From positions 1 to 49,495 of the IMG/VR virus record IMGVR_UViG_3300024518_003475: DNA of 49,495 nucleotides; one strand, written 5' to 3'. The notes under the pieces are model-generated. The model was not told where the DNA came from, did not search any database, and saw nothing but the letters and a program-made list of their open reading frames with translations. This DNA comes from a virus. Shown here in pieces: positions 1-49,495 of this stretch. A program made the translations under genes and the position numbers. The stretch's first letter is position 1. Each line of letters starts with the position of its first letter.

Positions 1-49
1 TTGTCAAGCAAGGGTGTGAGGAGATAGAGACCCCCCTACCCCCCCGCGC

Positions 50-93
50 AAAAAGGGGGCAGGCCCCCCTACACGCTGTAGGACGACCTGCCC
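50..93 (-). terminator. Rho-independent terminator of the left operon
   Basis: Read on the minus strand, GGGCAGG pairs with CCTGCCC and encloses a perfect inner hairpin (CCTACA, loop GCG, TGTAGG). A T5 tract follows (plus A50-A54). It lies just past the stop of the 115-381 gene, so it should end the leftward operon. Confidence 0.85.
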
Positions 94-114
94 ATATTGC
101 CCCGTATTAACCCA

Positions 115-381
115 CTAGGCTAGGGTCCCGTCTTGAAACTTGCGAGCGATCAAAGGTTGCTGAGCTTTCGGGATTTGGATATAAGCGTTAATCCCTACAG
201 TAACCTCGCCGTGAGGTGTAGCAATTTTCGCTTGCCCGGACGATACCTTGAACGTCTTGCCGCTAGTGGCGTTATACACTGGCGCTTCGCTAAACTCCAG
301 TGTAAGGGTAAGCTTTTTACCCGTGTTTTCCGATACGATTGTATTGGGGCTATTTTCGTGAGCTATGTTTACTTTCGGCAT
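115..381 (-). CDS. Small protein of unknown function (88 aa)
   Basis: No family is recognised. The protein is 88 residues, without membrane segments or cysteines, and has a beta-rich look with several short Val/Thr stretches. The ATG at 381 is supported by AGAGGT about 8 bases upstream. It has its own sigma-70-like promoter at 436-464 and a strong terminator right after it, so it can be made as a single-gene transcript as well as the last gene of the leftward operon. It is probably an early, host-directed protein by position only. Confidence 0.7.
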   Translation of the reverse strand: MPKVNIAHENSPNTIVSENTGKKLTLTLEFSEAPVYNATSGKTFKVSSGQAKIATPHGEVTVGINAYIQIPKAQQPLIARKFQDGTLA

Positions 382-435
382 ATCAATTACCTCTATGCGT
401 TAGATGAATCCCGCCTGTCCTGCACGAGAGAAGAC

Positions 436-464
436 ATTATCCCACACTGAGCCCATATTGTCAA
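436..464 (-). promoter_or_regulatory. Sigma-70 promoter for the 115-381 gene
   Basis: The minus strand carries TTGACA (464-459), a 17-base spacer and GATAAT (441-436). The -35 context TGGTTGACAAT is shared with the promoter at 1512-1540. A leader element CTCTATGCGTTAGATG (plus 391-406) between promoter and start codon is also shared with that second unit. Confidence 0.75.
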
Positions 465-518
465 CCACCTAGCCCCCACACGGGGACATAAATGCAACCC
501 GGGCCCAGCATGAGCCAC

Positions 519-773
519 CTACTTACTCCTACCTCCCAGCGGCTTCACCGCTAATTCCCCGCAGACCATTACCGCCCCATTAACGTACGCCGTATGGTGC
601 GAAATGCCCTGTTCCTCGCTATGCGCTATCTCAAGCGTCGTAACAATATCGGGGCTATCCAATATAGTCAGCCATTGCGCCTTACCCGACGCAATAGTGA
701 CATGAACCAGATCGAGCCAACAATGTATACCCTCGACCTCCACTCCTACATGCAACAGCGTAGTCCTAGGCAT
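519..773 (-). CDS. Small protein of unknown function (84 aa)
   Basis: No family is recognised. I start the protein at the ATG at 773 rather than at the longer open frame to 863, because GGGAGG lies about 7 bases upstream of it. The longer form would also overlap the upstream gene by almost 100 bases, whereas this start overlaps it by only 8. The product is 84 residues and mostly beta-like. It is the third gene of the leftward operon, and about 140 bases with a separate promoter part it from the next. Confidence 0.6.
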   Translation of the reverse strand: MPRTTLLHVGVEVEGIHCWLDLVHVTIASGKAQWLTILDSPDIVTTLEIAHSEEQGISHHTAYVNGAVMVCGELAVKPLGGRSK

Positions 774-1125
774 CCTCCACCTCCCACTCACACCACTTCG
801 CATACAGCTTCGTATGGTGCAGATCACAAAAATCCACAAGTGACCAATGCGCTCTATCCCCATCCGCCTCCGTTTCCAGCACAGCCCGTAGATTCTTCAA
901 CACAGCCGGGTAATACAACCCAAGCCACCGTGCCAACTCAGCATCCTGCTTATCGTCGGGCTTCACCCGTACCTTGGGAGTAAAGAACTCAGCGATAGTG
1001 CTCAACACACAGTCATAAGCCTGAGCATCAGTCGGCCGTGACCTCAAGGCCCTTAGCCTATGCGCTTCGATCTGCATACCCTCAACGATAGCCGTAGCCA
1101 ACGCTCTCTGCCGCTCGATAATCAC
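766..1125 (-). CDS. Protein of unknown function (119 aa)
   Basis: No family is recognised. The protein is helical and charged, rich in Ala, Leu, Arg and Glu. Its C-terminus is rich in Trp, His and Cys (DLHHTKLYAKWCEWE), which could bind metal, but no clear motif is complete. I prefer the GTG at 1125, two bases beyond the stop of the upstream gene. A TTG at 1155 would overlap that gene by 28 bases and has no better ribosome site. Translational coupling with both neighbours is likely. Confidence 0.6.
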   Translation of the reverse strand: MIIERQRALATAIVEGMQIEAHRLRALRSRPTDAQAYDCVLSTIAEFFTPKVRVKPDDKQDAELARWLGLYYPAVLKNLRAVLETEADGDRAHWSLVDFCDLHHTKLYAKWCEWEVEDA

Positions 1126-1127
1126 GA

Positions 1128-1457
1128 CTACACCCCATACATAAACAAGTGACAACGACTATGCAGGAATTCCTTCCATACCTGCTTATTCGTCCGGTAC
1201 AGCCACTGTTTCAGTGACCAGTCCTTATGCGCCGGGCCAGCGTGCTTCCTACTGTGCAGCAATAACTCCCGCACCTCCAACAACTCGTTCACCACCAACC
1301 ACGACTCCAGCGTTGCATCGGGCTCGCCCCACACTCTCGCTTTATGATCGACACTCGGCACGAATTCCATGATGCCTTCCGAGCACTTACTCACCATCTT
1401 GTGCTCTCCCTGATTACTCAACACTTCACCTATCTGCTTCAAGCTTGGAATATCCAT
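1128..1457 (-). CDS. Protein of unknown function (109 aa), first gene of the leftward operon
   Basis: No family is recognised. It is helical, with a Trp/Lys/His-rich C-terminal half. The ATG at 1457 has AGGAG 8 bases upstream, and a consensus-quality promoter (1512-1540) lies about 55 bases before it, so this gene leads the leftward unit. Its leader shares the CTCCTATACGTTAGATG element (1465-1481) with the 115-381 gene. Position next to the divergent control region suggests an early protein; that is inference only. Confidence 0.7.
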   Translation of the reverse strand: MDIPSLKQIGEVLSNQGEHKMVSKCSEGIMEFVPSVDHKARVWGEPDATLESWLVVNELLEVRELLLHSRKHAGPAHKDWSLKQWLYRTNKQVWKEFLHSRCHLFMYGV

Positions 1458-1511
1458 ACTGTTGCTCCTATACGTTAGATGTTAGGCCAAGAAAAAATTG
1501 ACCACAACCGA

Positions 1512-1540
1512 ATTCTACACACATTTGAGTCAATTGTCAA
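1512..1540 (-). promoter_or_regulatory. Strong sigma-70 promoter, leftward operon
   Basis: On the minus strand TTGACA (1540-1535) is followed by a 17-base spacer and TAGAAT (1517-1512). This is near-consensus and drives the 1457 to 115 gene set. Confidence 0.8.
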
Positions 1541-1620
1541 CCATTTGGGACTATCTTACCATCACCCGCACACATGCGCGGCCCACGACTGCAACACGAA
1601 GTAAACCTCGAAACCACCAC

Positions 1621-1633
1621 GGAGGGGGGGAAT
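1621..1633 (+). repeat. Dispersed G7 motif, copy 1 (last base T)
   Basis: Reads GGAGGGGGGGAAT, one mismatch to the consensus GGAGGGGGGGAAG. It is intergenic, in the divergent control region. Confidence 0.8.
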
Positions 1634-1803
1634 TTCAACTCCAGAAACCCCGGTGTTACTCTCTGTTACCCAGAACCGCCCTAAAACCTCTACCCCCCAC
1701 CCTCCCCCTCCAAAAAAGTGTCCTACACTCTGTATAAAAGAACTCACTATATATTTTTACATTATAAGGGAAGAGACTTATTTAGAGAGAGAGGGTGGGG
1801 GGG

Positions 1804-1850
1804 TCGACTTTTAGATCGGTCAGGGGTAACAGAGAGTTTCACCGAAGCAA
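1804..1850 (+). repeat. Imperfect direct repeat, copy 1 of the promoter block
   Basis: This block recurs at 1866-1913. Shared pieces in order are GACTTTTAG, five variable bases, TCAGG(A/G)GTAA, six variable bases, TTTC, then ACC(G/A)AAGCAA. This copy carries TCGACT and TAACAG at promoter spacing (17 bases), so it may be a weaker version of the downstream promoter. Confidence 0.7.
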
Positions 1851-1865
1851 CCAAAAAAGGGAGTA

Positions 1866-1894
1866 TTGACTTTTAGGGCTCTCAGGAGTAAATT
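1866..1894 (+). promoter_or_regulatory. Probable rightward early promoter
   Basis: TTGACT (1866-1871), a 17-base spacer and TAAATT (1889-1894) lie 34 bases before the first rightward start codon. The -10 box is weak, so this call is less sure than the leftward promoters. It sits inside the repeated block. Confidence 0.5.
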
Positions 1895-1913
1895 GCGATT
1901 TCCACCAAAGCAA
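1866..1913 (+). repeat. Imperfect direct repeat, copy 2 of the promoter block
   Basis: Second copy of the 1804-1850 block, offset by 62 bases and one base longer. It ends just upstream of the ribosome site AGAGGA of the first rightward gene. Confidence 0.7.
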
Positions 1914-1927
1914 ACAGAGGAAAAACC

Positions 1928-2425
1928 ATGTCTACACCTACTACAATGGACGCATACCCCGCATCATTCCAACACTTAGCCGAGAACGGCTACAAGGCCG
2001 AAGAGTCCTTCACCGTCGACTTTGCCACCAAGAGCGCCGCCATCGCCTTCCGCTTCCAGTGGTACGGCTTCCTCAAGGCGCTAGATGCCGAGGCCCGGCG
2101 GCTTCCCACCGAGAAAGACGCGTTCGGCAACCACCTACTCAACAAGCATGCACTTATGGCCCGCAAGGGACGAGGCATAATGGTCAGCCACAAAGAGCGT
2201 ACCTTAACCTTCACACCACGAGACCACACGCCCCTCAGTCAAGACATAGAACGGGTCAACGAGGCTCTCTACGCCGTTTTACCCCCCACAGACAGGGCCG
2301 AGAGCCCAGAAGCGTTCGCAGCCCGTAAGAAGCGAGAGCGCAGGAAGACCCAAGCAGATGTAACCCAGACTAGGGCCGAGCTAACAGTCGCAGCGCACGA
2401 CATGGAGACTGAGCACGACCAATAG
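1928..2425 (+). CDS. Protein of unknown function, first rightward gene (165 aa)
   Basis: No family is recognised. The N-terminal two thirds look globular, with an aromatic patch FRFQWYGFLKAL near residues 41-52. The C-terminal 45 residues are highly charged (a KKRERRKTQ stretch, then acidic) and likely helical or disordered. The ATG at 1928 has AGAGGA about 8 bases upstream. It is followed by a G7-motif copy and then by a new promoter, so it forms its own transcription unit. By position it is probably among the first genes expressed. Confidence 0.75.
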   Translation: MSTPTTMDAYPASFQHLAENGYKAEESFTVDFATKSAAIAFRFQWYGFLKALDAEARRLPTEKDAFGNHLLNKHALMARKGRGIMVSHKERTLTFTPRDHTPLSQDIERVNEALYAVLPPTDRAESPEAFAARKKRERRKTQADVTQTRAELTVAAHDMETEHDQ

Positions 2426-2439
2426 CGTCGCTGATACCA

Positions 2440-2452
2440 CTTCCCCCCCTCC
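2440..2452 (-). repeat. Dispersed G7 motif, copy 2 (exact)
   Basis: The exact motif on the minus strand (CTTCCCCCCCTCC on plus), 14 bases after the stop of the first rightward gene. The following TTAGTGGGGAG can pair only weakly with it, so a terminator role is possible but not convincing. Confidence 0.9.
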
Positions 2453-2510
2453 TTAGTGGGGAGCCTGAAACCAAAAAAACTCCTTTGAAATCAAAGACTT
2501 GCGAAAGTTC

Positions 2511-2539
2511 TTGACATCATTTGGGAAAATTGAGACAAT
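2511..2539 (+). promoter_or_regulatory. Sigma-70 promoter for the 2600-4498 genes
   Basis: TTGACA (2511-2516), a 17-base spacer and GACAAT (2534-2539). It lies about 60 bases before the ATG at 2600 and after the stop of the previous gene. Confidence 0.7.
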
Positions 2540-2599
2540 ATGTCCTCAAATCTCCCCTTATGTGTAAGGGGGGACTCCAACCACACACGGGAGAACCAC

Positions 2600-3553
2600 A
2601 TGAAAACAATGCGAATGGAGAAAGTAGAGAAGCTAATCAAGGAAGTGGGCCTCGGTATAGGCGAGATATACATACCTAAAAGCTCAGCCCCCTTCGTCCA
2701 CGATGGCCTAGCGCGAGTAACAGTCCTATCAATAGAAATGGCCCACGACTACATAAAAAACCGGGGCCCCGATGGCATGGGCGTTGTAGCTTTCACAGTT
2801 GATAAAGAGCTAGAGCTAACCACCCTCGGCCGAGCCCCCGGGTACGCCGAACTCCGAGAAATGATCCAAGACAACGAGGAAGGCACTCTAGCCTACGTCA
2901 TCATGGTGCTTGCGCCTCGCGTCAAGAAAAACGATGACTATACGGGCACAGACGAGGATGTCGAGGCGATCCTCGCCACCTGTAGCACCCCCGAAGATGT
3001 AAAGCGCATGACTAACGAGGCCCACGAGGGCTTAACTTTCGGGTTCTCCGCCGTAGTAACAGTAGGTACCCATGACACTGTCTGGTCAACATCCATTATC
3101 GACGAGGACCGCGTAGAACTTGTAGCCTTCAGCGATAGGGAAGGCCACGCCCCTATCGAGGTTCAAATGCATAGCTTAGGAGACGGCGAGACTACCAAGC
3201 CCGACTTCACCAAGCTATTCCACAACACTAAAGTGATCCCCCTAGACGAGTGGGTAGTGCACAGGTATGCGAGTGGCAGCGCTGAAAAGCTCAATCAAGA
3301 AGGTGATGACTTCGCGGGCCCCGAAGGTGTAAAACTAGTCGAGAGGCTCGTCAAGAGGGACGGCCACGACCACTGGAAGCTAGCTTACGCCTGCCTACGC
3401 AAACTATGTGACGTTGGTGGGGGCGCTGAAGTCCCAATGGAGCATCGCAGTAAACTTATAGCCCTGTTCCAGTCACGCATCGACGAGTTAAAGGGCGACA
3501 GTGCCCCACCCGCTAAGAAACCCACACACAAAGCCCCGGAGAAAGTCCAATGA
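2600..3553 (+). CDS. Protein of unknown function (317 aa)
   Basis: No family is recognised. The protein is acidic, without signal peptide or membrane segment, and has a charged Pro/Lys-rich tail (about the last 20 residues). I start at the ATG at 2600 because GGGAGAA lies just upstream; an in-frame ATG at 2540 would put the start inside the -10 region of the promoter. Its stop overlaps the next start by four bases (ATGA), so it is probably co-translated with the membrane protein that follows. A cytoplasmic early protein is likely; no function is proposed. Confidence 0.8.
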   Translation: MKTMRMEKVEKLIKEVGLGIGEIYIPKSSAPFVHDGLARVTVLSIEMAHDYIKNRGPDGMGVVAFTVDKELELTTLGRAPGYAELREMIQDNEEGTLAYVIMVLAPRVKKNDDYTGTDEDVEAILATCSTPEDVKRMTNEAHEGLTFGFSAVVTVGTHDTVWSTSIIDEDRVELVAFSDREGHAPIEVQMHSLGDGETTKPDFTKLFHNTKVIPLDEWVVHRYASGSAEKLNQEGDDFAGPEGVKLVERLVKRDGHDHWKLAYACLRKLCDVGGGAEVPMEHRSKLIALFQSRIDELKGDSAPPAKKPTHKAPEKVQ

Positions 3554-4065
3554 ACAAGATATTCCACATCCGAATGAGCAAGCAAATGCTAAAGACCGTA
3601 TTCTACCTCAGCCTCTCAAGCATCTGCTTCCTCGTCGTAGCGATACAAGCAGCTAACGCCAGTAACGGGGCCCTAGGCTCAGAGTTCTTCCTGCTCATAG
3701 GCCTGCTTCAACTCTACAACATCAGCCTGCACATCAAAATACAGATGATGCTAGAAGTAATCGATGCCTCCACAGAAATGGTCGAGGAAGTCGTCGACTT
3801 AACCAAGAGGACCCTCGACACCAAGTCCCGGGAACTCTCGGACGAACAGATAAAGACCATATGTGGTAAGGCCACCGAGGCCGTATACAAGCGCATGAAT
3901 GACAGGGTCGAGAGGGTAGCCAAGGAGCTATCGGGCACCCTATTTGACCCGAAAGAGGGCCCATTAAAGGACGTAGCGAAAAAAATAAGAGCGAAGCTGG
4001 ATGGAGCCGTAGACGAGAAGGCAGGCCCAACGACGAAGATATCCCAGTGGAAGTACAGAGACTAA
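3550..4065 (+). CDS. Membrane protein with coiled tail, unknown function (171 aa)
   Basis: The N-terminal third carries two hydrophobic stretches. One spans about residues 15-37 (TVFYLSLSSICFLVVAIQAA), the second about residues 45-60 (FFLLIGLLQLYNISL). The remainder is charged, helical and cytoplasmic by the positive-inside rule. It overlaps the previous gene by four bases. An early inner-membrane protein next to a soluble partner could be a host-takeover or exclusion factor, but nothing in the sequence proves this. Confidence 0.75.
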   Translation: MNKIFHIRMSKQMLKTVFYLSLSSICFLVVAIQAANASNGALGSEFFLLIGLLQLYNISLHIKIQMMLEVIDASTEMVEEVVDLTKRTLDTKSRELSDEQIKTICGKATEAVYKRMNDRVERVAKELSGTLFDPKEGPLKDVAKKIRAKLDGAVDEKAGPTTKISQWKYRD

Positions 4066-4090
4066 ACCCCCCATACAGAGAGGTAATACC

Positions 4091-4498
4091 ATGAACATGA
4101 CACAGAAAAAGTACACCCTGAAGCGCATCGAGGAGATAGCTAAAGAGAAGCGCCAGAAGATATTTAGCAACAAGGTAGCGACCCCTGAACCCGAGGCCTT
4201 TGAGTTCGAGGCGGCGGTGAAAGCCTTACGGAAAGGGCCTGACCACTACGAGATAAACAAACGCATAGTCGACACTTACAACAATGCCCGCTTAAACAGC
4301 GTCATATTTCCTCTGGGCTATCAGGCCAAGCTGGAGTTCGTCACTAAGGCTCGGGAGCGCCTAGACAGACAGAAAGACTTAGCTACGTCCCTGCTCAACA
4401 TATTAGTGCCTGAGCTATGTGATAGCATCATGCTAGGGGGCGATAAAGATGCCGAGGCAGCGCTGAAGAGAATCGCAGCCTTTAAGACCGAGTTCTAA
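4091..4498 (+). CDS. Protein of unknown function (135 aa)
   Basis: No family is recognised. It is a basic N-terminal region followed by amphipathic helices. The start is clear: AGAGAGGTAATACC precedes the ATG at 4091. The gene is the last of its unit, since a strong rho-independent terminator begins 35 bases after the stop. Confidence 0.75.
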   Translation: MNMTQKKYTLKRIEEIAKEKRQKIFSNKVATPEPEAFEFEAAVKALRKGPDHYEINKRIVDTYNNARLNSVIFPLGYQAKLEFVTKARERLDRQKDLATSLLNILVPELCDSIMLGGDKDAEAALKRIAAFKTEF

Positions 4499-4529
4499 GG
4501 TCTCTGCCACCTCCTAGGCAGGGTACCCT

Positions 4530-4542
4530 CTTCCCCCCCTCC
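4530..4542 (-). repeat. Dispersed G7 motif, copy 3 (exact), inside a terminator stem
   Basis: The exact motif on the minus strand. Its C7TCC part forms the 5' arm of the terminator hairpin at 4533-4562. Confidence 0.9.
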
Positions 4543-4562
4543 TTCGGGAGGTGGGGCTTTTT
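4533..4562 (+). terminator. Rho-independent terminator built on a G7 motif copy
   Basis: CCCCCCCTCC pairs with GGAGGTGGGG around a TTCG tetraloop (9 of 10 pairs, one C/T mismatch) and is followed by CTTTTT. It separates the 2600-4498 unit from the MoxR/VWA unit. Confidence 0.9.
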
Positions 4563-4672
4563 AACAATAAGGCGAGCCACTTATCTCCCTGTGGTTCTCC
4601 CCACCTAGCGCGGCAGGTGTTCGCCGAGTAGGCCGCGCACCCTTTTAACCACACTAACGTAAGGTAATTGTA
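4563..4672 (+). promoter_or_regulatory. Leader of the MoxR/VWA unit
   Basis: This follows a terminator, so a promoter should lie here, but I find no good sigma-70 pair. The end of the leader (CTAACGTAAGGTAATTG, 4654-4670) resembles the leaders of the two leftward genes (CTAACG followed by a purine-rich ribosome site). Confidence 0.35.
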
Positions 4673-5497
4673 ATGACTAAAGCTAAAACTAAAACTACAC
4701 CTGTAAAAACACAGAACTTCGCCGCGCAAATACGCGCCCTCCCAAGCATGAAGTCCGGCATCATTAGGAAAACCTGCTGGGAGATTGCCGAGGAAATCGT
4801 ACCAGTCAGCCGTAGAATACTCCTGTACGGCCTCCCAGCGACCGGTAAGACACACGCAGGCGTTTACCAGACCCCTAACAAGGATGTGGAGATCGTCGCT
4901 CTAACGCTCACTGAGGAGACCCCAGACAGTGAACTCCGCGGCCACTGGGTTCCCCAAGGCGGAGGCCTATTCAAATGGATGGACGGCCCGGTCCTCGATG
5001 CATGGCGTCACGGCAAGCGCCTTGTCCTCAACGAAATCAACAACTGCTCACCCGAAGCCGAAACCCTCCTCTACTGCATCCTCGACGATATGAACACAGC
5101 GAGGATCACGCTACCCAACGGCGAGACAGTCTCTCCCCACAAAGACTTCACCTGCGTAGCAACCATGAATGGCAAGCCGGAAGACCTGCCCGACGCTATC
5201 CGCTCCCGCCTCCCCGTAACGATCCACATCGACAAGACCAACCCCGACGCCATCGCGCAGCTCCCTCTGGAGTTCCGTAAGCTGGCCCGCTCAACCGTAG
5301 ACAAGACCGGCACCGACCGCATAGACGTACGTAAGTGGGCCGCCTTCGCCGAGGTTCTGCGCTGTGGCGTAGACATGGACGTCGCAGGTCTCAGTATATT
5401 CGCCTTAAAATGGGCCAACCTCCGCGAGGCAGTTCTCCTCGCCCTGCAAGTCCTCCCCAGCAAGAAGCAAGCAGTAGTGGAGGCCGACGATGCCTAA
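4673..5497 (+). CDS. MoxR/CobS-like AAA+ ATPase
   Basis: An AAA+ ATPase of the MoxR/CbbQ/CobS class (274 aa). Walker A is GLPATGKT (residues 53-60). Walker B reads LVLNEIN (117-123), with Asn in place of the usual Asp but the catalytic Glu kept. Sensor 1 is ATMN (163-166), followed by two candidate arginine fingers (R177, R179 in RSRL). Family members form hexamers that remodel a target through a VWA-domain partner, and such a partner is encoded by the next gene, overlapping by 8 bases. Phage genes of this type are often annotated cobS, but cobalt chelation is not implied. The substrate is unknown. Confidence 0.9.
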   Translation: MTKAKTKTTPVKTQNFAAQIRALPSMKSGIIRKTCWEIAEEIVPVSRRILLYGLPATGKTHAGVYQTPNKDVEIVALTLTEETPDSELRGHWVPQGGGLFKWMDGPVLDAWRHGKRLVLNEINNCSPEAETLLYCILDDMNTARITLPNGETVSPHKDFTCVATMNGKPEDLPDAIRSRLPVTIHIDKTNPDAIAQLPLEFRKLARSTVDKTGTDRIDVRKWAAFAEVLRCGVDMDVAGLSIFALKWANLREAVLLALQVLPSKKQAVVEADDA

Positions 5498-7268
5498 TAT
5501 GACGCGCGTAGAGCCGAAGTTCCTAGCGGCCCCCCGAAAGCCCTCGAAAGAGAGGGCCGTCGGGGCCAACCGTGCCTTGCACACCAAGTTCCCGGCCGTG
5601 ATCCTCAACAACCCGGACCTCGGGGAGTCCCGCTCCAAGACCTATGAGGGGGGGAAGATGAACGAGAAAACCAACACCTACATGATGAAGGGCGCAAAGT
5701 TCGCCTTCGAGGAGGGGATAGCCCGTTGGTTCGACCATCGATACCTGATACGACACCGCGCCACCCCGGATGAGCTCCCTTCCGACGTAAGAGCTCATAT
5801 CATGGCGGCAGTAGAGGACATGCGGGCCGGGCATATCGTCGAGAGGACAGGCATCAAGTACGAGATCGACTCTCTCGTAGATAAAGACGTCAAAGGGAAA
5901 GGAAGCATATCAGGCAACACGGAGTTCCTCCTCAACGGCTTCGGCTTCGGCGACCTCCCCAAGAAATTCGAGGAGAGCGACGAGCACGGCCTAGACGAGG
6001 ACGAGATAAAGACGCGCTACGCCCTTGAAACCGCGGGTGTCCTCATGGCTATACGCTTTATGGAATGCCCGATCCGGCACCAAGTACAACAAATCGTAGA
6101 CCGCACGTTCCACCCCCGCATGAAGTTCGTAGTCGAGACCATTGACGACCTCATGATCGAAAGCGACCTCTCCTTCTCCGACGCTCACCAAGTAGGCCGG
6201 TGCCTAGAGGCCCTACTCAGCGACCTACCGAACAACCCTTCCCCCCCTCCAGCGCCTCCACCGCGGGAAGCGCCCGCGGGTGCTATACCAACGCCCAAGG
6301 CTCCAGATAGACCTCCGGAGTGGGATCGATTAAGTGAGAATAAGGAGAAGATCGGCGATATACTGGAGACATCCCGTAAAGATTTAAAGGACACGGTAAA
6401 TTGGGATAATATCGGCTCCTTCACCCGCTACTCAGGCAACGTATCTAGCCAACTCCGTAAGGTAATTACACAGATCGGCGATGGCTACAACCGCTACTAC
6501 AGGACAGGCAGGAAGCCCTCGGAAGACTGGTTTACCTCCCTGCCTAGGCCGGGGTACCTAGGCTATGGCACCTACGCTCGGTATGGAGCCATAGCTAAAA
6601 AGGACAGCTTGCTGAAGGAAAGCCACTCTGTAAAGTGGGGCACGATGAGAGTGCAGACGCCTCGCCTTACACATACAACGGTTAAGCCTCGCGACTGTGG
6701 CAGAGACCATCGCCACATAGCACGCGAGTCAGGCCGAGTACCCCGCTTTATGCACCGCTTCCTTAGCGATGGGCGCGTATTCAGCCAGAAGAAACGTCGG
6801 AGGGGGGGAATAGCCCTGCTCATTGATATGAGCGGTAGCATGTGCTTATCAATGACCGACATGGACAACATCCTACGCAAGATTCCCGCCTCGATTATAG
6901 CTGGCTACGCCGGGCATGGGGTTTCTGGCACCCTGCGCGTTATTGGTAAAGACGGGCGTCGAGTAACCCGGGAGGTTGCAGATGTCCAAGGGGGCATGAA
7001 CGTGGTCGACCTACCCGCTTTACAATGGCTCGCAAGGCAAGGGAACGCAGGTAAATACTGGCTCTCCGACGGCATAGTAACGGGGCAATACGATAGCAAC
7101 GGGCCCGGCAACTACAAGGAGGTAGACGACTTCATCTGCGAGAACGATATCTACCAAGTCTCATGCGTTAGCAGGCTATTAGCCGTTATATTCGAGGGGA
7201 AGGAGCTTGAGAAGCGTACCCTACAAAAACACCTTGCGGGTGGGGAGGGGCTGCTAACGACGACGTAA
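5490..7268 (+). CDS. VWA-domain protein, CobT-like partner of the MoxR ATPase
   Basis: A 592-residue protein whose C-terminal third is a von Willebrand A domain. The MIDAS motif DMSGSM begins at about D446 (IALLIDMSGSM), which would bind a divalent metal and a target. Before it lies a Pro-rich linker (about residues 249-275). MoxR/VWA pairs (RavA-ViaA, NorQ-NorD, CbbQ-CbbO, CobS-CobT) act together as a remodelling chaperone, the VWA protein choosing the substrate. The gene overlaps the ATPase gene, which fits. It contains three G7 motif copies (5645, 6238, 6799), the highest density in the window; two encode EGGK and SPPP, and one falls just before the VWA strand. Confidence 0.88.
   Translation: MPNMTRVEPKFLAAPRKPSKERAVGANRALHTKFPAVILNNPDLGESRSKTYEGGKMNEKTNTYMMKGAKFAFEEGIARWFDHRYLIRHRATPDELPSDVRAHIMAAVEDMRAGHIVERTGIKYEIDSLVDKDVKGKGSISGNTEFLLNGFGFGDLPKKFEESDEHGLDEDEIKTRYALETAGVLMAIRFMECPIRHQVQQIVDRTFHPRMKFVVETIDDLMIESDLSFSDAHQVGRCLEALLSDLPNNPSPPPAPPPREAPAGAIPTPKAPDRPPEWDRLSENKEKIGDILETSRKDLKDTVNWDNIGSFTRYSGNVSSQLRKVITQIGDGYNRYYRTGRKPSEDWFTSLPRPGYLGYGTYARYGAIAKKDSLLKESHSVKWGTMRVQTPRLTHTTVKPRDCGRDHRHIARESGRVPRFMHRFLSDGRVFSQKKRRRGGIALLIDMSGSMCLSMTDMDNILRKIPASIIAGYAGHGVSGTLRVIGKDGRRVTREVADVQGGMNVVDLPALQWLARQGNAGKYWLSDGIVTGQYDSNGPGNYKEVDDFICENDIYQVSCVSRLLAVIFEGKELEKRTLQKHLAGGEGLLTTT
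5645..5657 (+). repeat. Dispersed G7 motif, copy 4 (first base T)
   Basis: TGAGGGGGGGAAG, one mismatch. It lies inside the VWA gene and is read as E-G-G-K. Confidence 0.85.
6238..6250 (-). repeat. Dispersed G7 motif, copy 5 (exact)
   Basis: The exact motif on the minus strand, in the Pro-rich linker of the VWA protein, read as P-S-P-P-P. Confidence 0.9.
6799..6811 (+). repeat. Dispersed G7 motif, copy 6 (last base T)
   Basis: GGAGGGGGGGAAT, one mismatch. It lies directly before the MIDAS strand of the VWA domain and is read as R-R-G-G-I, a different frame from other copies. Confidence 0.8.
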
Positions 7269-7441
7269 TGCCGACCAAGCAGCAGATTTTTAAGTCGGGC
7301 GTCAAGTGTGCCCGTTGTCGCCATAATAGAACGGAGCGTAAACGCTTCCCGTACAATGGCACAATGAAGCATGTTTACAGACGTGTGTGTGGGCGGCGTA
7401 AAGGATGCCCTTATGAAGGAGGGGGGGAAGGTGAGCGATAA
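7268..7441 (+). CDS. Small Cys-rich, zinc-finger-like protein (57 aa)
   Basis: The ATG overlaps the TAA of the VWA gene (TAATG). The product has a CxxC pair (KCARCR, residues 14-17) and a second pair of cysteines near residues 42 and 47, within a very basic context (RTERKR, RRVCGRRKGC). This would suit a single zinc site and nucleic-acid binding. The stop lies 11 bases inside the next gene, and the last residues are encoded by a G7 motif copy. The coupling to both neighbours is the main reason to accept it. Confidence 0.6.
   Translation: MPTKQQIFKSGVKCARCRHNRTERKRFPYNGTMKHVYRRVCGRRKGCPYEGGGEGER
7418..7430 (+). repeat. Dispersed G7 motif, copy 7 (exact), used as ribosome site
   Basis: The exact motif. 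It ends one base before the GTG at 7431, with AAGGAGG placed about 8 bases from that GTG, so it very likely doubles as the Shine-Dalgarno of the next gene. Confidence 0.9.
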
Positions 7442-7766
7442 GATAGATATACACGTTGTCCTCCCCCCCGAACTCATCGCCGCCACGATTAGGGGCCTCA
7501 ACATTAGGCCGAGCGACCACCGTAAGATGGCGTTCGTTGAGGCGCAGCTATACGAGGCCTTCAAAGCGGGCCTAGAATTAGGCTTGAACAGGTTCGGCCA
7601 GTCATGCGAGAAGCATGCTGCCATAGCCGGGTGGATAGGCCCCGGGCCCGGCGAGAGCTGGTCAACCTGTTTCGGCTGTTACATGGAGCGCATGGTCAAG
7701 ATCACGCGCCAGAACCTACAACGAATGTTAAACGAGGTAAACGACGATGAAGAACGAAACCGATAA
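7431..7766 (+). CDS. Protein of unknown function (111 aa)
   Basis: No family is recognised. I use the GTG at 7431, preceded at good distance by AAGGAGG. In-frame ATGs at 7413 and 7371 would start inside or before the ribosome site and overlap the Cys-rich gene more. The protein is helical with a Cys-containing middle (SCEKHAAIAGW, STCFGCYMERM) that could form a metal site. It overlaps the next gene by 20 bases. Confidence 0.65.
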   Translation: MSDKIDIHVVLPPELIAATIRGLNIRPSDHRKMAFVEAQLYEAFKAGLELGLNRFGQSCEKHAAIAGWIGPGPGESWSTCFGCYMERMVKITRQNLQRMLNEVNDDEERNR

Positions 7767-8145
7767 GACCTTCGGCGGGATCGCTAAGAAGTGGTACGCC
7801 GTCGTACGCGGGCCCGACACAGACGTCAACAGTTGGGCATGGAGAAGCGCCGCCATAAACGTCAGCATATTCGCGCTGACTATTGTGACATCAGTAGCAT
7901 TGCTCACGCTTCTACTAGAGTACGTCCCTCTAGAGCTCCGCTGGACCGGGATCGCCCTAGTATTCATCCTCGACGGAACGATCGTCCTCCTGATGTGGGG
8001 CCATAGTCGGGTAAGCATAGAATTGAAGGCGCTTGATAGCCTCCACAAGGACGTGCTTGGTGCGCTCTCCCCCGACACCGCTAAAATCCTGATGACGAAG
8101 TGGTACAACGAGTTACGGGGAGTCGACCCGGAGCCACCGGAATGA
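7747..8145 (+). CDS. Small inner-membrane protein (132 aa)
   Basis: Two hydrophobic helices at about residues 38-60 and 66-82 (AAINVSIFALTIVTSVALLTLL, then WTGIALVFILDGTIVLLMW) lie between a charged N-terminus and a helical C-terminal tail. There is no signal-peptidase site. It looks like a two-pass membrane protein with both ends in the cytoplasm. The late lysis cassette has its own holin, so this is probably an early membrane protein of other purpose. Confidence 0.7.
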   Translation: MKNETDKTFGGIAKKWYAVVRGPDTDVNSWAWRSAAINVSIFALTIVTSVALLTLLLEYVPLELRWTGIALVFILDGTIVLLMWGHSRVSIELKALDSLHKDVLGALSPDTAKILMTKWYNELRGVDPEPPE

Positions 8146-8498
8146 ATAACTACGACGAACTAGTTAAGCGGTTGCGAGAAGAATATTCGTGGAATGCTCG
8201 ACAAATATGCACATCTACTCAGATGCAAGATACATTATTAAGTGAAGCAGCCGATGCTATCGAATCCCTCTTGCGCTACGAAAATATTAAACTACGGGAA
8301 GAATGTAATTCCCGTATAGGCACTATTGAAACATTACAGGCGCGGGTGAAGGAATTGGAGTCAGCCATGCATAGAATTATCAATGATTCTAAGGATTATT
8401 CATCCAATCCAAATGAATCAGCTACCCACATGGCTATGAAAGCTGTGGGGTGGACATGGATAGAGGGTAAAGCCCACCCACCGGAGCCACCGAAATGA
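8142..8498 (+). CDS. Ea22-like small helical protein (118 aa)
   Basis: It starts at the ATG at 8142 (overlapping the previous stop), giving MNNYDELVKRLRE and later LLSEAADAIESL. This pattern is common in small accessory phage proteins of the Ead/Ea22 kind, which have no fixed function. A coiled coil follows (about residues 45-80). The gene is clearly richer in A and T than its neighbours, which suggests recent acquisition. Confidence 0.7.
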   Translation: MNNYDELVKRLREEYSWNARQICTSTQMQDTLLSEAADAIESLLRYENIKLREECNSRIGTIETLQARVKELESAMHRIINDSKDYSSNPNESATHMAMKAVGWTWIEGKAHPPEPPK

Positions 8499-8812
8499 GC
8501 GGTAGATACATACTTGACGCAGACCACAACCCCGTGGAAGAGGACGATTTGTTTGCGTGGGGGCGCTGGTTGGAGGCCGCTGAAGTGCGGGTCGAGCGAA
8601 CGATAATCGACGACGTTCGGGTCTCCACCGTATTCTTAGGCCTCGATCATAGTTTCAGTGAGGAAGGACCCCCGATCCTCTTCGAGACTATGATATTCGG
8701 CGGGCACTTTGATCAGGAACAAGATAGGTGCGCTACATGGGACGAAGCGGTGCTTATGCATCACAAGATGTGTGAGCGTGTCCGTAAATATATTCAGAGG
8801 AGAGATACATGA
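8495..8812 (+). CDS. Conserved phage protein of unknown function (105 aa)
   Basis: The core FLGLDHSF, then PILFETMIFGG, DQEQDRCATWDEAVLMHHKM is a pattern I know from many phage and prophage proteins that carry no assigned role. It is soluble and acidic. It overlaps the previous and the next gene by four bases each, so it is part of a coupled run. Confidence 0.75.
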   Translation: MSGRYILDADHNPVEEDDLFAWGRWLEAAEVRVERTIIDDVRVSTVFLGLDHSFSEEGPPILFETMIFGGHFDQEQDRCATWDEAVLMHHKMCERVRKYIQRRDT

Positions 8813-9027
8813 GTAAACCAATACAAGACCTACACGTAGTTCTAGTGCGGGGCCTTAAGCTGCTTACAGACAGGGCCGAAGAGCTTGAGTCAAGCCTTGC
8901 GCGGGCACAAAAGCTACTCGATGAGGCATTGGCCGCAACAGAGGGGCAGAACCGCATTATTGAGGCCCAGATTAAGACCATTGAGGGCCTGATGGAGGAG
9001 CGGGGCATAGGAATACCCAAGAAATAA
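8809..9027 (+). CDS. Short coiled-coil protein (72 aa)
   Basis: Almost the whole length is predicted coiled coil by heptad pattern (RAEELESSLARAQKLLDEAL and following). No family is recognised. It overlaps the upstream gene by four bases; a 66-base gap with an inverted repeat follows. Confidence 0.65.
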   Translation: MSKPIQDLHVVLVRGLKLLTDRAEELESSLARAQKLLDEALAATEGQNRIIEAQIKTIEGLMEERGIGIPKK

Positions 9028-9047
9028 ATTGTTCTGGACATTCAAGG

Positions 9048-9067
9048 GAATATATGTTCTCATATTC
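9048..9067. other. Inverted repeat in a short intergenic gap
   Basis: GAATAT and ATATTC are perfect inverted repeats around an 8-base loop in the only real gap of the 7.3-11.3 kb gene run. It could be an operator or a small mRNA hairpin. No promoter is obvious beside it. Confidence 0.4.
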
Positions 9068-9093
9068 AGGAAGATCGGCTCAGAGAGGCTTTG

Positions 9094-9357
9094 ATGAAAA
9101 CGAAAAGAGTTACCATGACAGGCGAAGTACGGCGCGATATCCGTGCGGCAATCCACGAACCAATCGTAACCTACCGGCTCAAGATGCTACGCAAATTAGG
9201 GGCTGATGCCTTCGACGAGGAGATGGTTAGGCTGGAGCATGAAATATTCGGAAGGCTTGGCGAGGTTATCGACTTAACAATCGAAAAGCCCCCGCTAAGA
9301 AACCCACACACACCCGAGAAAGTCAGACCTTCGTTGAAGAGGAGTGATGCGACATGA
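9094..9357 (+). CDS. Protein of unknown function (87 aa)
   Basis: The start is ATG 9094 with AGAGAGG upstream. It is a small basic helical protein; residues about 8-45 are amphipathic. The tail repeats part of the Pro/Lys-rich C-terminus of the 2600-3553 protein (KPPLRNPHTPEKV against KKPTHKAPEKV), which may be chance. No family is recognised. Confidence 0.65.
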   Translation: MKTKRVTMTGEVRRDIRAAIHEPIVTYRLKMLRKLGADAFDEEMVRLEHEIFGRLGEVIDLTIEKPPLRNPHTPEKVRPSLKRSDAT

Positions 9358-9647
9358 GCTCTGATATGATAGCACGATCCATCGCCCACAAAGTACCCAA
9401 GTCCCCCTGCCCTACGTGCGGGCACATACACGATGGGGCGCTCGCGTCAAATGAGGAGGGGGTTGAAGGGCCGAAGCCGAACGACTATACGATCTGCTTA
9501 AAATGTCGTGCGGTCAACGTCTACGGTACGGGCTTACAGTTGAGAGAGCCTACTGAAGCGGACCTCTTAGCTATGGACACCTTAGCAATATCGAGGGCGC
9601 AGCGCCTATTGGCAAAAGCAAAGGAGTTGGAGGTAGCTGATGGATAA
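9354..9647 (+). CDS. Zinc-ribbon protein (97 aa)
   Basis: Two CxxC knuckles (CPTC at about residues 19-22 and CLKC at about 46-49) make a classical zinc ribbon; the rest is helical. Such small ribbons in phages usually bind nucleic acid or host proteins, but the partner is unknown. It overlaps its upstream neighbour by four and its downstream neighbour by eight bases. Confidence 0.7.
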   Translation: MSSDMIARSIAHKVPKSPCPTCGHIHDGALASNEEGVEGPKPNDYTICLKCRAVNVYGTGLQLREPTEADLLAMDTLAISRAQRLLAKAKELEVADG

Positions 9648-9867
9648 CGATCCCGATCCGTATAAGCTGAAGCATCTGAGCAAGGAGGACCTCCTGAATT
9701 ATGCGATGCACTCAGCCGACGAGCTTAAGTACATAGGTAATCGTCTCAATGAGCTAACGAAGTCGCTCGACTCGACGCATTACCATCACAAGATGCCCGT
9801 AGTAGGTTGCCCGTCCTGTGACGCGAAACTATTACAGCTAGCCCGAGAAATAACCGGAGAACTATAA
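9640..9867 (+). CDS. Small protein with CxxC, unknown function (75 aa)
   Basis: It is helical in the first half (LSKEDLLNYAMHSADEL) and has a His-rich turn and CPSC (about residues 56-64) that could share one metal ion (HYHHK, then CPSC). No family is recognised. Confidence 0.65.
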   Translation: MDNDPDPYKLKHLSKEDLLNYAMHSADELKYIGNRLNELTKSLDSTHYHHKMPVVGCPSCDAKLLQLAREITGEL

Positions 9868-10044
9868 GTGAACGATGATTTACTGGAAGCACAACAAGGC
9901 GTCGTCGATATGCGTCGGCGCGTACTAGCGGGGGAGGATATCCCCCCAGAGGAACTAGCCGAGGCTGTAGCCAAGGTTAGGATAGCCCGGGAAGCCGAGC
10001 TAATGCACAAAGCAAGCGGAGGTAAGAAAAATGCCACGTCCTAA
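9868..10044 (+). CDS. Short helical protein, GTG start (58 aa)
   Basis: The GTG at 9868 immediately follows the previous stop, with GGAG 8 bases upstream. The reading frame then runs 58 codons and overlaps the next gene by 14 bases. The protein is an Ala/Glu/Arg-rich helix (residues about 14-50). Without this gene the 9868-10030 stretch would be the only gap in a coupled run, which supports it. Confidence 0.6.
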   Translation: MNDDLLEAQQGVVDMRRRVLAGEDIPPEELAEAVAKVRIAREAELMHKASGGKKNATS

Positions 10045-10369
10045 AAGCTTGGACCGTTACCCGCAGAGCTATTTCGACCTGTTCGAGAGAGCCTACGCGG
10101 GATCAGTCTCGATACCAACCAAGAGCCCAAGCGCGGCGGCTAATCTGCGTAGCGAACTCTATACATTTCGTAGGGTACTGCGCAATAGTGTAACCGAAGG
10201 CTTGGAACGGCGACAGATCGCGCTCATGGCTGACGACCTACAATTCAGGGTCGAAGGCAAGAGCCTTATCGTCGAGAAACGTAATATCGCTCGTAGCAGG
10301 CTGATCGAGCGGGTACTAGACGCGGCCGAAATGGAAGAGTTGGTCGATTCAGCTACCGGAAGTATGTAA
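10031..10369 (+). CDS. Basic protein of unknown function (112 aa)
   Basis: The N-terminus (MPRPKSLDRYPQSYFDLFERA) and the many Arg residues in helices suggest DNA or RNA binding. A central stretch reads ALMADDLQFRVEGKSLIVEKRN. It lies directly upstream of the recombination nuclease (stop and start share one base), so a role in recombination or replication is plausible but unproven. Confidence 0.65.
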   Translation: MPRPKSLDRYPQSYFDLFERAYAGSVSIPTKSPSAAANLRSELYTFRRVLRNSVTEGLERRQIALMADDLQFRVEGKSLIVEKRNIARSRLIERVLDAAEMEELVDSATGSM

Positions 10370-11301
10370 TGAAGGCTGCGACACAGCATCAACCCCCTGA
10401 AGGTAGCGGGCCTAGAGGTATAGATTTCCCGTCTTTCGTGGACTCTAGCGCCCGTGGGGCCTTTGCCGACTGCCCGCATAAGTTCTTCTACCAGTACCTA
10501 CGCCACCTCCACAGCCTGACGCCTAGCATACATTTACATGCAGGTGGCGCGTTCGCGAAAGGTATGGAGGTCGCCCGGGCTCACTTCTATGCGAAGAATA
10601 ACTCGGCTCAGGTGTCTATCGGTGAGGGCATGCGGGCTATTATTCTGTTCTACGGGGACTATATGTGCCCCGAGGATTCGGCAAAATCTTGCGAGAATAT
10701 CCTTCAGGCCTTCGACTACTATTTCGTACAGTGGGGCATGGAAACCGACACGCTCAAACCCTACATGAACAAGGGCATACCTGCCGTCGAGTTCTCGTTC
10801 GCCCTACCTCTCCCTGAGTGCAATCATCCTGTCAGTGGCGACCCGATTTTATACACGGGGCGCTTCGACATGCTCGGTCAACTCAGCGGCGGAGGTATCT
10901 ACGTGGTAGACGAAAAGACCACGAAATCCCTCGGCTCTACGTGGCCCCAACAGTGGGACTTAAGAGCCCAGTTCACAGGCTACTGTTGGGCCGCTAAAGA
11001 GTACGGCTTCGAGGTAGAGGGCGCTATCATCAGGGGCATATCGATTTTGAAGCGGAGCAACGGACACGCTCAAGCTATAACTTATCGGCCACAATGGAAG
11101 ATTGACCTGTGGCTCGAACAACTAATCAGGGACGTTAAGAGTATGATAAGGATGTGGGAGGAGGGGCATTGGGAACAGAATTTCGATGCGGCCTGCTCAC
11201 TTTACGGGGGCTGCTCGTACAAACCCCTTTGCGAGACCCATAATCCCGAGCAGTGGATCGTGGGCAACTATGCCAAACGGGTCTGGGACCCCTTGGCTTA
11301 A
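10369..11301 (+). CDS. PD-(D/E)XK nuclease with Fe-S site, Cas4/RecB-like
   Basis: A 310-residue nuclease of the RecB/Cas4 group. The PD-(D/E)XK core is D166 (GRFDMLG) and D180-E181-K182 (VVDEKT), with a possible upstream acid at E140 and the helper motif QFTGY (200-204). Four cysteines, C35 near the N-terminus and C275, C281 and C287 near the C-terminus (ACSLYGGCSYKPLC), match the [4Fe-4S] layout of Cas4 and AddB-type nucleases. It would resect or process DNA ends during phage recombination and replication. Its neighbours (Sak4-like ATPase, SSB-like protein, polymerase) support that. No cas1 or cas2 is present, so it is not a CRISPR gene. Confidence 0.88.
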   Translation: MKAATQHQPPEGSGPRGIDFPSFVDSSARGAFADCPHKFFYQYLRHLHSLTPSIHLHAGGAFAKGMEVARAHFYAKNNSAQVSIGEGMRAIILFYGDYMCPEDSAKSCENILQAFDYYFVQWGMETDTLKPYMNKGIPAVEFSFALPLPECNHPVSGDPILYTGRFDMLGQLSGGGIYVVDEKTTKSLGSTWPQQWDLRAQFTGYCWAAKEYGFEVEGAIIRGISILKRSNGHAQAITYRPQWKIDLWLEQLIRDVKSMIRMWEEGHWEQNFDAACSLYGGCSYKPLCETHNPEQWIVGNYAKRVWDPLA

Positions 11302-11316
11302 CACAGAGGTATACAA

Positions 11317-11862
11317 ATGGAAAACACCACACTACCTGACGCCTTAAAGGGCGCAGGACTGCGTATGAGCACCAAAAAGCACCCGGGCAAGGGCCGCGGG
11401 CCCATCAAGGTAAGGCGTCCCGACGTTGAGAAGTTCTTCCTCGACCACCGTGACGAGTATTATCGGGCGACAGCGGTTGCTTCGGCTATCGATAAGCCTG
11501 CGAAGAGTGTCTCGACACACCTATACAGGATGGAGGTAGCGGGGCTTTTACTACTACAGGAGAAGGGCAAAGACCCCAGATACCGTGCCTACAAGACAGC
11601 CCCGGGGTTCCGAAAGCTAACCGTCATGCATACCCGCAGACTCTCAGGGGAGCGGCCTCCTAAGGAAGTGGCTGCTTTCGCCGAACGGACTACTTCCCCC
11701 CCTCCTTGGGAGACGGGGAGACCTACGTGGACAGACGAGAATTTGTCTATCGGGGAGCACATAGAGGGGATCAATCTGACTATCGCGTTACTGGATGACA
11801 AGATGGCGGCGCTTGGGCGGGCCTATGCTCAAATCAAGCACAAGGTAGGTGCTATCTTATGA
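11317..11862 (+). CDS. Winged-helix DNA-binding protein (181 aa)
   Basis: Residues about 27-85 form a winged helix-turn-helix (VEKFFLDHRDEYYRATAVAS, then KSVSTHLYRMEVAGLL and the wing KGKDPRYRAYK). The basic N-terminus resembles a DNA-binding arm. A Pro-rich hinge (SPPPWE, made by a G7 motif copy) leads to a C-terminal helix of about 40 residues. It may be a regulator of the replication block or a replication accessory protein. AGAGGT precedes the ATG at 11317, and the stop overlaps the Sak4-like gene by four bases. Confidence 0.75.
   Translation: MENTTLPDALKGAGLRMSTKKHPGKGRGPIKVRRPDVEKFFLDHRDEYYRATAVASAIDKPAKSVSTHLYRMEVAGLLLLQEKGKDPRYRAYKTAPGFRKLTVMHTRRLSGERPPKEVAAFAERTTSPPPWETGRPTWTDENLSIGEHIEGINLTIALLDDKMAALGRAYAQIKHKVGAIL
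11693..11705 (-). repeat. Dispersed G7 motif, copy 8 (exact)
   Basis: The exact motif on the minus strand, read as T-S-P-P-P in the hinge of the winged-helix protein. Confidence 0.9.
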
Positions 11863-12689
11863 GCCTGCCGGGACCTAACGTCCTGCTGGTGGGGGCGACT
11901 GGCGTGGGTAAGACTCATGCTATTCGCTCCCTACTTGATGCAGGCATCGAGCAGGTATTCGTCGTCTTTACTGAGCCCGGCATGGAAGTCCTCAGCGACC
12001 TGCCGGAGGACAGTGTGCACTGGCACTACATTCCCCCGGCTAACGCTGACTGGCCCAAGATGATCGCTAGCGCGAGGAAGATTAACACGATGAACTTCGA
12101 GGCGTTGAGTAAGCTCAGCGAGATTAACAAGAGCGACTACGGGCAGTTCATTGAGCTATTGGAGACACTACACAACTTCAAGTGTGATCGTACGGGCGAG
12201 GAGTTCGGTAGCGTCACCAAGTTCGGTACGAAGCGGGCGCTTGTCGTGGACTCACTAAGCGGCCTCAACATCATGGCGATGGACCTCGTCGTAGGTAGCA
12301 AGCCGACGAAAAGCCTGAGCGATTGGGGTGTGGCGATGGACAATCTCGAACGCCTCGTGCAGAAACTCTGTGTCGATACGCACTGTACTTTCGTGCTGAC
12401 CGCGCACCTCGAACGCGAGGTTGACGAAGTGCAAGGCGGCGTACAGCTAATGGCTTCCACCCTAGGTCGCAAGCTCGCGCCACGCATGCCGCGCTTCTTC
12501 TCCGATACGATTCATTGCCAGCGTAAAGGTACTGAGTTCTCATGGAGTACCGCGTCAATCAACGTAGACCTGAAAGCTCGCAACCTCCCACTTGCAACGG
12601 GGCTTGAACCTAGCTTTGAGCAGATCGTCGATAACTGGAAGTCGCAAGGCGGCGTGCTCGAACACTTCACAATACCAGAAGAGGATTAA
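11859..12689 (+). CDS. Sak4-like RecA-fold ATPase
   Basis: A single-domain RecA-fold ATPase (276 aa) with Walker A GATGVGKT (residues 12-19) and Walker B RALVVDS ending near D131. A polar loop (FVLTAHLERE) follows, as in Sak4/RadA-like phage recombinases. These proteins bind single-stranded DNA and promote annealing or strand exchange, usually with an SSB partner, which is encoded nearby (13328-13777). It overlaps the upstream gene by four bases. It could also be a DnaB-like helicase core, but it is too short and lacks the N-terminal domain. Confidence 0.8.
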   Translation: MSLPGPNVLLVGATGVGKTHAIRSLLDAGIEQVFVVFTEPGMEVLSDLPEDSVHWHYIPPANADWPKMIASARKINTMNFEALSKLSEINKSDYGQFIELLETLHNFKCDRTGEEFGSVTKFGTKRALVVDSLSGLNIMAMDLVVGSKPTKSLSDWGVAMDNLERLVQKLCVDTHCTFVLTAHLEREVDEVQGGVQLMASTLGRKLAPRMPRFFSDTIHCQRKGTEFSWSTASINVDLKARNLPLATGLEPSFEQIVDNWKSQGGVLEHFTIPEED

Positions 12690-12693
12690 TACC

Positions 12694-13065
12694 ATGGCAA
12701 AACCAACTAGAACCCGGGGCTTCTTCGAGGAGATAGATCGTTCCTTCCCGGACCCAACGTATGTGCAGCCGGGTGCCCCGGTACCGACCCGTGTAGTAGG
12801 TAGTTCTACCTTGACTACTATTACTGGCGTTGGCCCTAGTCTTATTACCGTTAGGGAAGTACCCTCGACCGTTATTTATGACGATGTGGTAGATTCTGTC
12901 GTTCCTCCGAGCCCTATGAGGCTCGCACTCGACCCACTCATTCGGGAGTATGGCGTCCCCGCGCTACTGGCTGCCCTGTATGGTTCCGAGCTCAACGCTC
13001 TTGAGGAAGAAGAGGGCACCATCGACGATATGATCGAGAAATATAACGAGGGGAGGGAGCAGTAA
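12694..13065 (+). CDS. Protein of unknown function (123 aa)
   Basis: It starts at the ATG at 12694, five bases after the previous stop; the longer open frame from 12592 would lie inside the ATPase gene. The first 60 residues are Pro/Thr/Val-rich and probably extended; the end is acidic and helical (LNALEEEEGTIDDMIEKYNE). Acidic tails like this occur on proteins that contact DNA-binding proteins, but no family is recognised. Confidence 0.7.
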   Translation: MAKPTRTRGFFEEIDRSFPDPTYVQPGAPVPTRVVGSSTLTTITGVGPSLITVREVPSTVIYDDVVDSVVPPSPMRLALDPLIREYGVPALLAALYGSELNALEEEEGTIDDMIEKYNEGREQ

Positions 13066-13271
13066 TGGCTGACTTCTGCTTACAATGCAACGACAGGTTA
13101 TTCGGCCCGACGATACCGAACGACTTCGTTGATATCTCGAAGGAAGAGGATACTTTAAATGGGCGATACATTACTGTACTATGCGAAGGCTGCGGCATGG
13201 TGCAGGTCGACCATACTGGTAGGTGTGTAACTGATTGTTTACAGCACCACGGACCACCAATCGCAGCATAA
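13065..13271 (+). CDS. Zinc-ribbon protein (68 aa)
   Basis: Two cysteine pairs, CLQC (residues 5-8) and CEGC (40-43), are spaced as in a zinc ribbon, and a further Cys/His cluster (CVTDCLQHH) sits at the end. It starts on the last base of the upstream stop codon. A small nucleic-acid-binding protein is likely. Confidence 0.7.
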   Translation: MADFCLQCNDRLFGPTIPNDFVDISKEEDTLNGRYITVLCEGCGMVQVDHTGRCVTDCLQHHGPPIAA

Positions 13272-13327
13272 TACGTAACTAGAGACCTACTATGTCTAAA
13301 TCTAAAACGAAACGAGAGGCAACACAA

Positions 13328-13777
13328 ATGTCAGGATTTGATCCCGAAACATACATGCACGAAGAGTACACCGAGTCCACATCAACCCGTCAGACTCCCT
13401 TGCCGGAAGACGAGTATTTAGGTACCGTCACGAAGGTAGAAACCCCGTTCAAAACTACGAATGGATACTGGCTCCAGAAATGCCACTTCCGCGTAGACCA
13501 TCCAGAGCTAACCGAAGAGTTGGGCCGCAAGGCATCGACTGTCAGGTTGACACTGTTCCTTGACTTGACCGCGTCAGGTTCGCTAGACTTCAGCACAGGA
13601 AAAAATATTGGCTTGGGCCGATTGCGTGCTGCGCTAGGCCAGAACGAGGCAGGTGAACCATGGTCTCCAAGCTACATGGAAGGCAATCAGGCGATGATTC
13701 GCGTGAAGCATACACCTGACAAGGACGACCCCGAAAAGATATACGAAGAGGTCCGCGGCGTAAGCCGCCCTCAATAA
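13328..13777 (+). CDS. SSB-like protein (DUF669 type)
   Basis: A protein of about 149 residues with an OB-like run of strands (EYLGTVTKVETPFKTTNGYWLQKCHFRV, cited in part) and the pattern NIGLGRLRAALGQ, as in phage single-strand-binding proteins annotated DUF669. It would coat single-stranded DNA for the Sak4-like recombinase and the polymerase. I prefer ATG 13328 (GAGAGG 8 bases upstream); an in-frame ATG at 13292 would add 12 Lys-rich residues and is the alternative. Confidence 0.7.
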   Translation: MSGFDPETYMHEEYTESTSTRQTPLPEDEYLGTVTKVETPFKTTNGYWLQKCHFRVDHPELTEELGRKASTVRLTLFLDLTASGSLDFSTGKNIGLGRLRAALGQNEAGEPWSPSYMEGNQAMIRVKHTPDKDDPEKIYEEVRGVSRPQ

Positions 13778-13785
13778 GACTTCTC

Positions 13786-13798
13786 GGAGGGGGGGAAG
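13786..13798 (+). repeat. Dispersed G7 motif, copy 9 (exact)
   Basis: The exact motif in the 145-base gap between the SSB-like and polymerase genes, just before two hairpins. Confidence 0.9.
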
Positions 13799-13803
13799 AG
13801 TCA

Positions 13804-13828
13804 TGAGCCCTGACTATAACTGGGCTCA
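13804..13828. other. Stem-loop upstream of the polymerase gene
   Basis: TGAGCCC and GGGCTCA form a perfect 7-base stem around an 11-base loop. No T tract follows on plus. With the next hairpin it makes a structured leader for the polymerase mRNA. Confidence 0.6.
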
Positions 13829-13834
13829 CACCCT

Positions 13835-13869
13835 CAAAAAGAAAAGGCTCGACCAGAGAGAGTCGAGCC
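13835..13869 (-). terminator. Leftward-facing rho-independent terminator
   Basis: GGCTCGAC (13846-13853) and GTCGAGCC (13862-13869) form a perfect 8-base stem. Read on the minus strand it is followed by TTTTCTTTTTG, a good terminator. Read on plus it has no T tract. It faces against the genes around it, so it would stop antisense transcripts coming from the late operon. Confidence 0.75.
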
Positions 13870-13922
13870 CGTTCCCATCCACACAAAGGTAACAACAATA
13901 GCAAAGCCAAGGAGTTACGTGC

Positions 13923-16286
13923 ATGAATATACCTACAACAATAGTAAAAAGCAAGAACATTGGTAAGGTGGGCGCTAGTGGCCCGACACACGCAAAAATT
14001 CTAATCGTAGGCGAGGCCCCGGGCGTTGAGGAGGTAGATCAAGGCCGCCCTTTTGTAGGGGCGTCGGGACGCGAGCTCACCTGTATCTTACGCGACGCCG
14101 GTATCAACAGGGAGGAGTGTCGCCTAATAAATGCAACCCCCTACCGTCCTGTAAACAATAAGATCGAGACCTTCTTCCTCGGCAAGCGCGAGGCTAAAGC
14201 CCTAGAGCAAGAGGAGTTCAATGGCAGGTATCCGACCGCCGAAATTTATCAGGGCATAGACCTACTCGAAAAGGAAATCCTACGAGTGCAACCCAATGTT
14301 ATCTTGGCCCTCGGAGCCACAGCCTTGTGGTGTTTAACCGGTCTCGAAGGCATCGGCCATTGGCGCGGTAGTATATTACATAGCCGCCTAGCCCGATCTG
14401 AAGGGTATGGCTACAAGATTGTCGCTACCTATCATCCTGCGGGGGTGCTCCGGCAATGGGCGTGGCGGGCAATCTCCGTAAGGGACTGCCAACGGGCCCT
14501 GACCGAGTCAGCGTACCCAGAAGTTAGGGAACCTCTTACCGACTATCAGATTGAGCCCACCTACACCCTAGCTTACAATTATCTCACCGAACTTATTTTA
14601 CAGCTCAACCAGTGTGGCGCGGACACTCCCATGCTCCTCGCGGTAGACATTGAAACCGCCCTGCATAAATGGATAACTTGTATCGGTATAGCGGTAAGCG
14701 TCTCGCAGGCTATAGTCATACCCTTTTGCCTTCGCGACGGCAGTAACTACTGGACTTTGAAGGAAGAAGTAAAATTAATTCAACTGCTCAAGGTAATACT
14801 AACGCATAAGAGTGCCCACATCGTCGGCCAGAATTACCTCTACGATATGCAATACATGGCTCGCTATTGGGGTTTCAAAAGTAACCTCGGTTTCGACACT
14901 ATGCTTGCACAACACACCGCGTACGCAGGCATGCCGAAGGCGCTCGACTTCTTAAGCAGCCTGTATCTCGACTACCATTGCAACTGGAAGAGCAAAAGGC
15001 ATGGCGTCGGTGGCGACGAGCTATGGTTCTACAACGCTGAAGATTGCTGCATCACTTACCAGTTAGTGCCACCTCTCCTTGATACGGTAGGCAAGACGAA
15101 GACGGGCGATGCCTACGAGACACAGATGAGCTTAGTCGACCCTGTGTTCGCTATGGAAATGCGCGGCATCAAGATCGACGAGGCATCGAAGGCAAAGGCC
15201 TCAGCGGAAATAGTAATAGAGATCGAGAAGGCTAAGCAGTACGTCGAAGACGTGCTCGGACACCCTCTGAATCCCGGCAGCAACCCACAGATGAAAGCCC
15301 TGTTCTACGACGATTTCGACATGCCCGTTATCTTTCACAGGAAGACGGGCAACCCTACCTGTGACGAGGATGCGCTAAAGCGATTTGCAAAGCGAGAGCC
15401 CCTGCTGAAGCCAATCATTGACAATATCCTGAAGCAACGACAGCTAGGTGTCCTCAAAAATACATTTCTTGACGCCGAGGTGGACCCCGACGGCAGAATG
15501 CGCTGCTCCTATAACATCGGGGGCACAGAGACCTTCAGGTTCTCCTCTTCACAGAGCGTATTCGACACCGGCACCAACCTACAGAACGTGCCGCCCCCTA
15601 TCAAGCACCTGTTTATACCTGACGAGGGCATGATGCTCGTCGATGTTGACCTTGATAGGGCCGACCTACAGGTAGTGGTCTGGGAAGCGGGCGACGAGGC
15701 CCTTAAACAAGCCATAAGAGAGGACGTAAATATACATGAAGCCAATGCGAAAGATATATTCGGAACTTGCAGTGAAACTCAATACAAACAAGCCAAGATG
15801 GGCGTCCATGCTACTAACTATGGGGCTTCTCCGAGGACCCTTGCAATCGCGTTGGGCATTACGGTCAAGGAAGCGGAGCACTTCCAGAAAGCGTGGTTCG
15901 GAGCCCACCCGGGCATCTGGGACTGGCGAACACGGGTCGAAGAGAGCTTGCAAACCACGCGCATGGTCCGTAACCGGTTCGGGTACAGACGTTACTACTT
16001 CGACCGGATCGAAAGCCTATTGCCGCAGGCTCTCGCGTGGATACCGCAGTCGACGGTAGCTAATGTTATTAACATAGGGATGCGACGTGTCTTCGACACG
16101 ATACCCGAAGCCGAGCTCCTACTACAGGTACATGACTCGATCGTATTTCAATGCAACGTGGAGGGGGGGAAGCAAATAGTCGATCGCGTTTGTGAGGCGC
16201 TGCTCGTGACAGTCCCATATGTCGACCCGCTTATCATCGGCGTCGGGGCCAAGACTAGCCTCGTAAGCTGGGGGGATGCGAAATGA
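13923..16286 (+). CDS. Uracil-DNA glycosylase / family A DNA polymerase fusion
   Basis: A 787-residue fusion. Residues about 18-195 are a family-4-like uracil-DNA glycosylase: GEAPG with GRPFVG (about 30-45), and the late motif ATYHPAGVLR. Next comes a 3'-5' exonuclease: Exo I VDIET, Exo II GQNYLYD, Exo III YNAEDC. The C-terminal half is polymerase A: motif A LVDVDLDRADLQ, motif B KQAKMGVHATNYG, motif C LQVHDSI. All exonuclease acids and both palm Asp residues are present. By eye, the O-helix residue matching E. coli Phe762 is His. It is the replicative polymerase; the fused glycosylase may remove uracil or recognise it at the fork. AAGGAG lies 8 bases before the ATG. Confidence 0.92.
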   Translation: MNIPTTIVKSKNIGKVGASGPTHAKILIVGEAPGVEEVDQGRPFVGASGRELTCILRDAGINREECRLINATPYRPVNNKIETFFLGKREAKALEQEEFNGRYPTAEIYQGIDLLEKEILRVQPNVILALGATALWCLTGLEGIGHWRGSILHSRLARSEGYGYKIVATYHPAGVLRQWAWRAISVRDCQRALTESAYPEVREPLTDYQIEPTYTLAYNYLTELILQLNQCGADTPMLLAVDIETALHKWITCIGIAVSVSQAIVIPFCLRDGSNYWTLKEEVKLIQLLKVILTHKSAHIVGQNYLYDMQYMARYWGFKSNLGFDTMLAQHTAYAGMPKALDFLSSLYLDYHCNWKSKRHGVGGDELWFYNAEDCCITYQLVPPLLDTVGKTKTGDAYETQMSLVDPVFAMEMRGIKIDEASKAKASAEIVIEIEKAKQYVEDVLGHPLNPGSNPQMKALFYDDFDMPVIFHRKTGNPTCDEDALKRFAKREPLLKPIIDNILKQRQLGVLKNTFLDAEVDPDGRMRCSYNIGGTETFRFSSSQSVFDTGTNLQNVPPPIKHLFIPDEGMMLVDVDLDRADLQVVVWEAGDEALKQAIREDVNIHEANAKDIFGTCSETQYKQAKMGVHATNYGASPRTLAIALGITVKEAEHFQKAWFGAHPGIWDWRTRVEESLQTTRMVRNRFGYRRYYFDRIESLLPQALAWIPQSTVANVINIGMRRVFDTIPEAELLLQVHDSIVFQCNVEGGKQIVDRVCEALLVTVPYVDPLIIGVGAKTSLVSWGDAK
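16160..16172 (+). repeat. Dispersed G7 motif, copy 10 (exact)
   Basis: The exact motif inside the polymerase palm region just after motif C, read as V-E-G-G-K. Confidence 0.9.
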
Positions 16287-16471
16287 AGGATAAAGTAATT
16301 TCGTACAAGAGCTTGGGGGTATATGAAGCAATCGCTTTAATACAACCGCGCATCGGTGATCGGTTCTGGCGGTGGCGTAACGATGGAACAACTCGCGACT
16401 ATCCTGAGTATGTTTTTAAAAATATTGAAGCATTACGAAAATATACTGCCGCTTGGTGGCGTAGGTTCTAA
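16283..16471 (+). CDS. Small protein of unknown function (62 aa)
   Basis: A basic, aromatic-rich protein (DRFWRWRN, AAWWRRF) that starts four bases before the polymerase stop. It is richer in A and T than the polymerase gene. No family is recognised; a small nucleic-acid-binding or regulatory protein is possible. Confidence 0.6.
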   Translation: MKDKVISYKSLGVYEAIALIQPRIGDRFWRWRNDGTTRDYPEYVFKNIEALRKYTAAWWRRF

Positions 16472-16593
16472 TGACTATCGACAGGAAGACAGCGGCTAAG
16501 TTCGTGCCCGATGATAAGGCGTGGCGTAAGTTTACCCTGAAAGATGCGCCGAAGCCTTCCCCCCCTCCTCGGGAGCCTAAAAATGGCGCGTAG
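16471..16593 (+). CDS. Very short coupled ORF with SPPP tail (40 aa)
   Basis: The ATG at 16471 shares one base with the previous stop, and the frame runs 40 codons to the TAG at 16591, overlapping the helicase gene by 11 bases. The product is basic (DRKTAAKF, KAWRKF) and ends in PKPSPPPREPKNGA, where the G7 motif encodes SPPP. Its length makes it uncertain; coupling to both neighbours is the support. Confidence 0.5.
   Translation: MTIDRKTAAKFVPDDKAWRKFTLKDAPKPSPPPREPKNGA
16556..16568 (-). repeat. Dispersed G7 motif, copy 11 (exact)
   Basis: The exact motif on the minus strand, just upstream of the GGGAG ribosome site of the helicase gene. Confidence 0.9.
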
Positions 16594-17833
16594 ATGCAAG
16601 CACTTCCTCAAGACATACATGGAATACTGCGAGATAAGCGAGAGCCCGAGCAACTTCCATTTCTGGACGATGGTGTCGATTGTAGCAGGCGTGCTACGGC
16701 GGCGCGTGTGGATTGACGAGGTCAAGTTCCAGTGGACGCCTAACTTTTACATGGTACTGGTAGCTGAGGCTGGTGTCCTCGCCAAAAGTACGACGCTTCA
16801 GAATGGTATCCAGTTGATCAAGAAGATTAAGGGCCTCAACTTCGGGCCCGATGCGGTGACATGGCAGAGCCTAGTACAAAATCTCGGTGATATCAGGGAG
16901 GCGTTCGATATTGACGGCGTCTACTATGATATGTCTGCCCTCACGTTGAAGATCAGTGAGCTAGGCACGTTCTTAAATAGCGACGACGGGCAGATGCTCG
17001 ATGTGCTGACCGACCTATGGGATAGCCCGAAGGGCGCGTGGAAGAAAACAACGAAAACTCAGGGCGAAGATTACATCGTTGCACCATGGATTAACCTGAT
17101 GAGTGCAACTACACCGTCGTGGATAGCTCAGCACATCAACGCACACGCCCTTGAAGGGGGTCTCATTGCACGATGTATCTTCGTGTATGGGGAACAGAAG
17201 GCTAGGTTCGTTCCGTACCCTCACATGGAAGTGAGCGAAGCCTACGACAAATTGGAAAGTGACCTGCGTCATGACCTTGCTCACATGGCAGAGGTGCTCA
17301 GGGGTCAGTACCGTTTGACGCCATCCGCGCTCGCATGGGGCAAGGACTGGTACGAAGCATGGGAGGCTGACAAGAAAGACAACCCCTTAATGTTAAGCAC
17401 ACGCACGGCCAGCTTCATCGCGAGGAAGCCGACACACCTACATAAACTAGCAATGGTACTCGCGGCCACCAAGAGAGATACTATGGTTATTGAAAAGATC
17501 GACCTGATAGAGGCGGATAAAGCCCTTATTGACATAGAGGCTAGCCTGCCGAAAGTGTTCTCGCGGGTAAACATGAACAGCGGTAACGCTGCCATGTCAG
17601 CCGTACCCGCTATGATGAACATCGTTGCTAAGCTAGGCACGATCAACAAGAAGACGCTATACAAAGAGCTATTTAATACCTACAGGATTACGTCCCTTGA
17701 GTTCGATACCCTGCTCAAGAGTGCGATCGAAGCGGGCGAAATCGATATAGAAAAGCGAGGCTACTCCAGTATGATATCTAGGGTGCCTGAAACTGAGGGA
17801 AAAGTTTCTTTATCTCGCGGAACGGACGCTTAA
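16583..17833 (+). CDS. DUF3987-like helicase/primase-helicase (416 aa)
   Basis: It starts at ATG 16583 with GGGAG 8 bases upstream; the longer frame to 16544 has no ribosome site. The pattern NFHFWTMVSIVAGVLRRRVW, then AEAGVLAKSTT (a degenerate P-loop that keeps Lys-Ser-Thr) and ISELGTFL (Walker-B-like) with LTDLWDSP matches phage proteins annotated DUF3987 or primase-helicase. These are thought to unwind DNA at the phage fork. No other helicase is seen in the window, so this is the best candidate for the replicative one. The last 56 bases overlap the convergent late gene. Confidence 0.75.
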   Translation: MARRCKHFLKTYMEYCEISESPSNFHFWTMVSIVAGVLRRRVWIDEVKFQWTPNFYMVLVAEAGVLAKSTTLQNGIQLIKKIKGLNFGPDAVTWQSLVQNLGDIREAFDIDGVYYDMSALTLKISELGTFLNSDDGQMLDVLTDLWDSPKGAWKKTTKTQGEDYIVAPWINLMSATTPSWIAQHINAHALEGGLIARCIFVYGEQKARFVPYPHMEVSEAYDKLESDLRHDLAHMAEVLRGQYRLTPSALAWGKDWYEAWEADKKDNPLMLSTRTASFIARKPTHLHKLAMVLAATKRDTMVIEKIDLIEADKALIDIEASLPKVFSRVNMNSGNAAMSAVPAMMNIVAKLGTINKKTLYKELFNTYRITSLEFDTLLKSAIEAGEIDIEKRGYSSMISRVPETEGKVSLSRGTDA

Positions 17834-20800
17834 ACCCTTTCTCGAACGCGGCTGCCTCCTCTCGTAGCTTGGCCCTATTGTCAGTGGCTTTCTGTGAGCG
17901 GGCGAGCGTCTTGCCACTGATCTTGAGTCGGCGGTCAGGCACCTGCCTATTGTACCGCTTGATAGCATCCTTCACATCTTTGAGCCCTTCAGGGTCCTTC
18001 GACCTACGTACGTAGTTGAACGCCTCCAATAACTCTGAGCGGTAGGTCATGTAGAAGGCGCGGTGATCCTCCTGATGGGCCCGCAGCTTGTACCTGTCAT
18101 TGCGCCGCGTCGGTGAGAAGCCAAACGCCTGAGCGATCTGCTCGGTTACATGCTCCAAGTCCGATGGGTCATAATCGATAACTTCACCACCCCTGCGGAA
18201 CTCTTCCCCCCCTCTAGACGCTACACGACTAGCCTTAGATAGGCCCTTTAAGGCTGCGGGCAGCGTACGCTCGAAGCGCTTCCATGTATCAGGGTCTTGG
18301 CTACCCATCGCCTCGACCATATTGTAGAAGATCGCAGCTACAGGGCCGAGAATATCGACTGTAAATTTACCGAAGCGTTCGTCGGTAGTTCGTGCGCGGC
18401 CAGTCAACTCTTCAAGGCCGGGAACGGGACGGCCTAAGCCAATCGATCCCTGCACATCAACCTGAGGAATGGGGGCACCTAACAGGTCTAGGATGTGAAG
18501 GGGACCGAGGCCGCCCCGAGACGAGAGCCCGTACATCCACAGATCAGCCCCACCGGGGAGGTCTGTAAATAATTTACGTAGCTCAAGGCGTAAATCTACG
18601 TGCGGGTCTTTGAACCCGAGTTCTTTTTTCAGCTTCGTGCCACCGAAATCCAACAGGTCAAGTAGGTTCTCCATGAAAGGCAGGCCCATCGTGCCCGCTG
18701 CTAGGAATAGCATGCCTAGCACACTGATAGCTTGCTGCTTGCCATAGCCTCCAAAGACAGTAAACACCATGTTTTGCACGAAGGTCCAGAACAGGAAGAC
18801 AGGTGATAACTTACCCCGCATGAACAGGGGCCGATTCCACTTCGCGTACTCGAATATGGTATTACGTACCGCGGCCACAGCCGCACCGTAAGCCTGATCT
18901 AACTCCTCGCGCGTGGGATTTGCAACACCAGCTAATTCAAGCCTTGCTGTCGCAATGAACACCATGCGTCGAGTAATCTTCTCCGTAAACTGGAAAGGTA
19001 TCGCGGCCATCCGCGCGACGTTATGTATATGACGGGACGCCTTGCTCTTCGGTAGCACCCGGGCCATGATGTCGCCCTGAGCTGCCCCGGCAAGCTGAGT
19101 CGCAAGGGACTCGTCGAGTATCAACTCACGTACACCACGAGCCGTAAGCTTATCGAGCCAAGGTTCTATATTCTTCTTACCATCCTTTTGCATAAACGCT
19201 GTTGAATCTGGTATCGCTTTCGTCAAGGCGCTTAAAGCTCTACCCGGACCGTATTTGCCCGCGAGGAAAGGGTACGCCACGATAGGTACTTGCGTAAGGT
19301 TGACCGCAGCCGACTTAATGTTGAAGCCGAGGTACCATGTGAAGCCTAGAGCCCGTAGCCACGCAAGCTCATTACCGGGCTGCATGATGTAAGCAAAGTG
19401 CTGCTTAAGCGAGTCCTCGAAAATCGAGATACCCGTGCGATCGAACCCGGACAGGGAGCGCCCTTGTACGGACTCCGCATCCTTGAGTTGGCGAATGGTC
19501 TCCCGTTGTTGACGTAGAAGGATGTTCGCATGGTTCATTCGGGCGATGTGATTCGCTGCGGACTGCATGTAAGTAGCGAACACCCGCTCCATGTCCTCCG
19601 ACATGCCCTCTATACCCCGGCGCTTCATCATGTGTCCCACAAATTTACTGCCGGGAGTAAAGCGGAGGGCGAACTTGGCAAGCTCTACGCGCTGGGGATC
19701 ACGTAACAGGAGTGTCTCCGATAGCTGATCAAGGAAGCCCGGGGGTATGTCTACATGAGACTCCTCGACCTCTGACATCTTGAACGCTTCGAGATTAAAG
19801 AACTCCCCTTGATGCAGCTCAGCCAACTCCGGCGTATTCAACCACGACACCTGATCGGGCCTATTCTCAAAGGTCCATAAGCCTGCGACCTGCCCATCAT
19901 TGAATTTACGCCCCTGATACTCCGCCCCATTCTTTCGAGCCTTCAACGTAACAGCCCACTTGCCGAAACGCTTGTACGGGAAGTAGTTACGCCCACGCAT
20001 GCCCTCGTACGAAGACTTCAGATGCGACAGCTCGGTAAGCTGCTCTTCAACAAGCGCCAGCTTGGCCTCATCATCCCGGGTAGCAGCTAGCAATTCAAGC
20101 TCTTCGACAATAGCCTTGCGCTGCTCAGAAAAATCGTCGGTATCGTTGTAACGATCGACGAAATCTATCGATAACTTCTCGATCAGCTCATCGTTTTGCA
20201 GGCCTGTCTGTGGGTCCTTGTAAATACCCCCGGACTCAATCAGCTTAAAGACGACGCCACGCATCGCAGCATTCTGCATGCTTTGATTAATGTCATCGAG
20301 CATAGCCTCGTAACGCTCCTGAAATATCTGGATGCTTGTCTTGCTACTATCCTCGGCCGACCAGACGAGGCCTGCACCCCTGTAGATATTCTTCTTTTCG
20401 TTAGGCAGTATTGGGCGACCACGATCGTCGGATGCTGTCGATAACGAGAACATAATCCGGGCTAACACAGACTGATCCCGCTTACTTAACTTCTTGCGGG
20501 TATCATTAAGGAGAATATCTGCCTCGGATATGTGGCTGGCCTTCTCCGCAGCCCAGTCTGTCAAGCGCTGAATATAAGCAGTGAACGACTGTATCTTTAA
20601 GCCCAGAGCCATTTGGTGCGGCGATAAAAATACCGTCTTCAGCTTTGTCCACAAGGGATTAGACAGCTTGTCGACAGCGTTGCTCATATCCTTATCAGCC
20701 CCTAAAGATGTGGCCTCCCGGCCAGCAACAGTACGCCCACCCGCTAGGGCTATAATGTCCTGCCCCTTAAGATTCTTCAGCGGTATAACCATCCGCCTCA

Positions 20801-23800
20801 AGTCCCGATAATTCTCCGCTACAAAACCTTCCTTAGTACCTTCTTTGCTAACCTCCCGGGCCCCGTACTCCCTCTGGAACCACTTATATAGGTTGACATA
20901 GCGGTTATATATACGCCTGTGCCCGGGTTGCATCGACTCAATATCGCCGCCCGGGCTAATCCAGCCCTCATGCTCAGCGATGAGAATAGGGTGGATAAAG
21001 CTGTAGTTTTGATAGCCTGCATCGGCCGCCCGCCTGACATCTTCGCGCAGCATGCGCCGGAATAGGCTAGGTGCGATCTGCTTATACACCTCAGCCGCCG
21101 AGGTAAAGCCCGGTGACCCCTTATCCCCAACCTTAAGCGTTATCAAATTGCTGGCTGTAACAATATTGGCCTGCTCAGCAAGATAGGCCTGACTTAACAC
21201 TATGAGGTTCTTGGATGAAAGAAACAGCTTATCCATAACACTCTGCGGAATTGTAATGCCGTGAACGCCCTCCGCTGTTTTCTGCGCATCCTTAATACTC
21301 TCTTGCGTTACTACTGTGGCTGAGTCTCGTAGGTCTATCGATAGACGCTGGTTTCTGCTTCTTTGCCACTGGTCCGCCATATCAACTACGGCTCGGGATA
21401 TTGCTATCTCATCAGCGCTCAGATTTACAACCATGGAGAGCTGTTGAGCAAAATCGCTCTGAGCCTCGGTAGCTATCCACTCAATATTACCTGAACCGTT
21501 CGCAACAGCGATGCCTCGCATATGGCCCCGGTAAAAAGGCTCCCGGGGATAATGGCCTGACTTAAATTCCACATCCTGTCGCGTGTCGTAGTAGATAACC
21601 ATCTCGGGGTGCAAAGCCCCTACCCCAAAGGTACGCGACGGGTCATGAATAGGAACCCTGTTTTCCTCCAAGCCAAGCTGCTTACCTACGAGCGAGTCAG
21701 ATACATAAGCATCCACGAAGGTAGCGTACGGGTCGACGTAGTGGTTGAAGAAGATAAGCTTATCGAGTATCGCCTGCTCTAGCTCACTAGGCGAGATACG
21801 TAGGCTCGTATAGGAATCGAGGATTGAGAGGACAAGGTCTCGTTCCTCTGCTGAACCGCTGCGCTTTTTAGCAAGCGTCCGCAGTTGCCCCTGCGTTAGC
21901 GTACCCTTGTAGAGCTGCTTGATAACAGCAGCCGAGCGTAGAGCTTTAATGAAATGGGTAATAACACCCTTAGCCGTGTTATCTGTAACCTCGATGCCAT
22001 GGCTTATCTCATTTGTCGACGGTATCGGGGCGACTCGGGGAGGCCGTCTCTGTAACCGACGCTGTAGCCCCATTAAAATCAGGCGGACATCATTATCAGT
22101 AAGCTGCTTAAATTGCCCGGGGAGCAGCTTACGTAACCACTGACGTATAACAGCCACCAGCTTATTCCAGAAACCCAGCTCAAAATCGTTAGCCTCCGCG
22201 GCCTCCGCAAGCACCTCTTCAGCAATCTCGTCTTCAATACGCCGCAGCTCGAGCGTAACACCCCGGGCCTTAGCTACCGCTTCCATATCAGCCCTGCGGA
22301 ATTGCCGCACGAGCTTGATAATGGCCCGCTTCTCTTTTGCGGTCATGCCCCGAAGGCCATGATGCACGAGTATCTCGTGGAGGTAGAGCGCGGCTACACG
22401 CTCGGCACTCTCCATACGATCGAGCAGGAATAGTGTGTACGAGGTGCCGTCGGTGTTCTCGACATGGAGCGCCTGCGTTTCAAATTTATTGTTGTCATGC
22501 TTCGCAATAGACGCTTTTACACGGGGATCGCGGATCGCATTGGTGTCTGAAACGAGGACGATGCGGCCCTCGTTGAGCAGCCGTACACTATTGATAGCCT
22601 CCCGCGCGTCGGAGACCGCAACACGAGATGCTTCTTCAGTGGGCGCAGCCCCCCCGGCTTTGGATGCCTTGGCCTTACGTTTGCGCTTACGCTTCCCCCC
22701 CTCCTTGGGCTGTTTAGCCCCCCGCTCTAGGGCCTCTTCGAAGGCTATTCCTAAAGCGGTGGCTTGCTGCTCGGTTTCAGAGGTGGGAACAACGTCCTCC
22801 TCGGAAAAGGCGGCGACCGCTGCCTGAATATTTTTGGAGCGTATGATCTCGCCCTGAGCTTTAACTGCCTCGGCTTCTACAGCCGCTTCAAGGTCCTCAA
22901 TAATCTGCTGCTTTTGATTAACAGTAAGGCGATCACGTTCGATAGGATCACCAGAAATGATGCCTGCAAAATCATCGAGAAGTGTATTCTCTCGGTCGGT
23001 AAGCTGCTCACCATTATCAATTTTATCTTGAAGGCGGGCGAAGACTTTACGTTGCCCAATAGATAATTTCGAAACATTAGTTTCGGTCTGATCAACAACA
23101 AGACCCTCGGCTGTTGGCTTAGCTTCGATGTCGAGGCGACCACTGATCTCGGCTATCGCGTCGTCAATCTGAAGGATAGCGGTTTTGGCCTCATCGGTTA
23201 ACTGCCCTTTTCTATTGTAAGATTTAGGGTCCGACTTCGCTGCGAACAAGGCTTGCTTCTGGGCACTAAGCTCAGCCTTATCGGCTGTGATTACCGGGTC
23301 CTCTACAAAAGGCTCGGGTTTCGTAATATCAACGAGGTCAACCTGCTGTAGAGGATTAACATCGTGAGACGTCAATGCCGTAATGGTCTTCGGCTTCGAC
23401 TGAACGGTTGATTTCTGTACCTCTTGCGAATCTGGGGTCGCAGTCCTCGTCCCTACGGGACTCGGAGGGGGGGAAGATATCGGGTCCTGTACATCAGGGG
23501 CGTCGCGGCGTAGCTCAGTCTCCCCTGCTTCAGCGTCGAGTAGGCTGGCTTCAGGAGAGGAAAGTAGCGCAGTATCGGTTGGCTGGCGGGAGGTAAAGGT
23601 ACCACCTGCGCCACCGAGGACAAAGCCTAGGAGCGTGCCTGTTGCAAGGGAGTTGAGAATACGAGAGGAAGCCTCGGGGCCAAGCGTGTCGAAGTTCTCA
23701 TCGACGAATGACCGAGCGCCAATAGCAATGAGTTCCTGCATAAACTCGGTTGTACCCTCGACGCCCGCTGCGCCACCTGCAATAGTGCCTGCCCGTACGA

Positions 23801-24665
23801 GACGGTTTTGCTGAAGGGCTGTGTCCCGCAGCTTGCTCAGGAAAGAGGTAGATATTGGCGTGGTAAGGCCGAAGACTTTACCCAGTGCCAGTGGTGTAAC
23901 GGTTTCAAGGGCACCTGCAAGAGAGCCCCCGATTAAAGCTACACCACTTCGTAATGGGAGGCCTGCTTCTAGCTGTTCACCGAAGATACCTCCTGTTTCC
24001 AGAGCAGTAGCACCAGTAACGACACCACCGGCCACACCTCGACCCGTGACTAGGCGCTTGGCGGAGGCGGCAGCCAGCTCTTCAGTCCAGACTTTAGATT
24101 TATCCTTGAGTAGCTGTGCTGCCTTGGCTGTAATAGCCTTCTTGCCTACAAGACGGGCTAGTATGCCACCGACACCACCGGCAGCTACTATGGAAACAAC
24201 GATGGGTAACTGCTCCCCTATACTAAAGGCGGCCCAATCGAGGAACTGCCCCATGGAATTGATGTCTTCAACGGACTCAACTGTAGGCCTAAAGGCATCG
24301 GTCGAGTTCATGAAGTTGGAATAGGAATCGAGGAGGGAATCCCGGGCGCTGTCAGCACCGACTAGGTCAGCTAGGGCAGCGACACCTCCGACATTGAGAG
24401 CGGCCGTTTTGCGTATGCCTGTGGAAAAGCCTTTAGAAAAGGGACCTGCCTCATCTGGAGGCGTAAGCCTAGGTAACGTGCCTGCTATTAAGCGTTGCGA
24501 TGCTGTCTGCCCTGACTGGGTAGTAAAGGCCTGAAGCTTCTCTGAAAGCGACAGATTTTCAGGGACAACCGGAGCATTGACGCCTATTGAAGTAGGCAGG
24601 CGCGGTTTATTCTCCCCGCCAAACTGGCGAAGAAGCGACGATAACCTATCGTTAGGATCAGCCAT
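17778..24665 (-). CDS. Giant ejection protein with zincin motif and LPD38-like end (2295 aa)
   Basis: The largest gene, last of the late operon. Near the N-terminus are Gly/Ala-rich hydrophobic stretches (about residues 145-170 and 230-250) that could enter a membrane. At about residues 763-772, HEILVHHGLR fits the HExxxHxGLR zinc-peptidase-like motif of phage polyvalent proteins. Near residue 1060, EAQSDFAQQ recalls the E-x-QSD motif of such proteins. The last ~500 residues resemble the LPD38 region. By size, position after two other large proteins and content, it is likely the counterpart of T7 gp16: an internal virion protein ejected into the host envelope. No lytic transglycosylase motif is seen; the zincin may cut peptide bonds instead. 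Confidence 0.82.
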   Translation of the reverse strand: MADPNDRLSSLLRQFGGENKPRLPTSIGVNAPVVPENLSLSEKLQAFTTQSGQTASQRLIAGTLPRLTPPDEAGPFSKGFSTGIRKTAALNVGGVAALADLVGADSARDSLLDSYSNFMNSTDAFRPTVESVEDINSMGQFLDWAAFSIGEQLPIVVSIVAAGGVGGILARLVGKKAITAKAAQLLKDKSKVWTEELAAASAKRLVTGRGVAGGVVTGATALETGGIFGEQLEAGLPLRSGVALIGGSLAGALETVTPLALGKVFGLTTPISTSFLSKLRDTALQQNRLVRAGTIAGGAAGVEGTTEFMQELIAIGARSFVDENFDTLGPEASSRILNSLATGTLLGFVLGGAGGTFTSRQPTDTALLSSPEASLLDAEAGETELRRDAPDVQDPISSPPPSPVGTRTATPDSQEVQKSTVQSKPKTITALTSHDVNPLQQVDLVDITKPEPFVEDPVITADKAELSAQKQALFAAKSDPKSYNRKGQLTDEAKTAILQIDDAIAEISGRLDIEAKPTAEGLVVDQTETNVSKLSIGQRKVFARLQDKIDNGEQLTDRENTLLDDFAGIISGDPIERDRLTVNQKQQIIEDLEAAVEAEAVKAQGEIIRSKNIQAAVAAFSEEDVVPTSETEQQATALGIAFEEALERGAKQPKEGGKRKRKRKAKASKAGGAAPTEEASRVAVSDAREAINSVRLLNEGRIVLVSDTNAIRDPRVKASIAKHDNNKFETQALHVENTDGTSYTLFLLDRMESAERVAALYLHEILVHHGLRGMTAKEKRAIIKLVRQFRRADMEAVAKARGVTLELRRIEDEIAEEVLAEAAEANDFELGFWNKLVAVIRQWLRKLLPGQFKQLTDNDVRLILMGLQRRLQRRPPRVAPIPSTNEISHGIEVTDNTAKGVITHFIKALRSAAVIKQLYKGTLTQGQLRTLAKKRSGSAEERDLVLSILDSYTSLRISPSELEQAILDKLIFFNHYVDPYATFVDAYVSDSLVGKQLGLEENRVPIHDPSRTFGVGALHPEMVIYYDTRQDVEFKSGHYPREPFYRGHMRGIAVANGSGNIEWIATEAQSDFAQQLSMVVNLSADEIAISRAVVDMADQWQRSRNQRLSIDLRDSATVVTQESIKDAQKTAEGVHGITIPQSVMDKLFLSSKNLIVLSQAYLAEQANIVTASNLITLKVGDKGSPGFTSAAEVYKQIAPSLFRRMLREDVRRAADAGYQNYSFIHPILIAEHEGWISPGGDIESMQPGHRRIYNRYVNLYKWFQREYGAREVSKEGTKEGFVAENYRDLRRMVIPLKNLKGQDIIALAGGRTVAGREATSLGADKDMSNAVDKLSNPLWTKLKTVFLSPHQMALGLKIQSFTAYIQRLTDWAAEKASHISEADILLNDTRKKLSKRDQSVLARIMFSLSTASDDRGRPILPNEKKNIYRGAGLVWSAEDSSKTSIQIFQERYEAMLDDINQSMQNAAMRGVVFKLIESGGIYKDPQTGLQNDELIEKLSIDFVDRYNDTDDFSEQRKAIVEELELLAATRDDEAKLALVEEQLTELSHLKSSYEGMRGRNYFPYKRFGKWAVTLKARKNGAEYQGRKFNDGQVAGLWTFENRPDQVSWLNTPELAELHQGEFFNLEAFKMSEVEESHVDIPPGFLDQLSETLLLRDPQRVELAKFALRFTPGSKFVGHMMKRRGIEGMSEDMERVFATYMQSAANHIARMNHANILLRQQRETIRQLKDAESVQGRSLSGFDRTGISIFEDSLKQHFAYIMQPGNELAWLRALGFTWYLGFNIKSAAVNLTQVPIVAYPFLAGKYGPGRALSALTKAIPDSTAFMQKDGKKNIEPWLDKLTARGVRELILDESLATQLAGAAQGDIMARVLPKSKASRHIHNVARMAAIPFQFTEKITRRMVFIATARLELAGVANPTREELDQAYGAAVAAVRNTIFEYAKWNRPLFMRGKLSPVFLFWTFVQNMVFTVFGGYGKQQAISVLGMLFLAAGTMGLPFMENLLDLLDFGGTKLKKELGFKDPHVDLRLELRKLFTDLPGGADLWMYGLSSRGGLGPLHILDLLGAPIPQVDVQGSIGLGRPVPGLEELTGRARTTDERFGKFTVDILGPVAAIFYNMVEAMGSQDPDTWKRFERTLPAALKGLSKASRVASRGGEEFRRGGEVIDYDPSDLEHVTEQIAQAFGFSPTRRNDRYKLRAHQEDHRAFYMTYRSELLEAFNYVRRSKDPEGLKDVKDAIKRYNRQVPDRRLKISGKTLARSQKATDNRAKLREEAAAFEKGFKRPFREIKKLFPQFQAP
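18203..18215 (-). repeat. Dispersed G7 motif, copy 12 (one mismatch)
   Basis: AGAGGGGGGGAAG on the minus strand, inside the giant gene, read as R-G-G-E. Confidence 0.85.
22692..22704 (-). repeat. Dispersed G7 motif, copy 13 (exact)
   Basis: The exact motif on the minus strand, read as K-E-G-G-K just before a Lys/Arg-rich linker of the giant protein. Confidence 0.9.
23464..23476 (+). repeat. Dispersed G7 motif, copy 14 (exact)
   Basis: The exact motif on plus, antisense to the giant gene, read there as S-S-P-P-P in a Ser/Thr/Pro-rich linker. Confidence 0.9.
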
Positions 24666-24674
24666 CGCTTAAGA

Positions 24675-25817
24675 TTAAGGCCCCGGGAATTTTTCGATTG
24701 GAGCGAATGTAGGCACAAGACCAAGCTCGGCTCTCCGTAAGAAGTCGTTAGCGCCGTCAAAAGCCTTTTGTAGAATCGCCTGCTCGTCTGCGGTGAACTG
24801 CTCCAATTGGACTTGGCTGCTGGCTACCCCTTGAAGTTTGTTTATAAGGGACTGGGCATCCTGTACAGTACCCGGATTGGCTCCCGGTGCTATATCGACA
24901 AAGTGCCCGGCCTCAGCGAATAAGAGGTCCTTCTGTTCGGCTGCTGCCCGGGTGGCCCTCTCTGCCGTTAGAAGGGCGTTGCGCTCTGTTAACCCTGCGC
25001 CTAGACCTGAGCCCGGGGCCCTTGCGGCCTGCGCCTCTTTTATCTTCTCTTCCCAGAACTCGCGATTATCAAGAAATTCCTGAGGATTCGCGGGTAGGTC
25101 GATACCAAGCGTCTTGGCTTCATCGGCGATCTCTAGATATTTTACCTGCTCCCCAATCTTCTGCATCACCATCGCCTGTACTTGCAGAGGCGACCCTTTT
25201 TGGCCGAGAACATCGTGCAGGTTAAGGAGTATATCGTTGTATAGCTGGTCGGGTGTGAAATATATTCGATCGAGGACTTCCTGTGAGAAGAAACTAGGGG
25301 CGAGTTCCATAATATTTTTAGCCATACTCGCGGCATCTTTAGCGACTTTACGCATGAATTCATCGTTGTTCTCATCACCTGTGAGTAGGCTCTCTAGACC
25401 GGCGTTGACGAGAAGCCCGTTATAGTATTCGCGCTGGGCATTAGCAATTGCGACGTTGGTAAAGGCTTGCCCTTGCTCCCGTTGAAGCTGCCCGGCTGTA
25501 ATCTTGTTATCGAAAAGTGTCTGGGCAGCCGTGTTTGCCTCTGTACGCTGCTGGCCGATAACATCGAGCCCGGCCAACGCGGCGTTGGCTGTGTTGCCTA
25601 GGAAAGACTCATCAGCTCCTATCGGCTTCGCAAGGCCCGCGCCGAAGACAGACAGGGCATTGCCCCGGACTGTATCCGGGTCTTGCGCAGTAGCCGTCGG
25701 CGGTGTTGGGGCCGTAGGCAAAAAGTCCTGTCGAAATTGCTCTTCATCAATACCAGCGCTACCAGAGGAGAAGGTCTGGAGGAGCGTCTTAAGATTATCA
25801 TCGAATGCAGTAGCCAT
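24675..25817 (-). CDS. Internal virion / ejection protein (380 aa)
   Basis: A helical, Ala/Gln-rich protein without enzymatic motifs. It has long amphipathic helices with coiled-coil character (about residues 90-130 and 255-305) and no cysteines. It lies between a Gly/Thr-rich protein and the giant protein, in the place where T7-like and other podoviruses keep their ejection set (gp14-gp15-gp16). It probably forms part of the tube that crosses the periplasm. The assignment rests on position, size and composition rather than on similarity. Confidence 0.65.
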   Translation of the reverse strand: MATAFDDNLKTLLQTFSSGSAGIDEEQFRQDFLPTAPTPPTATAQDPDTVRGNALSVFGAGLAKPIGADESFLGNTANAALAGLDVIGQQRTEANTAAQTLFDNKITAGQLQREQGQAFTNVAIANAQREYYNGLLVNAGLESLLTGDENNDEFMRKVAKDAASMAKNIMELAPSFFSQEVLDRIYFTPDQLYNDILLNLHDVLGQKGSPLQVQAMVMQKIGEQVKYLEIADEAKTLGIDLPANPQEFLDNREFWEEKIKEAQAARAPGSGLGAGLTERNALLTAERATRAAAEQKDLLFAEAGHFVDIAPGANPGTVQDAQSLINKLQGVASSQVQLEQFTADEQAILQKAFDGANDFLRRAELGLVPTFAPIEKFPGP

Positions 25818-25819
25818 GA

Positions 25820-27166
25820 TTAAAAGCTCGGGCTAGTGTTAAAAGTTGGATTATTCACTCTCGGTGGCGGCGGCACCACGAAAGGCTGCTGGAACTGGAG
25901 AGGCGACGACGATTGCTGTCCTACTGTGCCTCCGAAACCGACGCCTCCGGGGTCTGTTGCTGACCCTGAATTAATAGCCGGGATACCTGCGCCCGGAATT
26001 GGAGCCGTTACCGCGTTAGTCGGCAAATTATTCAGGAAGTTACCTACGGCTAGGCCTGAGCCTAAGCCCGCAAGGGGTCCTATCTGTTCTTGTCCGGGCG
26101 TGGCTGAAGTGAGAGCCTCAGTAGTCGACGTTTTTGCTTTCGTGGTGTCGACTGTACCAGCGACATTACCCACTTGAGTGCTGGCCCCGGTACCTGTTTG
26201 CTGATTCGTGGTAGCGCCTGATGTGGTGCCCGCGGTTGTCCCAGTCTGGGTTGTAGCTCCTTGGCTGCCTAAATTCTGACTACTAAGGAGGGCTGCGAAC
26301 TCTGCCAGCTTTCTGTTACGTTCATCGAGCGCAATTTGTTCTTGAATCTGTTGCTGCCCACCTACCTGATTAAGGAGGTTGCCCGGGGTTTGTAGCAATG
26401 CTGCTAAAGGATTAGCGTTTCCTTGGCTTGCCAGTAGTGTACCTAGGCCATTTTGGAAGGCACCACTCGCTTGTTGGGCAGAGATATTCCCGGCGGTTTG
26501 TAGAAAATCGCCGATAGCTTGGCCTTCAGCGATGCCCTGACGGGAACCCCCGATACCACCAACCGCTGTCGCTCCCCCTGAAATACTGGGGAGGATACTC
26601 TCAGTTAAGTTACGCAGGAGCGGGTCGATGGAGCCCTGTATCGATGCCGCCAGAAAAGGGTTCGTCTCGGGGCTGAGTATATTAGGATTCGACAGGAAGG
26701 ACTGCGTCGCGGCCGTTTGCGCACCGAGATCACCGATCTGCCCTGCGGTTACCCCAGACAAGAGATTCTGCCCTGCAACCTGATTAGGGTTGAAGCCAGC
26801 AGTCGCAGGGGCATTAAGATTACCCTGAGCGCCCGCCAAGAGTTCCTGAATGAAAGGTAGAGCTAACCCGGAGGGCCCAGTAACGGCCGTGCCTGCTCCC
26901 GCGGTCTCCCCCGTAGTGGCTCCCGCAGTTGTGCCGGAGCCTGCAAGCGTGGAAGTTGTATCAATTTGGTTAGTAGTATCCTGATTCGATACTACATTTT
27001 CATTCGCAGTCGTATTGGTCTGCGTATTTAATTGCGCAGTCGAAGGACTAACACTCCCATCCCCGGCTAGCGCCCCGGTGACACCACCAGCAAGTGCGCC
27101 CGCAGGTCCTCCTGTAAGGAAGCCACCAACAGCACCCGACAACGCTTTCTTTAAATTTAAACCCAT
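25820..27166 (-). CDS. Gly/Ala/Thr-rich virion protein, probable ejection protein (448 aa)
   Basis: I use ATG 27166 (GAGGA 8 bases upstream) instead of 27271, which would overlap the previous gene by 95 bases. The N-terminus is a Gly-rich hydrophobic segment (ALSGAVGGFLTGGPAGALAG, residues 7-26). Thr/Asn/Gln-rich low-complexity runs surround a helical core (about 130-320). Small Gly-zipper segments of this kind occur in phage ejection proteins that insert in the outer membrane. It is first of the three-gene ejection-like set. Confidence 0.65.
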   Translation of the reverse strand: MGLNLKKALSGAVGGFLTGGPAGALAGGVTGALAGDGSVSPSTAQLNTQTNTTANENVVSNQDTTNQIDTTSTLAGSGTTAGATTGETAGAGTAVTGPSGLALPFIQELLAGAQGNLNAPATAGFNPNQVAGQNLLSGVTAGQIGDLGAQTAATQSFLSNPNILSPETNPFLAASIQGSIDPLLRNLTESILPSISGGATAVGGIGGSRQGIAEGQAIGDFLQTAGNISAQQASGAFQNGLGTLLASQGNANPLAALLQTPGNLLNQVGGQQQIQEQIALDERNRKLAEFAALLSSQNLGSQGATTQTGTTAGTTSGATTNQQTGTGASTQVGNVAGTVDTTKAKTSTTEALTSATPGQEQIGPLAGLGSGLAVGNFLNNLPTNAVTAPIPGAGIPAINSGSATDPGGVGFGGTVGQQSSSPLQFQQPFVVPPPPRVNNPTFNTSPSF

Positions 27167-27176
27167 GCCTGCATCC

Positions 27177-27428
27177 TCATAATTTAACCCATGCGCCCGA
27201 TAGCCATTGATAAAGGCCTGCGCCCGTCCCGCCCGGATTCCAGTTGGTTCCATCGGCGTTTCGTATTTCACCCTCTAACGCACGGAAAGGCGCTACGTTA
27301 GTTGGGGTAAGGCGAATAGCCTCGGCCTCCATATAGTTAAGCGAGGCCTCAATACGCCGCAGCTCGTCAGCAAGCCAAGTGGCGCTATATTCATCAGGCG
27401 GCGTCGTTATTGTGTAGAGCTCTGCCAT
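27177..27428 (-). CDS. Small virion-associated protein (83 aa)
   Basis: An N-terminal helix (EYSATWLADELRRIEASLNYM) is followed by a short Gly/Trp-rich end. Proteins of this kind sit beside nozzle and ejection genes in many podoviruses and have no fixed name. It starts on the last base of the nozzle gene's stop. Confidence 0.65.
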   Translation of the reverse strand: MAELYTITTPPDEYSATWLADELRRIEASLNYMEAEAIRLTPTNVAPFRALEGEIRNADGTNWNPGGTGAGLYQWLSGAWVKL

Positions 27429-29038
27429 TACAAGCCAGCCACCACATCGAGGTCTAACTCGTAACCACTAATAGACCAAGCGACGGTTGTTGAAGCATCT
27501 TCAAAGCGTACCGCAATGAATTTGCCTTGGACACGACAATCGACTCGAACGTCGGTGTCGGGGTTAAACGCGAGAGGCCCTTGATAAGTAACAGGACCGT
27601 CAGGTGTATCATGAGAACCGACGAAGATATTAATAGTTGCGCCGGGGGCACTCGTAATCTTGGGGTATAGAGCTCTAACAAACTTCACTTGAGCTGGGTC
27701 CGTCTTCGGATTGCCTTGGCGATCTTTACCTACAACGGCAAGCCCGGTACGCTCCAGATAGGAAATAAAAGCGGTACCATCAAAGTCATGGCCCCTATTA
27801 CCCTTGTAGAATTTATCTGTAGCGCCATCGCCCCGAGCCATTAAGAGGTTGAGCTCCGCGACATTTTGTGAAGACTCACCGAACTGGGTTGTCTCGTTAT
27901 CGAAAGATACCCCCGAGGAGTCATTGAAAGTGTCCGTTGCCGCCTCAGGCACTTCACCGAAGCTGATAAAATTAACGTCGGGGAGCTCTCGAATAGTCCA
28001 CGTATTATCATCGTAGTTCCAAATGAGAGCCTTATTGATGAAGGTATTCCCTTGTTCAACGTAACAGACCCACATCTCCCGATACGGATGATTCGGGACC
28101 ACGAAGGTATGTCGAATATGATCGCTTGAGACGTTCCGAAAGAAAAACTCACGCATCTTCTTGTTAATAATCGATGTAGGTGTGAGCCCATCAAAGATAA
28201 TAATATCGTTAGTGCCTACTACGAAGTCGCGCCGGTAGAAATTAGCGATACAACGAGGCGCGAGCGCCCCTATGGTCTGCGAATTCTGCTTGAAAGCGAA
28301 GACGAAGATGCCTTGAATAGGCTGCATAGTCCAGATAGCGTCCTCCTTGTAGATTGCAAGAAGGTCATTTAACGGGCTGGCATCAACGAGGAAGCCACCC
28401 GTTTGAGCAATCGTTTGCTCACCGGCAAGCTTCGTCGCATCTGTCTCATCCCATGAGACAGGTACAGCGCCGGGGTCAGCCGGGTGCGACCACTTTACGA
28501 GATACGGGAACCGAGTAGTCGTTTTAGTAATGTCGAGTGCCACAAGGAAGTTGCGGAAGGGTCGCATGATCTTGCAGGTAGTTGACGCAGGCCAATTATC
28601 AAGGTCCTTAAGACGTGGGGGGGAGAGCGCAGCGTCATACTGTTGGGGGTCGTCGGTGTCGTTATTGTGGTTGAGGATCGGCACACCATGTAGATTGCCT
28701 CCTGTCCAAATGGGCCGGGTACCCGCTGTATAATTAGCATCGCCATCGGTTGTTGTATGTCGAGTTATAACTGTATTAGTCGTGCCATCTGTGAAGAAAA
28801 CACGGGTTGTTCCAGCATAAATCCAGCGAAAACCTGTGGAGAACTGCCACGGTAAGAGCCAATGTGGGGGTATAGAAGGCGCGGTAAAGACATCGATCTC
28901 CCCCTCTATCTTCTCGGCCGAATCATTAATAAAGCGAAAATTCTGCCCGTCGGACCAAGCCTCAGGCGGTAGTTCGTAAGAATCGACGTCGGATATAATC
29001 CCGAGGCGGCCTACATTCTCAATGGATACGATTGGCAT
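27428..29038 (-). CDS. Tail nozzle / DNA-stabilisation-like protein (536 aa)
   Basis: A beta-rich protein of 536 residues. The N-terminal pattern (NVGRLGIISDVDSYELPPEAW, then DGQNFRFIND and EGE) is typical of phage tail proteins that close the short tail below the adaptor, comparable to P22 gp10 or the T7 gp12 nozzle. Many Trp and aromatic blades (WTGGNLHGVP, IWTMQ, MWVCYVEQ) suit a beta-propeller. It directly follows the adaptor gene, as expected for a stacked adaptor-nozzle pair. Confidence 0.75.
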   Translation of the reverse strand: MPIVSIENVGRLGIISDVDSYELPPEAWSDGQNFRFINDSAEKIEGEIDVFTAPSIPPHWLLPWQFSTGFRWIYAGTTRVFFTDGTTNTVITRHTTTDGDANYTAGTRPIWTGGNLHGVPILNHNNDTDDPQQYDAALSPPRLKDLDNWPASTTCKIMRPFRNFLVALDITKTTTRFPYLVKWSHPADPGAVPVSWDETDATKLAGEQTIAQTGGFLVDASPLNDLLAIYKEDAIWTMQPIQGIFVFAFKQNSQTIGALAPRCIANFYRRDFVVGTNDIIIFDGLTPTSIINKKMREFFFRNVSSDHIRHTFVVPNHPYREMWVCYVEQGNTFINKALIWNYDDNTWTIRELPDVNFISFGEVPEAATDTFNDSSGVSFDNETTQFGESSQNVAELNLLMARGDGATDKFYKGNRGHDFDGTAFISYLERTGLAVVGKDRQGNPKTDPAQVKFVRALYPKITSAPGATINIFVGSHDTPDGPVTYQGPLAFNPDTDVRVDCRVQGKFIAVRFEDASTTVAWSISGYELDLDVVAGL

Positions 29039-29700
29039 TAGTCATCACCCATCGACCGACTCTTGTTAGATTCCCGCATAGAAATATCAAGGTCGTTCAC
29101 CCGCTTACTACCTCTTGTGGCCTGTGCCACGAACATCTGGTGCAGCTTATTACTGACTAGATATTGGGTAGCAATGATCGCCCCAGTCTCCCCAATGAGC
29201 CAGTCGGAGGCTTTATCGAGCCAGAGGTTCTCAATATTATTCGTACCGTAGACTCCTGCGAGGGTAGCATCGGCCCCATAGTAGCGAAACTTGTAGGTAT
29301 ACGCTTGATCGGGTGTGGGCGCGAGCAGAAAGTAATCCCCTGCTATATCGTAATGAGTAGGCAAGGCCGGTGTAGCAGTCGTATGCGCGGCTTTAATTGC
29401 ATCCCAGTCATCTCGAATCAGAGGCTTCCACGGGTTCACCGCATCGTTTGTATCGAAATAGTACAGGGCCCCATCTTCCCACTCTCGGAGGAAATCACCG
29501 GGCAGCTTCAAGCGCTCGTCTAAAGCGGTAGCGAGCGCAGTTGATATCTCCGTAATGAGGAAAAGCGGGAAAGAGGGCCCACCCTCAAGGATATTCTCCT
29601 GTACGTAGACCATCTCATTAATAATATCATCACGCAGCGCCACATCCGAGCGATTGCCCAAGCGCTTCATAATTAGGTCTACTGCGGCATCACGTAACAT
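29038..29700 (-). CDS. Head-tail adaptor protein (220 aa)
   Basis: Mostly helical, with the family pattern of podovirus adaptors (P22 gp4 / SU10 adaptor type): an N-terminal helix DAAVDLIMKRLGNRSD, then LKLPGDFLREWEDGALYYFD, AYTYKFRYYGAD and a C-terminal helix. Twelve copies would sit on the portal and carry the nozzle, whose gene overlaps this one by a single base. Confidence 0.78.
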   Translation of the reverse strand: MLRDAAVDLIMKRLGNRSDVALRDDIINEMVYVQENILEGGPSFPLFLITEISTALATALDERLKLPGDFLREWEDGALYYFDTNDAVNPWKPLIRDDWDAIKAAHTTATPALPTHYDIAGDYFLLAPTPDQAYTYKFRYYGADATLAGVYGTNNIENLWLDKASDWLIGETGAIIATQYLVSNKLHQMFVAQATRGSKRVNDLDISMRESNKSRSMGDD

Positions 29701-29713
29701 TTAAGACTCCGAC

Positions 29714-30016
29714 TCATGGCTGCCTAGCTTTAGCCTGTGTTCTTGCTCTGAACCCCGGGCTTAGAATATTCAGTTCCTCGAATATAGCTTTTAGCAGAGG
29801 ATCACTATCAATTCGGTCGTCAAAGGCCGCATCATCTTCCGCCTGTAATTCAACAGGGGTTTTTGGTATCCACACGGCGTTAGCATTTAGCGGGTCTAGT
29901 TCCCAATTGGGAGACAGTTTATGCTTCTCGCTAGGTCTGACAGCAACCTCGATAGAACCGGCAGCAACGTGGGGGGAAGCATCGTAATAAAAACCGCTAG
30001 GTAATATAAAAGGCAT
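29714..30016 (-). CDS. Small protein after tail fibre gene (100 aa), possible fibre chaperone
   Basis: I use the ATG at 30016 (MPFILPSGFYYD); an in-frame ATG at 30028 would overlap the fibre gene by 10 bases. The body has a Trp/Pro pattern (WELDPLNANAVWIPKTP) and ends in a basic helix. Position right behind a fibre gene suggests an assembly protein, but I recognise no family. Confidence 0.6.
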   Translation of the reverse strand: MPFILPSGFYYDASPHVAAGSIEVAVRPSEKHKLSPNWELDPLNANAVWIPKTPVELQAEDDAAFDDRIDSDPLLKAIFEELNILSPGFRARTQAKARQP

Positions 30017-30018
30017 GA

Positions 30019-31431
30019 TTAACTCCATGAAACATTAACGGAACCGGCGTCAAAATTACCGGTTCCGTTATGGGAAAATTCTACTCTATCAAGAGTAGCA
30101 GTTAGTGTTTTTAAACCTCCACCAATATGGGTATTAGTGCCGGACTCTGTGAGATTCCAAGCTGCTTCCCAAGTATTGCCAGTAACTTTACATATTTCAC
30201 ATATACCACTTATTGATCCTGAAGAAGTTACGGCGTTAGCAATTTCCCATAAGGTAGTGGCGGTACTCGTGGTAAAGCTACTTGACGCGAATTTTTTGTT
30301 TTCCGAACTATACCCTGTGGATTCAATGCCGCCAGCATCGCCAATTTTGACTTGCATCTGCCGGGCGACACTGGTCGAAACCCCATTTAAAAGAATCTTT
30401 ATTCTGGTGACCCAGCTAGGAATACCAGAAAAGGTCTTGGCGCTACCGGAAGTTGTTGCTTGCGCGGTTTGTAAGTTAATCCCTCCACCTTCAGGTGCTA
30501 TAACAGGGTTTAAAAATGTAGTAATTCGACTTATATCTGTACGTTTAAGAACGCCAGCATCACTAATTAGTAATTCATCCGTAGCGACAATAGCCGCTGC
30601 TATATCTGCTTGCCCGGTAATAGCTGAGTCAGCAAGCAGTAAGTTTGTTTGGCCCGTGACTTCGCCCGTATGTGTTGGAATCCGCGCCGCGGCAAAAACA
30701 CCTGTAGTCGTATCACCGGCATCGAGAGCTGAGATTTCAGCGCCTGTGTGTGAGTGCGCACTTGCAGCTTTACCATTGAGCTGTGTCTGAATATTACTCG
30801 ATACGGTATTAAGATGACTCAGCTCAACATTACTAACGAGAGGGTCTACAATAAGATTACCGGAAGCATCCGTAATTATTGCTCGATTCGCTGTACCTAC
30901 GAAGGATTGAAGCCGGTTAAGCTCAGCCGTTGTCGAAAGAATACCATTCATAGTATTCAGCTCAGCAGTTGAGGCTAATAAGCCATCGAGTAAATTAAGC
31001 TCAGTTGTAGTAACCAGCGATACAACAATTTGACCAGTACCGTTGGAAACTAAAGCTCTGCTAGCCGTACCGACATAATCTGAAAGGCGATTAAGTTCAG
31101 CAGTAGACGAAATGAGGCCATCGAGCAGGTTGAGCTCGGTAGTCGTTACCGGGCTTACGACTAGGTTGCCGGAGGCGTCTGTAACAACGGCCCGATTGAT
31201 TGTGCCTACGAAAGATTGGAGCCTGTTGAGCTCGGCTGTTGTAACTACAGCCCCATCAAGAATATTAAACTCGGTCGGCGTCGGGTTGATCGCAGCGGTC
31301 GCATTCGTAAAAGTGGCTTGAAGCACCGTTTTGATGAGCCGCATATGATCATCAGCAGTCGATCGATCGTCGGTACCAACCGGGTTTGCCGCAACCAGTT
31401 GACTAATAAATGTCGCTATTTCTAGGCCCAT
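30019..31431 (-). CDS. Tail fibre with TELN-LDG repeats (470 aa)
   Basis: Residues about 55-200 are built from short repeats of the type TTELNLLDGL and TAELNRLxxFVGT, each followed by (R)A(I/V)(V/I)TDASGN. This is a known repeat of trimeric phage fibres. A short HSHTGAEI segment, often metal-binding in fibre shafts, lies near residue 227. The last ~140 residues form a beta-sandwich-like tip (ending THIGGGLKTLTATLDRVEF, then FDAGSVNVSWS), a common receptor-binding C-terminus. The tip-coding part is richer in A and T than the shaft, suggesting domain exchange. Confidence 0.82.
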   Translation of the reverse strand: MGLEIATFISQLVAANPVGTDDRSTADDHMRLIKTVLQATFTNATAAINPTPTEFNILDGAVVTTAELNRLQSFVGTINRAVVTDASGNLVVSPVTTTELNLLDGLISSTAELNRLSDYVGTASRALVSNGTGQIVVSLVTTTELNLLDGLLASTAELNTMNGILSTTAELNRLQSFVGTANRAIITDASGNLIVDPLVSNVELSHLNTVSSNIQTQLNGKAASAHSHTGAEISALDAGDTTTGVFAAARIPTHTGEVTGQTNLLLADSAITGQADIAAAIVATDELLISDAGVLKRTDISRITTFLNPVIAPEGGGINLQTAQATTSGSAKTFSGIPSWVTRIKILLNGVSTSVARQMQVKIGDAGGIESTGYSSENKKFASSSFTTSTATTLWEIANAVTSSGSISGICEICKVTGNTWEAAWNLTESGTNTHIGGGLKTLTATLDRVEFSHNGTGNFDAGSVNVSWS

Positions 31432-31922
31432 GGGCTATCTCCTTGGGGTATTTGAGGGGTCCAATTGGATGTGCCGGGGGACGCGGGCGACCAACTAGAG
31501 GCCCCTATAGATTCAGGGGCCCAACTAGCAGCCCCCAGAGGAGCATCTGGTGTCCAGAGACTACTAGCAGCAATATCATCTTCCCACTGCACAATTAGAG
31601 TTAAGACTCCAAAGGCCTCCTCAGACGCAATGCCAACGCTCGCAAGATTAAAAGCGAACTCGGGTGTGCCAAAAGCCTCCGCAGACACAATCGCCCCGAC
31701 ATCAGTAACGATCGAGGTCGCCTGAACTTCAGTAGCACCAAACGCCTCTGCACTAAGGATACTCGGGGGCGCTTTAATATGGAGGGTAAACTCCGCGACA
31801 CCAAAGGCTTCAAGCGAACCCAACCCCAAAGGCTGGACAAAAAGATGCTCTGGGCCATCAAAGGTACTACCTAAATCTTGTTCGTAGGTAAAACCAACTG
31901 ATGCGTCGAATGAAAAAGCCAT
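31422..31922 (-). CDS. Virion protein with EAFG repeats (166 aa)
   Basis: Four copies of a (S/L)xEAFGxxxF-like repeat, spaced about 23-28 residues apart (LEAFGVAEF, AEAFGATEV, AEAFGTPEF, EEAFGVLTL), are followed by W-x-P repeats (LWTPDAP, SWAPES, SWSPASP, NWTPQIP). EAFG repeats occur in structural proteins of several phages and probably make stacked beta units. It overlaps the fibre gene by 10 bases and is likely a fibre or spike connector. Confidence 0.7.
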   Translation of the reverse strand: MAFSFDASVGFTYEQDLGSTFDGPEHLFVQPLGLGSLEAFGVAEFTLHIKAPPSILSAEAFGATEVQATSIVTDVGAIVSAEAFGTPEFAFNLASVGIASEEAFGVLTLIVQWEDDIAASSLWTPDAPLGAASWAPESIGASSWSPASPGTSNWTPQIPQGDSPWA

Positions 31923-32329
31923 TACAATTTAAAAATCTTGTTGGCCCCATTATCCCAGAGGATAACAACATCCCCCCCTCCGGGTGTAGCTGGAAGGCCA
32001 GTTGCCGTATCGATATAGGCGATTAACTGTGAGGTCGACTCCACACCTGTATGCCTATATAGCACGAGAGCTTCAACCGTCGCTCCCGTTACATTTGCAA
32101 AAATTAAGTCGGTTGCATCGGCTATACCCGTAGCACCTGACTTACCTGTCAGAGCCGTAATAGGACCAACCCGGGCACCTACGGCTATGTCATCGAGAAA
32201 ATCGTGGTTGACTAAATCAACTGTATATAAAGCGGTATCAACCAGAACGCCCCGGATATCATCCGTAACCCACGCAATATTACCTAGTAGAAAGGCGTTT
32301 CGGCCTGTGTCGTAGAGTGCGTTAGCCAT
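31922..32329 (-). CDS. Virion protein of unknown role (135 aa)
   Basis: A beta-rich protein with the pattern NAFLLGNIAWVTDDIRGVLVDTA, then LVNHDFLDDI (pieces cited) that recurs in phage tail regions. It ends in a Gly-rich turn, WDNGANKIFKL. It carries a near-copy of the G7 motif (31969-31981), read as P-G-G-G-D. Probably a minor fibre or tail protein. Confidence 0.65.
   Translation of the reverse strand: MANALYDTGRNAFLLGNIAWVTDDIRGVLVDTALYTVDLVNHDFLDDIAVGARVGPITALTGKSGATGIADATDLIFANVTGATVEALVLYRHTGVESTSQLIAYIDTATGLPATPGGGDVVILWDNGANKIFKL
31969..31981 (-). repeat. Dispersed G7 motif, copy 15 (one mismatch)
   Basis: GGAGGGGGGGATG on the minus strand, inside the 135-residue virion gene. It is the only copy between 23.5 and 33.4 kb. 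Confidence 0.7.
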
Positions 32330-32332
32330 AAT

Positions 32333-32731
32333 TTAACCCTTCGTAGCGCGAACTAAATGGGCACCGAAGAAAAACGCACCGACACCCAGTGTTAGGTATC
32401 CCCACGGTGAATCGGTTGCAATCTTATATGCGTACTCGGCCAAATCGGGCTTCCATCCAGACATCACTAGCGAGAATACAAGGAAGAAGGCTTCGAGCTT
32501 GATAATCCATAACGCTATGTCTCGCCGCGTTCTTGATCGCTCGGTGTTCTCGCTAACCGTTGATGCCATAAAGGCCGAATAGTGTTCAACCATCTTGCCG
32601 TTGAACGTCTGCTTCTCCTGATCGGTCAGCTTTAAATTATCAATCCAGCCGCCGACACCAGCAGCGACTTTCATTACATTATCTGATCCACTTTGACCAG
32701 CGCCAAATATACCTTTTACAAAATTCCACAT
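32333..32731 (-). CDS. Holin (3TM/GTA type)
   Basis: A 132-residue protein. A helical charged N-terminal half (LTDQEKQTFNGKMVEHYSAF) leads to two hydrophobic helices, about residues 75-92 (LWIIKLEAFFLVFSLVMS) and 108-126 (PWGYLTLGVGAFFFGAHLV). This layout matches the holins of phages and gene-transfer agents annotated 3TM holin. It would form pores in the inner membrane at lysis time. The endopeptidase gene lies one gene upstream. Confidence 0.8.
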   Translation of the reverse strand: MWNFVKGIFGAGQSGSDNVMKVAAGVGGWIDNLKLTDQEKQTFNGKMVEHYSAFMASTVSENTERSRTRRDIALWIIKLEAFFLVFSLVMSGWKPDLAEYAYKIATDSPWGYLTLGVGAFFFGAHLVRATKG

Positions 32732-33073
32732 TTAACAATGCTCCTTGTCAGCCCAGTTAAGAATATTACACATCGTGGTTGCGAACTTGAATCGCCACCA
32801 GTGCCTATCTGGATTGAGCGTCTTCCAGCGTTTCATGCGGGATGTAGTAGTGTACTCATGCGGCAGTTCCCAGCCAATCCAACTAACAACAAACACATTG
32901 CCGACAATATTTTGGGGCTGGAAAATTGCCCCGAAGACTATCTTTAAGATTTTGTTCTCATTGAACTTATGGTAGATTTTCATCATTACCAAAAATTCAA
33001 TCACCAGCAGAATAAGCGCTTGTATCGGGTGCGCCGGAATCCACGCCAGCCACTCTAAATAAGATTCAATCAT
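32732..33073 (-). CDS. Membrane protein of the lysis cassette (113 aa)
   Basis: I start at ATG 33073 (MIESYLEW), right after the endopeptidase stop; an ATG at 33091 or a longer frame to 33166 would overlap that gene. One clear membrane helix (HPIQALILLVIEFLVMMKI, about residues 14-32) and a weaker one (NVFVVSWIGWEL) are followed by a basic, aromatic C-terminus (RMKRWKTLNPDRHWWRFKF) that ends in Cys. It might assist lysis as an antiholin or spanin-like factor. No lipobox is seen. Confidence 0.65.
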   Translation of the reverse strand: MIESYLEWLAWIPAHPIQALILLVIEFLVMMKIYHKFNENKILKIVFGAIFQPQNIVGNVFVVSWIGWELPHEYTTTSRMKRWKTLNPDRHWWRFKFATTMCNILNWADKEHC

Positions 33074-33077
33074 ACGG

Positions 33078-33416
33078 TTACCGAGTCTCATCCCATGAAT
33101 AATGGTTGCCATCCCTAACCGGGAAGCGGCCGCCCCACGTACCACCCATAGACTCCCAATGGACACCTATAGGTACGTGCGCTGCGGTACTTCTCTGATA
33201 CTTTCCCTGTATAAATAGATTTAAGTCGACTGCCAAGCGTTGCTTGTGCTTAGACTTGGGATGGCCGTAGGCTTTATTTTCACCCACCTTGCCATGGAGA
33301 CGAGGATCACGATATGCGTCCCCGAAGGTCAACTCATAACCATGCTCAAAAGCCCATATAATCAGCTCTGCGAGCTTCCACGTAAACTTTCGCTGCCTTT
33401 GGCCTAGAGTTGCCAC
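33078..33416 (-). CDS. Endolysin, M15-type peptidase
   Basis: A VanY/T5-endolysin-like peptidase of the M15_4 group that cuts peptidoglycan stem peptides. The zinc ligands are clear: H57 (SKHKQR), D64 (AVDLNLF) and H105 (DGNHYSW), numbered from the GTG start, with WESMGGTWGGRF before the last His. Family members begin with a short TLGxxQRxF helix, so I choose GTG 33416 (112 aa). The open frame extends to a TTG at 33470, which would add 18 hydrophobic residues; this has no ribosome site but could act as a membrane anchor. Confidence 0.85.
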   Translation of the reverse strand: MATLGQRQRKFTWKLAELIIWAFEHGYELTFGDAYRDPRLHGKVGENKAYGHPKSKHKQRLAVDLNLFIQGKYQRSTAAHVPIGVHWESMGGTWGGRFPVRDGNHYSWDETR

Positions 33417-33478
33417 GAAACGGACTCTACCATATAGCACCCATAGGGTATAGAAAAAAGATAGGGTCAATCAACCAA

Positions 33479-33491
33479 GGAGGGGGGGAAG
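33479..33491 (+). repeat. Dispersed G7 motif, copy 16 (exact)
   Basis: The exact motif in the short gap upstream of the endolysin gene. Confidence 0.9.
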
Positions 33492-33497
33492 TGGTGG

Positions 33498-33977
33498 TCA
33501 TCGGTTCCCAAACCACAGGTTGAAGGTTAGGGCCTTGACGTGGTTCCACACCGCCGCGGCTATGTCAAGTATGTCTTGAGGTGTAACGCCAGAGCCGGTA
33601 GAGACAGAAATAAGCCCGGCTGCGTTGGTAGTAATAACCTGCACCTGATTTTGTACTAGGGCCCCCGCTGCGACATCGTGTAGGTTGTTATTCGACTCGG
33701 TCAGCTCGACTGTGAACTGGGAATCGGGGGTCATCTGCACACGATAACCATTAATCAGCTCGATGAATCGGGCGTAGGTTACACCGGCCACGGTAACTTC
33801 GGTGTTGTGCGTAAGGCAATCATCGAACACGATGCCGTCTACATTAGCCATCAGGGCATTGACGTCGGCCCGGAATTTAGTCTCGGTCGGCAGGCGATAA
33901 AAGGTCCCGCTTACGAACGTCATATCCGCTTGCGGAACGCTGATTACCAAGGTTGGGAAATCAATTGTTATCGCCAT
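33498..33977 (-). CDS. Conserved tail-associated protein (159 aa)
   Basis: The pattern FIELINGYRVQMTPDSQFTVEL, then NNNLHDVAAG, LVQNQVQVITTNAAGLI (pieces cited) is one I know from many phage tail clusters without a fixed function. It is beta-rich and probably a tail or fibre-linker protein. It overlaps the preceding gene by 17 bases. Confidence 0.7.
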   Translation of the reverse strand: MAITIDFPTLVISVPQADMTFVSGTFYRLPTETKFRADVNALMANVDGIVFDDCLTHNTEVTVAGVTYARFIELINGYRVQMTPDSQFTVELTESNNNLHDVAAGALVQNQVQVITTNAAGLISVSTGSGVTPQDILDIAAAVWNHVKALTFNLWFGNR

Positions 33978-34335
33978 CTCGAATAACCTTATTTAATCGA
34001 GCTATCTCGGTATTGAATATTTGCCTTTTCTCGTTCATCTCTGTTACCTGCGTTTGCAGCATAAGATTGTTTTTCTCCACGGCCTCCTGTTGCAGCTTAA
34101 TCTGCTTCTCCTGTTTTCGGCATAGGTCAAGCAATTGGTTACGCTCGTTCTGAATCAAGTAGGCCGCATGATTCATTGAGGAGGCAAGCCGCTGTAAATA
34201 GAGAATCTTAGCGGCATCATCCATCAGCAAAAACTTTTTGCCCCAAGTAATCTTCGGGGGATTCGGCTCAACAAGGTCTAATGTATGAAAACCATCGACC
34301 ATTAGATCGGGCTCGGCCCCGTTACTTTTACTCAT
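33961..34335 (-). CDS. Coiled-coil protein (124 aa)
   Basis: Residues about 60-118 form a continuous coiled coil (NERNQLLDLCRKQEKQIKLQ and on, Gln/Glu-rich heptads). The N-terminus is Pro-rich. It lies between two tail genes and overlaps both, so a tail-assembly or chaperone role is possible. No family is recognised. Confidence 0.65.
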   Translation of the reverse strand: MSKSNGAEPDLMVDGFHTLDLVEPNPPKITWGKKFLLMDDAAKILYLQRLASSMNHAAYLIQNERNQLLDLCRKQEKQIKLQQEAVEKNNLMLQTQVTEMNEKRQIFNTEIARLNKVIRDGDNN

Positions 34336-36817
34336 CTAGAATCATCCTCACGTTGATAGTCAAGCCTACAAGGTTATCAGTTGTCCCGGCTAAGGTGAAC
34401 GATTTAAATCGGGGAGAAGCCGAGGCCTTCCTGACAAAGCCCTTTAATGCGGTATCGACCACAATGGTACGGGTATCTGAAATATTACCGCTGGCATCTG
34501 TTAGGCCTTCCAGTATAACCCCGGATTCCGTGATAGTACCTGTCGCAGGAGTGGCTGGTGTGCCACTGACAGTATAGTCGTAGGCATTGGCAGTAACATT
34601 GGTAATGGCGAAGACCCCATTATATTCCTGCTGATCCGCACCGCGTATCACGACCTTGTTACCGTTAGCCATACCATGAGCCGTATGGGCCACGCTTGCG
34701 GTAGAGGAGACCCGAGTAATAGTAACGACGTCTTCAAATGTCAGGTCGCCAGCACCGTCAGCCGCTTCAAGGATTACCCGGGCATTGATCAGGTTCGCGG
34801 CGTTGTTGTCCTTGACATTGACGAGAGTTGTCACTGTCGCATTGTTAATAACGATCGTCGAGGTGTTTACGTTGACGATATCGCCTATTACCAGCGACGA
34901 ACCCCCATCCACTACGTTGATTGTAACTGTGGAAGTCGCTGGAAAGTCAACACGAACCTCCTTTGTATTACCTGCAAAGACGATATTGCGAAAGTTAAAC
35001 GTAGAGTTGAGAACTGCCGAATCCGTGGCAGCAAAGGTCTCAGCTACGAACGTATCTGTAATTACAATTTCATTTACGGTCGTGCTGGAATGGACCGTCT
35101 GCACCCCATTATAGTTTGTTGTGCCCGCAATCAGGATTTCCTGCCCGGTAACAAAGCCGTGGGCCGTATCGGGGATACCGACCTGTCCCGCGCCCTTATC
35201 TACCGCGGGCCCTACGTTAAAGAATCGTGTAACAGACCTAAGCAAGATAGCGGCGGGGTTGTTCTGTATCTGCAAGTCCCGTACTGAGTCGACGGTGGGA
35301 TCAGCCTCTCCTAAATCTAAAGCCCCCACATCACCAGCGTTGCTATCGGTAATGATGTTTTTACGAAACAGCGCCCCGTTACGAACACTAATCGGGCCAC
35401 AGCCTGAAAACAGACAGGATATTGCATCGGCGTTGGCCTGTTCCCACTTCATTAAGCCCGCGTGTAAAGGACGCACAGTTGCTGCGGTCGGGTTTGTGCT
35501 AAACGAACCTGAGACTAACCTGCACCGAACATAAAAGGCTGTGATTGCGTTCACGGCAGTTGAGGCCCAATCAGCCGGTTTGGCCCATGTAATCCTACCG
35601 TCAGCAGTCTGCCCGCTTGTGCCATCAACTAAAGAGGGCAGTGCCACCCACGCTGATCCATCCCAATACTCGTAGGCCAGTACAGGAGAACCGACACCCA
35701 GAGTCGTAAGATCAACTTCAAGACCAAAAAAGCCCCTATCCCTATCCCCGATATACCATGCGTCACCTGCTACCTCGGCAACAGGCCAGAGTGGAGTCGA
35801 ACCACCAGCAATATTGAAGTTGCGGCGGTTGTCTGTAAAAACAGTACCATTATCTTCCCAGGCTGCGAAGGAATGATCTTCAAACAGGCTGTTAATAAAC
35901 TGGCAACCAAAGTATTTGGCCGTAATATCAGCATCGGTGTTGGTGACGCTAAAACATGCGCTTGTCGGAGTTTCTGCCTTGAATAAATTACCTGCGACAC
36001 CTACGGCGGTTATACCACTACCAACCTCAGTGCCAAACGTGACTGCGTTGGTGCCAGTCCCGCCCACGGTTTCTATGCCGTGGAAATCGTTTTTGACAGG
36101 CTGGCCCCTGAATACCCATGTTTCAAGGGTGTCCGCGAAATGGCTGTCGGTAGCGGCTGTTACATCACCGATAATAACCTTGCCGAGTAAGAAATTTATT
36201 CCCTCGGCGGTCATCCATGAGCCGCGGCCATTGGTAACGTCATTGGCGGCAACATCGGCAGACGTACCGGGAACACTGACGGTCCCGGCGGTAAGCGTCA
36301 TACTGCTCATTCGTTTTGTCTGGTCAATGAACCATGTGAAACGAGTGCTGTTCGATAGGTGATCTGCCAGCATGGAAAACGAGATTACGGCGGTCGCGGC
36401 GGGAGGTGTACCGTTGACGTTTTCTCCATCCCGTAAACCGTTGCAGCAAAAAGAGCTATAGCCTTTTCTCCGCAGGTTAGCGGTGTCGCCACCACCTACC
36501 GTAATTTCATCGTAGTTGGTCGTGCCATTGGTGTTGGAACTCAAGCGGAAACGCCAGCCATCAAGCGCCTGCGTATTGACATCATCGAGAGTCTGTACCC
36601 ATTGAAAGGCGTGCTTGACACTGACATCAGTAGAGCCAGCGTTAAACCCGCCTCCCCCCAAGCCCGTACCATTCATACGGGCATCGTTAGCGTTTGTGCC
36701 TTCTACTCGGGGATTAGGAATAGCCGCATTAGGGCCGCCAACATTGCCAAGCCCGAAACCTACTAGCGTATCTCGGGTTGTAATGTTGTTCTGGTCATCT
36801 GCAACAGTGGTAGCCAT
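34328..36817 (-). CDS. Large beta-rich tail protein (829 aa)
   Basis: A Thr/Val/Asn-rich protein consisting almost wholly of short beta repeats, without enzymatic motifs. It includes WYIGDRDRGFFGLEVDLTTL and LAYEYWDGSAWVALPSL, typical of carbohydrate- or fibre-type beta domains. One region repeats a PDTAHGFVTGQEILIAGTTN / TAHGMANGNKVVIRGADQ unit, a pattern of phage tail proteins that bind or shape fibres. The long series suits a spike or fibre shaft. Exact role unknown. Confidence 0.7.
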   Translation of the reverse strand: MATTVADDQNNITTRDTLVGFGLGNVGGPNAAIPNPRVEGTNANDARMNGTGLGGGGFNAGSTDVSVKHAFQWVQTLDDVNTQALDGWRFRLSSNTNGTTNYDEITVGGGDTANLRRKGYSSFCCNGLRDGENVNGTPPAATAVISFSMLADHLSNSTRFTWFIDQTKRMSSMTLTAGTVSVPGTSADVAANDVTNGRGSWMTAEGINFLLGKVIIGDVTAATDSHFADTLETWVFRGQPVKNDFHGIETVGGTGTNAVTFGTEVGSGITAVGVAGNLFKAETPTSACFSVTNTDADITAKYFGCQFINSLFEDHSFAAWEDNGTVFTDNRRNFNIAGGSTPLWPVAEVAGDAWYIGDRDRGFFGLEVDLTTLGVGSPVLAYEYWDGSAWVALPSLVDGTSGQTADGRITWAKPADWASTAVNAITAFYVRCRLVSGSFSTNPTAATVRPLHAGLMKWEQANADAISCLFSGCGPISVRNGALFRKNIITDSNAGDVGALDLGEADPTVDSVRDLQIQNNPAAILLRSVTRFFNVGPAVDKGAGQVGIPDTAHGFVTGQEILIAGTTNYNGVQTVHSSTTVNEIVITDTFVAETFAATDSAVLNSTFNFRNIVFAGNTKEVRVDFPATSTVTINVVDGGSSLVIGDIVNVNTSTIVINNATVTTLVNVKDNNAANLINARVILEAADGAGDLTFEDVVTITRVSSTASVAHTAHGMANGNKVVIRGADQQEYNGVFAITNVTANAYDYTVSGTPATPATGTITESGVILEGLTDASGNISDTRTIVVDTALKGFVRKASASPRFKSFTLAGTTDNLVGLTINVRMILDE

Positions 36818-37305
36818 TATACTGTACTGATAAGCGTGGCTAGAAACTCGGCCTGCGCATCAATATCGAAGGTTAAGTCGGTCGCGGCGACAGGTAAGAT
36901 ACCTTCGACAGTGACTTCATTTGGCCCTTCCCGACTTTGAATCTTGTAATGACCCCGGGTGGCTGGTGGCATCTGGCCGGGAGGAATCCGGATAACGCTA
37001 CCAACATCAGCATTTGTCAGGGCAACAGCATCGCTCCTGAAAGTACTAGGTAGTACGAATTCCCCATCAACGCCGCTCTTGGCAGTGGCCCCATTAACGG
37101 ACCACCGGGAGCCCGGGGGATTTGCGGCTTTCCATGCGATTAAGTGATCTAAGCGATCACGGCCCATTACCGTATCGAGGGCAATCCGCTCTGAGAGCAG
37201 ATTACCATTTGGGCCATTTCGTATAACAGGAAACTCGATGATCGAGTTTAAGTCCTCTGAGGTTATATCAAACGTCAGGCTCAGCGTTATTCGCCATACA
37301 GACAT
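36817..37305 (-). CDS. Tail protein between two large tail genes (162 aa)
   Basis: A beta-rich protein coupled by single-base overlaps to large tail genes on both sides. The last third (IPPGQMPPATRGHYKIQSRE, then VEGILPVAATDL) resembles small barrel-like virion domains. No family is recognised; co-assembly with the neighbours is likely. Confidence 0.65.
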   Translation of the reverse strand: MSVWRITLSLTFDITSEDLNSIIEFPVIRNGPNGNLLSERIALDTVMGRDRLDHLIAWKAANPPGSRWSVNGATAKSGVDGEFVLPSTFRSDAVALTNADVGSVIRIPPGQMPPATRGHYKIQSREGPNEVTVEGILPVAATDLTFDIDAQAEFLATLISTV

Positions 37306-39797
37306 TAGGCATCACTAGTTCGTACTGCCGCTACAGTTACAGGCGTTGCAAGGAACTGGGCTGCCTGCGCTTCAAAAGTCTTAATTGGCGTTGCTCCCCC
37401 ATCACGTACGCGTACGAGGACATCAACATCGATTGTATGAATCGCCGTATAGGACTCACTCGTAGCACCTGCCAGCTTATCGATGTAAGCCACGAAAACA
37501 TCCTTGGGCGCTGTCGCCACATTAATACCTGTCCAATCATCGTCAGGGCCGACCGTGATCGTGAAATCATTGACTGCGAACGAGTCGTATTGAATTCTAC
37601 GATAAATCCCGGTATCAAGCTCAACGCGCAGGCGTGTCGTATCACCGCCAGTACCACTTGTCGGAGTACCCGCAGGAACCGCGGCACTTGTCTGGACTAA
37701 AGTCTCAGTTACGCCACTTAAGGTAACATCGGTAGCCATTTGAGCTTTGTTAAGCGTAGTACCAGTTCGAGGCCCAACGAGGACCCGATCCTCACCACTG
37801 ACCAGTCCAGAGACTGTAAACGTGACGTTGTTCGGAGGTACGCGAGAAGCGTCTGCAAGGTCGGTGAAACGATCTGAGGAGCCAACATCCGCAGCTTCAA
37901 AACCTACACCATAAGTACCAATGATATTGGAGCCCGTGGAAGTTCCTAGGAATTCGGGGTTTACAGTTTTAGTGTTCAAGACTGCTGTAGCAAGAGCCAA
38001 ATCCAGTAAGGGGTCTGCCGTAACATCATCAGCTCGTATAACATTGTTATCAACAGGATTTACACCGGAGAGAACCTGTAGGTAAAGCTCACCCGTAGCA
38101 CCATTATCGTCCTTGGCAAGCAGGATTCCTTCACCGCCGGACTTGTCATTGTCGACAATCGTGACATTGACCGTTGCCGTGGTTTCGGCAGCGCCCCTAA
38201 CGGAAGTGAATGTATCGTTATCAATAACGACGCTCAGGGTATCTAAAACGACAACCAGTTCGTCCACACCATCATCATACAGAACCTTGGCTCCGGACCT
38301 GATCACAGCGGTCGCCTGCACGAAAATCTGGATATACTCACCCGGAACAAAGGGGCCAGCAGACAAAGCATCATAAGTAAGCTTGGTTCCCCACGTTACA
38401 ATATCATTCTCGCTAAGGCCTGTTGCACCAATCTCACCATCAAAGCCTACCTCGACATTGATACCCTGAAATAGCTCCCCGGGAATGTCGTGGATAACAG
38501 GGCAGCTCTTGACCGTGATATCGATATCTGCGGTTGCGACCGCAGTCCATACGGCCGCGGTATCAGAAGCGGTATTCATAGTCGCATCCTGATCTGTCGA
38601 TGCCCCTTGTAAGGAGAAGTTCGCGCCCGCTGTACCTTCCAAGTGGCGAAAAACTGCAAAATACTCAGCGTTGGCAAGCGTTAGGCCCGCAAGCTGATCC
38701 GCGCCTGTTGAAGGGTTACGCTTATTAAAGCGAAAAATCGCTTCCTCATAGGTCGTTGTAAACGCGCTAGCAAGTATAGGCTCTGATCTTGCTAACACAC
38801 CACCGATCGGCTCGGCAAGCTGCGCGGCAGCATCGTCTGAATCCCAGAGCTCACAGTAAACCGTACCGGTTGGAGTCCCTGCTAAAATTTTAATATTGGC
38901 TCTGACTTCGACTAGCTTTTCACTACCCGTTAGAGGTATGAACGACTGAGATTGTCCGACAATAGTCGCATTATCGATAACAAAGTCCGCCCCTGTTGGT
39001 GTACCAGCGGTAGCGTCTGCGATATGTGCGCGCTGAGAAATCCACTTTGATCTCTCGTAGGTCTGATTAACGCTTTGAATACCGATATTCCACTGAGAAT
39101 AAAACTCCTGCCCGGTAGCCCCTGTGCCGTCGATATTGATCTCCTGAAAGCCTTCGACATTACTGATCGTAGTCCAGCCCGCAATGGTCGCATCAACCGT
39201 AGCATTGAAGATATCCGCACCGTTACCGATCGCAGCAACAGAGTTACCGGTACCGAGCGTTGCAGGAAAGCGTCGGTATTGATCGCCCAGTTCTCTAGCG
39301 AGAACTGTAACTCGTTGACCGTCAATTTGTGCTCCTGCGAACTTGGTTTTAATCAACTGTCTGGAGAATACTAATGACGGTGCTGCTTCTGGATTAATGC
39401 CTGTCCCCCAGAAGGAAGGAAGAACCTTACCATCCTGAATTACCATGAATTCGGTCCCGGCCTCGACCGGGCCAATGATATTCAAGCCGGAATAGAGCGT
39501 TTCACCGCCTACTCCGGGCTCTGTTTGGGAGATCGAGCCGTTGTATAGATGATTTATGAAGGTGTCATCTACATTGAAAGGAGCGTTCAAATTTAAAATC
39601 TGATCGGTAGACCTATCGAAAGCAGTATCAACCGTGATATCAAGCAGATCGTTACCAACCGCCTGACCATCATCCTGCTTGTCCATCAGGAATTGAATGA
39701 ATTCAAGAACAGAGTGTCTATTTGTGGTCGCGGCCCCCGTCCAGCGGATTGCGCCAGCGGCGTCAATCGAGATATCGGCTGTTGCTATAGCTGCCAT
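37305..39797 (-). CDS. Large tail protein (830 aa)
   Basis: The N-terminus (DISIDAAGAIRWTGAATTNRH, then VLEFIQFLMDKQDDGQA) followed by LDITVDTAFDRSTD and TLYSGLNIIG is a pattern seen in large minor tail or baseplate-like proteins of phages. The rest is beta-rich, with Asp/Gly turns. Nearly the same length as the 34328-36817 protein, but I see no clear sequence match between the two. Probably a tail spike or fibre base. Confidence 0.7.
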   Translation of the reverse strand: MAAIATADISIDAAGAIRWTGAATTNRHSVLEFIQFLMDKQDDGQAVGNDLLDITVDTAFDRSTDQILNLNAPFNVDDTFINHLYNGSISQTEPGVGGETLYSGLNIIGPVEAGTEFMVIQDGKVLPSFWGTGINPEAAPSLVFSRQLIKTKFAGAQIDGQRVTVLARELGDQYRRFPATLGTGNSVAAIGNGADIFNATVDATIAGWTTISNVEGFQEINIDGTGATGQEFYSQWNIGIQSVNQTYERSKWISQRAHIADATAGTPTGADFVIDNATIVGQSQSFIPLTGSEKLVEVRANIKILAGTPTGTVYCELWDSDDAAAQLAEPIGGVLARSEPILASAFTTTYEEAIFRFNKRNPSTGADQLAGLTLANAEYFAVFRHLEGTAGANFSLQGASTDQDATMNTASDTAAVWTAVATADIDITVKSCPVIHDIPGELFQGINVEVGFDGEIGATGLSENDIVTWGTKLTYDALSAGPFVPGEYIQIFVQATAVIRSGAKVLYDDGVDELVVVLDTLSVVIDNDTFTSVRGAAETTATVNVTIVDNDKSGGEGILLAKDDNGATGELYLQVLSGVNPVDNNVIRADDVTADPLLDLALATAVLNTKTVNPEFLGTSTGSNIIGTYGVGFEAADVGSSDRFTDLADASRVPPNNVTFTVSGLVSGEDRVLVGPRTGTTLNKAQMATDVTLSGVTETLVQTSAAVPAGTPTSGTGGDTTRLRVELDTGIYRRIQYDSFAVNDFTITVGPDDDWTGINVATAPKDVFVAYIDKLAGATSESYTAIHTIDVDVLVRVRDGGATPIKTFEAQAAQFLATPVTVAAVRTSDA

Positions 39798-39798
39798 T

Positions 39799-39969
39799 TT
39801 ACTTCACCTTTTTGGTTTTGGGCTTCAAAAGCTCTGGCCCACTTGTAATATTAAAAGCCCCCACCATGCGCTTAGCCTCGCTTTTCGACGAGGCCATAAA
39901 CTGTTTCGTAACTACCTTACCATCCTGCTTGAATTTGAACACCCAAGTTTTCATATCAGGAGTATGCAT
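39799..39969 (-). CDS. Small basic protein (56 aa)
   Basis: I start at ATG 39969 because GGGAGG stands about 7 bases before it; this overlaps the previous gene by 14 bases. The protein is a short strand-turn-helix (KTWVFKFKQDGKVVTKQFMA, then SKSEAKRMVGAF) with a Lys-rich tail, resembling a small DNA-binding AP2/integrase-arm fold, although here it sits among structural genes. Function unknown. Confidence 0.55.
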   Translation of the reverse strand: MHTPDMKTWVFKFKQDGKVVTKQFMASSKSEAKRMVGAFNITSGPELLKPKTKKVK

Positions 39970-40264
39970 GACCAGCCCTCCCAGTCCAAGTAAAAGAGAA
40001 CGTATTCGAGACACCACCGGCAATACCGTCGGTAACATCCAGCTCTGTCGTAGCGTCTAAAATGAGCCTAGCGATCATCCAAACAGCCGCCGCTTCCGCA
40101 CTACCATACGGGGCCCACCCCTTGTAAATCGTAGTAATAGCCCCCACGGTACGAATTTCAATGCGCCGGGCGTAGACCCCCATATCCTGCACCCAAGCAC
40201 TCCCCTGTCCTGCAAGCTGGTGCGCTGCATCCTTGCCCGCAATAAGGAGGTCAGTCTGAGCCAT
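39956..40264 (-). CDS. Probable head-tail or tail protein (102 aa)
   Basis: A helical N-terminus and a beta C-terminus (TFSFTWTGRAGHAYS). No family is recognised. The stop lies one base before the next upstream gene's stop-start junction, so it is translated in series with the neighbouring small genes of this block. Confidence 0.6.
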   Translation of the reverse strand: MAQTDLLIAGKDAAHQLAGQGSAWVQDMGVYARRIEIRTVGAITTIYKGWAPYGSAEAAAVWMIARLILDATTELDVTDGIAGGVSNTFSFTWTGRAGHAYS

Positions 40265-40576
40265 TTAATCACCGTCCTGAGCCTGCTTTAAAAGGAGATC
40301 GATAACCTTATCAAGCTTTTTCTCGACTTTCTCGTGCAGATCGTTTGCCCGTTGTTCATTATCATCGACCTCACGCTGTAAGGCTTTTGCGTTATTCTCG
40401 GTGATAGTAAAGCGTAAATTCATGATGCTGGTAGGGGCAAGCGTAGGTATCTTCTTTTGAATAGTCTGGACCTCCGCAGCTACAGCTTGCATGCTTACAT
40501 AATAGGTAAGGGCAGAGCCCCCCATAGTGAGGACAAACGCGACTAGGGGCCAATTCTTCAATAAGAACTTGTTCAT
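40265..40576 (-). CDS. Membrane-anchored coiled-coil protein (103 aa)
   Basis: One N-terminal membrane helix (WPLVAFVLTMGGSALTYYVSM, about residues 9-28) without a cleavage site is followed by a long charged coiled coil to the C-terminus. This is the shape of an inner-membrane spanin (Rz-like), but no outer-membrane lipoprotein partner is visible and it is 7 kb from the lysis genes, so the idea is weak. Confidence 0.6.
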   Translation of the reverse strand: MNKFLLKNWPLVAFVLTMGGSALTYYVSMQAVAAEVQTIQKKIPTLAPTSIMNLRFTITENNAKALQREVDDNEQRANDLHEKVEKKLDKVIDLLLKQAQDGD

Positions 40577-40776
40577 TTGTCTAATCCCCGGGTCAGAACA
40601 CGCATTACAAAGGGTTTAACCATCTTATCGGGTAAGATAAAGCCGGTATTTCTAATCACCTTGATGCGGCTTCCGACCTGCTCAACGACTGCTTGTTGCC
40701 AGCCATCGTCGAACTTCTCGTAATAAGCACTCAACGCTATAAAAGGGTTTCGTTTCACAACCGCATATAAAGCCAT
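40573..40776 (-). CDS. Small protein of unknown function (67 aa)
   Basis: A short, basic alpha/beta protein (KRNPFIALSAYYEKFDDGWQ, then VVEQVGSRIKVIRNTGFILP). Overlaps both neighbours by one to four bases. No family is recognised. Confidence 0.55.
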   Translation of the reverse strand: MALYAVVKRNPFIALSAYYEKFDDGWQQAVVEQVGSRIKVIRNTGFILPDKMVKPFVMRVLTRGLDK

Positions 40777-41444
40777 TATGCAGTCTCCGACAGCACGGGA
40801 ATCAAATCGTGCCCGTAATTCAGGACACCAAGATGCCCAATTTCCAGAGAAACGCGGTGATCCACGTAGATTTTCACCCCAGCGCGCTCAAGGTCCTCGC
40901 AAAAAGCCCAATCCTCACCCACATAGCTAGCGAGTTTAGGGTTCCAGTGCTGCGTAAACCATGGCCCTTTCTCTAGGGCGGCACGCTTGAAAATATTAAG
41001 ATCGATCATCATGATTCCCGTACCGACTCGCCAAACGCGTTCGAGAGGGGGGGAAGATGTCGAGGTATAAACAGGCGAACCCTCCGCAGCCGCGCTTTTC
41101 TGCCGGGCCGTCGGGGAGGACGGGATCATTTTAGTGGCGATATTGCAGGCTACAACCTGCTTCTTGTGAGCGAGCAGCCTTTCGGCTATATCCGCGGGGA
41201 AAGTCTGATCACTATCGATAAATAGAAGGTGGGTAGCATGATTCTTGATGGCGGCGGCGACCATATCCTGCCGCATATTGGCAAGAATACTGCCCCGCTT
41301 GTTGTGGACGGTGTACTGCACCGTTCTTTCGTTGATAGTCGAAGTCGCTGATAAATGGCTTGTCAGGAAGACAAGGGACATCCCGAACTCCGCTAGCCAT
41401 GTCGAGGTCGATGGTATACAGATAACAAGACGGAGCTCTTTCAT
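40776..41444 (-). CDS. GT-A glycosyltransferase-like protein (222 aa)
   Basis: A Rossmann-like start (LRLVICIPSTSTW) and the nucleotide-sugar/metal motif DSD (HLLFIDSDQTF, about residue 77) mark a GT-A glycosyltransferase. The acceptor-side acidic motif GEDWAFCEDLERAG and a late His (EIGHLG) agree. A G7 motif copy encodes TSSPPLER in a surface loop. Lying between capsid and tail genes, it may glycosylate a virion protein or DNA; the target cannot be told from sequence. Confidence 0.8.
   Translation of the reverse strand: MKELRLVICIPSTSTWLAEFGMSLVFLTSHLSATSTINERTVQYTVHNKRGSILANMRQDMVAAAIKNHATHLLFIDSDQTFPADIAERLLAHKKQVVACNIATKMIPSSPTARQKSAAAEGSPVYTSTSSPPLERVWRVGTGIMMIDLNIFKRAALEKGPWFTQHWNPKLASYVGEDWAFCEDLERAGVKIYVDHRVSLEIGHLGVLNYGHDLIPVLSETA
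41044..41056 (+). repeat. Dispersed G7 motif, copy 17 (first base A)
   Basis: AGAGGGGGGGAAG, antisense to the glycosyltransferase gene, read there as S-S-P-P-L. Confidence 0.85.
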
Positions 41445-41713
41445 TCATCATCCCGGGACAACTTCTCGAACTCATTCTCGTCGTAAACGTCAATAGAGCT
41501 AATCGCTACCCGCATGGAGTAGGCTTCAGGGCGGTCGGGATTCTCGTCGTTCGATATCTCACGAACGATGCCTTTGAACAGGACCTCAATCTTTGCATCA
41601 ACGTCGATCGCATCTGCGATCTCTTTATTGATAGGCAGGAAGATCGCAAAGGTCGGATTAGTAGTCGGCGCTTCTGATGAGGGCGGCGCAGCCGGTATCT
41701 CGTAATGAGGCAT
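41441..41713 (-). CDS. Small acidic protein (90 aa)
   Basis: An extended Pro-rich N-terminus (IPAAPPSSEAPTTNPTF) and a beta-like body (DVDAKIEVLFKGIVREISND) with an acidic end. It overlaps the glycosyltransferase start by four bases. Could be a capsid-associated protein; no family recognised. Confidence 0.6.
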   Translation of the reverse strand: MPHYEIPAAPPSSEAPTTNPTFAIFLPINKEIADAIDVDAKIEVLFKGIVREISNDENPDRPEAYSMRVAISSIDVYDENEFEKLSRDDE

Positions 41714-41715
41714 GA

Positions 41716-42057
41716 CTACAGCCTCGAACAGGTTACGGTAGCATCAAAATCTGTAACCGTGCCCCCCGCTGTATACTCAATCTTGACTACAGAAGGGCAC
41801 TGATTTATGACAATAGACTGGACAGAAGCCCCAGCCACCGATTGAACAAAGGAGCCAACGACATAGTCTACGGAATCGATAGTTGCCGTAATGTCGAGGT
41901 CCATCGTCGGCGCAGTACCAGTTAATGCGGTTACGTTAAGATGAAAACGGGCGTCACCCGTCTGTAAGTCGCGAGTGCCCACTGTATCGACAGCAACTTC
42001 CTCGCCTGAGGCCGTCGCGTTTACGATAGTCGCAACGACTGTGTTAATGAGGCGCAT
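41716..42057 (-). CDS. Probable capsid decoration or head protein (113 aa)
   Basis: An all-beta, Thr/Val-rich protein, first gene after the major capsid terminator, with a strong AAGGAG ribosome site. Small beta proteins immediately behind the capsid gene are often decoration proteins, which supports the guess; there is no recognised motif. Confidence 0.55.
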   Translation of the reverse strand: MRLINTVVATIVNATASGEEVAVDTVGTRDLQTGDARFHLNVTALTGTAPTMDLDITATIDSVDYVVGSFVQSVAGASVQSIVINQCPSVVKIEYTAGGTVTDFDATVTCSRL

Positions 42058-42068
42058 AGCGATCTCCT

Positions 42069-42097
42069 TAAAAACGGGGGAGCCAAAAGCCCCCCCT
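42069..42097 (-). terminator. Terminator after the major capsid gene
   Basis: On the minus strand a GC-rich stem GGGGGGGC, loop TTTTG, GCTCCCCC (one G-T pair) is followed by GTTTTT. It would let the capsid gene be made in excess over the tail genes by partial termination. Confidence 0.85.
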
Positions 42098-42121
42098 TGA
42101 TTAAAGTAGCAGGAATACCCG

Positions 42122-43303
42122 CTAGATGATGAAGTTGCCCAGATAGGCCATGGTCTTCTCGTGCCGGATTTCTAGGCCCGCCTCGGTCAACCACTGCCCT
42201 TTCAGGGAGTCAGCATCGTTCGCTTGGATATTGTCTTCCATGCGCGTATCTCGCATATGCCGGTAAATTAATGCCGACGGATCGATGATAAACGCACTAT
42301 TGGTAAACTTACCATGCGTGTTCATAAGCGGATGCGTCCGCACGAACAGTGTTCCTTGCGGGAAGACCCAACGCTGCAACTGCATACCGTAGGTTTTCAC
42401 CGTACCGTCGAAGTTGATGCGAGTGCTACTGGAATTCCGCGCCAGCTTGTTCAGCTCGTTTAAGAATCCGTTACCGGCGAGTACGATACGCTCGTTGCCT
42501 GCGGAGCCTGCATCGTAATCGAACACCTGAAAGACGTCGTTGAGGAACGTGTCCTCAGTCGGGCTTGTGGTGTAAATCTTCGAGTTCGTGGTAATGAACT
42601 CACGAAGGCCCCCGGTGAACCGCTTCGGCTTAACGCCCGAAGTGTCCTCGAAAGCCTGACCGAACATCCAAGCCCACTCCAGAGCAACGGAATGGTCGAA
42701 CATTTTCCGCCTCTTGTCGTTTTTGACCGGATCGCCCGTACGTGTATGCGTGATACGTGCGGTGTTGGTGATCTGGTAAGCAGTCTTGAAAATCTGGGCG
42801 AAGTTGATTAACTTGGTTGGGTTCCGAGTTGAGGTGTTCGGAGACACGCTACCTTCCTCGTAGGTATTCCCGATCTTCAACAGCAAGGCGCTCGCGCCTG
42901 TGTTGGCACCCGTTGATCCTGCCGCTCCGCGCTTCACCACGATTGCGGTGTCGGAAGTGACAGAGGAAACCTCAACCAGCTCGTTGTCGTATGCGGCGAG
43001 TTCCGTCTTCTCGACCATGAGGATATCGCCCGGAACTACATCCAAGCCACCCAAGGTCAGACCGAAAGCGGTAGAAGTTGCCGACGCGCCCGTCGAATTC
43101 ATTGTTAGCCGAACAGAGTTCAGCTCTTCTTCCCACCACGCGAATTCCGGATCGTCCACCGACTCGGACTTCATTTTCGACAGCATTGCCGTGAGAGGAG
43201 CTGAGCCGTTTGGATTACGCCAAAGGATCATCTCCCGGAAATTTTTGGGGCGTTCATCGGTGGCCCAATCACCTGTACCACGAAGGCCTGCTATTGAAGG
43301 CAT
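42122..43303 (-). CDS. Major capsid protein (DUF5309/SU10-like)
   Basis: A 393-residue capsid protein. The N-terminal half has the pattern GDILMVEKTEL, then ELVEVSSVTSDTAIVVKRGAAG and NFAQIFKTAYQITNTARI (pieces cited), as in the DUF5309 capsid proteins of SU10-like podoviruses. The C-terminal half (RIVLAGNGFLNELNKLA, then WVFPQGTLFVRTHPLM and QWLTEAGLEIRHEKTMAYLG) fits an HK97-fold A-domain. Context is decisive: it follows the scaffold gene by three bases and is followed by a terminator. Confidence 0.85.
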   Translation of the reverse strand: MPSIAGLRGTGDWATDERPKNFREMILWRNPNGSAPLTAMLSKMKSESVDDPEFAWWEEELNSVRLTMNSTGASATSTAFGLTLGGLDVVPGDILMVEKTELAAYDNELVEVSSVTSDTAIVVKRGAAGSTGANTGASALLLKIGNTYEEGSVSPNTSTRNPTKLINFAQIFKTAYQITNTARITHTRTGDPVKNDKRRKMFDHSVALEWAWMFGQAFEDTSGVKPKRFTGGLREFITTNSKIYTTSPTEDTFLNDVFQVFDYDAGSAGNERIVLAGNGFLNELNKLARNSSSTRINFDGTVKTYGMQLQRWVFPQGTLFVRTHPLMNTHGKFTNSAFIIDPSALIYRHMRDTRMEDNIQANDADSLKGQWLTEAGLEIRHEKTMAYLGNFII

Positions 43304-43306
43304 AAC

Positions 43307-44227
43307 TTAGTCCTCACCATCATCAATGAATTCTTGCGCTAATGTCTCGAATTCGTTTAACTTCTTGGGCGCGGGGGCTGGGCTAGAAATCTGAGCTCCT
43401 CCACCGGGCGCGGCTGGTGTGAATCCCTTGTCTGCCGTAGGAGGGGGGGAAGCTGTATCCTTCGCACCGACCTCGACAGGGATTCGCAATGCAACCATCG
43501 CCATTGCGCCTGCTTCCTCGATAGCTTGTGGCATCGTAGCATTCGGATTCATAGCACGATAAGACTTAATCGTACGATTAATCGTTTCCTGCTGCTCTGC
43601 GTTTTCACCATACGCCGCTTCGAGTTTAGGCCATCTCGCGAAGAAATCAGCCTGATCTTTCGCTGTCTTCTCCTGTTGACTCATAACCGACCGAACTTGC
43701 TGCGGCATGGCCTGAGTGACCCCTCCCATCAGGGAGTCGTACATATCCATATAAGCGTTGGCGAAAATCTTAGGTAGGGCCTTTTCAGGCTCAGCCAAAA
43801 GCATATCTCGCATCTCATCCCCCTCAAGTTGAGTCGCATAATGCTGCTCAATCTTTGAGAGGGCATCAGTCCGCCACTCCTGCCGTTGTTTCACTTGCTC
43901 TTCGGCAGTCGCGGTAGGCTGTTCGTCAGTTGGGGGAGCGGGCACAACGGCCGGTGCTTCCAGTTCTAACGGAGAGGCTACAGGTGCAGGCGTGCTACCT
44001 GATTCGGGTGACGGCTCGGGCGGACTAGCTGTGTCTACCGGAGGGTCGTCTGGACCGTCCTCTATAACAGGGGTCTCGGCCGGAGCCGGTTCCTCTGGGG
44101 GAGTCTCTTCAATATCCTCGAAGAGTTCTAGTAACTGTGCTGTATCCGGATCAAGCTCAGGAGTGGGCACAGCGGGATTATCTTCCGATTTGAGCGCATT
44201 TGCAACAGTTTCTGCGTTATTCGACAT
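43307..44227 (-). CDS. Scaffold protein (306 aa)
   Basis: An acidic, Pro/Glu-rich N-terminal third (ELFEDIEETPPEEPAPAETP) is followed by long helices (KIEQHYATQLEGDEMRDMLL, then AYMDMYDSLMGG and QEKTAKDQADFFARWP) and a Pro/Gly-rich tail with SPPPTADKG made by a G7 motif copy. This composition, and position immediately before the capsid gene, are those of a scaffold, which shapes the procapsid and is then removed. Confidence 0.82.
   Translation of the reverse strand: MSNNAETVANALKSEDNPAVPTPELDPDTAQLLELFEDIEETPPEEPAPAETPVIEDGPDDPPVDTASPPEPSPESGSTPAPVASPLELEAPAVVPAPPTDEQPTATAEEQVKQRQEWRTDALSKIEQHYATQLEGDEMRDMLLAEPEKALPKIFANAYMDMYDSLMGGVTQAMPQQVRSVMSQQEKTAKDQADFFARWPKLEAAYGENAEQQETINRTIKSYRAMNPNATMPQAIEEAGAMAMVALRIPVEVGAKDTASPPPTADKGFTPAAPGGGAQISSPAPAPKKLNEFETLAQEFIDDGED
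43440..43452 (+). repeat. Dispersed G7 motif, copy 18 (exact)
   Basis: The exact motif, antisense to the scaffold gene, read there as T-A-S-P-P-P-T in its flexible tail. Confidence 0.9.
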
Positions 44228-44531
44228 TTTCTTCCTCCTTTTTCATCTCGGTAAGCAACTCAACAGCAGCCCCAAGAGCGCCGGGCGCAAGCGTTCGAGC
44301 TAACATGAGACCCGCAATCTCCCCTTTTTCAAATTCGCTCTTAAATACGGCCCCGAAGCCATCGGAAGCGACTGGCATCCGCCCCTTACGGACATTAATC
44401 TGCTTTTCGAGCATTGCCATAAAATAATTCCAGCCCTCCTGTTTTAACAGGGGGTCTAAATTGTCTACGATGATACGCGCCGCCTTGACGTCTTCATCTT
44501 CCACTTCAACTGGTCTATCTTCCCCATCCAT
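44217..44531 (-). CDS. Small head-morphogenesis protein (104 aa)
   Basis: An acidic helical protein between portal and scaffold; position and shape match the small unnamed gene found there in SU10-like phages. The middle (MLEKQINVRKGRMP) is basic, the C-terminus is a helix with acidic end. It overlaps the scaffold start by 11 bases. Confidence 0.65.
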   Translation of the reverse strand: MDGEDRPVEVEDEDVKAARIIVDNLDPLLKQEGWNYFMAMLEKQINVRKGRMPVASDGFGAVFKSEFEKGEIAGLMLARTLAPGALGAAVELLTEMKKEEENVE

Positions 44532-44537
44532 CTTTGA

Positions 44538-46460
44538 TTATCCTGTAGGTCCGACTCCACCTACTTGAGGAGCTTGCGGCTCCCCGGCGCTGTTTTGCCC
44601 GGTAATAGGCACTAAATTCCCAGCCCGCGTCTGCTCTGCTACCTGCTCGTCTGGGGTCACTTTAATCTCGAATTGTTTGATGTTCTTTGCCCCTGAGAGT
44701 TGCATCATATGGGCAATAATGGCCTTGATATCATATGCGCCCGCTAAAGTCTCGTTCGCAGCAATATCTCGGATGAATTCTCGCCACAGATTAGCCTGAG
44801 CAAAGCGATCGACCGGCAGTGTACCGTCTACAGGCGTGTAATCAAAGAACCCTTGTATTAATTCGGGCGTTACTTCGGCAAACGCGCCCTGAGGGCCATT
44901 GAGATCGCCTGCTATCTTGAATTGACGCTCCAGATCATAGAACTGTTGCGTATTCTGCAACAGCATCTGCGATAGAGGAGTCCAACCCATAGCACTCATA
45001 TACTCTGCATTGGTCTTTAAACGGTTAATTCCGAACGAGGTCGTTGAGCGAATCTCCGTGGCGGTCTTCCGACCACCCTCATTGACAGCCCCCATCAGGT
45101 TGTCGTTGACGCCTGTCACACGCTCGATGAGATCAGTGATGACAGTCGCGTCTTTTAGGTGTCCTTGAGTGATATCGACCACTTGAAGCTGTGTTACGGC
45201 GTCTTTTGTCGGCATTCCGTAATATTCGGGCTTCACACGGATTAATCGGCCCGCATTGGGGTCTGTCATGTCTTTCATGACGATTCGGGAAGGATCGACG
45301 ACAAATTGGTCGTTAATAGCCTTTCTGACGTTATGCAGGTGCGAATTGATGAGCCACGAGAGCGTATCTTGCAAAGGCCCCATGACTTCCATTAATGAGC
45401 GGCTAAATAGCGAATATCCGTCTGGTTCGTACTCCTGAACCGAAAACGGGAATTTATTGTGGTACAGCCCTAAAGGCTGGGCCCCTATAATGATATCTTT
45501 CTCTGCGAGCGTGAAAACCCACTTAACGGGCCATTCGGTTGTACCTAGCTTCCACTCCTTCGGGATAATCTCGACGAATATCTCATATAGACCCACAAAA
45601 GGGCGATCCCGGCGTTTGGCCTTGTCATCGCGCGGAGGACCGAGTGGATATTCGGTTGCGGCCTCGGGTAACGTGATCTGTTCAGAGCCCTTCTCGCGGT
45701 CAAAAACTTGGGCCCGCAGGCGTTCGAGCTCTTCAAAGTTGAAATACAGGCCTTTTTGGTGCCTACGAACGATAGTATTCCAGCCCACTTCAGTATAGCG
45801 AGCGACGAACTCACCATCTTGGAATCGGGAGATAGGTACCCGGGGGTCCGGAAAGAAGTCCTGTGGACGGACGTTATACAGTCTATTGCCTACATACCCG
45901 GGCATGCGCTTCGTTTCGCGAACTTTTTTAGTGGAGCCCGGCAGAGGAATCCCTAAATATGTCTCCGGCTGTTCGACTATCTCAGAGACGACAATTTCCT
46001 CCTCCTCCCAATACGAGCCGATAACACCGAAGCCATACTTGGCCGGATCAAGCAACCATGTATATAAAGGGGTAGCCATGCCCCCCACGGTGTATTGATA
46101 GTCCATCAGGGATTCTACAGCTTGCACGTTCATTTGTGGTTCGCCATGCCGGGCTTGATATTGGAACACGGGATTACGGGAGAGAAAGACTGAAGTCCAG
46201 TAGGTATGTGCTGTAAGGGCGACCGCATAGCTGTAGGGAATTTCGATCGTGCCAAAAGAGAATATTCCTGACTTTTTTAAATCCTTACGATCCTTGTTCG
46301 GTTTCGTATCCGGAATGTATGCGAGAAAACGCTCTTCAGCGTCTTTCCACGTCGCATATCGCTGTGACATTTTTTCCCGGGAGAGCGATAGGCGATCGAG
46401 TAAAGCGTCTAATAATGTTCGATGCTCGGGGGTACCGAATTTAACTTCTTTATGACTCAT
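44538..46460 (-). CDS. Portal protein (640 aa)
   Basis: A large portal of the podovirus type. The N-terminal helices (LLDALLDRLSLSREKMSQRY, WKDAEERFLAYIP) are followed by the membrane- and tail-facing domain (LYNVRPQDFFPDP, LYEIFVEIIPKEW) and the clip/stem helices (LMEVMGPLQDTLSWLINSHL, then VTGVNDNLMGAVNEGGRKTATEI). The latter includes the conserved G.N..M.G..N...RKTATE pattern of portals. ATG 46460 overlaps the terminase stop by four bases (ATGA), so I use it rather than 46475. Confidence 0.9.
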   Translation of the reverse strand: MSHKEVKFGTPEHRTLLDALLDRLSLSREKMSQRYATWKDAEERFLAYIPDTKPNKDRKDLKKSGIFSFGTIEIPYSYAVALTAHTYWTSVFLSRNPVFQYQARHGEPQMNVQAVESLMDYQYTVGGMATPLYTWLLDPAKYGFGVIGSYWEEEEIVVSEIVEQPETYLGIPLPGSTKKVRETKRMPGYVGNRLYNVRPQDFFPDPRVPISRFQDGEFVARYTEVGWNTIVRRHQKGLYFNFEELERLRAQVFDREKGSEQITLPEAATEYPLGPPRDDKAKRRDRPFVGLYEIFVEIIPKEWKLGTTEWPVKWVFTLAEKDIIIGAQPLGLYHNKFPFSVQEYEPDGYSLFSRSLMEVMGPLQDTLSWLINSHLHNVRKAINDQFVVDPSRIVMKDMTDPNAGRLIRVKPEYYGMPTKDAVTQLQVVDITQGHLKDATVITDLIERVTGVNDNLMGAVNEGGRKTATEIRSTTSFGINRLKTNAEYMSAMGWTPLSQMLLQNTQQFYDLERQFKIAGDLNGPQGAFAEVTPELIQGFFDYTPVDGTLPVDRFAQANLWREFIRDIAANETLAGAYDIKAIIAHMMQLSGAKNIKQFEIKVTPDEQVAEQTRAGNLVPITGQNSAGEPQAPQVGGVGPTG

Positions 46461-47941
46461 GGGGAAGCCCTCCACTCAGGCAAGTCAGGTATCATTTTTT
46501 CGTCGTCGGCCAGTCTTTCAAATTCGCCTTCAATTATATTGCTGTCGGCAGAAGCCCCAGCCAATCTAATCGCCATCGACACCGCATCCAAGACGTCATC
46601 ATGCGAAACGTCAGGGTAATCCGTATACTGTTGAATAAAATCAACATGACTCTTATGAACATACAGAGTTCCATTAGACGCTCGCCCCACCAGCGCCTGT
46701 GTAATTCGATCCCGTTTTTTACGTCTGTCATCGATCTCATGAACATAATAGTGACGACCTGTTTGGCGCATTTTCTCACGAAGAAAATACGCAAGTGTCC
46801 GTTGATACGCGATCGACTCTACACCCACCATACGCGGCTTCCACTTCGCTGCCAACCGAAAAAACTCGGCCGCGGTATCCTCGGGCTCCTGATCGCGCCC
46901 CATAGAATACTCGATCAGGTACGTATTACCTTGGTAGAAGCCGATAACCGCGAGCACCTGCGGGTCCGTATTACGACCCTTATGCCGGGCCTCCTCGCTC
47001 AGAGGGGGGGAAGGGTCTATAGCCATAAATACGCGCATACCGGTGTCGGGCAGCATATCCCAGTAGTTGAGCCACTCCGCCTTGAACAGGGAAGTTTCGG
47101 TCGCCGTGATTCTACACTCCATTTCACGCATCCATAATGACAGTTGATTACGCGCGACATGCGCTGCTTTTTGCTCCATCAGCTCAACTTTAGGGAAACG
47201 CTCTTCCCAGATGCTAAGGGGGTCTTCCTCGTTGCCAAGAAAGCAGCCGAATTCTAGCGAAGTCCATTGCGCATCACGCAACGCCGACTCAACAAGGTCT
47301 TCCCCGTGAAGTGGCGTTTGAAGCAGAACCATCTTGGCGTGTGGGTTTTCGGTCGCCGGGACTAATGACTTCTCAAGCGCGCCGAAAAATAAATTGGATA
47401 TTTTGTACCGCTGTTCGGGCGTAGCCGTGTTTTCTTCGTCGCAGGGATCGTCGACAACAATCAGGTCGGGCCGGTGATCATCGATATTAATTCCGCGCGT
47501 CTGACCAGTGATACCGAGCGCGATAACTCGCGTCGTATGGCCCTCTGTCGTGTGCAGTATTTCAATATCTTCAGATGACCACTTCGCTCCGCGCTTAAGG
47601 CCGAAAGTTTGTGCAAAAGGCCGGTTATACTCAACTGCCTTCTTAAGCCATTCGACGGTCTTGATCGCGTGATTTTGCGACGCTGAAACAAAAAGGATAG
47701 TGCGCGACAACCCATAGGCGATTCGCATAGCCGTGAAGACACGTAAGGTTGTAGTTTTCGCGCCACCACGAAAAACTTCAATGGCGACATAGCGGTTGGC
47801 CGGATTGACCAGCGCCGTCCATATTTCCCGGTGGAACGGCGGAGGCTGCTGTTTGATCGCCTTCGGGAAAAAGTACCGGGCGAAAAAGAGAGGGTCGGCC
47901 GCTCCGAGCTGTACGGCTTCAAGCGGTGTAATCTTGTTCAT
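46457..47941 (-). CDS. terL: Terminase large subunit (494 aa)
   Basis: The packaging motor and nuclease. Walker A is RGGAKTT (about residues 58-64). Walker B is DLIVVDDP, with catalytic acids following. The RNase H-like nuclease begins with VFMAIDPSPPLSEE and closes with DYPDVSHDDVLDAVSMAI. A G7 motif copy encodes the SPPL right behind the first nuclease Asp. ATG 47941 overlaps the stop of the PD-(D/E)XK gene by four bases (ATGA); the longer frame to 48001 would lie inside that gene. Acts at the portal, encoded next. Confidence 0.93.
   Translation of the reverse strand: MNKITPLEAVQLGAADPLFFARYFFPKAIKQQPPPFHREIWTALVNPANRYVAIEVFRGGAKTTTLRVFTAMRIAYGLSRTILFVSASQNHAIKTVEWLKKAVEYNRPFAQTFGLKRGAKWSSEDIEILHTTEGHTTRVIALGITGQTRGINIDDHRPDLIVVDDPCDEENTATPEQRYKISNLFFGALEKSLVPATENPHAKMVLLQTPLHGEDLVESALRDAQWTSLEFGCFLGNEEDPLSIWEERFPKVELMEQKAAHVARNQLSLWMREMECRITATETSLFKAEWLNYWDMLPDTGMRVFMAIDPSPPLSEEARHKGRNTDPQVLAVIGFYQGNTYLIEYSMGRDQEPEDTAAEFFRLAAKWKPRMVGVESIAYQRTLAYFLREKMRQTGRHYYVHEIDDRRKKRDRITQALVGRASNGTLYVHKSHVDFIQQYTDYPDVSHDDVLDAVSMAIRLAGASADSNIIEGEFERLADDEKMIPDLPEWRASP
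47001..47013 (+). repeat. Dispersed G7 motif, copy 19 (first base A)
   Basis: AGAGGGGGGGAAG, antisense to terL, read there as P-S-P-P-L next to the nuclease active-site Asp. Confidence 0.85.
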
Positions 47942-48420
47942 AACAGGTGAACATTGTAGAGGCCGCCACGCATCGGGGCACATTCGTGAATATGTGAGCA
48001 CAGAGCGGTGGGCCTTTCTCGAAATGTCAAGGGATCAAACCACTTGACAACCTCAATTAGGCGGATTTCAAATAACTTCCCCCCCTCCATAATCTTTGCA
48101 ATGCAAGGGTAGTATAGGTCATTGAGCTGTTCCCATGCTTTCGAGCCATGCTTCAATTTCGCTTCGATAATCACGAGGAGCCCTTTTTCGATGTCGATGT
48201 AGAGACCATCGGGCTGACAAAAGCGTACCCGGTGGCCGGTACGGTGATGACGGTACGCAATCCATGGTGCCTCAATATATTTGTCTGGATATCGCTCAAG
48301 GAGGGTGGCGTGAACGCGGCGCTCAAAGCGCTCGCCGTTAGCCCGCGCGCCCGTCCTGACCGCGTGCCTCGGGAGCCAGTCCGGCTTCTGGACGAAGCGC
48401 GCATAGCTAACTTTGAGCAT
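47938..48420 (-). CDS. PD-(D/E)XK nuclease-like protein between TerS and TerL (160 aa)
   Basis: The start is ATG 48420 (MLKVSYARF). The core PDGLYIDIEKGLLVIIEAKL (residues 70-89) has the D71 and E86-x-K88 layout of PD-(D/E)XK enzymes, with E30 as possible first-helix acid and Q98 in the next helix. A G7 motif copy encodes MEGGKLFE. Placed between the two terminase genes and overlapping both, it may trim or cut packaged DNA or resolve branches ahead of the motor. Small resolvase-like nucleases of this fold are alternatives. Confidence 0.75.
   Translation of the reverse strand: MLKVSYARFVQKPDWLPRHAVRTGARANGERFERRVHATLLERYPDKYIEAPWIAYRHHRTGHRVRFCQPDGLYIDIEKGLLVIIEAKLKHGSKAWEQLNDLYYPCIAKIMEGGKLFEIRLIEVVKWFDPLTFRERPTALCSHIHECAPMRGGLYNVHLL
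48076..48088 (-). repeat. Dispersed G7 motif, copy 20 (exact)
   Basis: The exact motif on the minus strand, read as M-E-G-G-K in the PD-(D/E)XK gene. Confidence 0.9.
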
Positions 48421-49009
48421 CGGGCGGAGTAATATCAACGCCGCCTATCGCCCCTGTCCCATCCTTTACCTCGCTAGGAGGGGGGGAAGCCGTGTCAATG
48501 GGCTCTTGAAGGGTCAGGGCCTTGTTCATGATTTCACGAGCCGCATGTATCTGGTCCGCTCCAACGACGTTAATCGTATTTTGCTGAGCAATATAATTGG
48601 CAGGGGACCCCATATTAGCTTTACCCGTGTAACCGAGTCGGTCGAAGAGACGATCCACCGCATCAAGGAGGAGTCGAGGGTCGTCGATAGTGTCGATTTT
48701 TTCGCAGAGTCTGTCGATCGCTTCATGTGCGGCTCCATGTATCTTCTCTCGAAGGTCGAGAATGATTGTGTTAAAAACTTGGTCTTGGCGCTCAACGAGC
48801 TTGGCCCGGAAAGCATCGGAGGAGGTAATCGCCCTCATCCAAGCAGGGCTCACACCGAAATAGGCAGCCATGTCGCGATTGGACGAAAGGGGGTTTTCGA
48901 TGAGCCAATTGAGCATGGTGTCATAGCGCGGTTTGATAGGCGCTGCGGTGCCCTCTTGTGGCGAGAGCCCTTGGAGGGGGGGAAGCGCTACTTTCGGTGA
49001 TCTACCCAT
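48407..49009 (-). CDS. Probable terminase small subunit (200 aa)
   Basis: Residues about 32-75 are a helix-turn-helix (WLIENPLSSNRDMAAYFGVS, then PAWMRAITSSDAFRAKLVER), a pattern typical of phage TerS and TerS-like proteins. A helical oligomerisation region (about 80-130) and a flexible Pro-rich tail with SPPPSEVKDG follow. It would bind the packaging site and hand DNA to TerL. Both ends, but not the core, contain a G7 motif copy: LPPL near residue 10 and SPPP near residue 175. Confidence 0.78.
   Translation of the reverse strand: MGRSPKVALPPLQGLSPQEGTAAPIKPRYDTMLNWLIENPLSSNRDMAAYFGVSPAWMRAITSSDAFRAKLVERQDQVFNTIILDLREKIHGAAHEAIDRLCEKIDTIDDPRLLLDAVDRLFDRLGYTGKANMGSPANYIAQQNTINVVGADQIHAAREIMNKALTLQEPIDTASPPPSEVKDGTGAIGGVDITPPDAQS
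48477..48489 (+). repeat. Dispersed G7 motif, copy 21 (exact)
   Basis: The exact motif, antisense to the TerS gene, read there as T-A-S-P-P-P-S in the C-terminal tail. Confidence 0.9.
48973..48985 (+). repeat. Dispersed G7 motif, copy 22 (exact)
   Basis: The exact motif, antisense to the N-terminus of the TerS gene, read there as A-L-P-P-L, a different frame from the other copies. Confidence 0.9.
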
Positions 49010-49493
49010 CGGGCTGAAACTCCTCCTTGGTGAGTATTTTGATGAAAGGCTTTAATGGCTTCATATCGGCGGTCTGCGGCGAGCGGATCGGCTTCACGCA
49101 TTTTAAGGAGGCGATCATCTCGTGCACGATATTGTTGAGATGAGTCACGGCGAACTCAATGGCGATGCCAGCGTCTTCAAGCTTTTCAGCGAGCTGTGGG
49201 AGTACCGTAAGTCCGACCTCTTCAAGGTCCCAATCACCCCGATATCCGTAATCAGCTCTAGCGTACGCAGGCTGCCCGAAGTACCAATAGGAAGAAGGGA
49301 AGAGGTAGCGTATGTGAGTCGGGTCATCGAAGGCTGAAGCCGTGGAGCCGAAAGGTGTACGAAGTATGAGATAGGCACCGGGTTTGGCGACCCGATGAAG
49401 CTCCTGCATAAGCGGTAGAATATTGCGAATATGCTCGATAATGTGCGACGCAAGGATTTCATCGAAATGATCGTCGGGGAAAGGTAAGCGTCT
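49002..49493 (-). CDS. Class I SAM methyltransferase (partial, 5' end outside)
   Basis: The open frame continues past the right window edge; the first visible codons give LPFPDDHFDEILASHIIEHI (the motif IV region of SAM-dependent methyltransferases). ELHRVAKPGAYLILRTPFGS follows, the usual motif V/VI strand. About 163 residues are visible; the SAM-binding GxG motif must lie outside. The family is that of small-molecule or sugar methyltransferases rather than DNA methylases, since no NPPY or PC motif is seen. It could act with the glycosyltransferase on a surface sugar (inference). It overlaps the TerS start by eight bases. Confidence 0.8.
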   Translation of the reverse strand, partial: RRLPFPDDHFDEILASHIIEHIRNILPLMQELHRVAKPGAYLILRTPFGSTASAFDDPTHIRYLFPSSYWYFGQPAYARADYGYRGDWDLEEVGLTVLPQLAEKLEDAGIAIEFAVTHLNNIVHEMIASLKCVKPIRSPQTADMKPLKPFIKILTKEEFQPDG

Positions 49494-49495
49494 CC

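Follow-up and report, generated by a model that had tools for sequence, protein, structure and literature searches.

We find that the open reading frame at 13923-16286 on the plus strand of a 49,495-base IMG/VR virus record (the whole stretch analysed, hereafter the window) encodes a 787-residue fusion of a uracil-DNA glycosylase (UDG), an exonuclease and a family A DNA polymerase (PolA), in which histidine occupies the position of E. coli Phe762. His762 is fixed across a large clade of 162 distinct sequences. Alignment and structural modelling indicate that the nucleotide pocket has been rebuilt in a clade-specific manner, with His762, Asn765 and often Asp710 and Ser883, to which the window protein adds Tyr754 together with Asn732. 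Our favoured reading, held with moderate confidence, is that this is a replicative phage polymerase whose UDG fold would serve mainly as a DNA-binding module and, in the window protein, would also recognise uracil.

Domain organisation and catalytic residues

Pfam assigns to the window protein a UDG domain at residues 20-180 (E 4.5e-25), an exonuclease at 221-383 (3.4e-8) and DNA_pol_A at 425-760 (6.7e-45), the last with a PF00476 score of 154 bits against a cut-off of 34.3, and residues 19-786 match phrog_17, 'DNA polymerase', in PHROGs. An AlphaFold2 model built from 46 sequences (pLDDT 93.7, pTM 0.90) has an orderly three-domain arrangement, and its top Foldseek match is Klenow (8oo6), with a TM-score of 0.79 by target length. 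The UDG domain extends over residues 20-195 (13980-14507, +; PF03167, with TIGR00758 at 1.7e-24 but under its curated cut-off), the 3'-5' exonuclease over residues ~205-391 (14535-15095, +), and the PolA thumb, palm and fingers, as delimited by Pfam, Klenow mapping and the model, over residues 405-787 (15135-16283, +).

All DEDDy exonuclease residues are present, with D242/E244 of exo I, D308 of exo II and Y370/D374 of exo III corresponding to Klenow D355/E357, D424 and Y497/D501. In the polymerase, R539 corresponds to R668, D576 to D705, K625 to K758, Y633 to Y766 and H737/D738 to H881/D882, so that the metal ligands D705 and D882 and the further family A residues K758, Y766, R668 and H881 are all retained. 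By alignment and in the model, polymerase and exonuclease both have their full sets of catalytic metal ligands intact. The first-pass annotation of this DNA had read glycosylase, exonuclease and polymerase motifs in the frame, and Pfam and the mapped residues uphold all three domains.

Residue 762 and the nucleotide pocket

Motif B, on helix O (15783-15824, +), carries Y621 at R754, K625 at K758, H629 at F762, N632 at I765 and Y633 at Y766. In alignment with the E. coli and T7 polymerases, H629 pairs with Phe762 without gaps (K625-x3-H629-x3-Y633 for K758/F762/Y766), and a 46-sequence profile against the Klenow sequence likewise places His under F762, gap-free and with high posterior. Motif B forms a single unbroken helix (618-632) in the model. 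The histidine had been proposed by eye, with structural alignment or prediction named as the check; with that check run, including superposition on Klenow, His stays under F762. Klenow mapping also bears out the Asp read at Glu710 (D581) in motif A (VDVDLDRADLQVVVW, 15642-15686, +), which retains D576 at D705, and the Ser read at Glu883 (S739) in motif C (QVHDS, 16125-16139, +). Three changes go beyond that annotation: R754 to Tyr (Y621), D732 to Asn (N603; 15729-15731, +) and I765 to Asn (N632). Ser883 is not special in itself, being found in DpoZ and in phage T5 (PMC8599892).

His762 would take the place of the Phe ring that packs on the incoming sugar and, together with Asp710, should hold the 3'-OH of that sugar by polar contact, from which weak discrimination against ddNTPs is predicted. 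The prediction is reasonable, since the F762Y substitution has a known effect on how nucleotides are handled (PMC9069017).

The His762 clade

Relatives were drawn from GenBank phages, IMG/VR and one genome contig, using peptide patterns that leave out motif B in the three main scans and, in two of these, come from the polymerase part only. In the deduplicated collection, whose sampling starts from the window's clade, residue 762 is His in 162 sequences, Phe in 22 and Tyr in 8. The Phe and Tyr sequences are distant matches, and every close relative of the window has His. Among the 162, Asn765 occurs in 145, Asp710 in 122, Glu710 in 38 and Ser883 in 146. Two loci (L231 and L212) have the motif A MDLKQSHDVT, with His for Glu710 alongside His762 and Lys765.

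A tree built with the motif columns masked recovers one His762 group, with one origin of the Glu710-to-Asp change inside it; 12 UDG-PolAs with Phe762 or Tyr762 fall outside. A single, weakly supported branch of the best tree separates all the sampled His762 polymerases from the others. In a wider tree with more outliers, His versus not-His is a single change whose exact branch is weak (SH-aLRT ~25) because the Tyr762 podovirus ctLwi270 sits nearby; the group including ctLwi270 reaches 96. A long-branched His762 outlier in this tree, L266, also has Asp710, and a second Glu710-to-Asp change is possible on that account.

Named phages with His762 are few: Mel-JY34, VS-ABTNL-3, Kuura, a Desulfofustis phage, ctMlz233 and EBPR podovirus 3. 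The classes of phage PolA given for residue 762 are Phe, Tyr and Leu only (Nasko et al., 2018; PMC6302109), and neither the window nor its clade fits any of them. Keown et al. (2022; PMC9069017) likewise retained only F, L or Y at this position, and the His762 class was dropped before that survey's analysis because the pipeline kept only those residues. A search of open-licence papers for His at 762 returned no relevant paper. The earlier remark that His is uncommon at 762 holds relative to isolates and the literature, but not in the sense of a one-protein oddity. The Bordetella phage BPP-1 polymerase was also considered and rejected; its sequence lacks such a motif and resembles a distant PolA.

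Loss of R754 and its probable link to residue 732

With residue 754 assigned by direct counting from K758, 131 of the His762 sequences have Arg there and 21, the window included, have Tyr. The gamma-phosphate arginine of PF00476 is Tyr621 in the window and Tyr in 20 relatives, which is variation inside family A, the domain match being otherwise clear. Among cluster representatives, residue 732 is not Asp in 15 of the 17 without R754 and in 1 of the 55 with it, and column 603 (N603 in the window) is the sole column conserved at >=70% that is linked to R754 loss. The same joint loss is seen outside the His762 clade, in L008, L009 and L236. On well-supported branches there are four independent R754-D732 pairs, of which 2-3 agree and 0 disagree (sign test p 0.25-0.5); coupling is likely but not proven, and the small number of such pairs counts against this part of our reading. 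We suggest that Lys or Asn at 732 could take over the R754/D732 role at the triphosphate end.

His762, Asp710, Ser883 and Tyr754 could instead reflect neutral drift, the polymerase being under relaxed constraint or almost without activity: R754 is needed for the gamma-phosphate and is non-mutable in Taq (PMC8599892), so that its loss could mean low activity. We regard drift as very improbable, given that His762 never varies in the clade although positions beside it do, that D705, D882, K758, R668 and Q849 show no variation or almost none, that loss of R754 is paired with change at D732, and that the window record holds no other PolA.

The uracil-DNA glycosylase domain

The uracil pocket of the window protein is complete (E31, E37, F44, N70 and H171, which we take to be E41, E47, F54, N80 and H155 of the Thermus thermophilus enzyme). 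The domain is best called family-4-like: it scores 86 bits against the family 4 model TIGR00758 (cut-off 125), and it lacks all four iron-sulphur cysteines, Cys84 being replaced by Tyr and the N-terminal CxxC being absent. A UdgX-type assignment was rejected on a weak TIGR03914 match (73 of 190 bits). Cys84 is kept in 12/12 UDG-PolAs with Phe762 or Tyr762, and the common residues at this position in the His762 clade are E, V, F, Y, I and D; the clade has lost the Fe-S cysteines that its Phe/Tyr762 counterparts keep. In the His762 clade, though not in the Phe/Tyr762 relatives, the UDG residues R148-G149-S150 hardly vary (153, 151 and 154 of 154).

The domain itself is present in 155/155 complete His762 loci, and the seven sequences without it are cut by contig ends. 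The counter-example is a distant lineage, represented by EBPR podovirus 3 (L269, 1784-4105, -) and three IMG/VR contigs like it (L271-L273), which have His762 and an N-terminus of ~140 residues without UDG motifs. This N-terminus contains an RGS stretch, and in hhalign that of EBPR podovirus 3 matches the UDG domain only weakly, around the RGS motif; it is possibly a decayed UDG fold. Because these four have His762 without a recognisable UDG, the domain is not absolutely required, which counts against our favoured reading.

The pocket is less constant than the fold. With Asp for E47 scored as intact, all five residues are kept in 113 of 154 His762 sequences, four in 20 and three or fewer in 21, and the loss of two or more in those 21 corresponds to at least seven changes on the tree; the Vibrio phage VS-ABTNL-3 type, with EDFYS, is one example of a decayed pocket. 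Single positions are well kept in the case of F54 (151/154) and E41 (149/154), and H171 is found in 125/154. The main argument for a structural role is that the fold is kept while the pocket chemistry is repeatedly lost, so that uracil chemistry is perhaps not the sole, and may not be the main, reason for the presence of the UDG across the clade.

Poxvirus D4 is a UDG that forms the DNA-binding part of a viral replicative polymerase holoenzyme; it is a separate protein, joined via A20 to a family B polymerase. Like D4, the fold in the window protein would serve a replicative polymerase, although the polymerases are not homologous. In our favoured reading, the polymerase is built as UDG, proofreading exonuclease and polymerase with a presumed replicative role, and the UDG fold would be mainly a fixed module gripping DNA, as D4 is in its holoenzyme. 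The window UDG could also recognise, and would probably excise, uracil met during synthesis. The earlier suggestion that the fusion couples uracil detection to synthesis is possible for the window protein because its pocket is intact.

We weighed two other accounts. In the first, which we hold to be less probable but serious, the UDG works at the replisome as a tethered repair enzyme, clearing uracil close to the fork from the template or the new strand, and persists for its catalysis; the uracil would come from deaminated cytosine or from misincorporated dUTP, also where host defences deplete nucleotides. The complete pocket in the window and 113/154 relatives, with F54 and E41 almost always kept, fits this account and weighs against ours, since most members may use the domain chiefly as a glycosylase. 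Against it are the roughly seven pocket decays without domain loss, the retention of the domain with a degraded pocket (QENPF) in SPO1, and the difficulty that excision from the template would leave an abasic site, a block to the very polymerase that carries the UDG. The second account, which we think improbable, makes the UDG a read-ahead sensor that binds template uracil and stalls synthesis without excision, much as the uracil pocket of archaeal family B polymerases does. Retained pocket residues, a single polypeptide with the polymerase and the orderly three-domain model would suit such a sensor, but H171, which helps catalysis beyond binding and which a pure sensor would not need, is kept in most of the clade.

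Comparison with known polymerases

Fusion of UDG to PolA is an already known architecture, found in PaBG, SPO1 and Serbin-type phages. PaBG gp205 is, by its published domain description, a UDG-domain PolA like that of the window (PMC7412058). SPO1 gp31 shares the N-terminal UDG domain, which is homologous (hhalign E 6.5e-16), but differs in having Phe762, a gene interrupted by an intron and a degraded UDG pocket, with QENPF for GEAPG, M for F54 and S for N80. The Serbin, Yersinia P744 and Brevundimonas polymerases are UDG-exonuclease-polymerase fusions too, but with Phe762, Glu710 and the Fe-S cysteine positions kept.

Close counterparts are found in Microcystis phage Mel-JY34 (PP438425) and the uncultured phage ctMlz233 (MW202489), whose PolA has the same domain order and His762, Asn765, Asp710 and Ser883, at 40-41% identity to the window protein, but keeps R754. 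Their gene order is also that of the window (nuclease, Sak4-like ATPase, PolA, DUF3987-type gene, then convergent structural genes), except that a DNA methylase gene precedes polA in both and none was seen in the window. DpoZ of the 2-aminoadenine phages (phiVC8) resembles the window protein in its unusual motif B and Ser883 (PMC8599892), but carries specific insertions and Phe in place of Y766; in the window protein Tyr766 is retained (Tyr633) and the score against NF038380 is 65 bits (cut-off 500), and a 2-aminoadenine polymerase was rejected.

Genome context

Three genes of the replication module were identified around the polymerase by Pfam and PHROGs, all on the plus strand: a PD-(D/E)XK nuclease (10369-11301), a Sak4-like RecA ATPase (11859-12689) and, downstream of polA, a DUF3987 gene (16544-17833) matching phrog_14296, 'DNA primase' (helicase-like). 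A phrog_14296 homologue lies near polA in 183/198 His762 loci versus 1/17 Phe762 and 1/9 Tyr762 loci (flanks mostly 3-8 kb), and the Sak4-like ATPase has a homologue in 110/198 His762 loci. Further PHROGs matches in the window are to terminase, portal and head-tail adaptor, major head protein and a large DarB-like protein; these, with a head-tail adaptor gene of T7 type among them, suggest an unclassified podovirus-like tailed phage. The DarB-like match (phrog_10089, phrog_11358) is at the C-terminus of a 2295-aa protein (17778-24665, -) convergent to the replication genes, and several relatives have a large ORF in the equivalent place. Elsewhere in the window, an AAA_5 ATPase (4673-5497, +) adjoins a 592-aa protein (5490-7268, +; phrog_33218), and the two look like a MoxR/VWA-type pair.

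Split and interrupted polymerase genes

At 12 related loci (L005, 9647-10257, with L079, L081, L082, L083, L084, L085, L086, L087, L089, L090 and L092) the polymerase is in two ORFs, and the break falls in the loop that follows NLQNxP and immediately precedes motif A. NIPxGD(E) and a stop close the first ORF, and the second begins with M...LPNxRKxF; additional ORFs lie in some of the gaps (HNH_3 in L084), and other pairs are adjacent or overlapping. The SPO1 intron is in the same region, and a search of the recurrent split site for introns gave no Rfam match. Splits occur elsewhere in Caulobacter phage Kuura (L006, 7974-11378; inside the exonuclease before exo III), in L077 (between UDG and exonuclease) and in ctLwi270 (L009; between exonuclease and polymerase). 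Another locus, L210 (2828-6193), has an in-frame insertion of ~300 aa within motif B, two residues before His762, running from C-V-V-G-S to V-T-G-N-S. It looks like an intein in sequence, and Pfam at E 0.01 named no intein domain in it. Stop-codon recoding in the relatives was rejected, as only single stops in few contigs were found.

Implications for phage replication

Phage life style and replication biochemistry are commonly read from residue 762 of PolA, which is used as their marker. The His762 class is abundant in metagenomes but almost missing from isolates, and it has a partner gene of its own. Tentatively, and with less confidence than in our reading of the window protein, His762 may define a fourth major phage PolA type that arose once from UDG-fused polymerases, with phrog_14296 as its own replisome partner, residue 732 replacing R754 for the dNTP triphosphate in some lineages, and, as an integral DNA clamp, a UDG that has shed its Fe-S cluster and in many cases its chemistry. 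These are natural polymerases with joint changes at positions long treated as fixed (F762, E710, R754 and D732), and the series from intact to decayed UDG on one polymerase scaffold allows a direct test of what a glycosylase fused to a polymerase is for.
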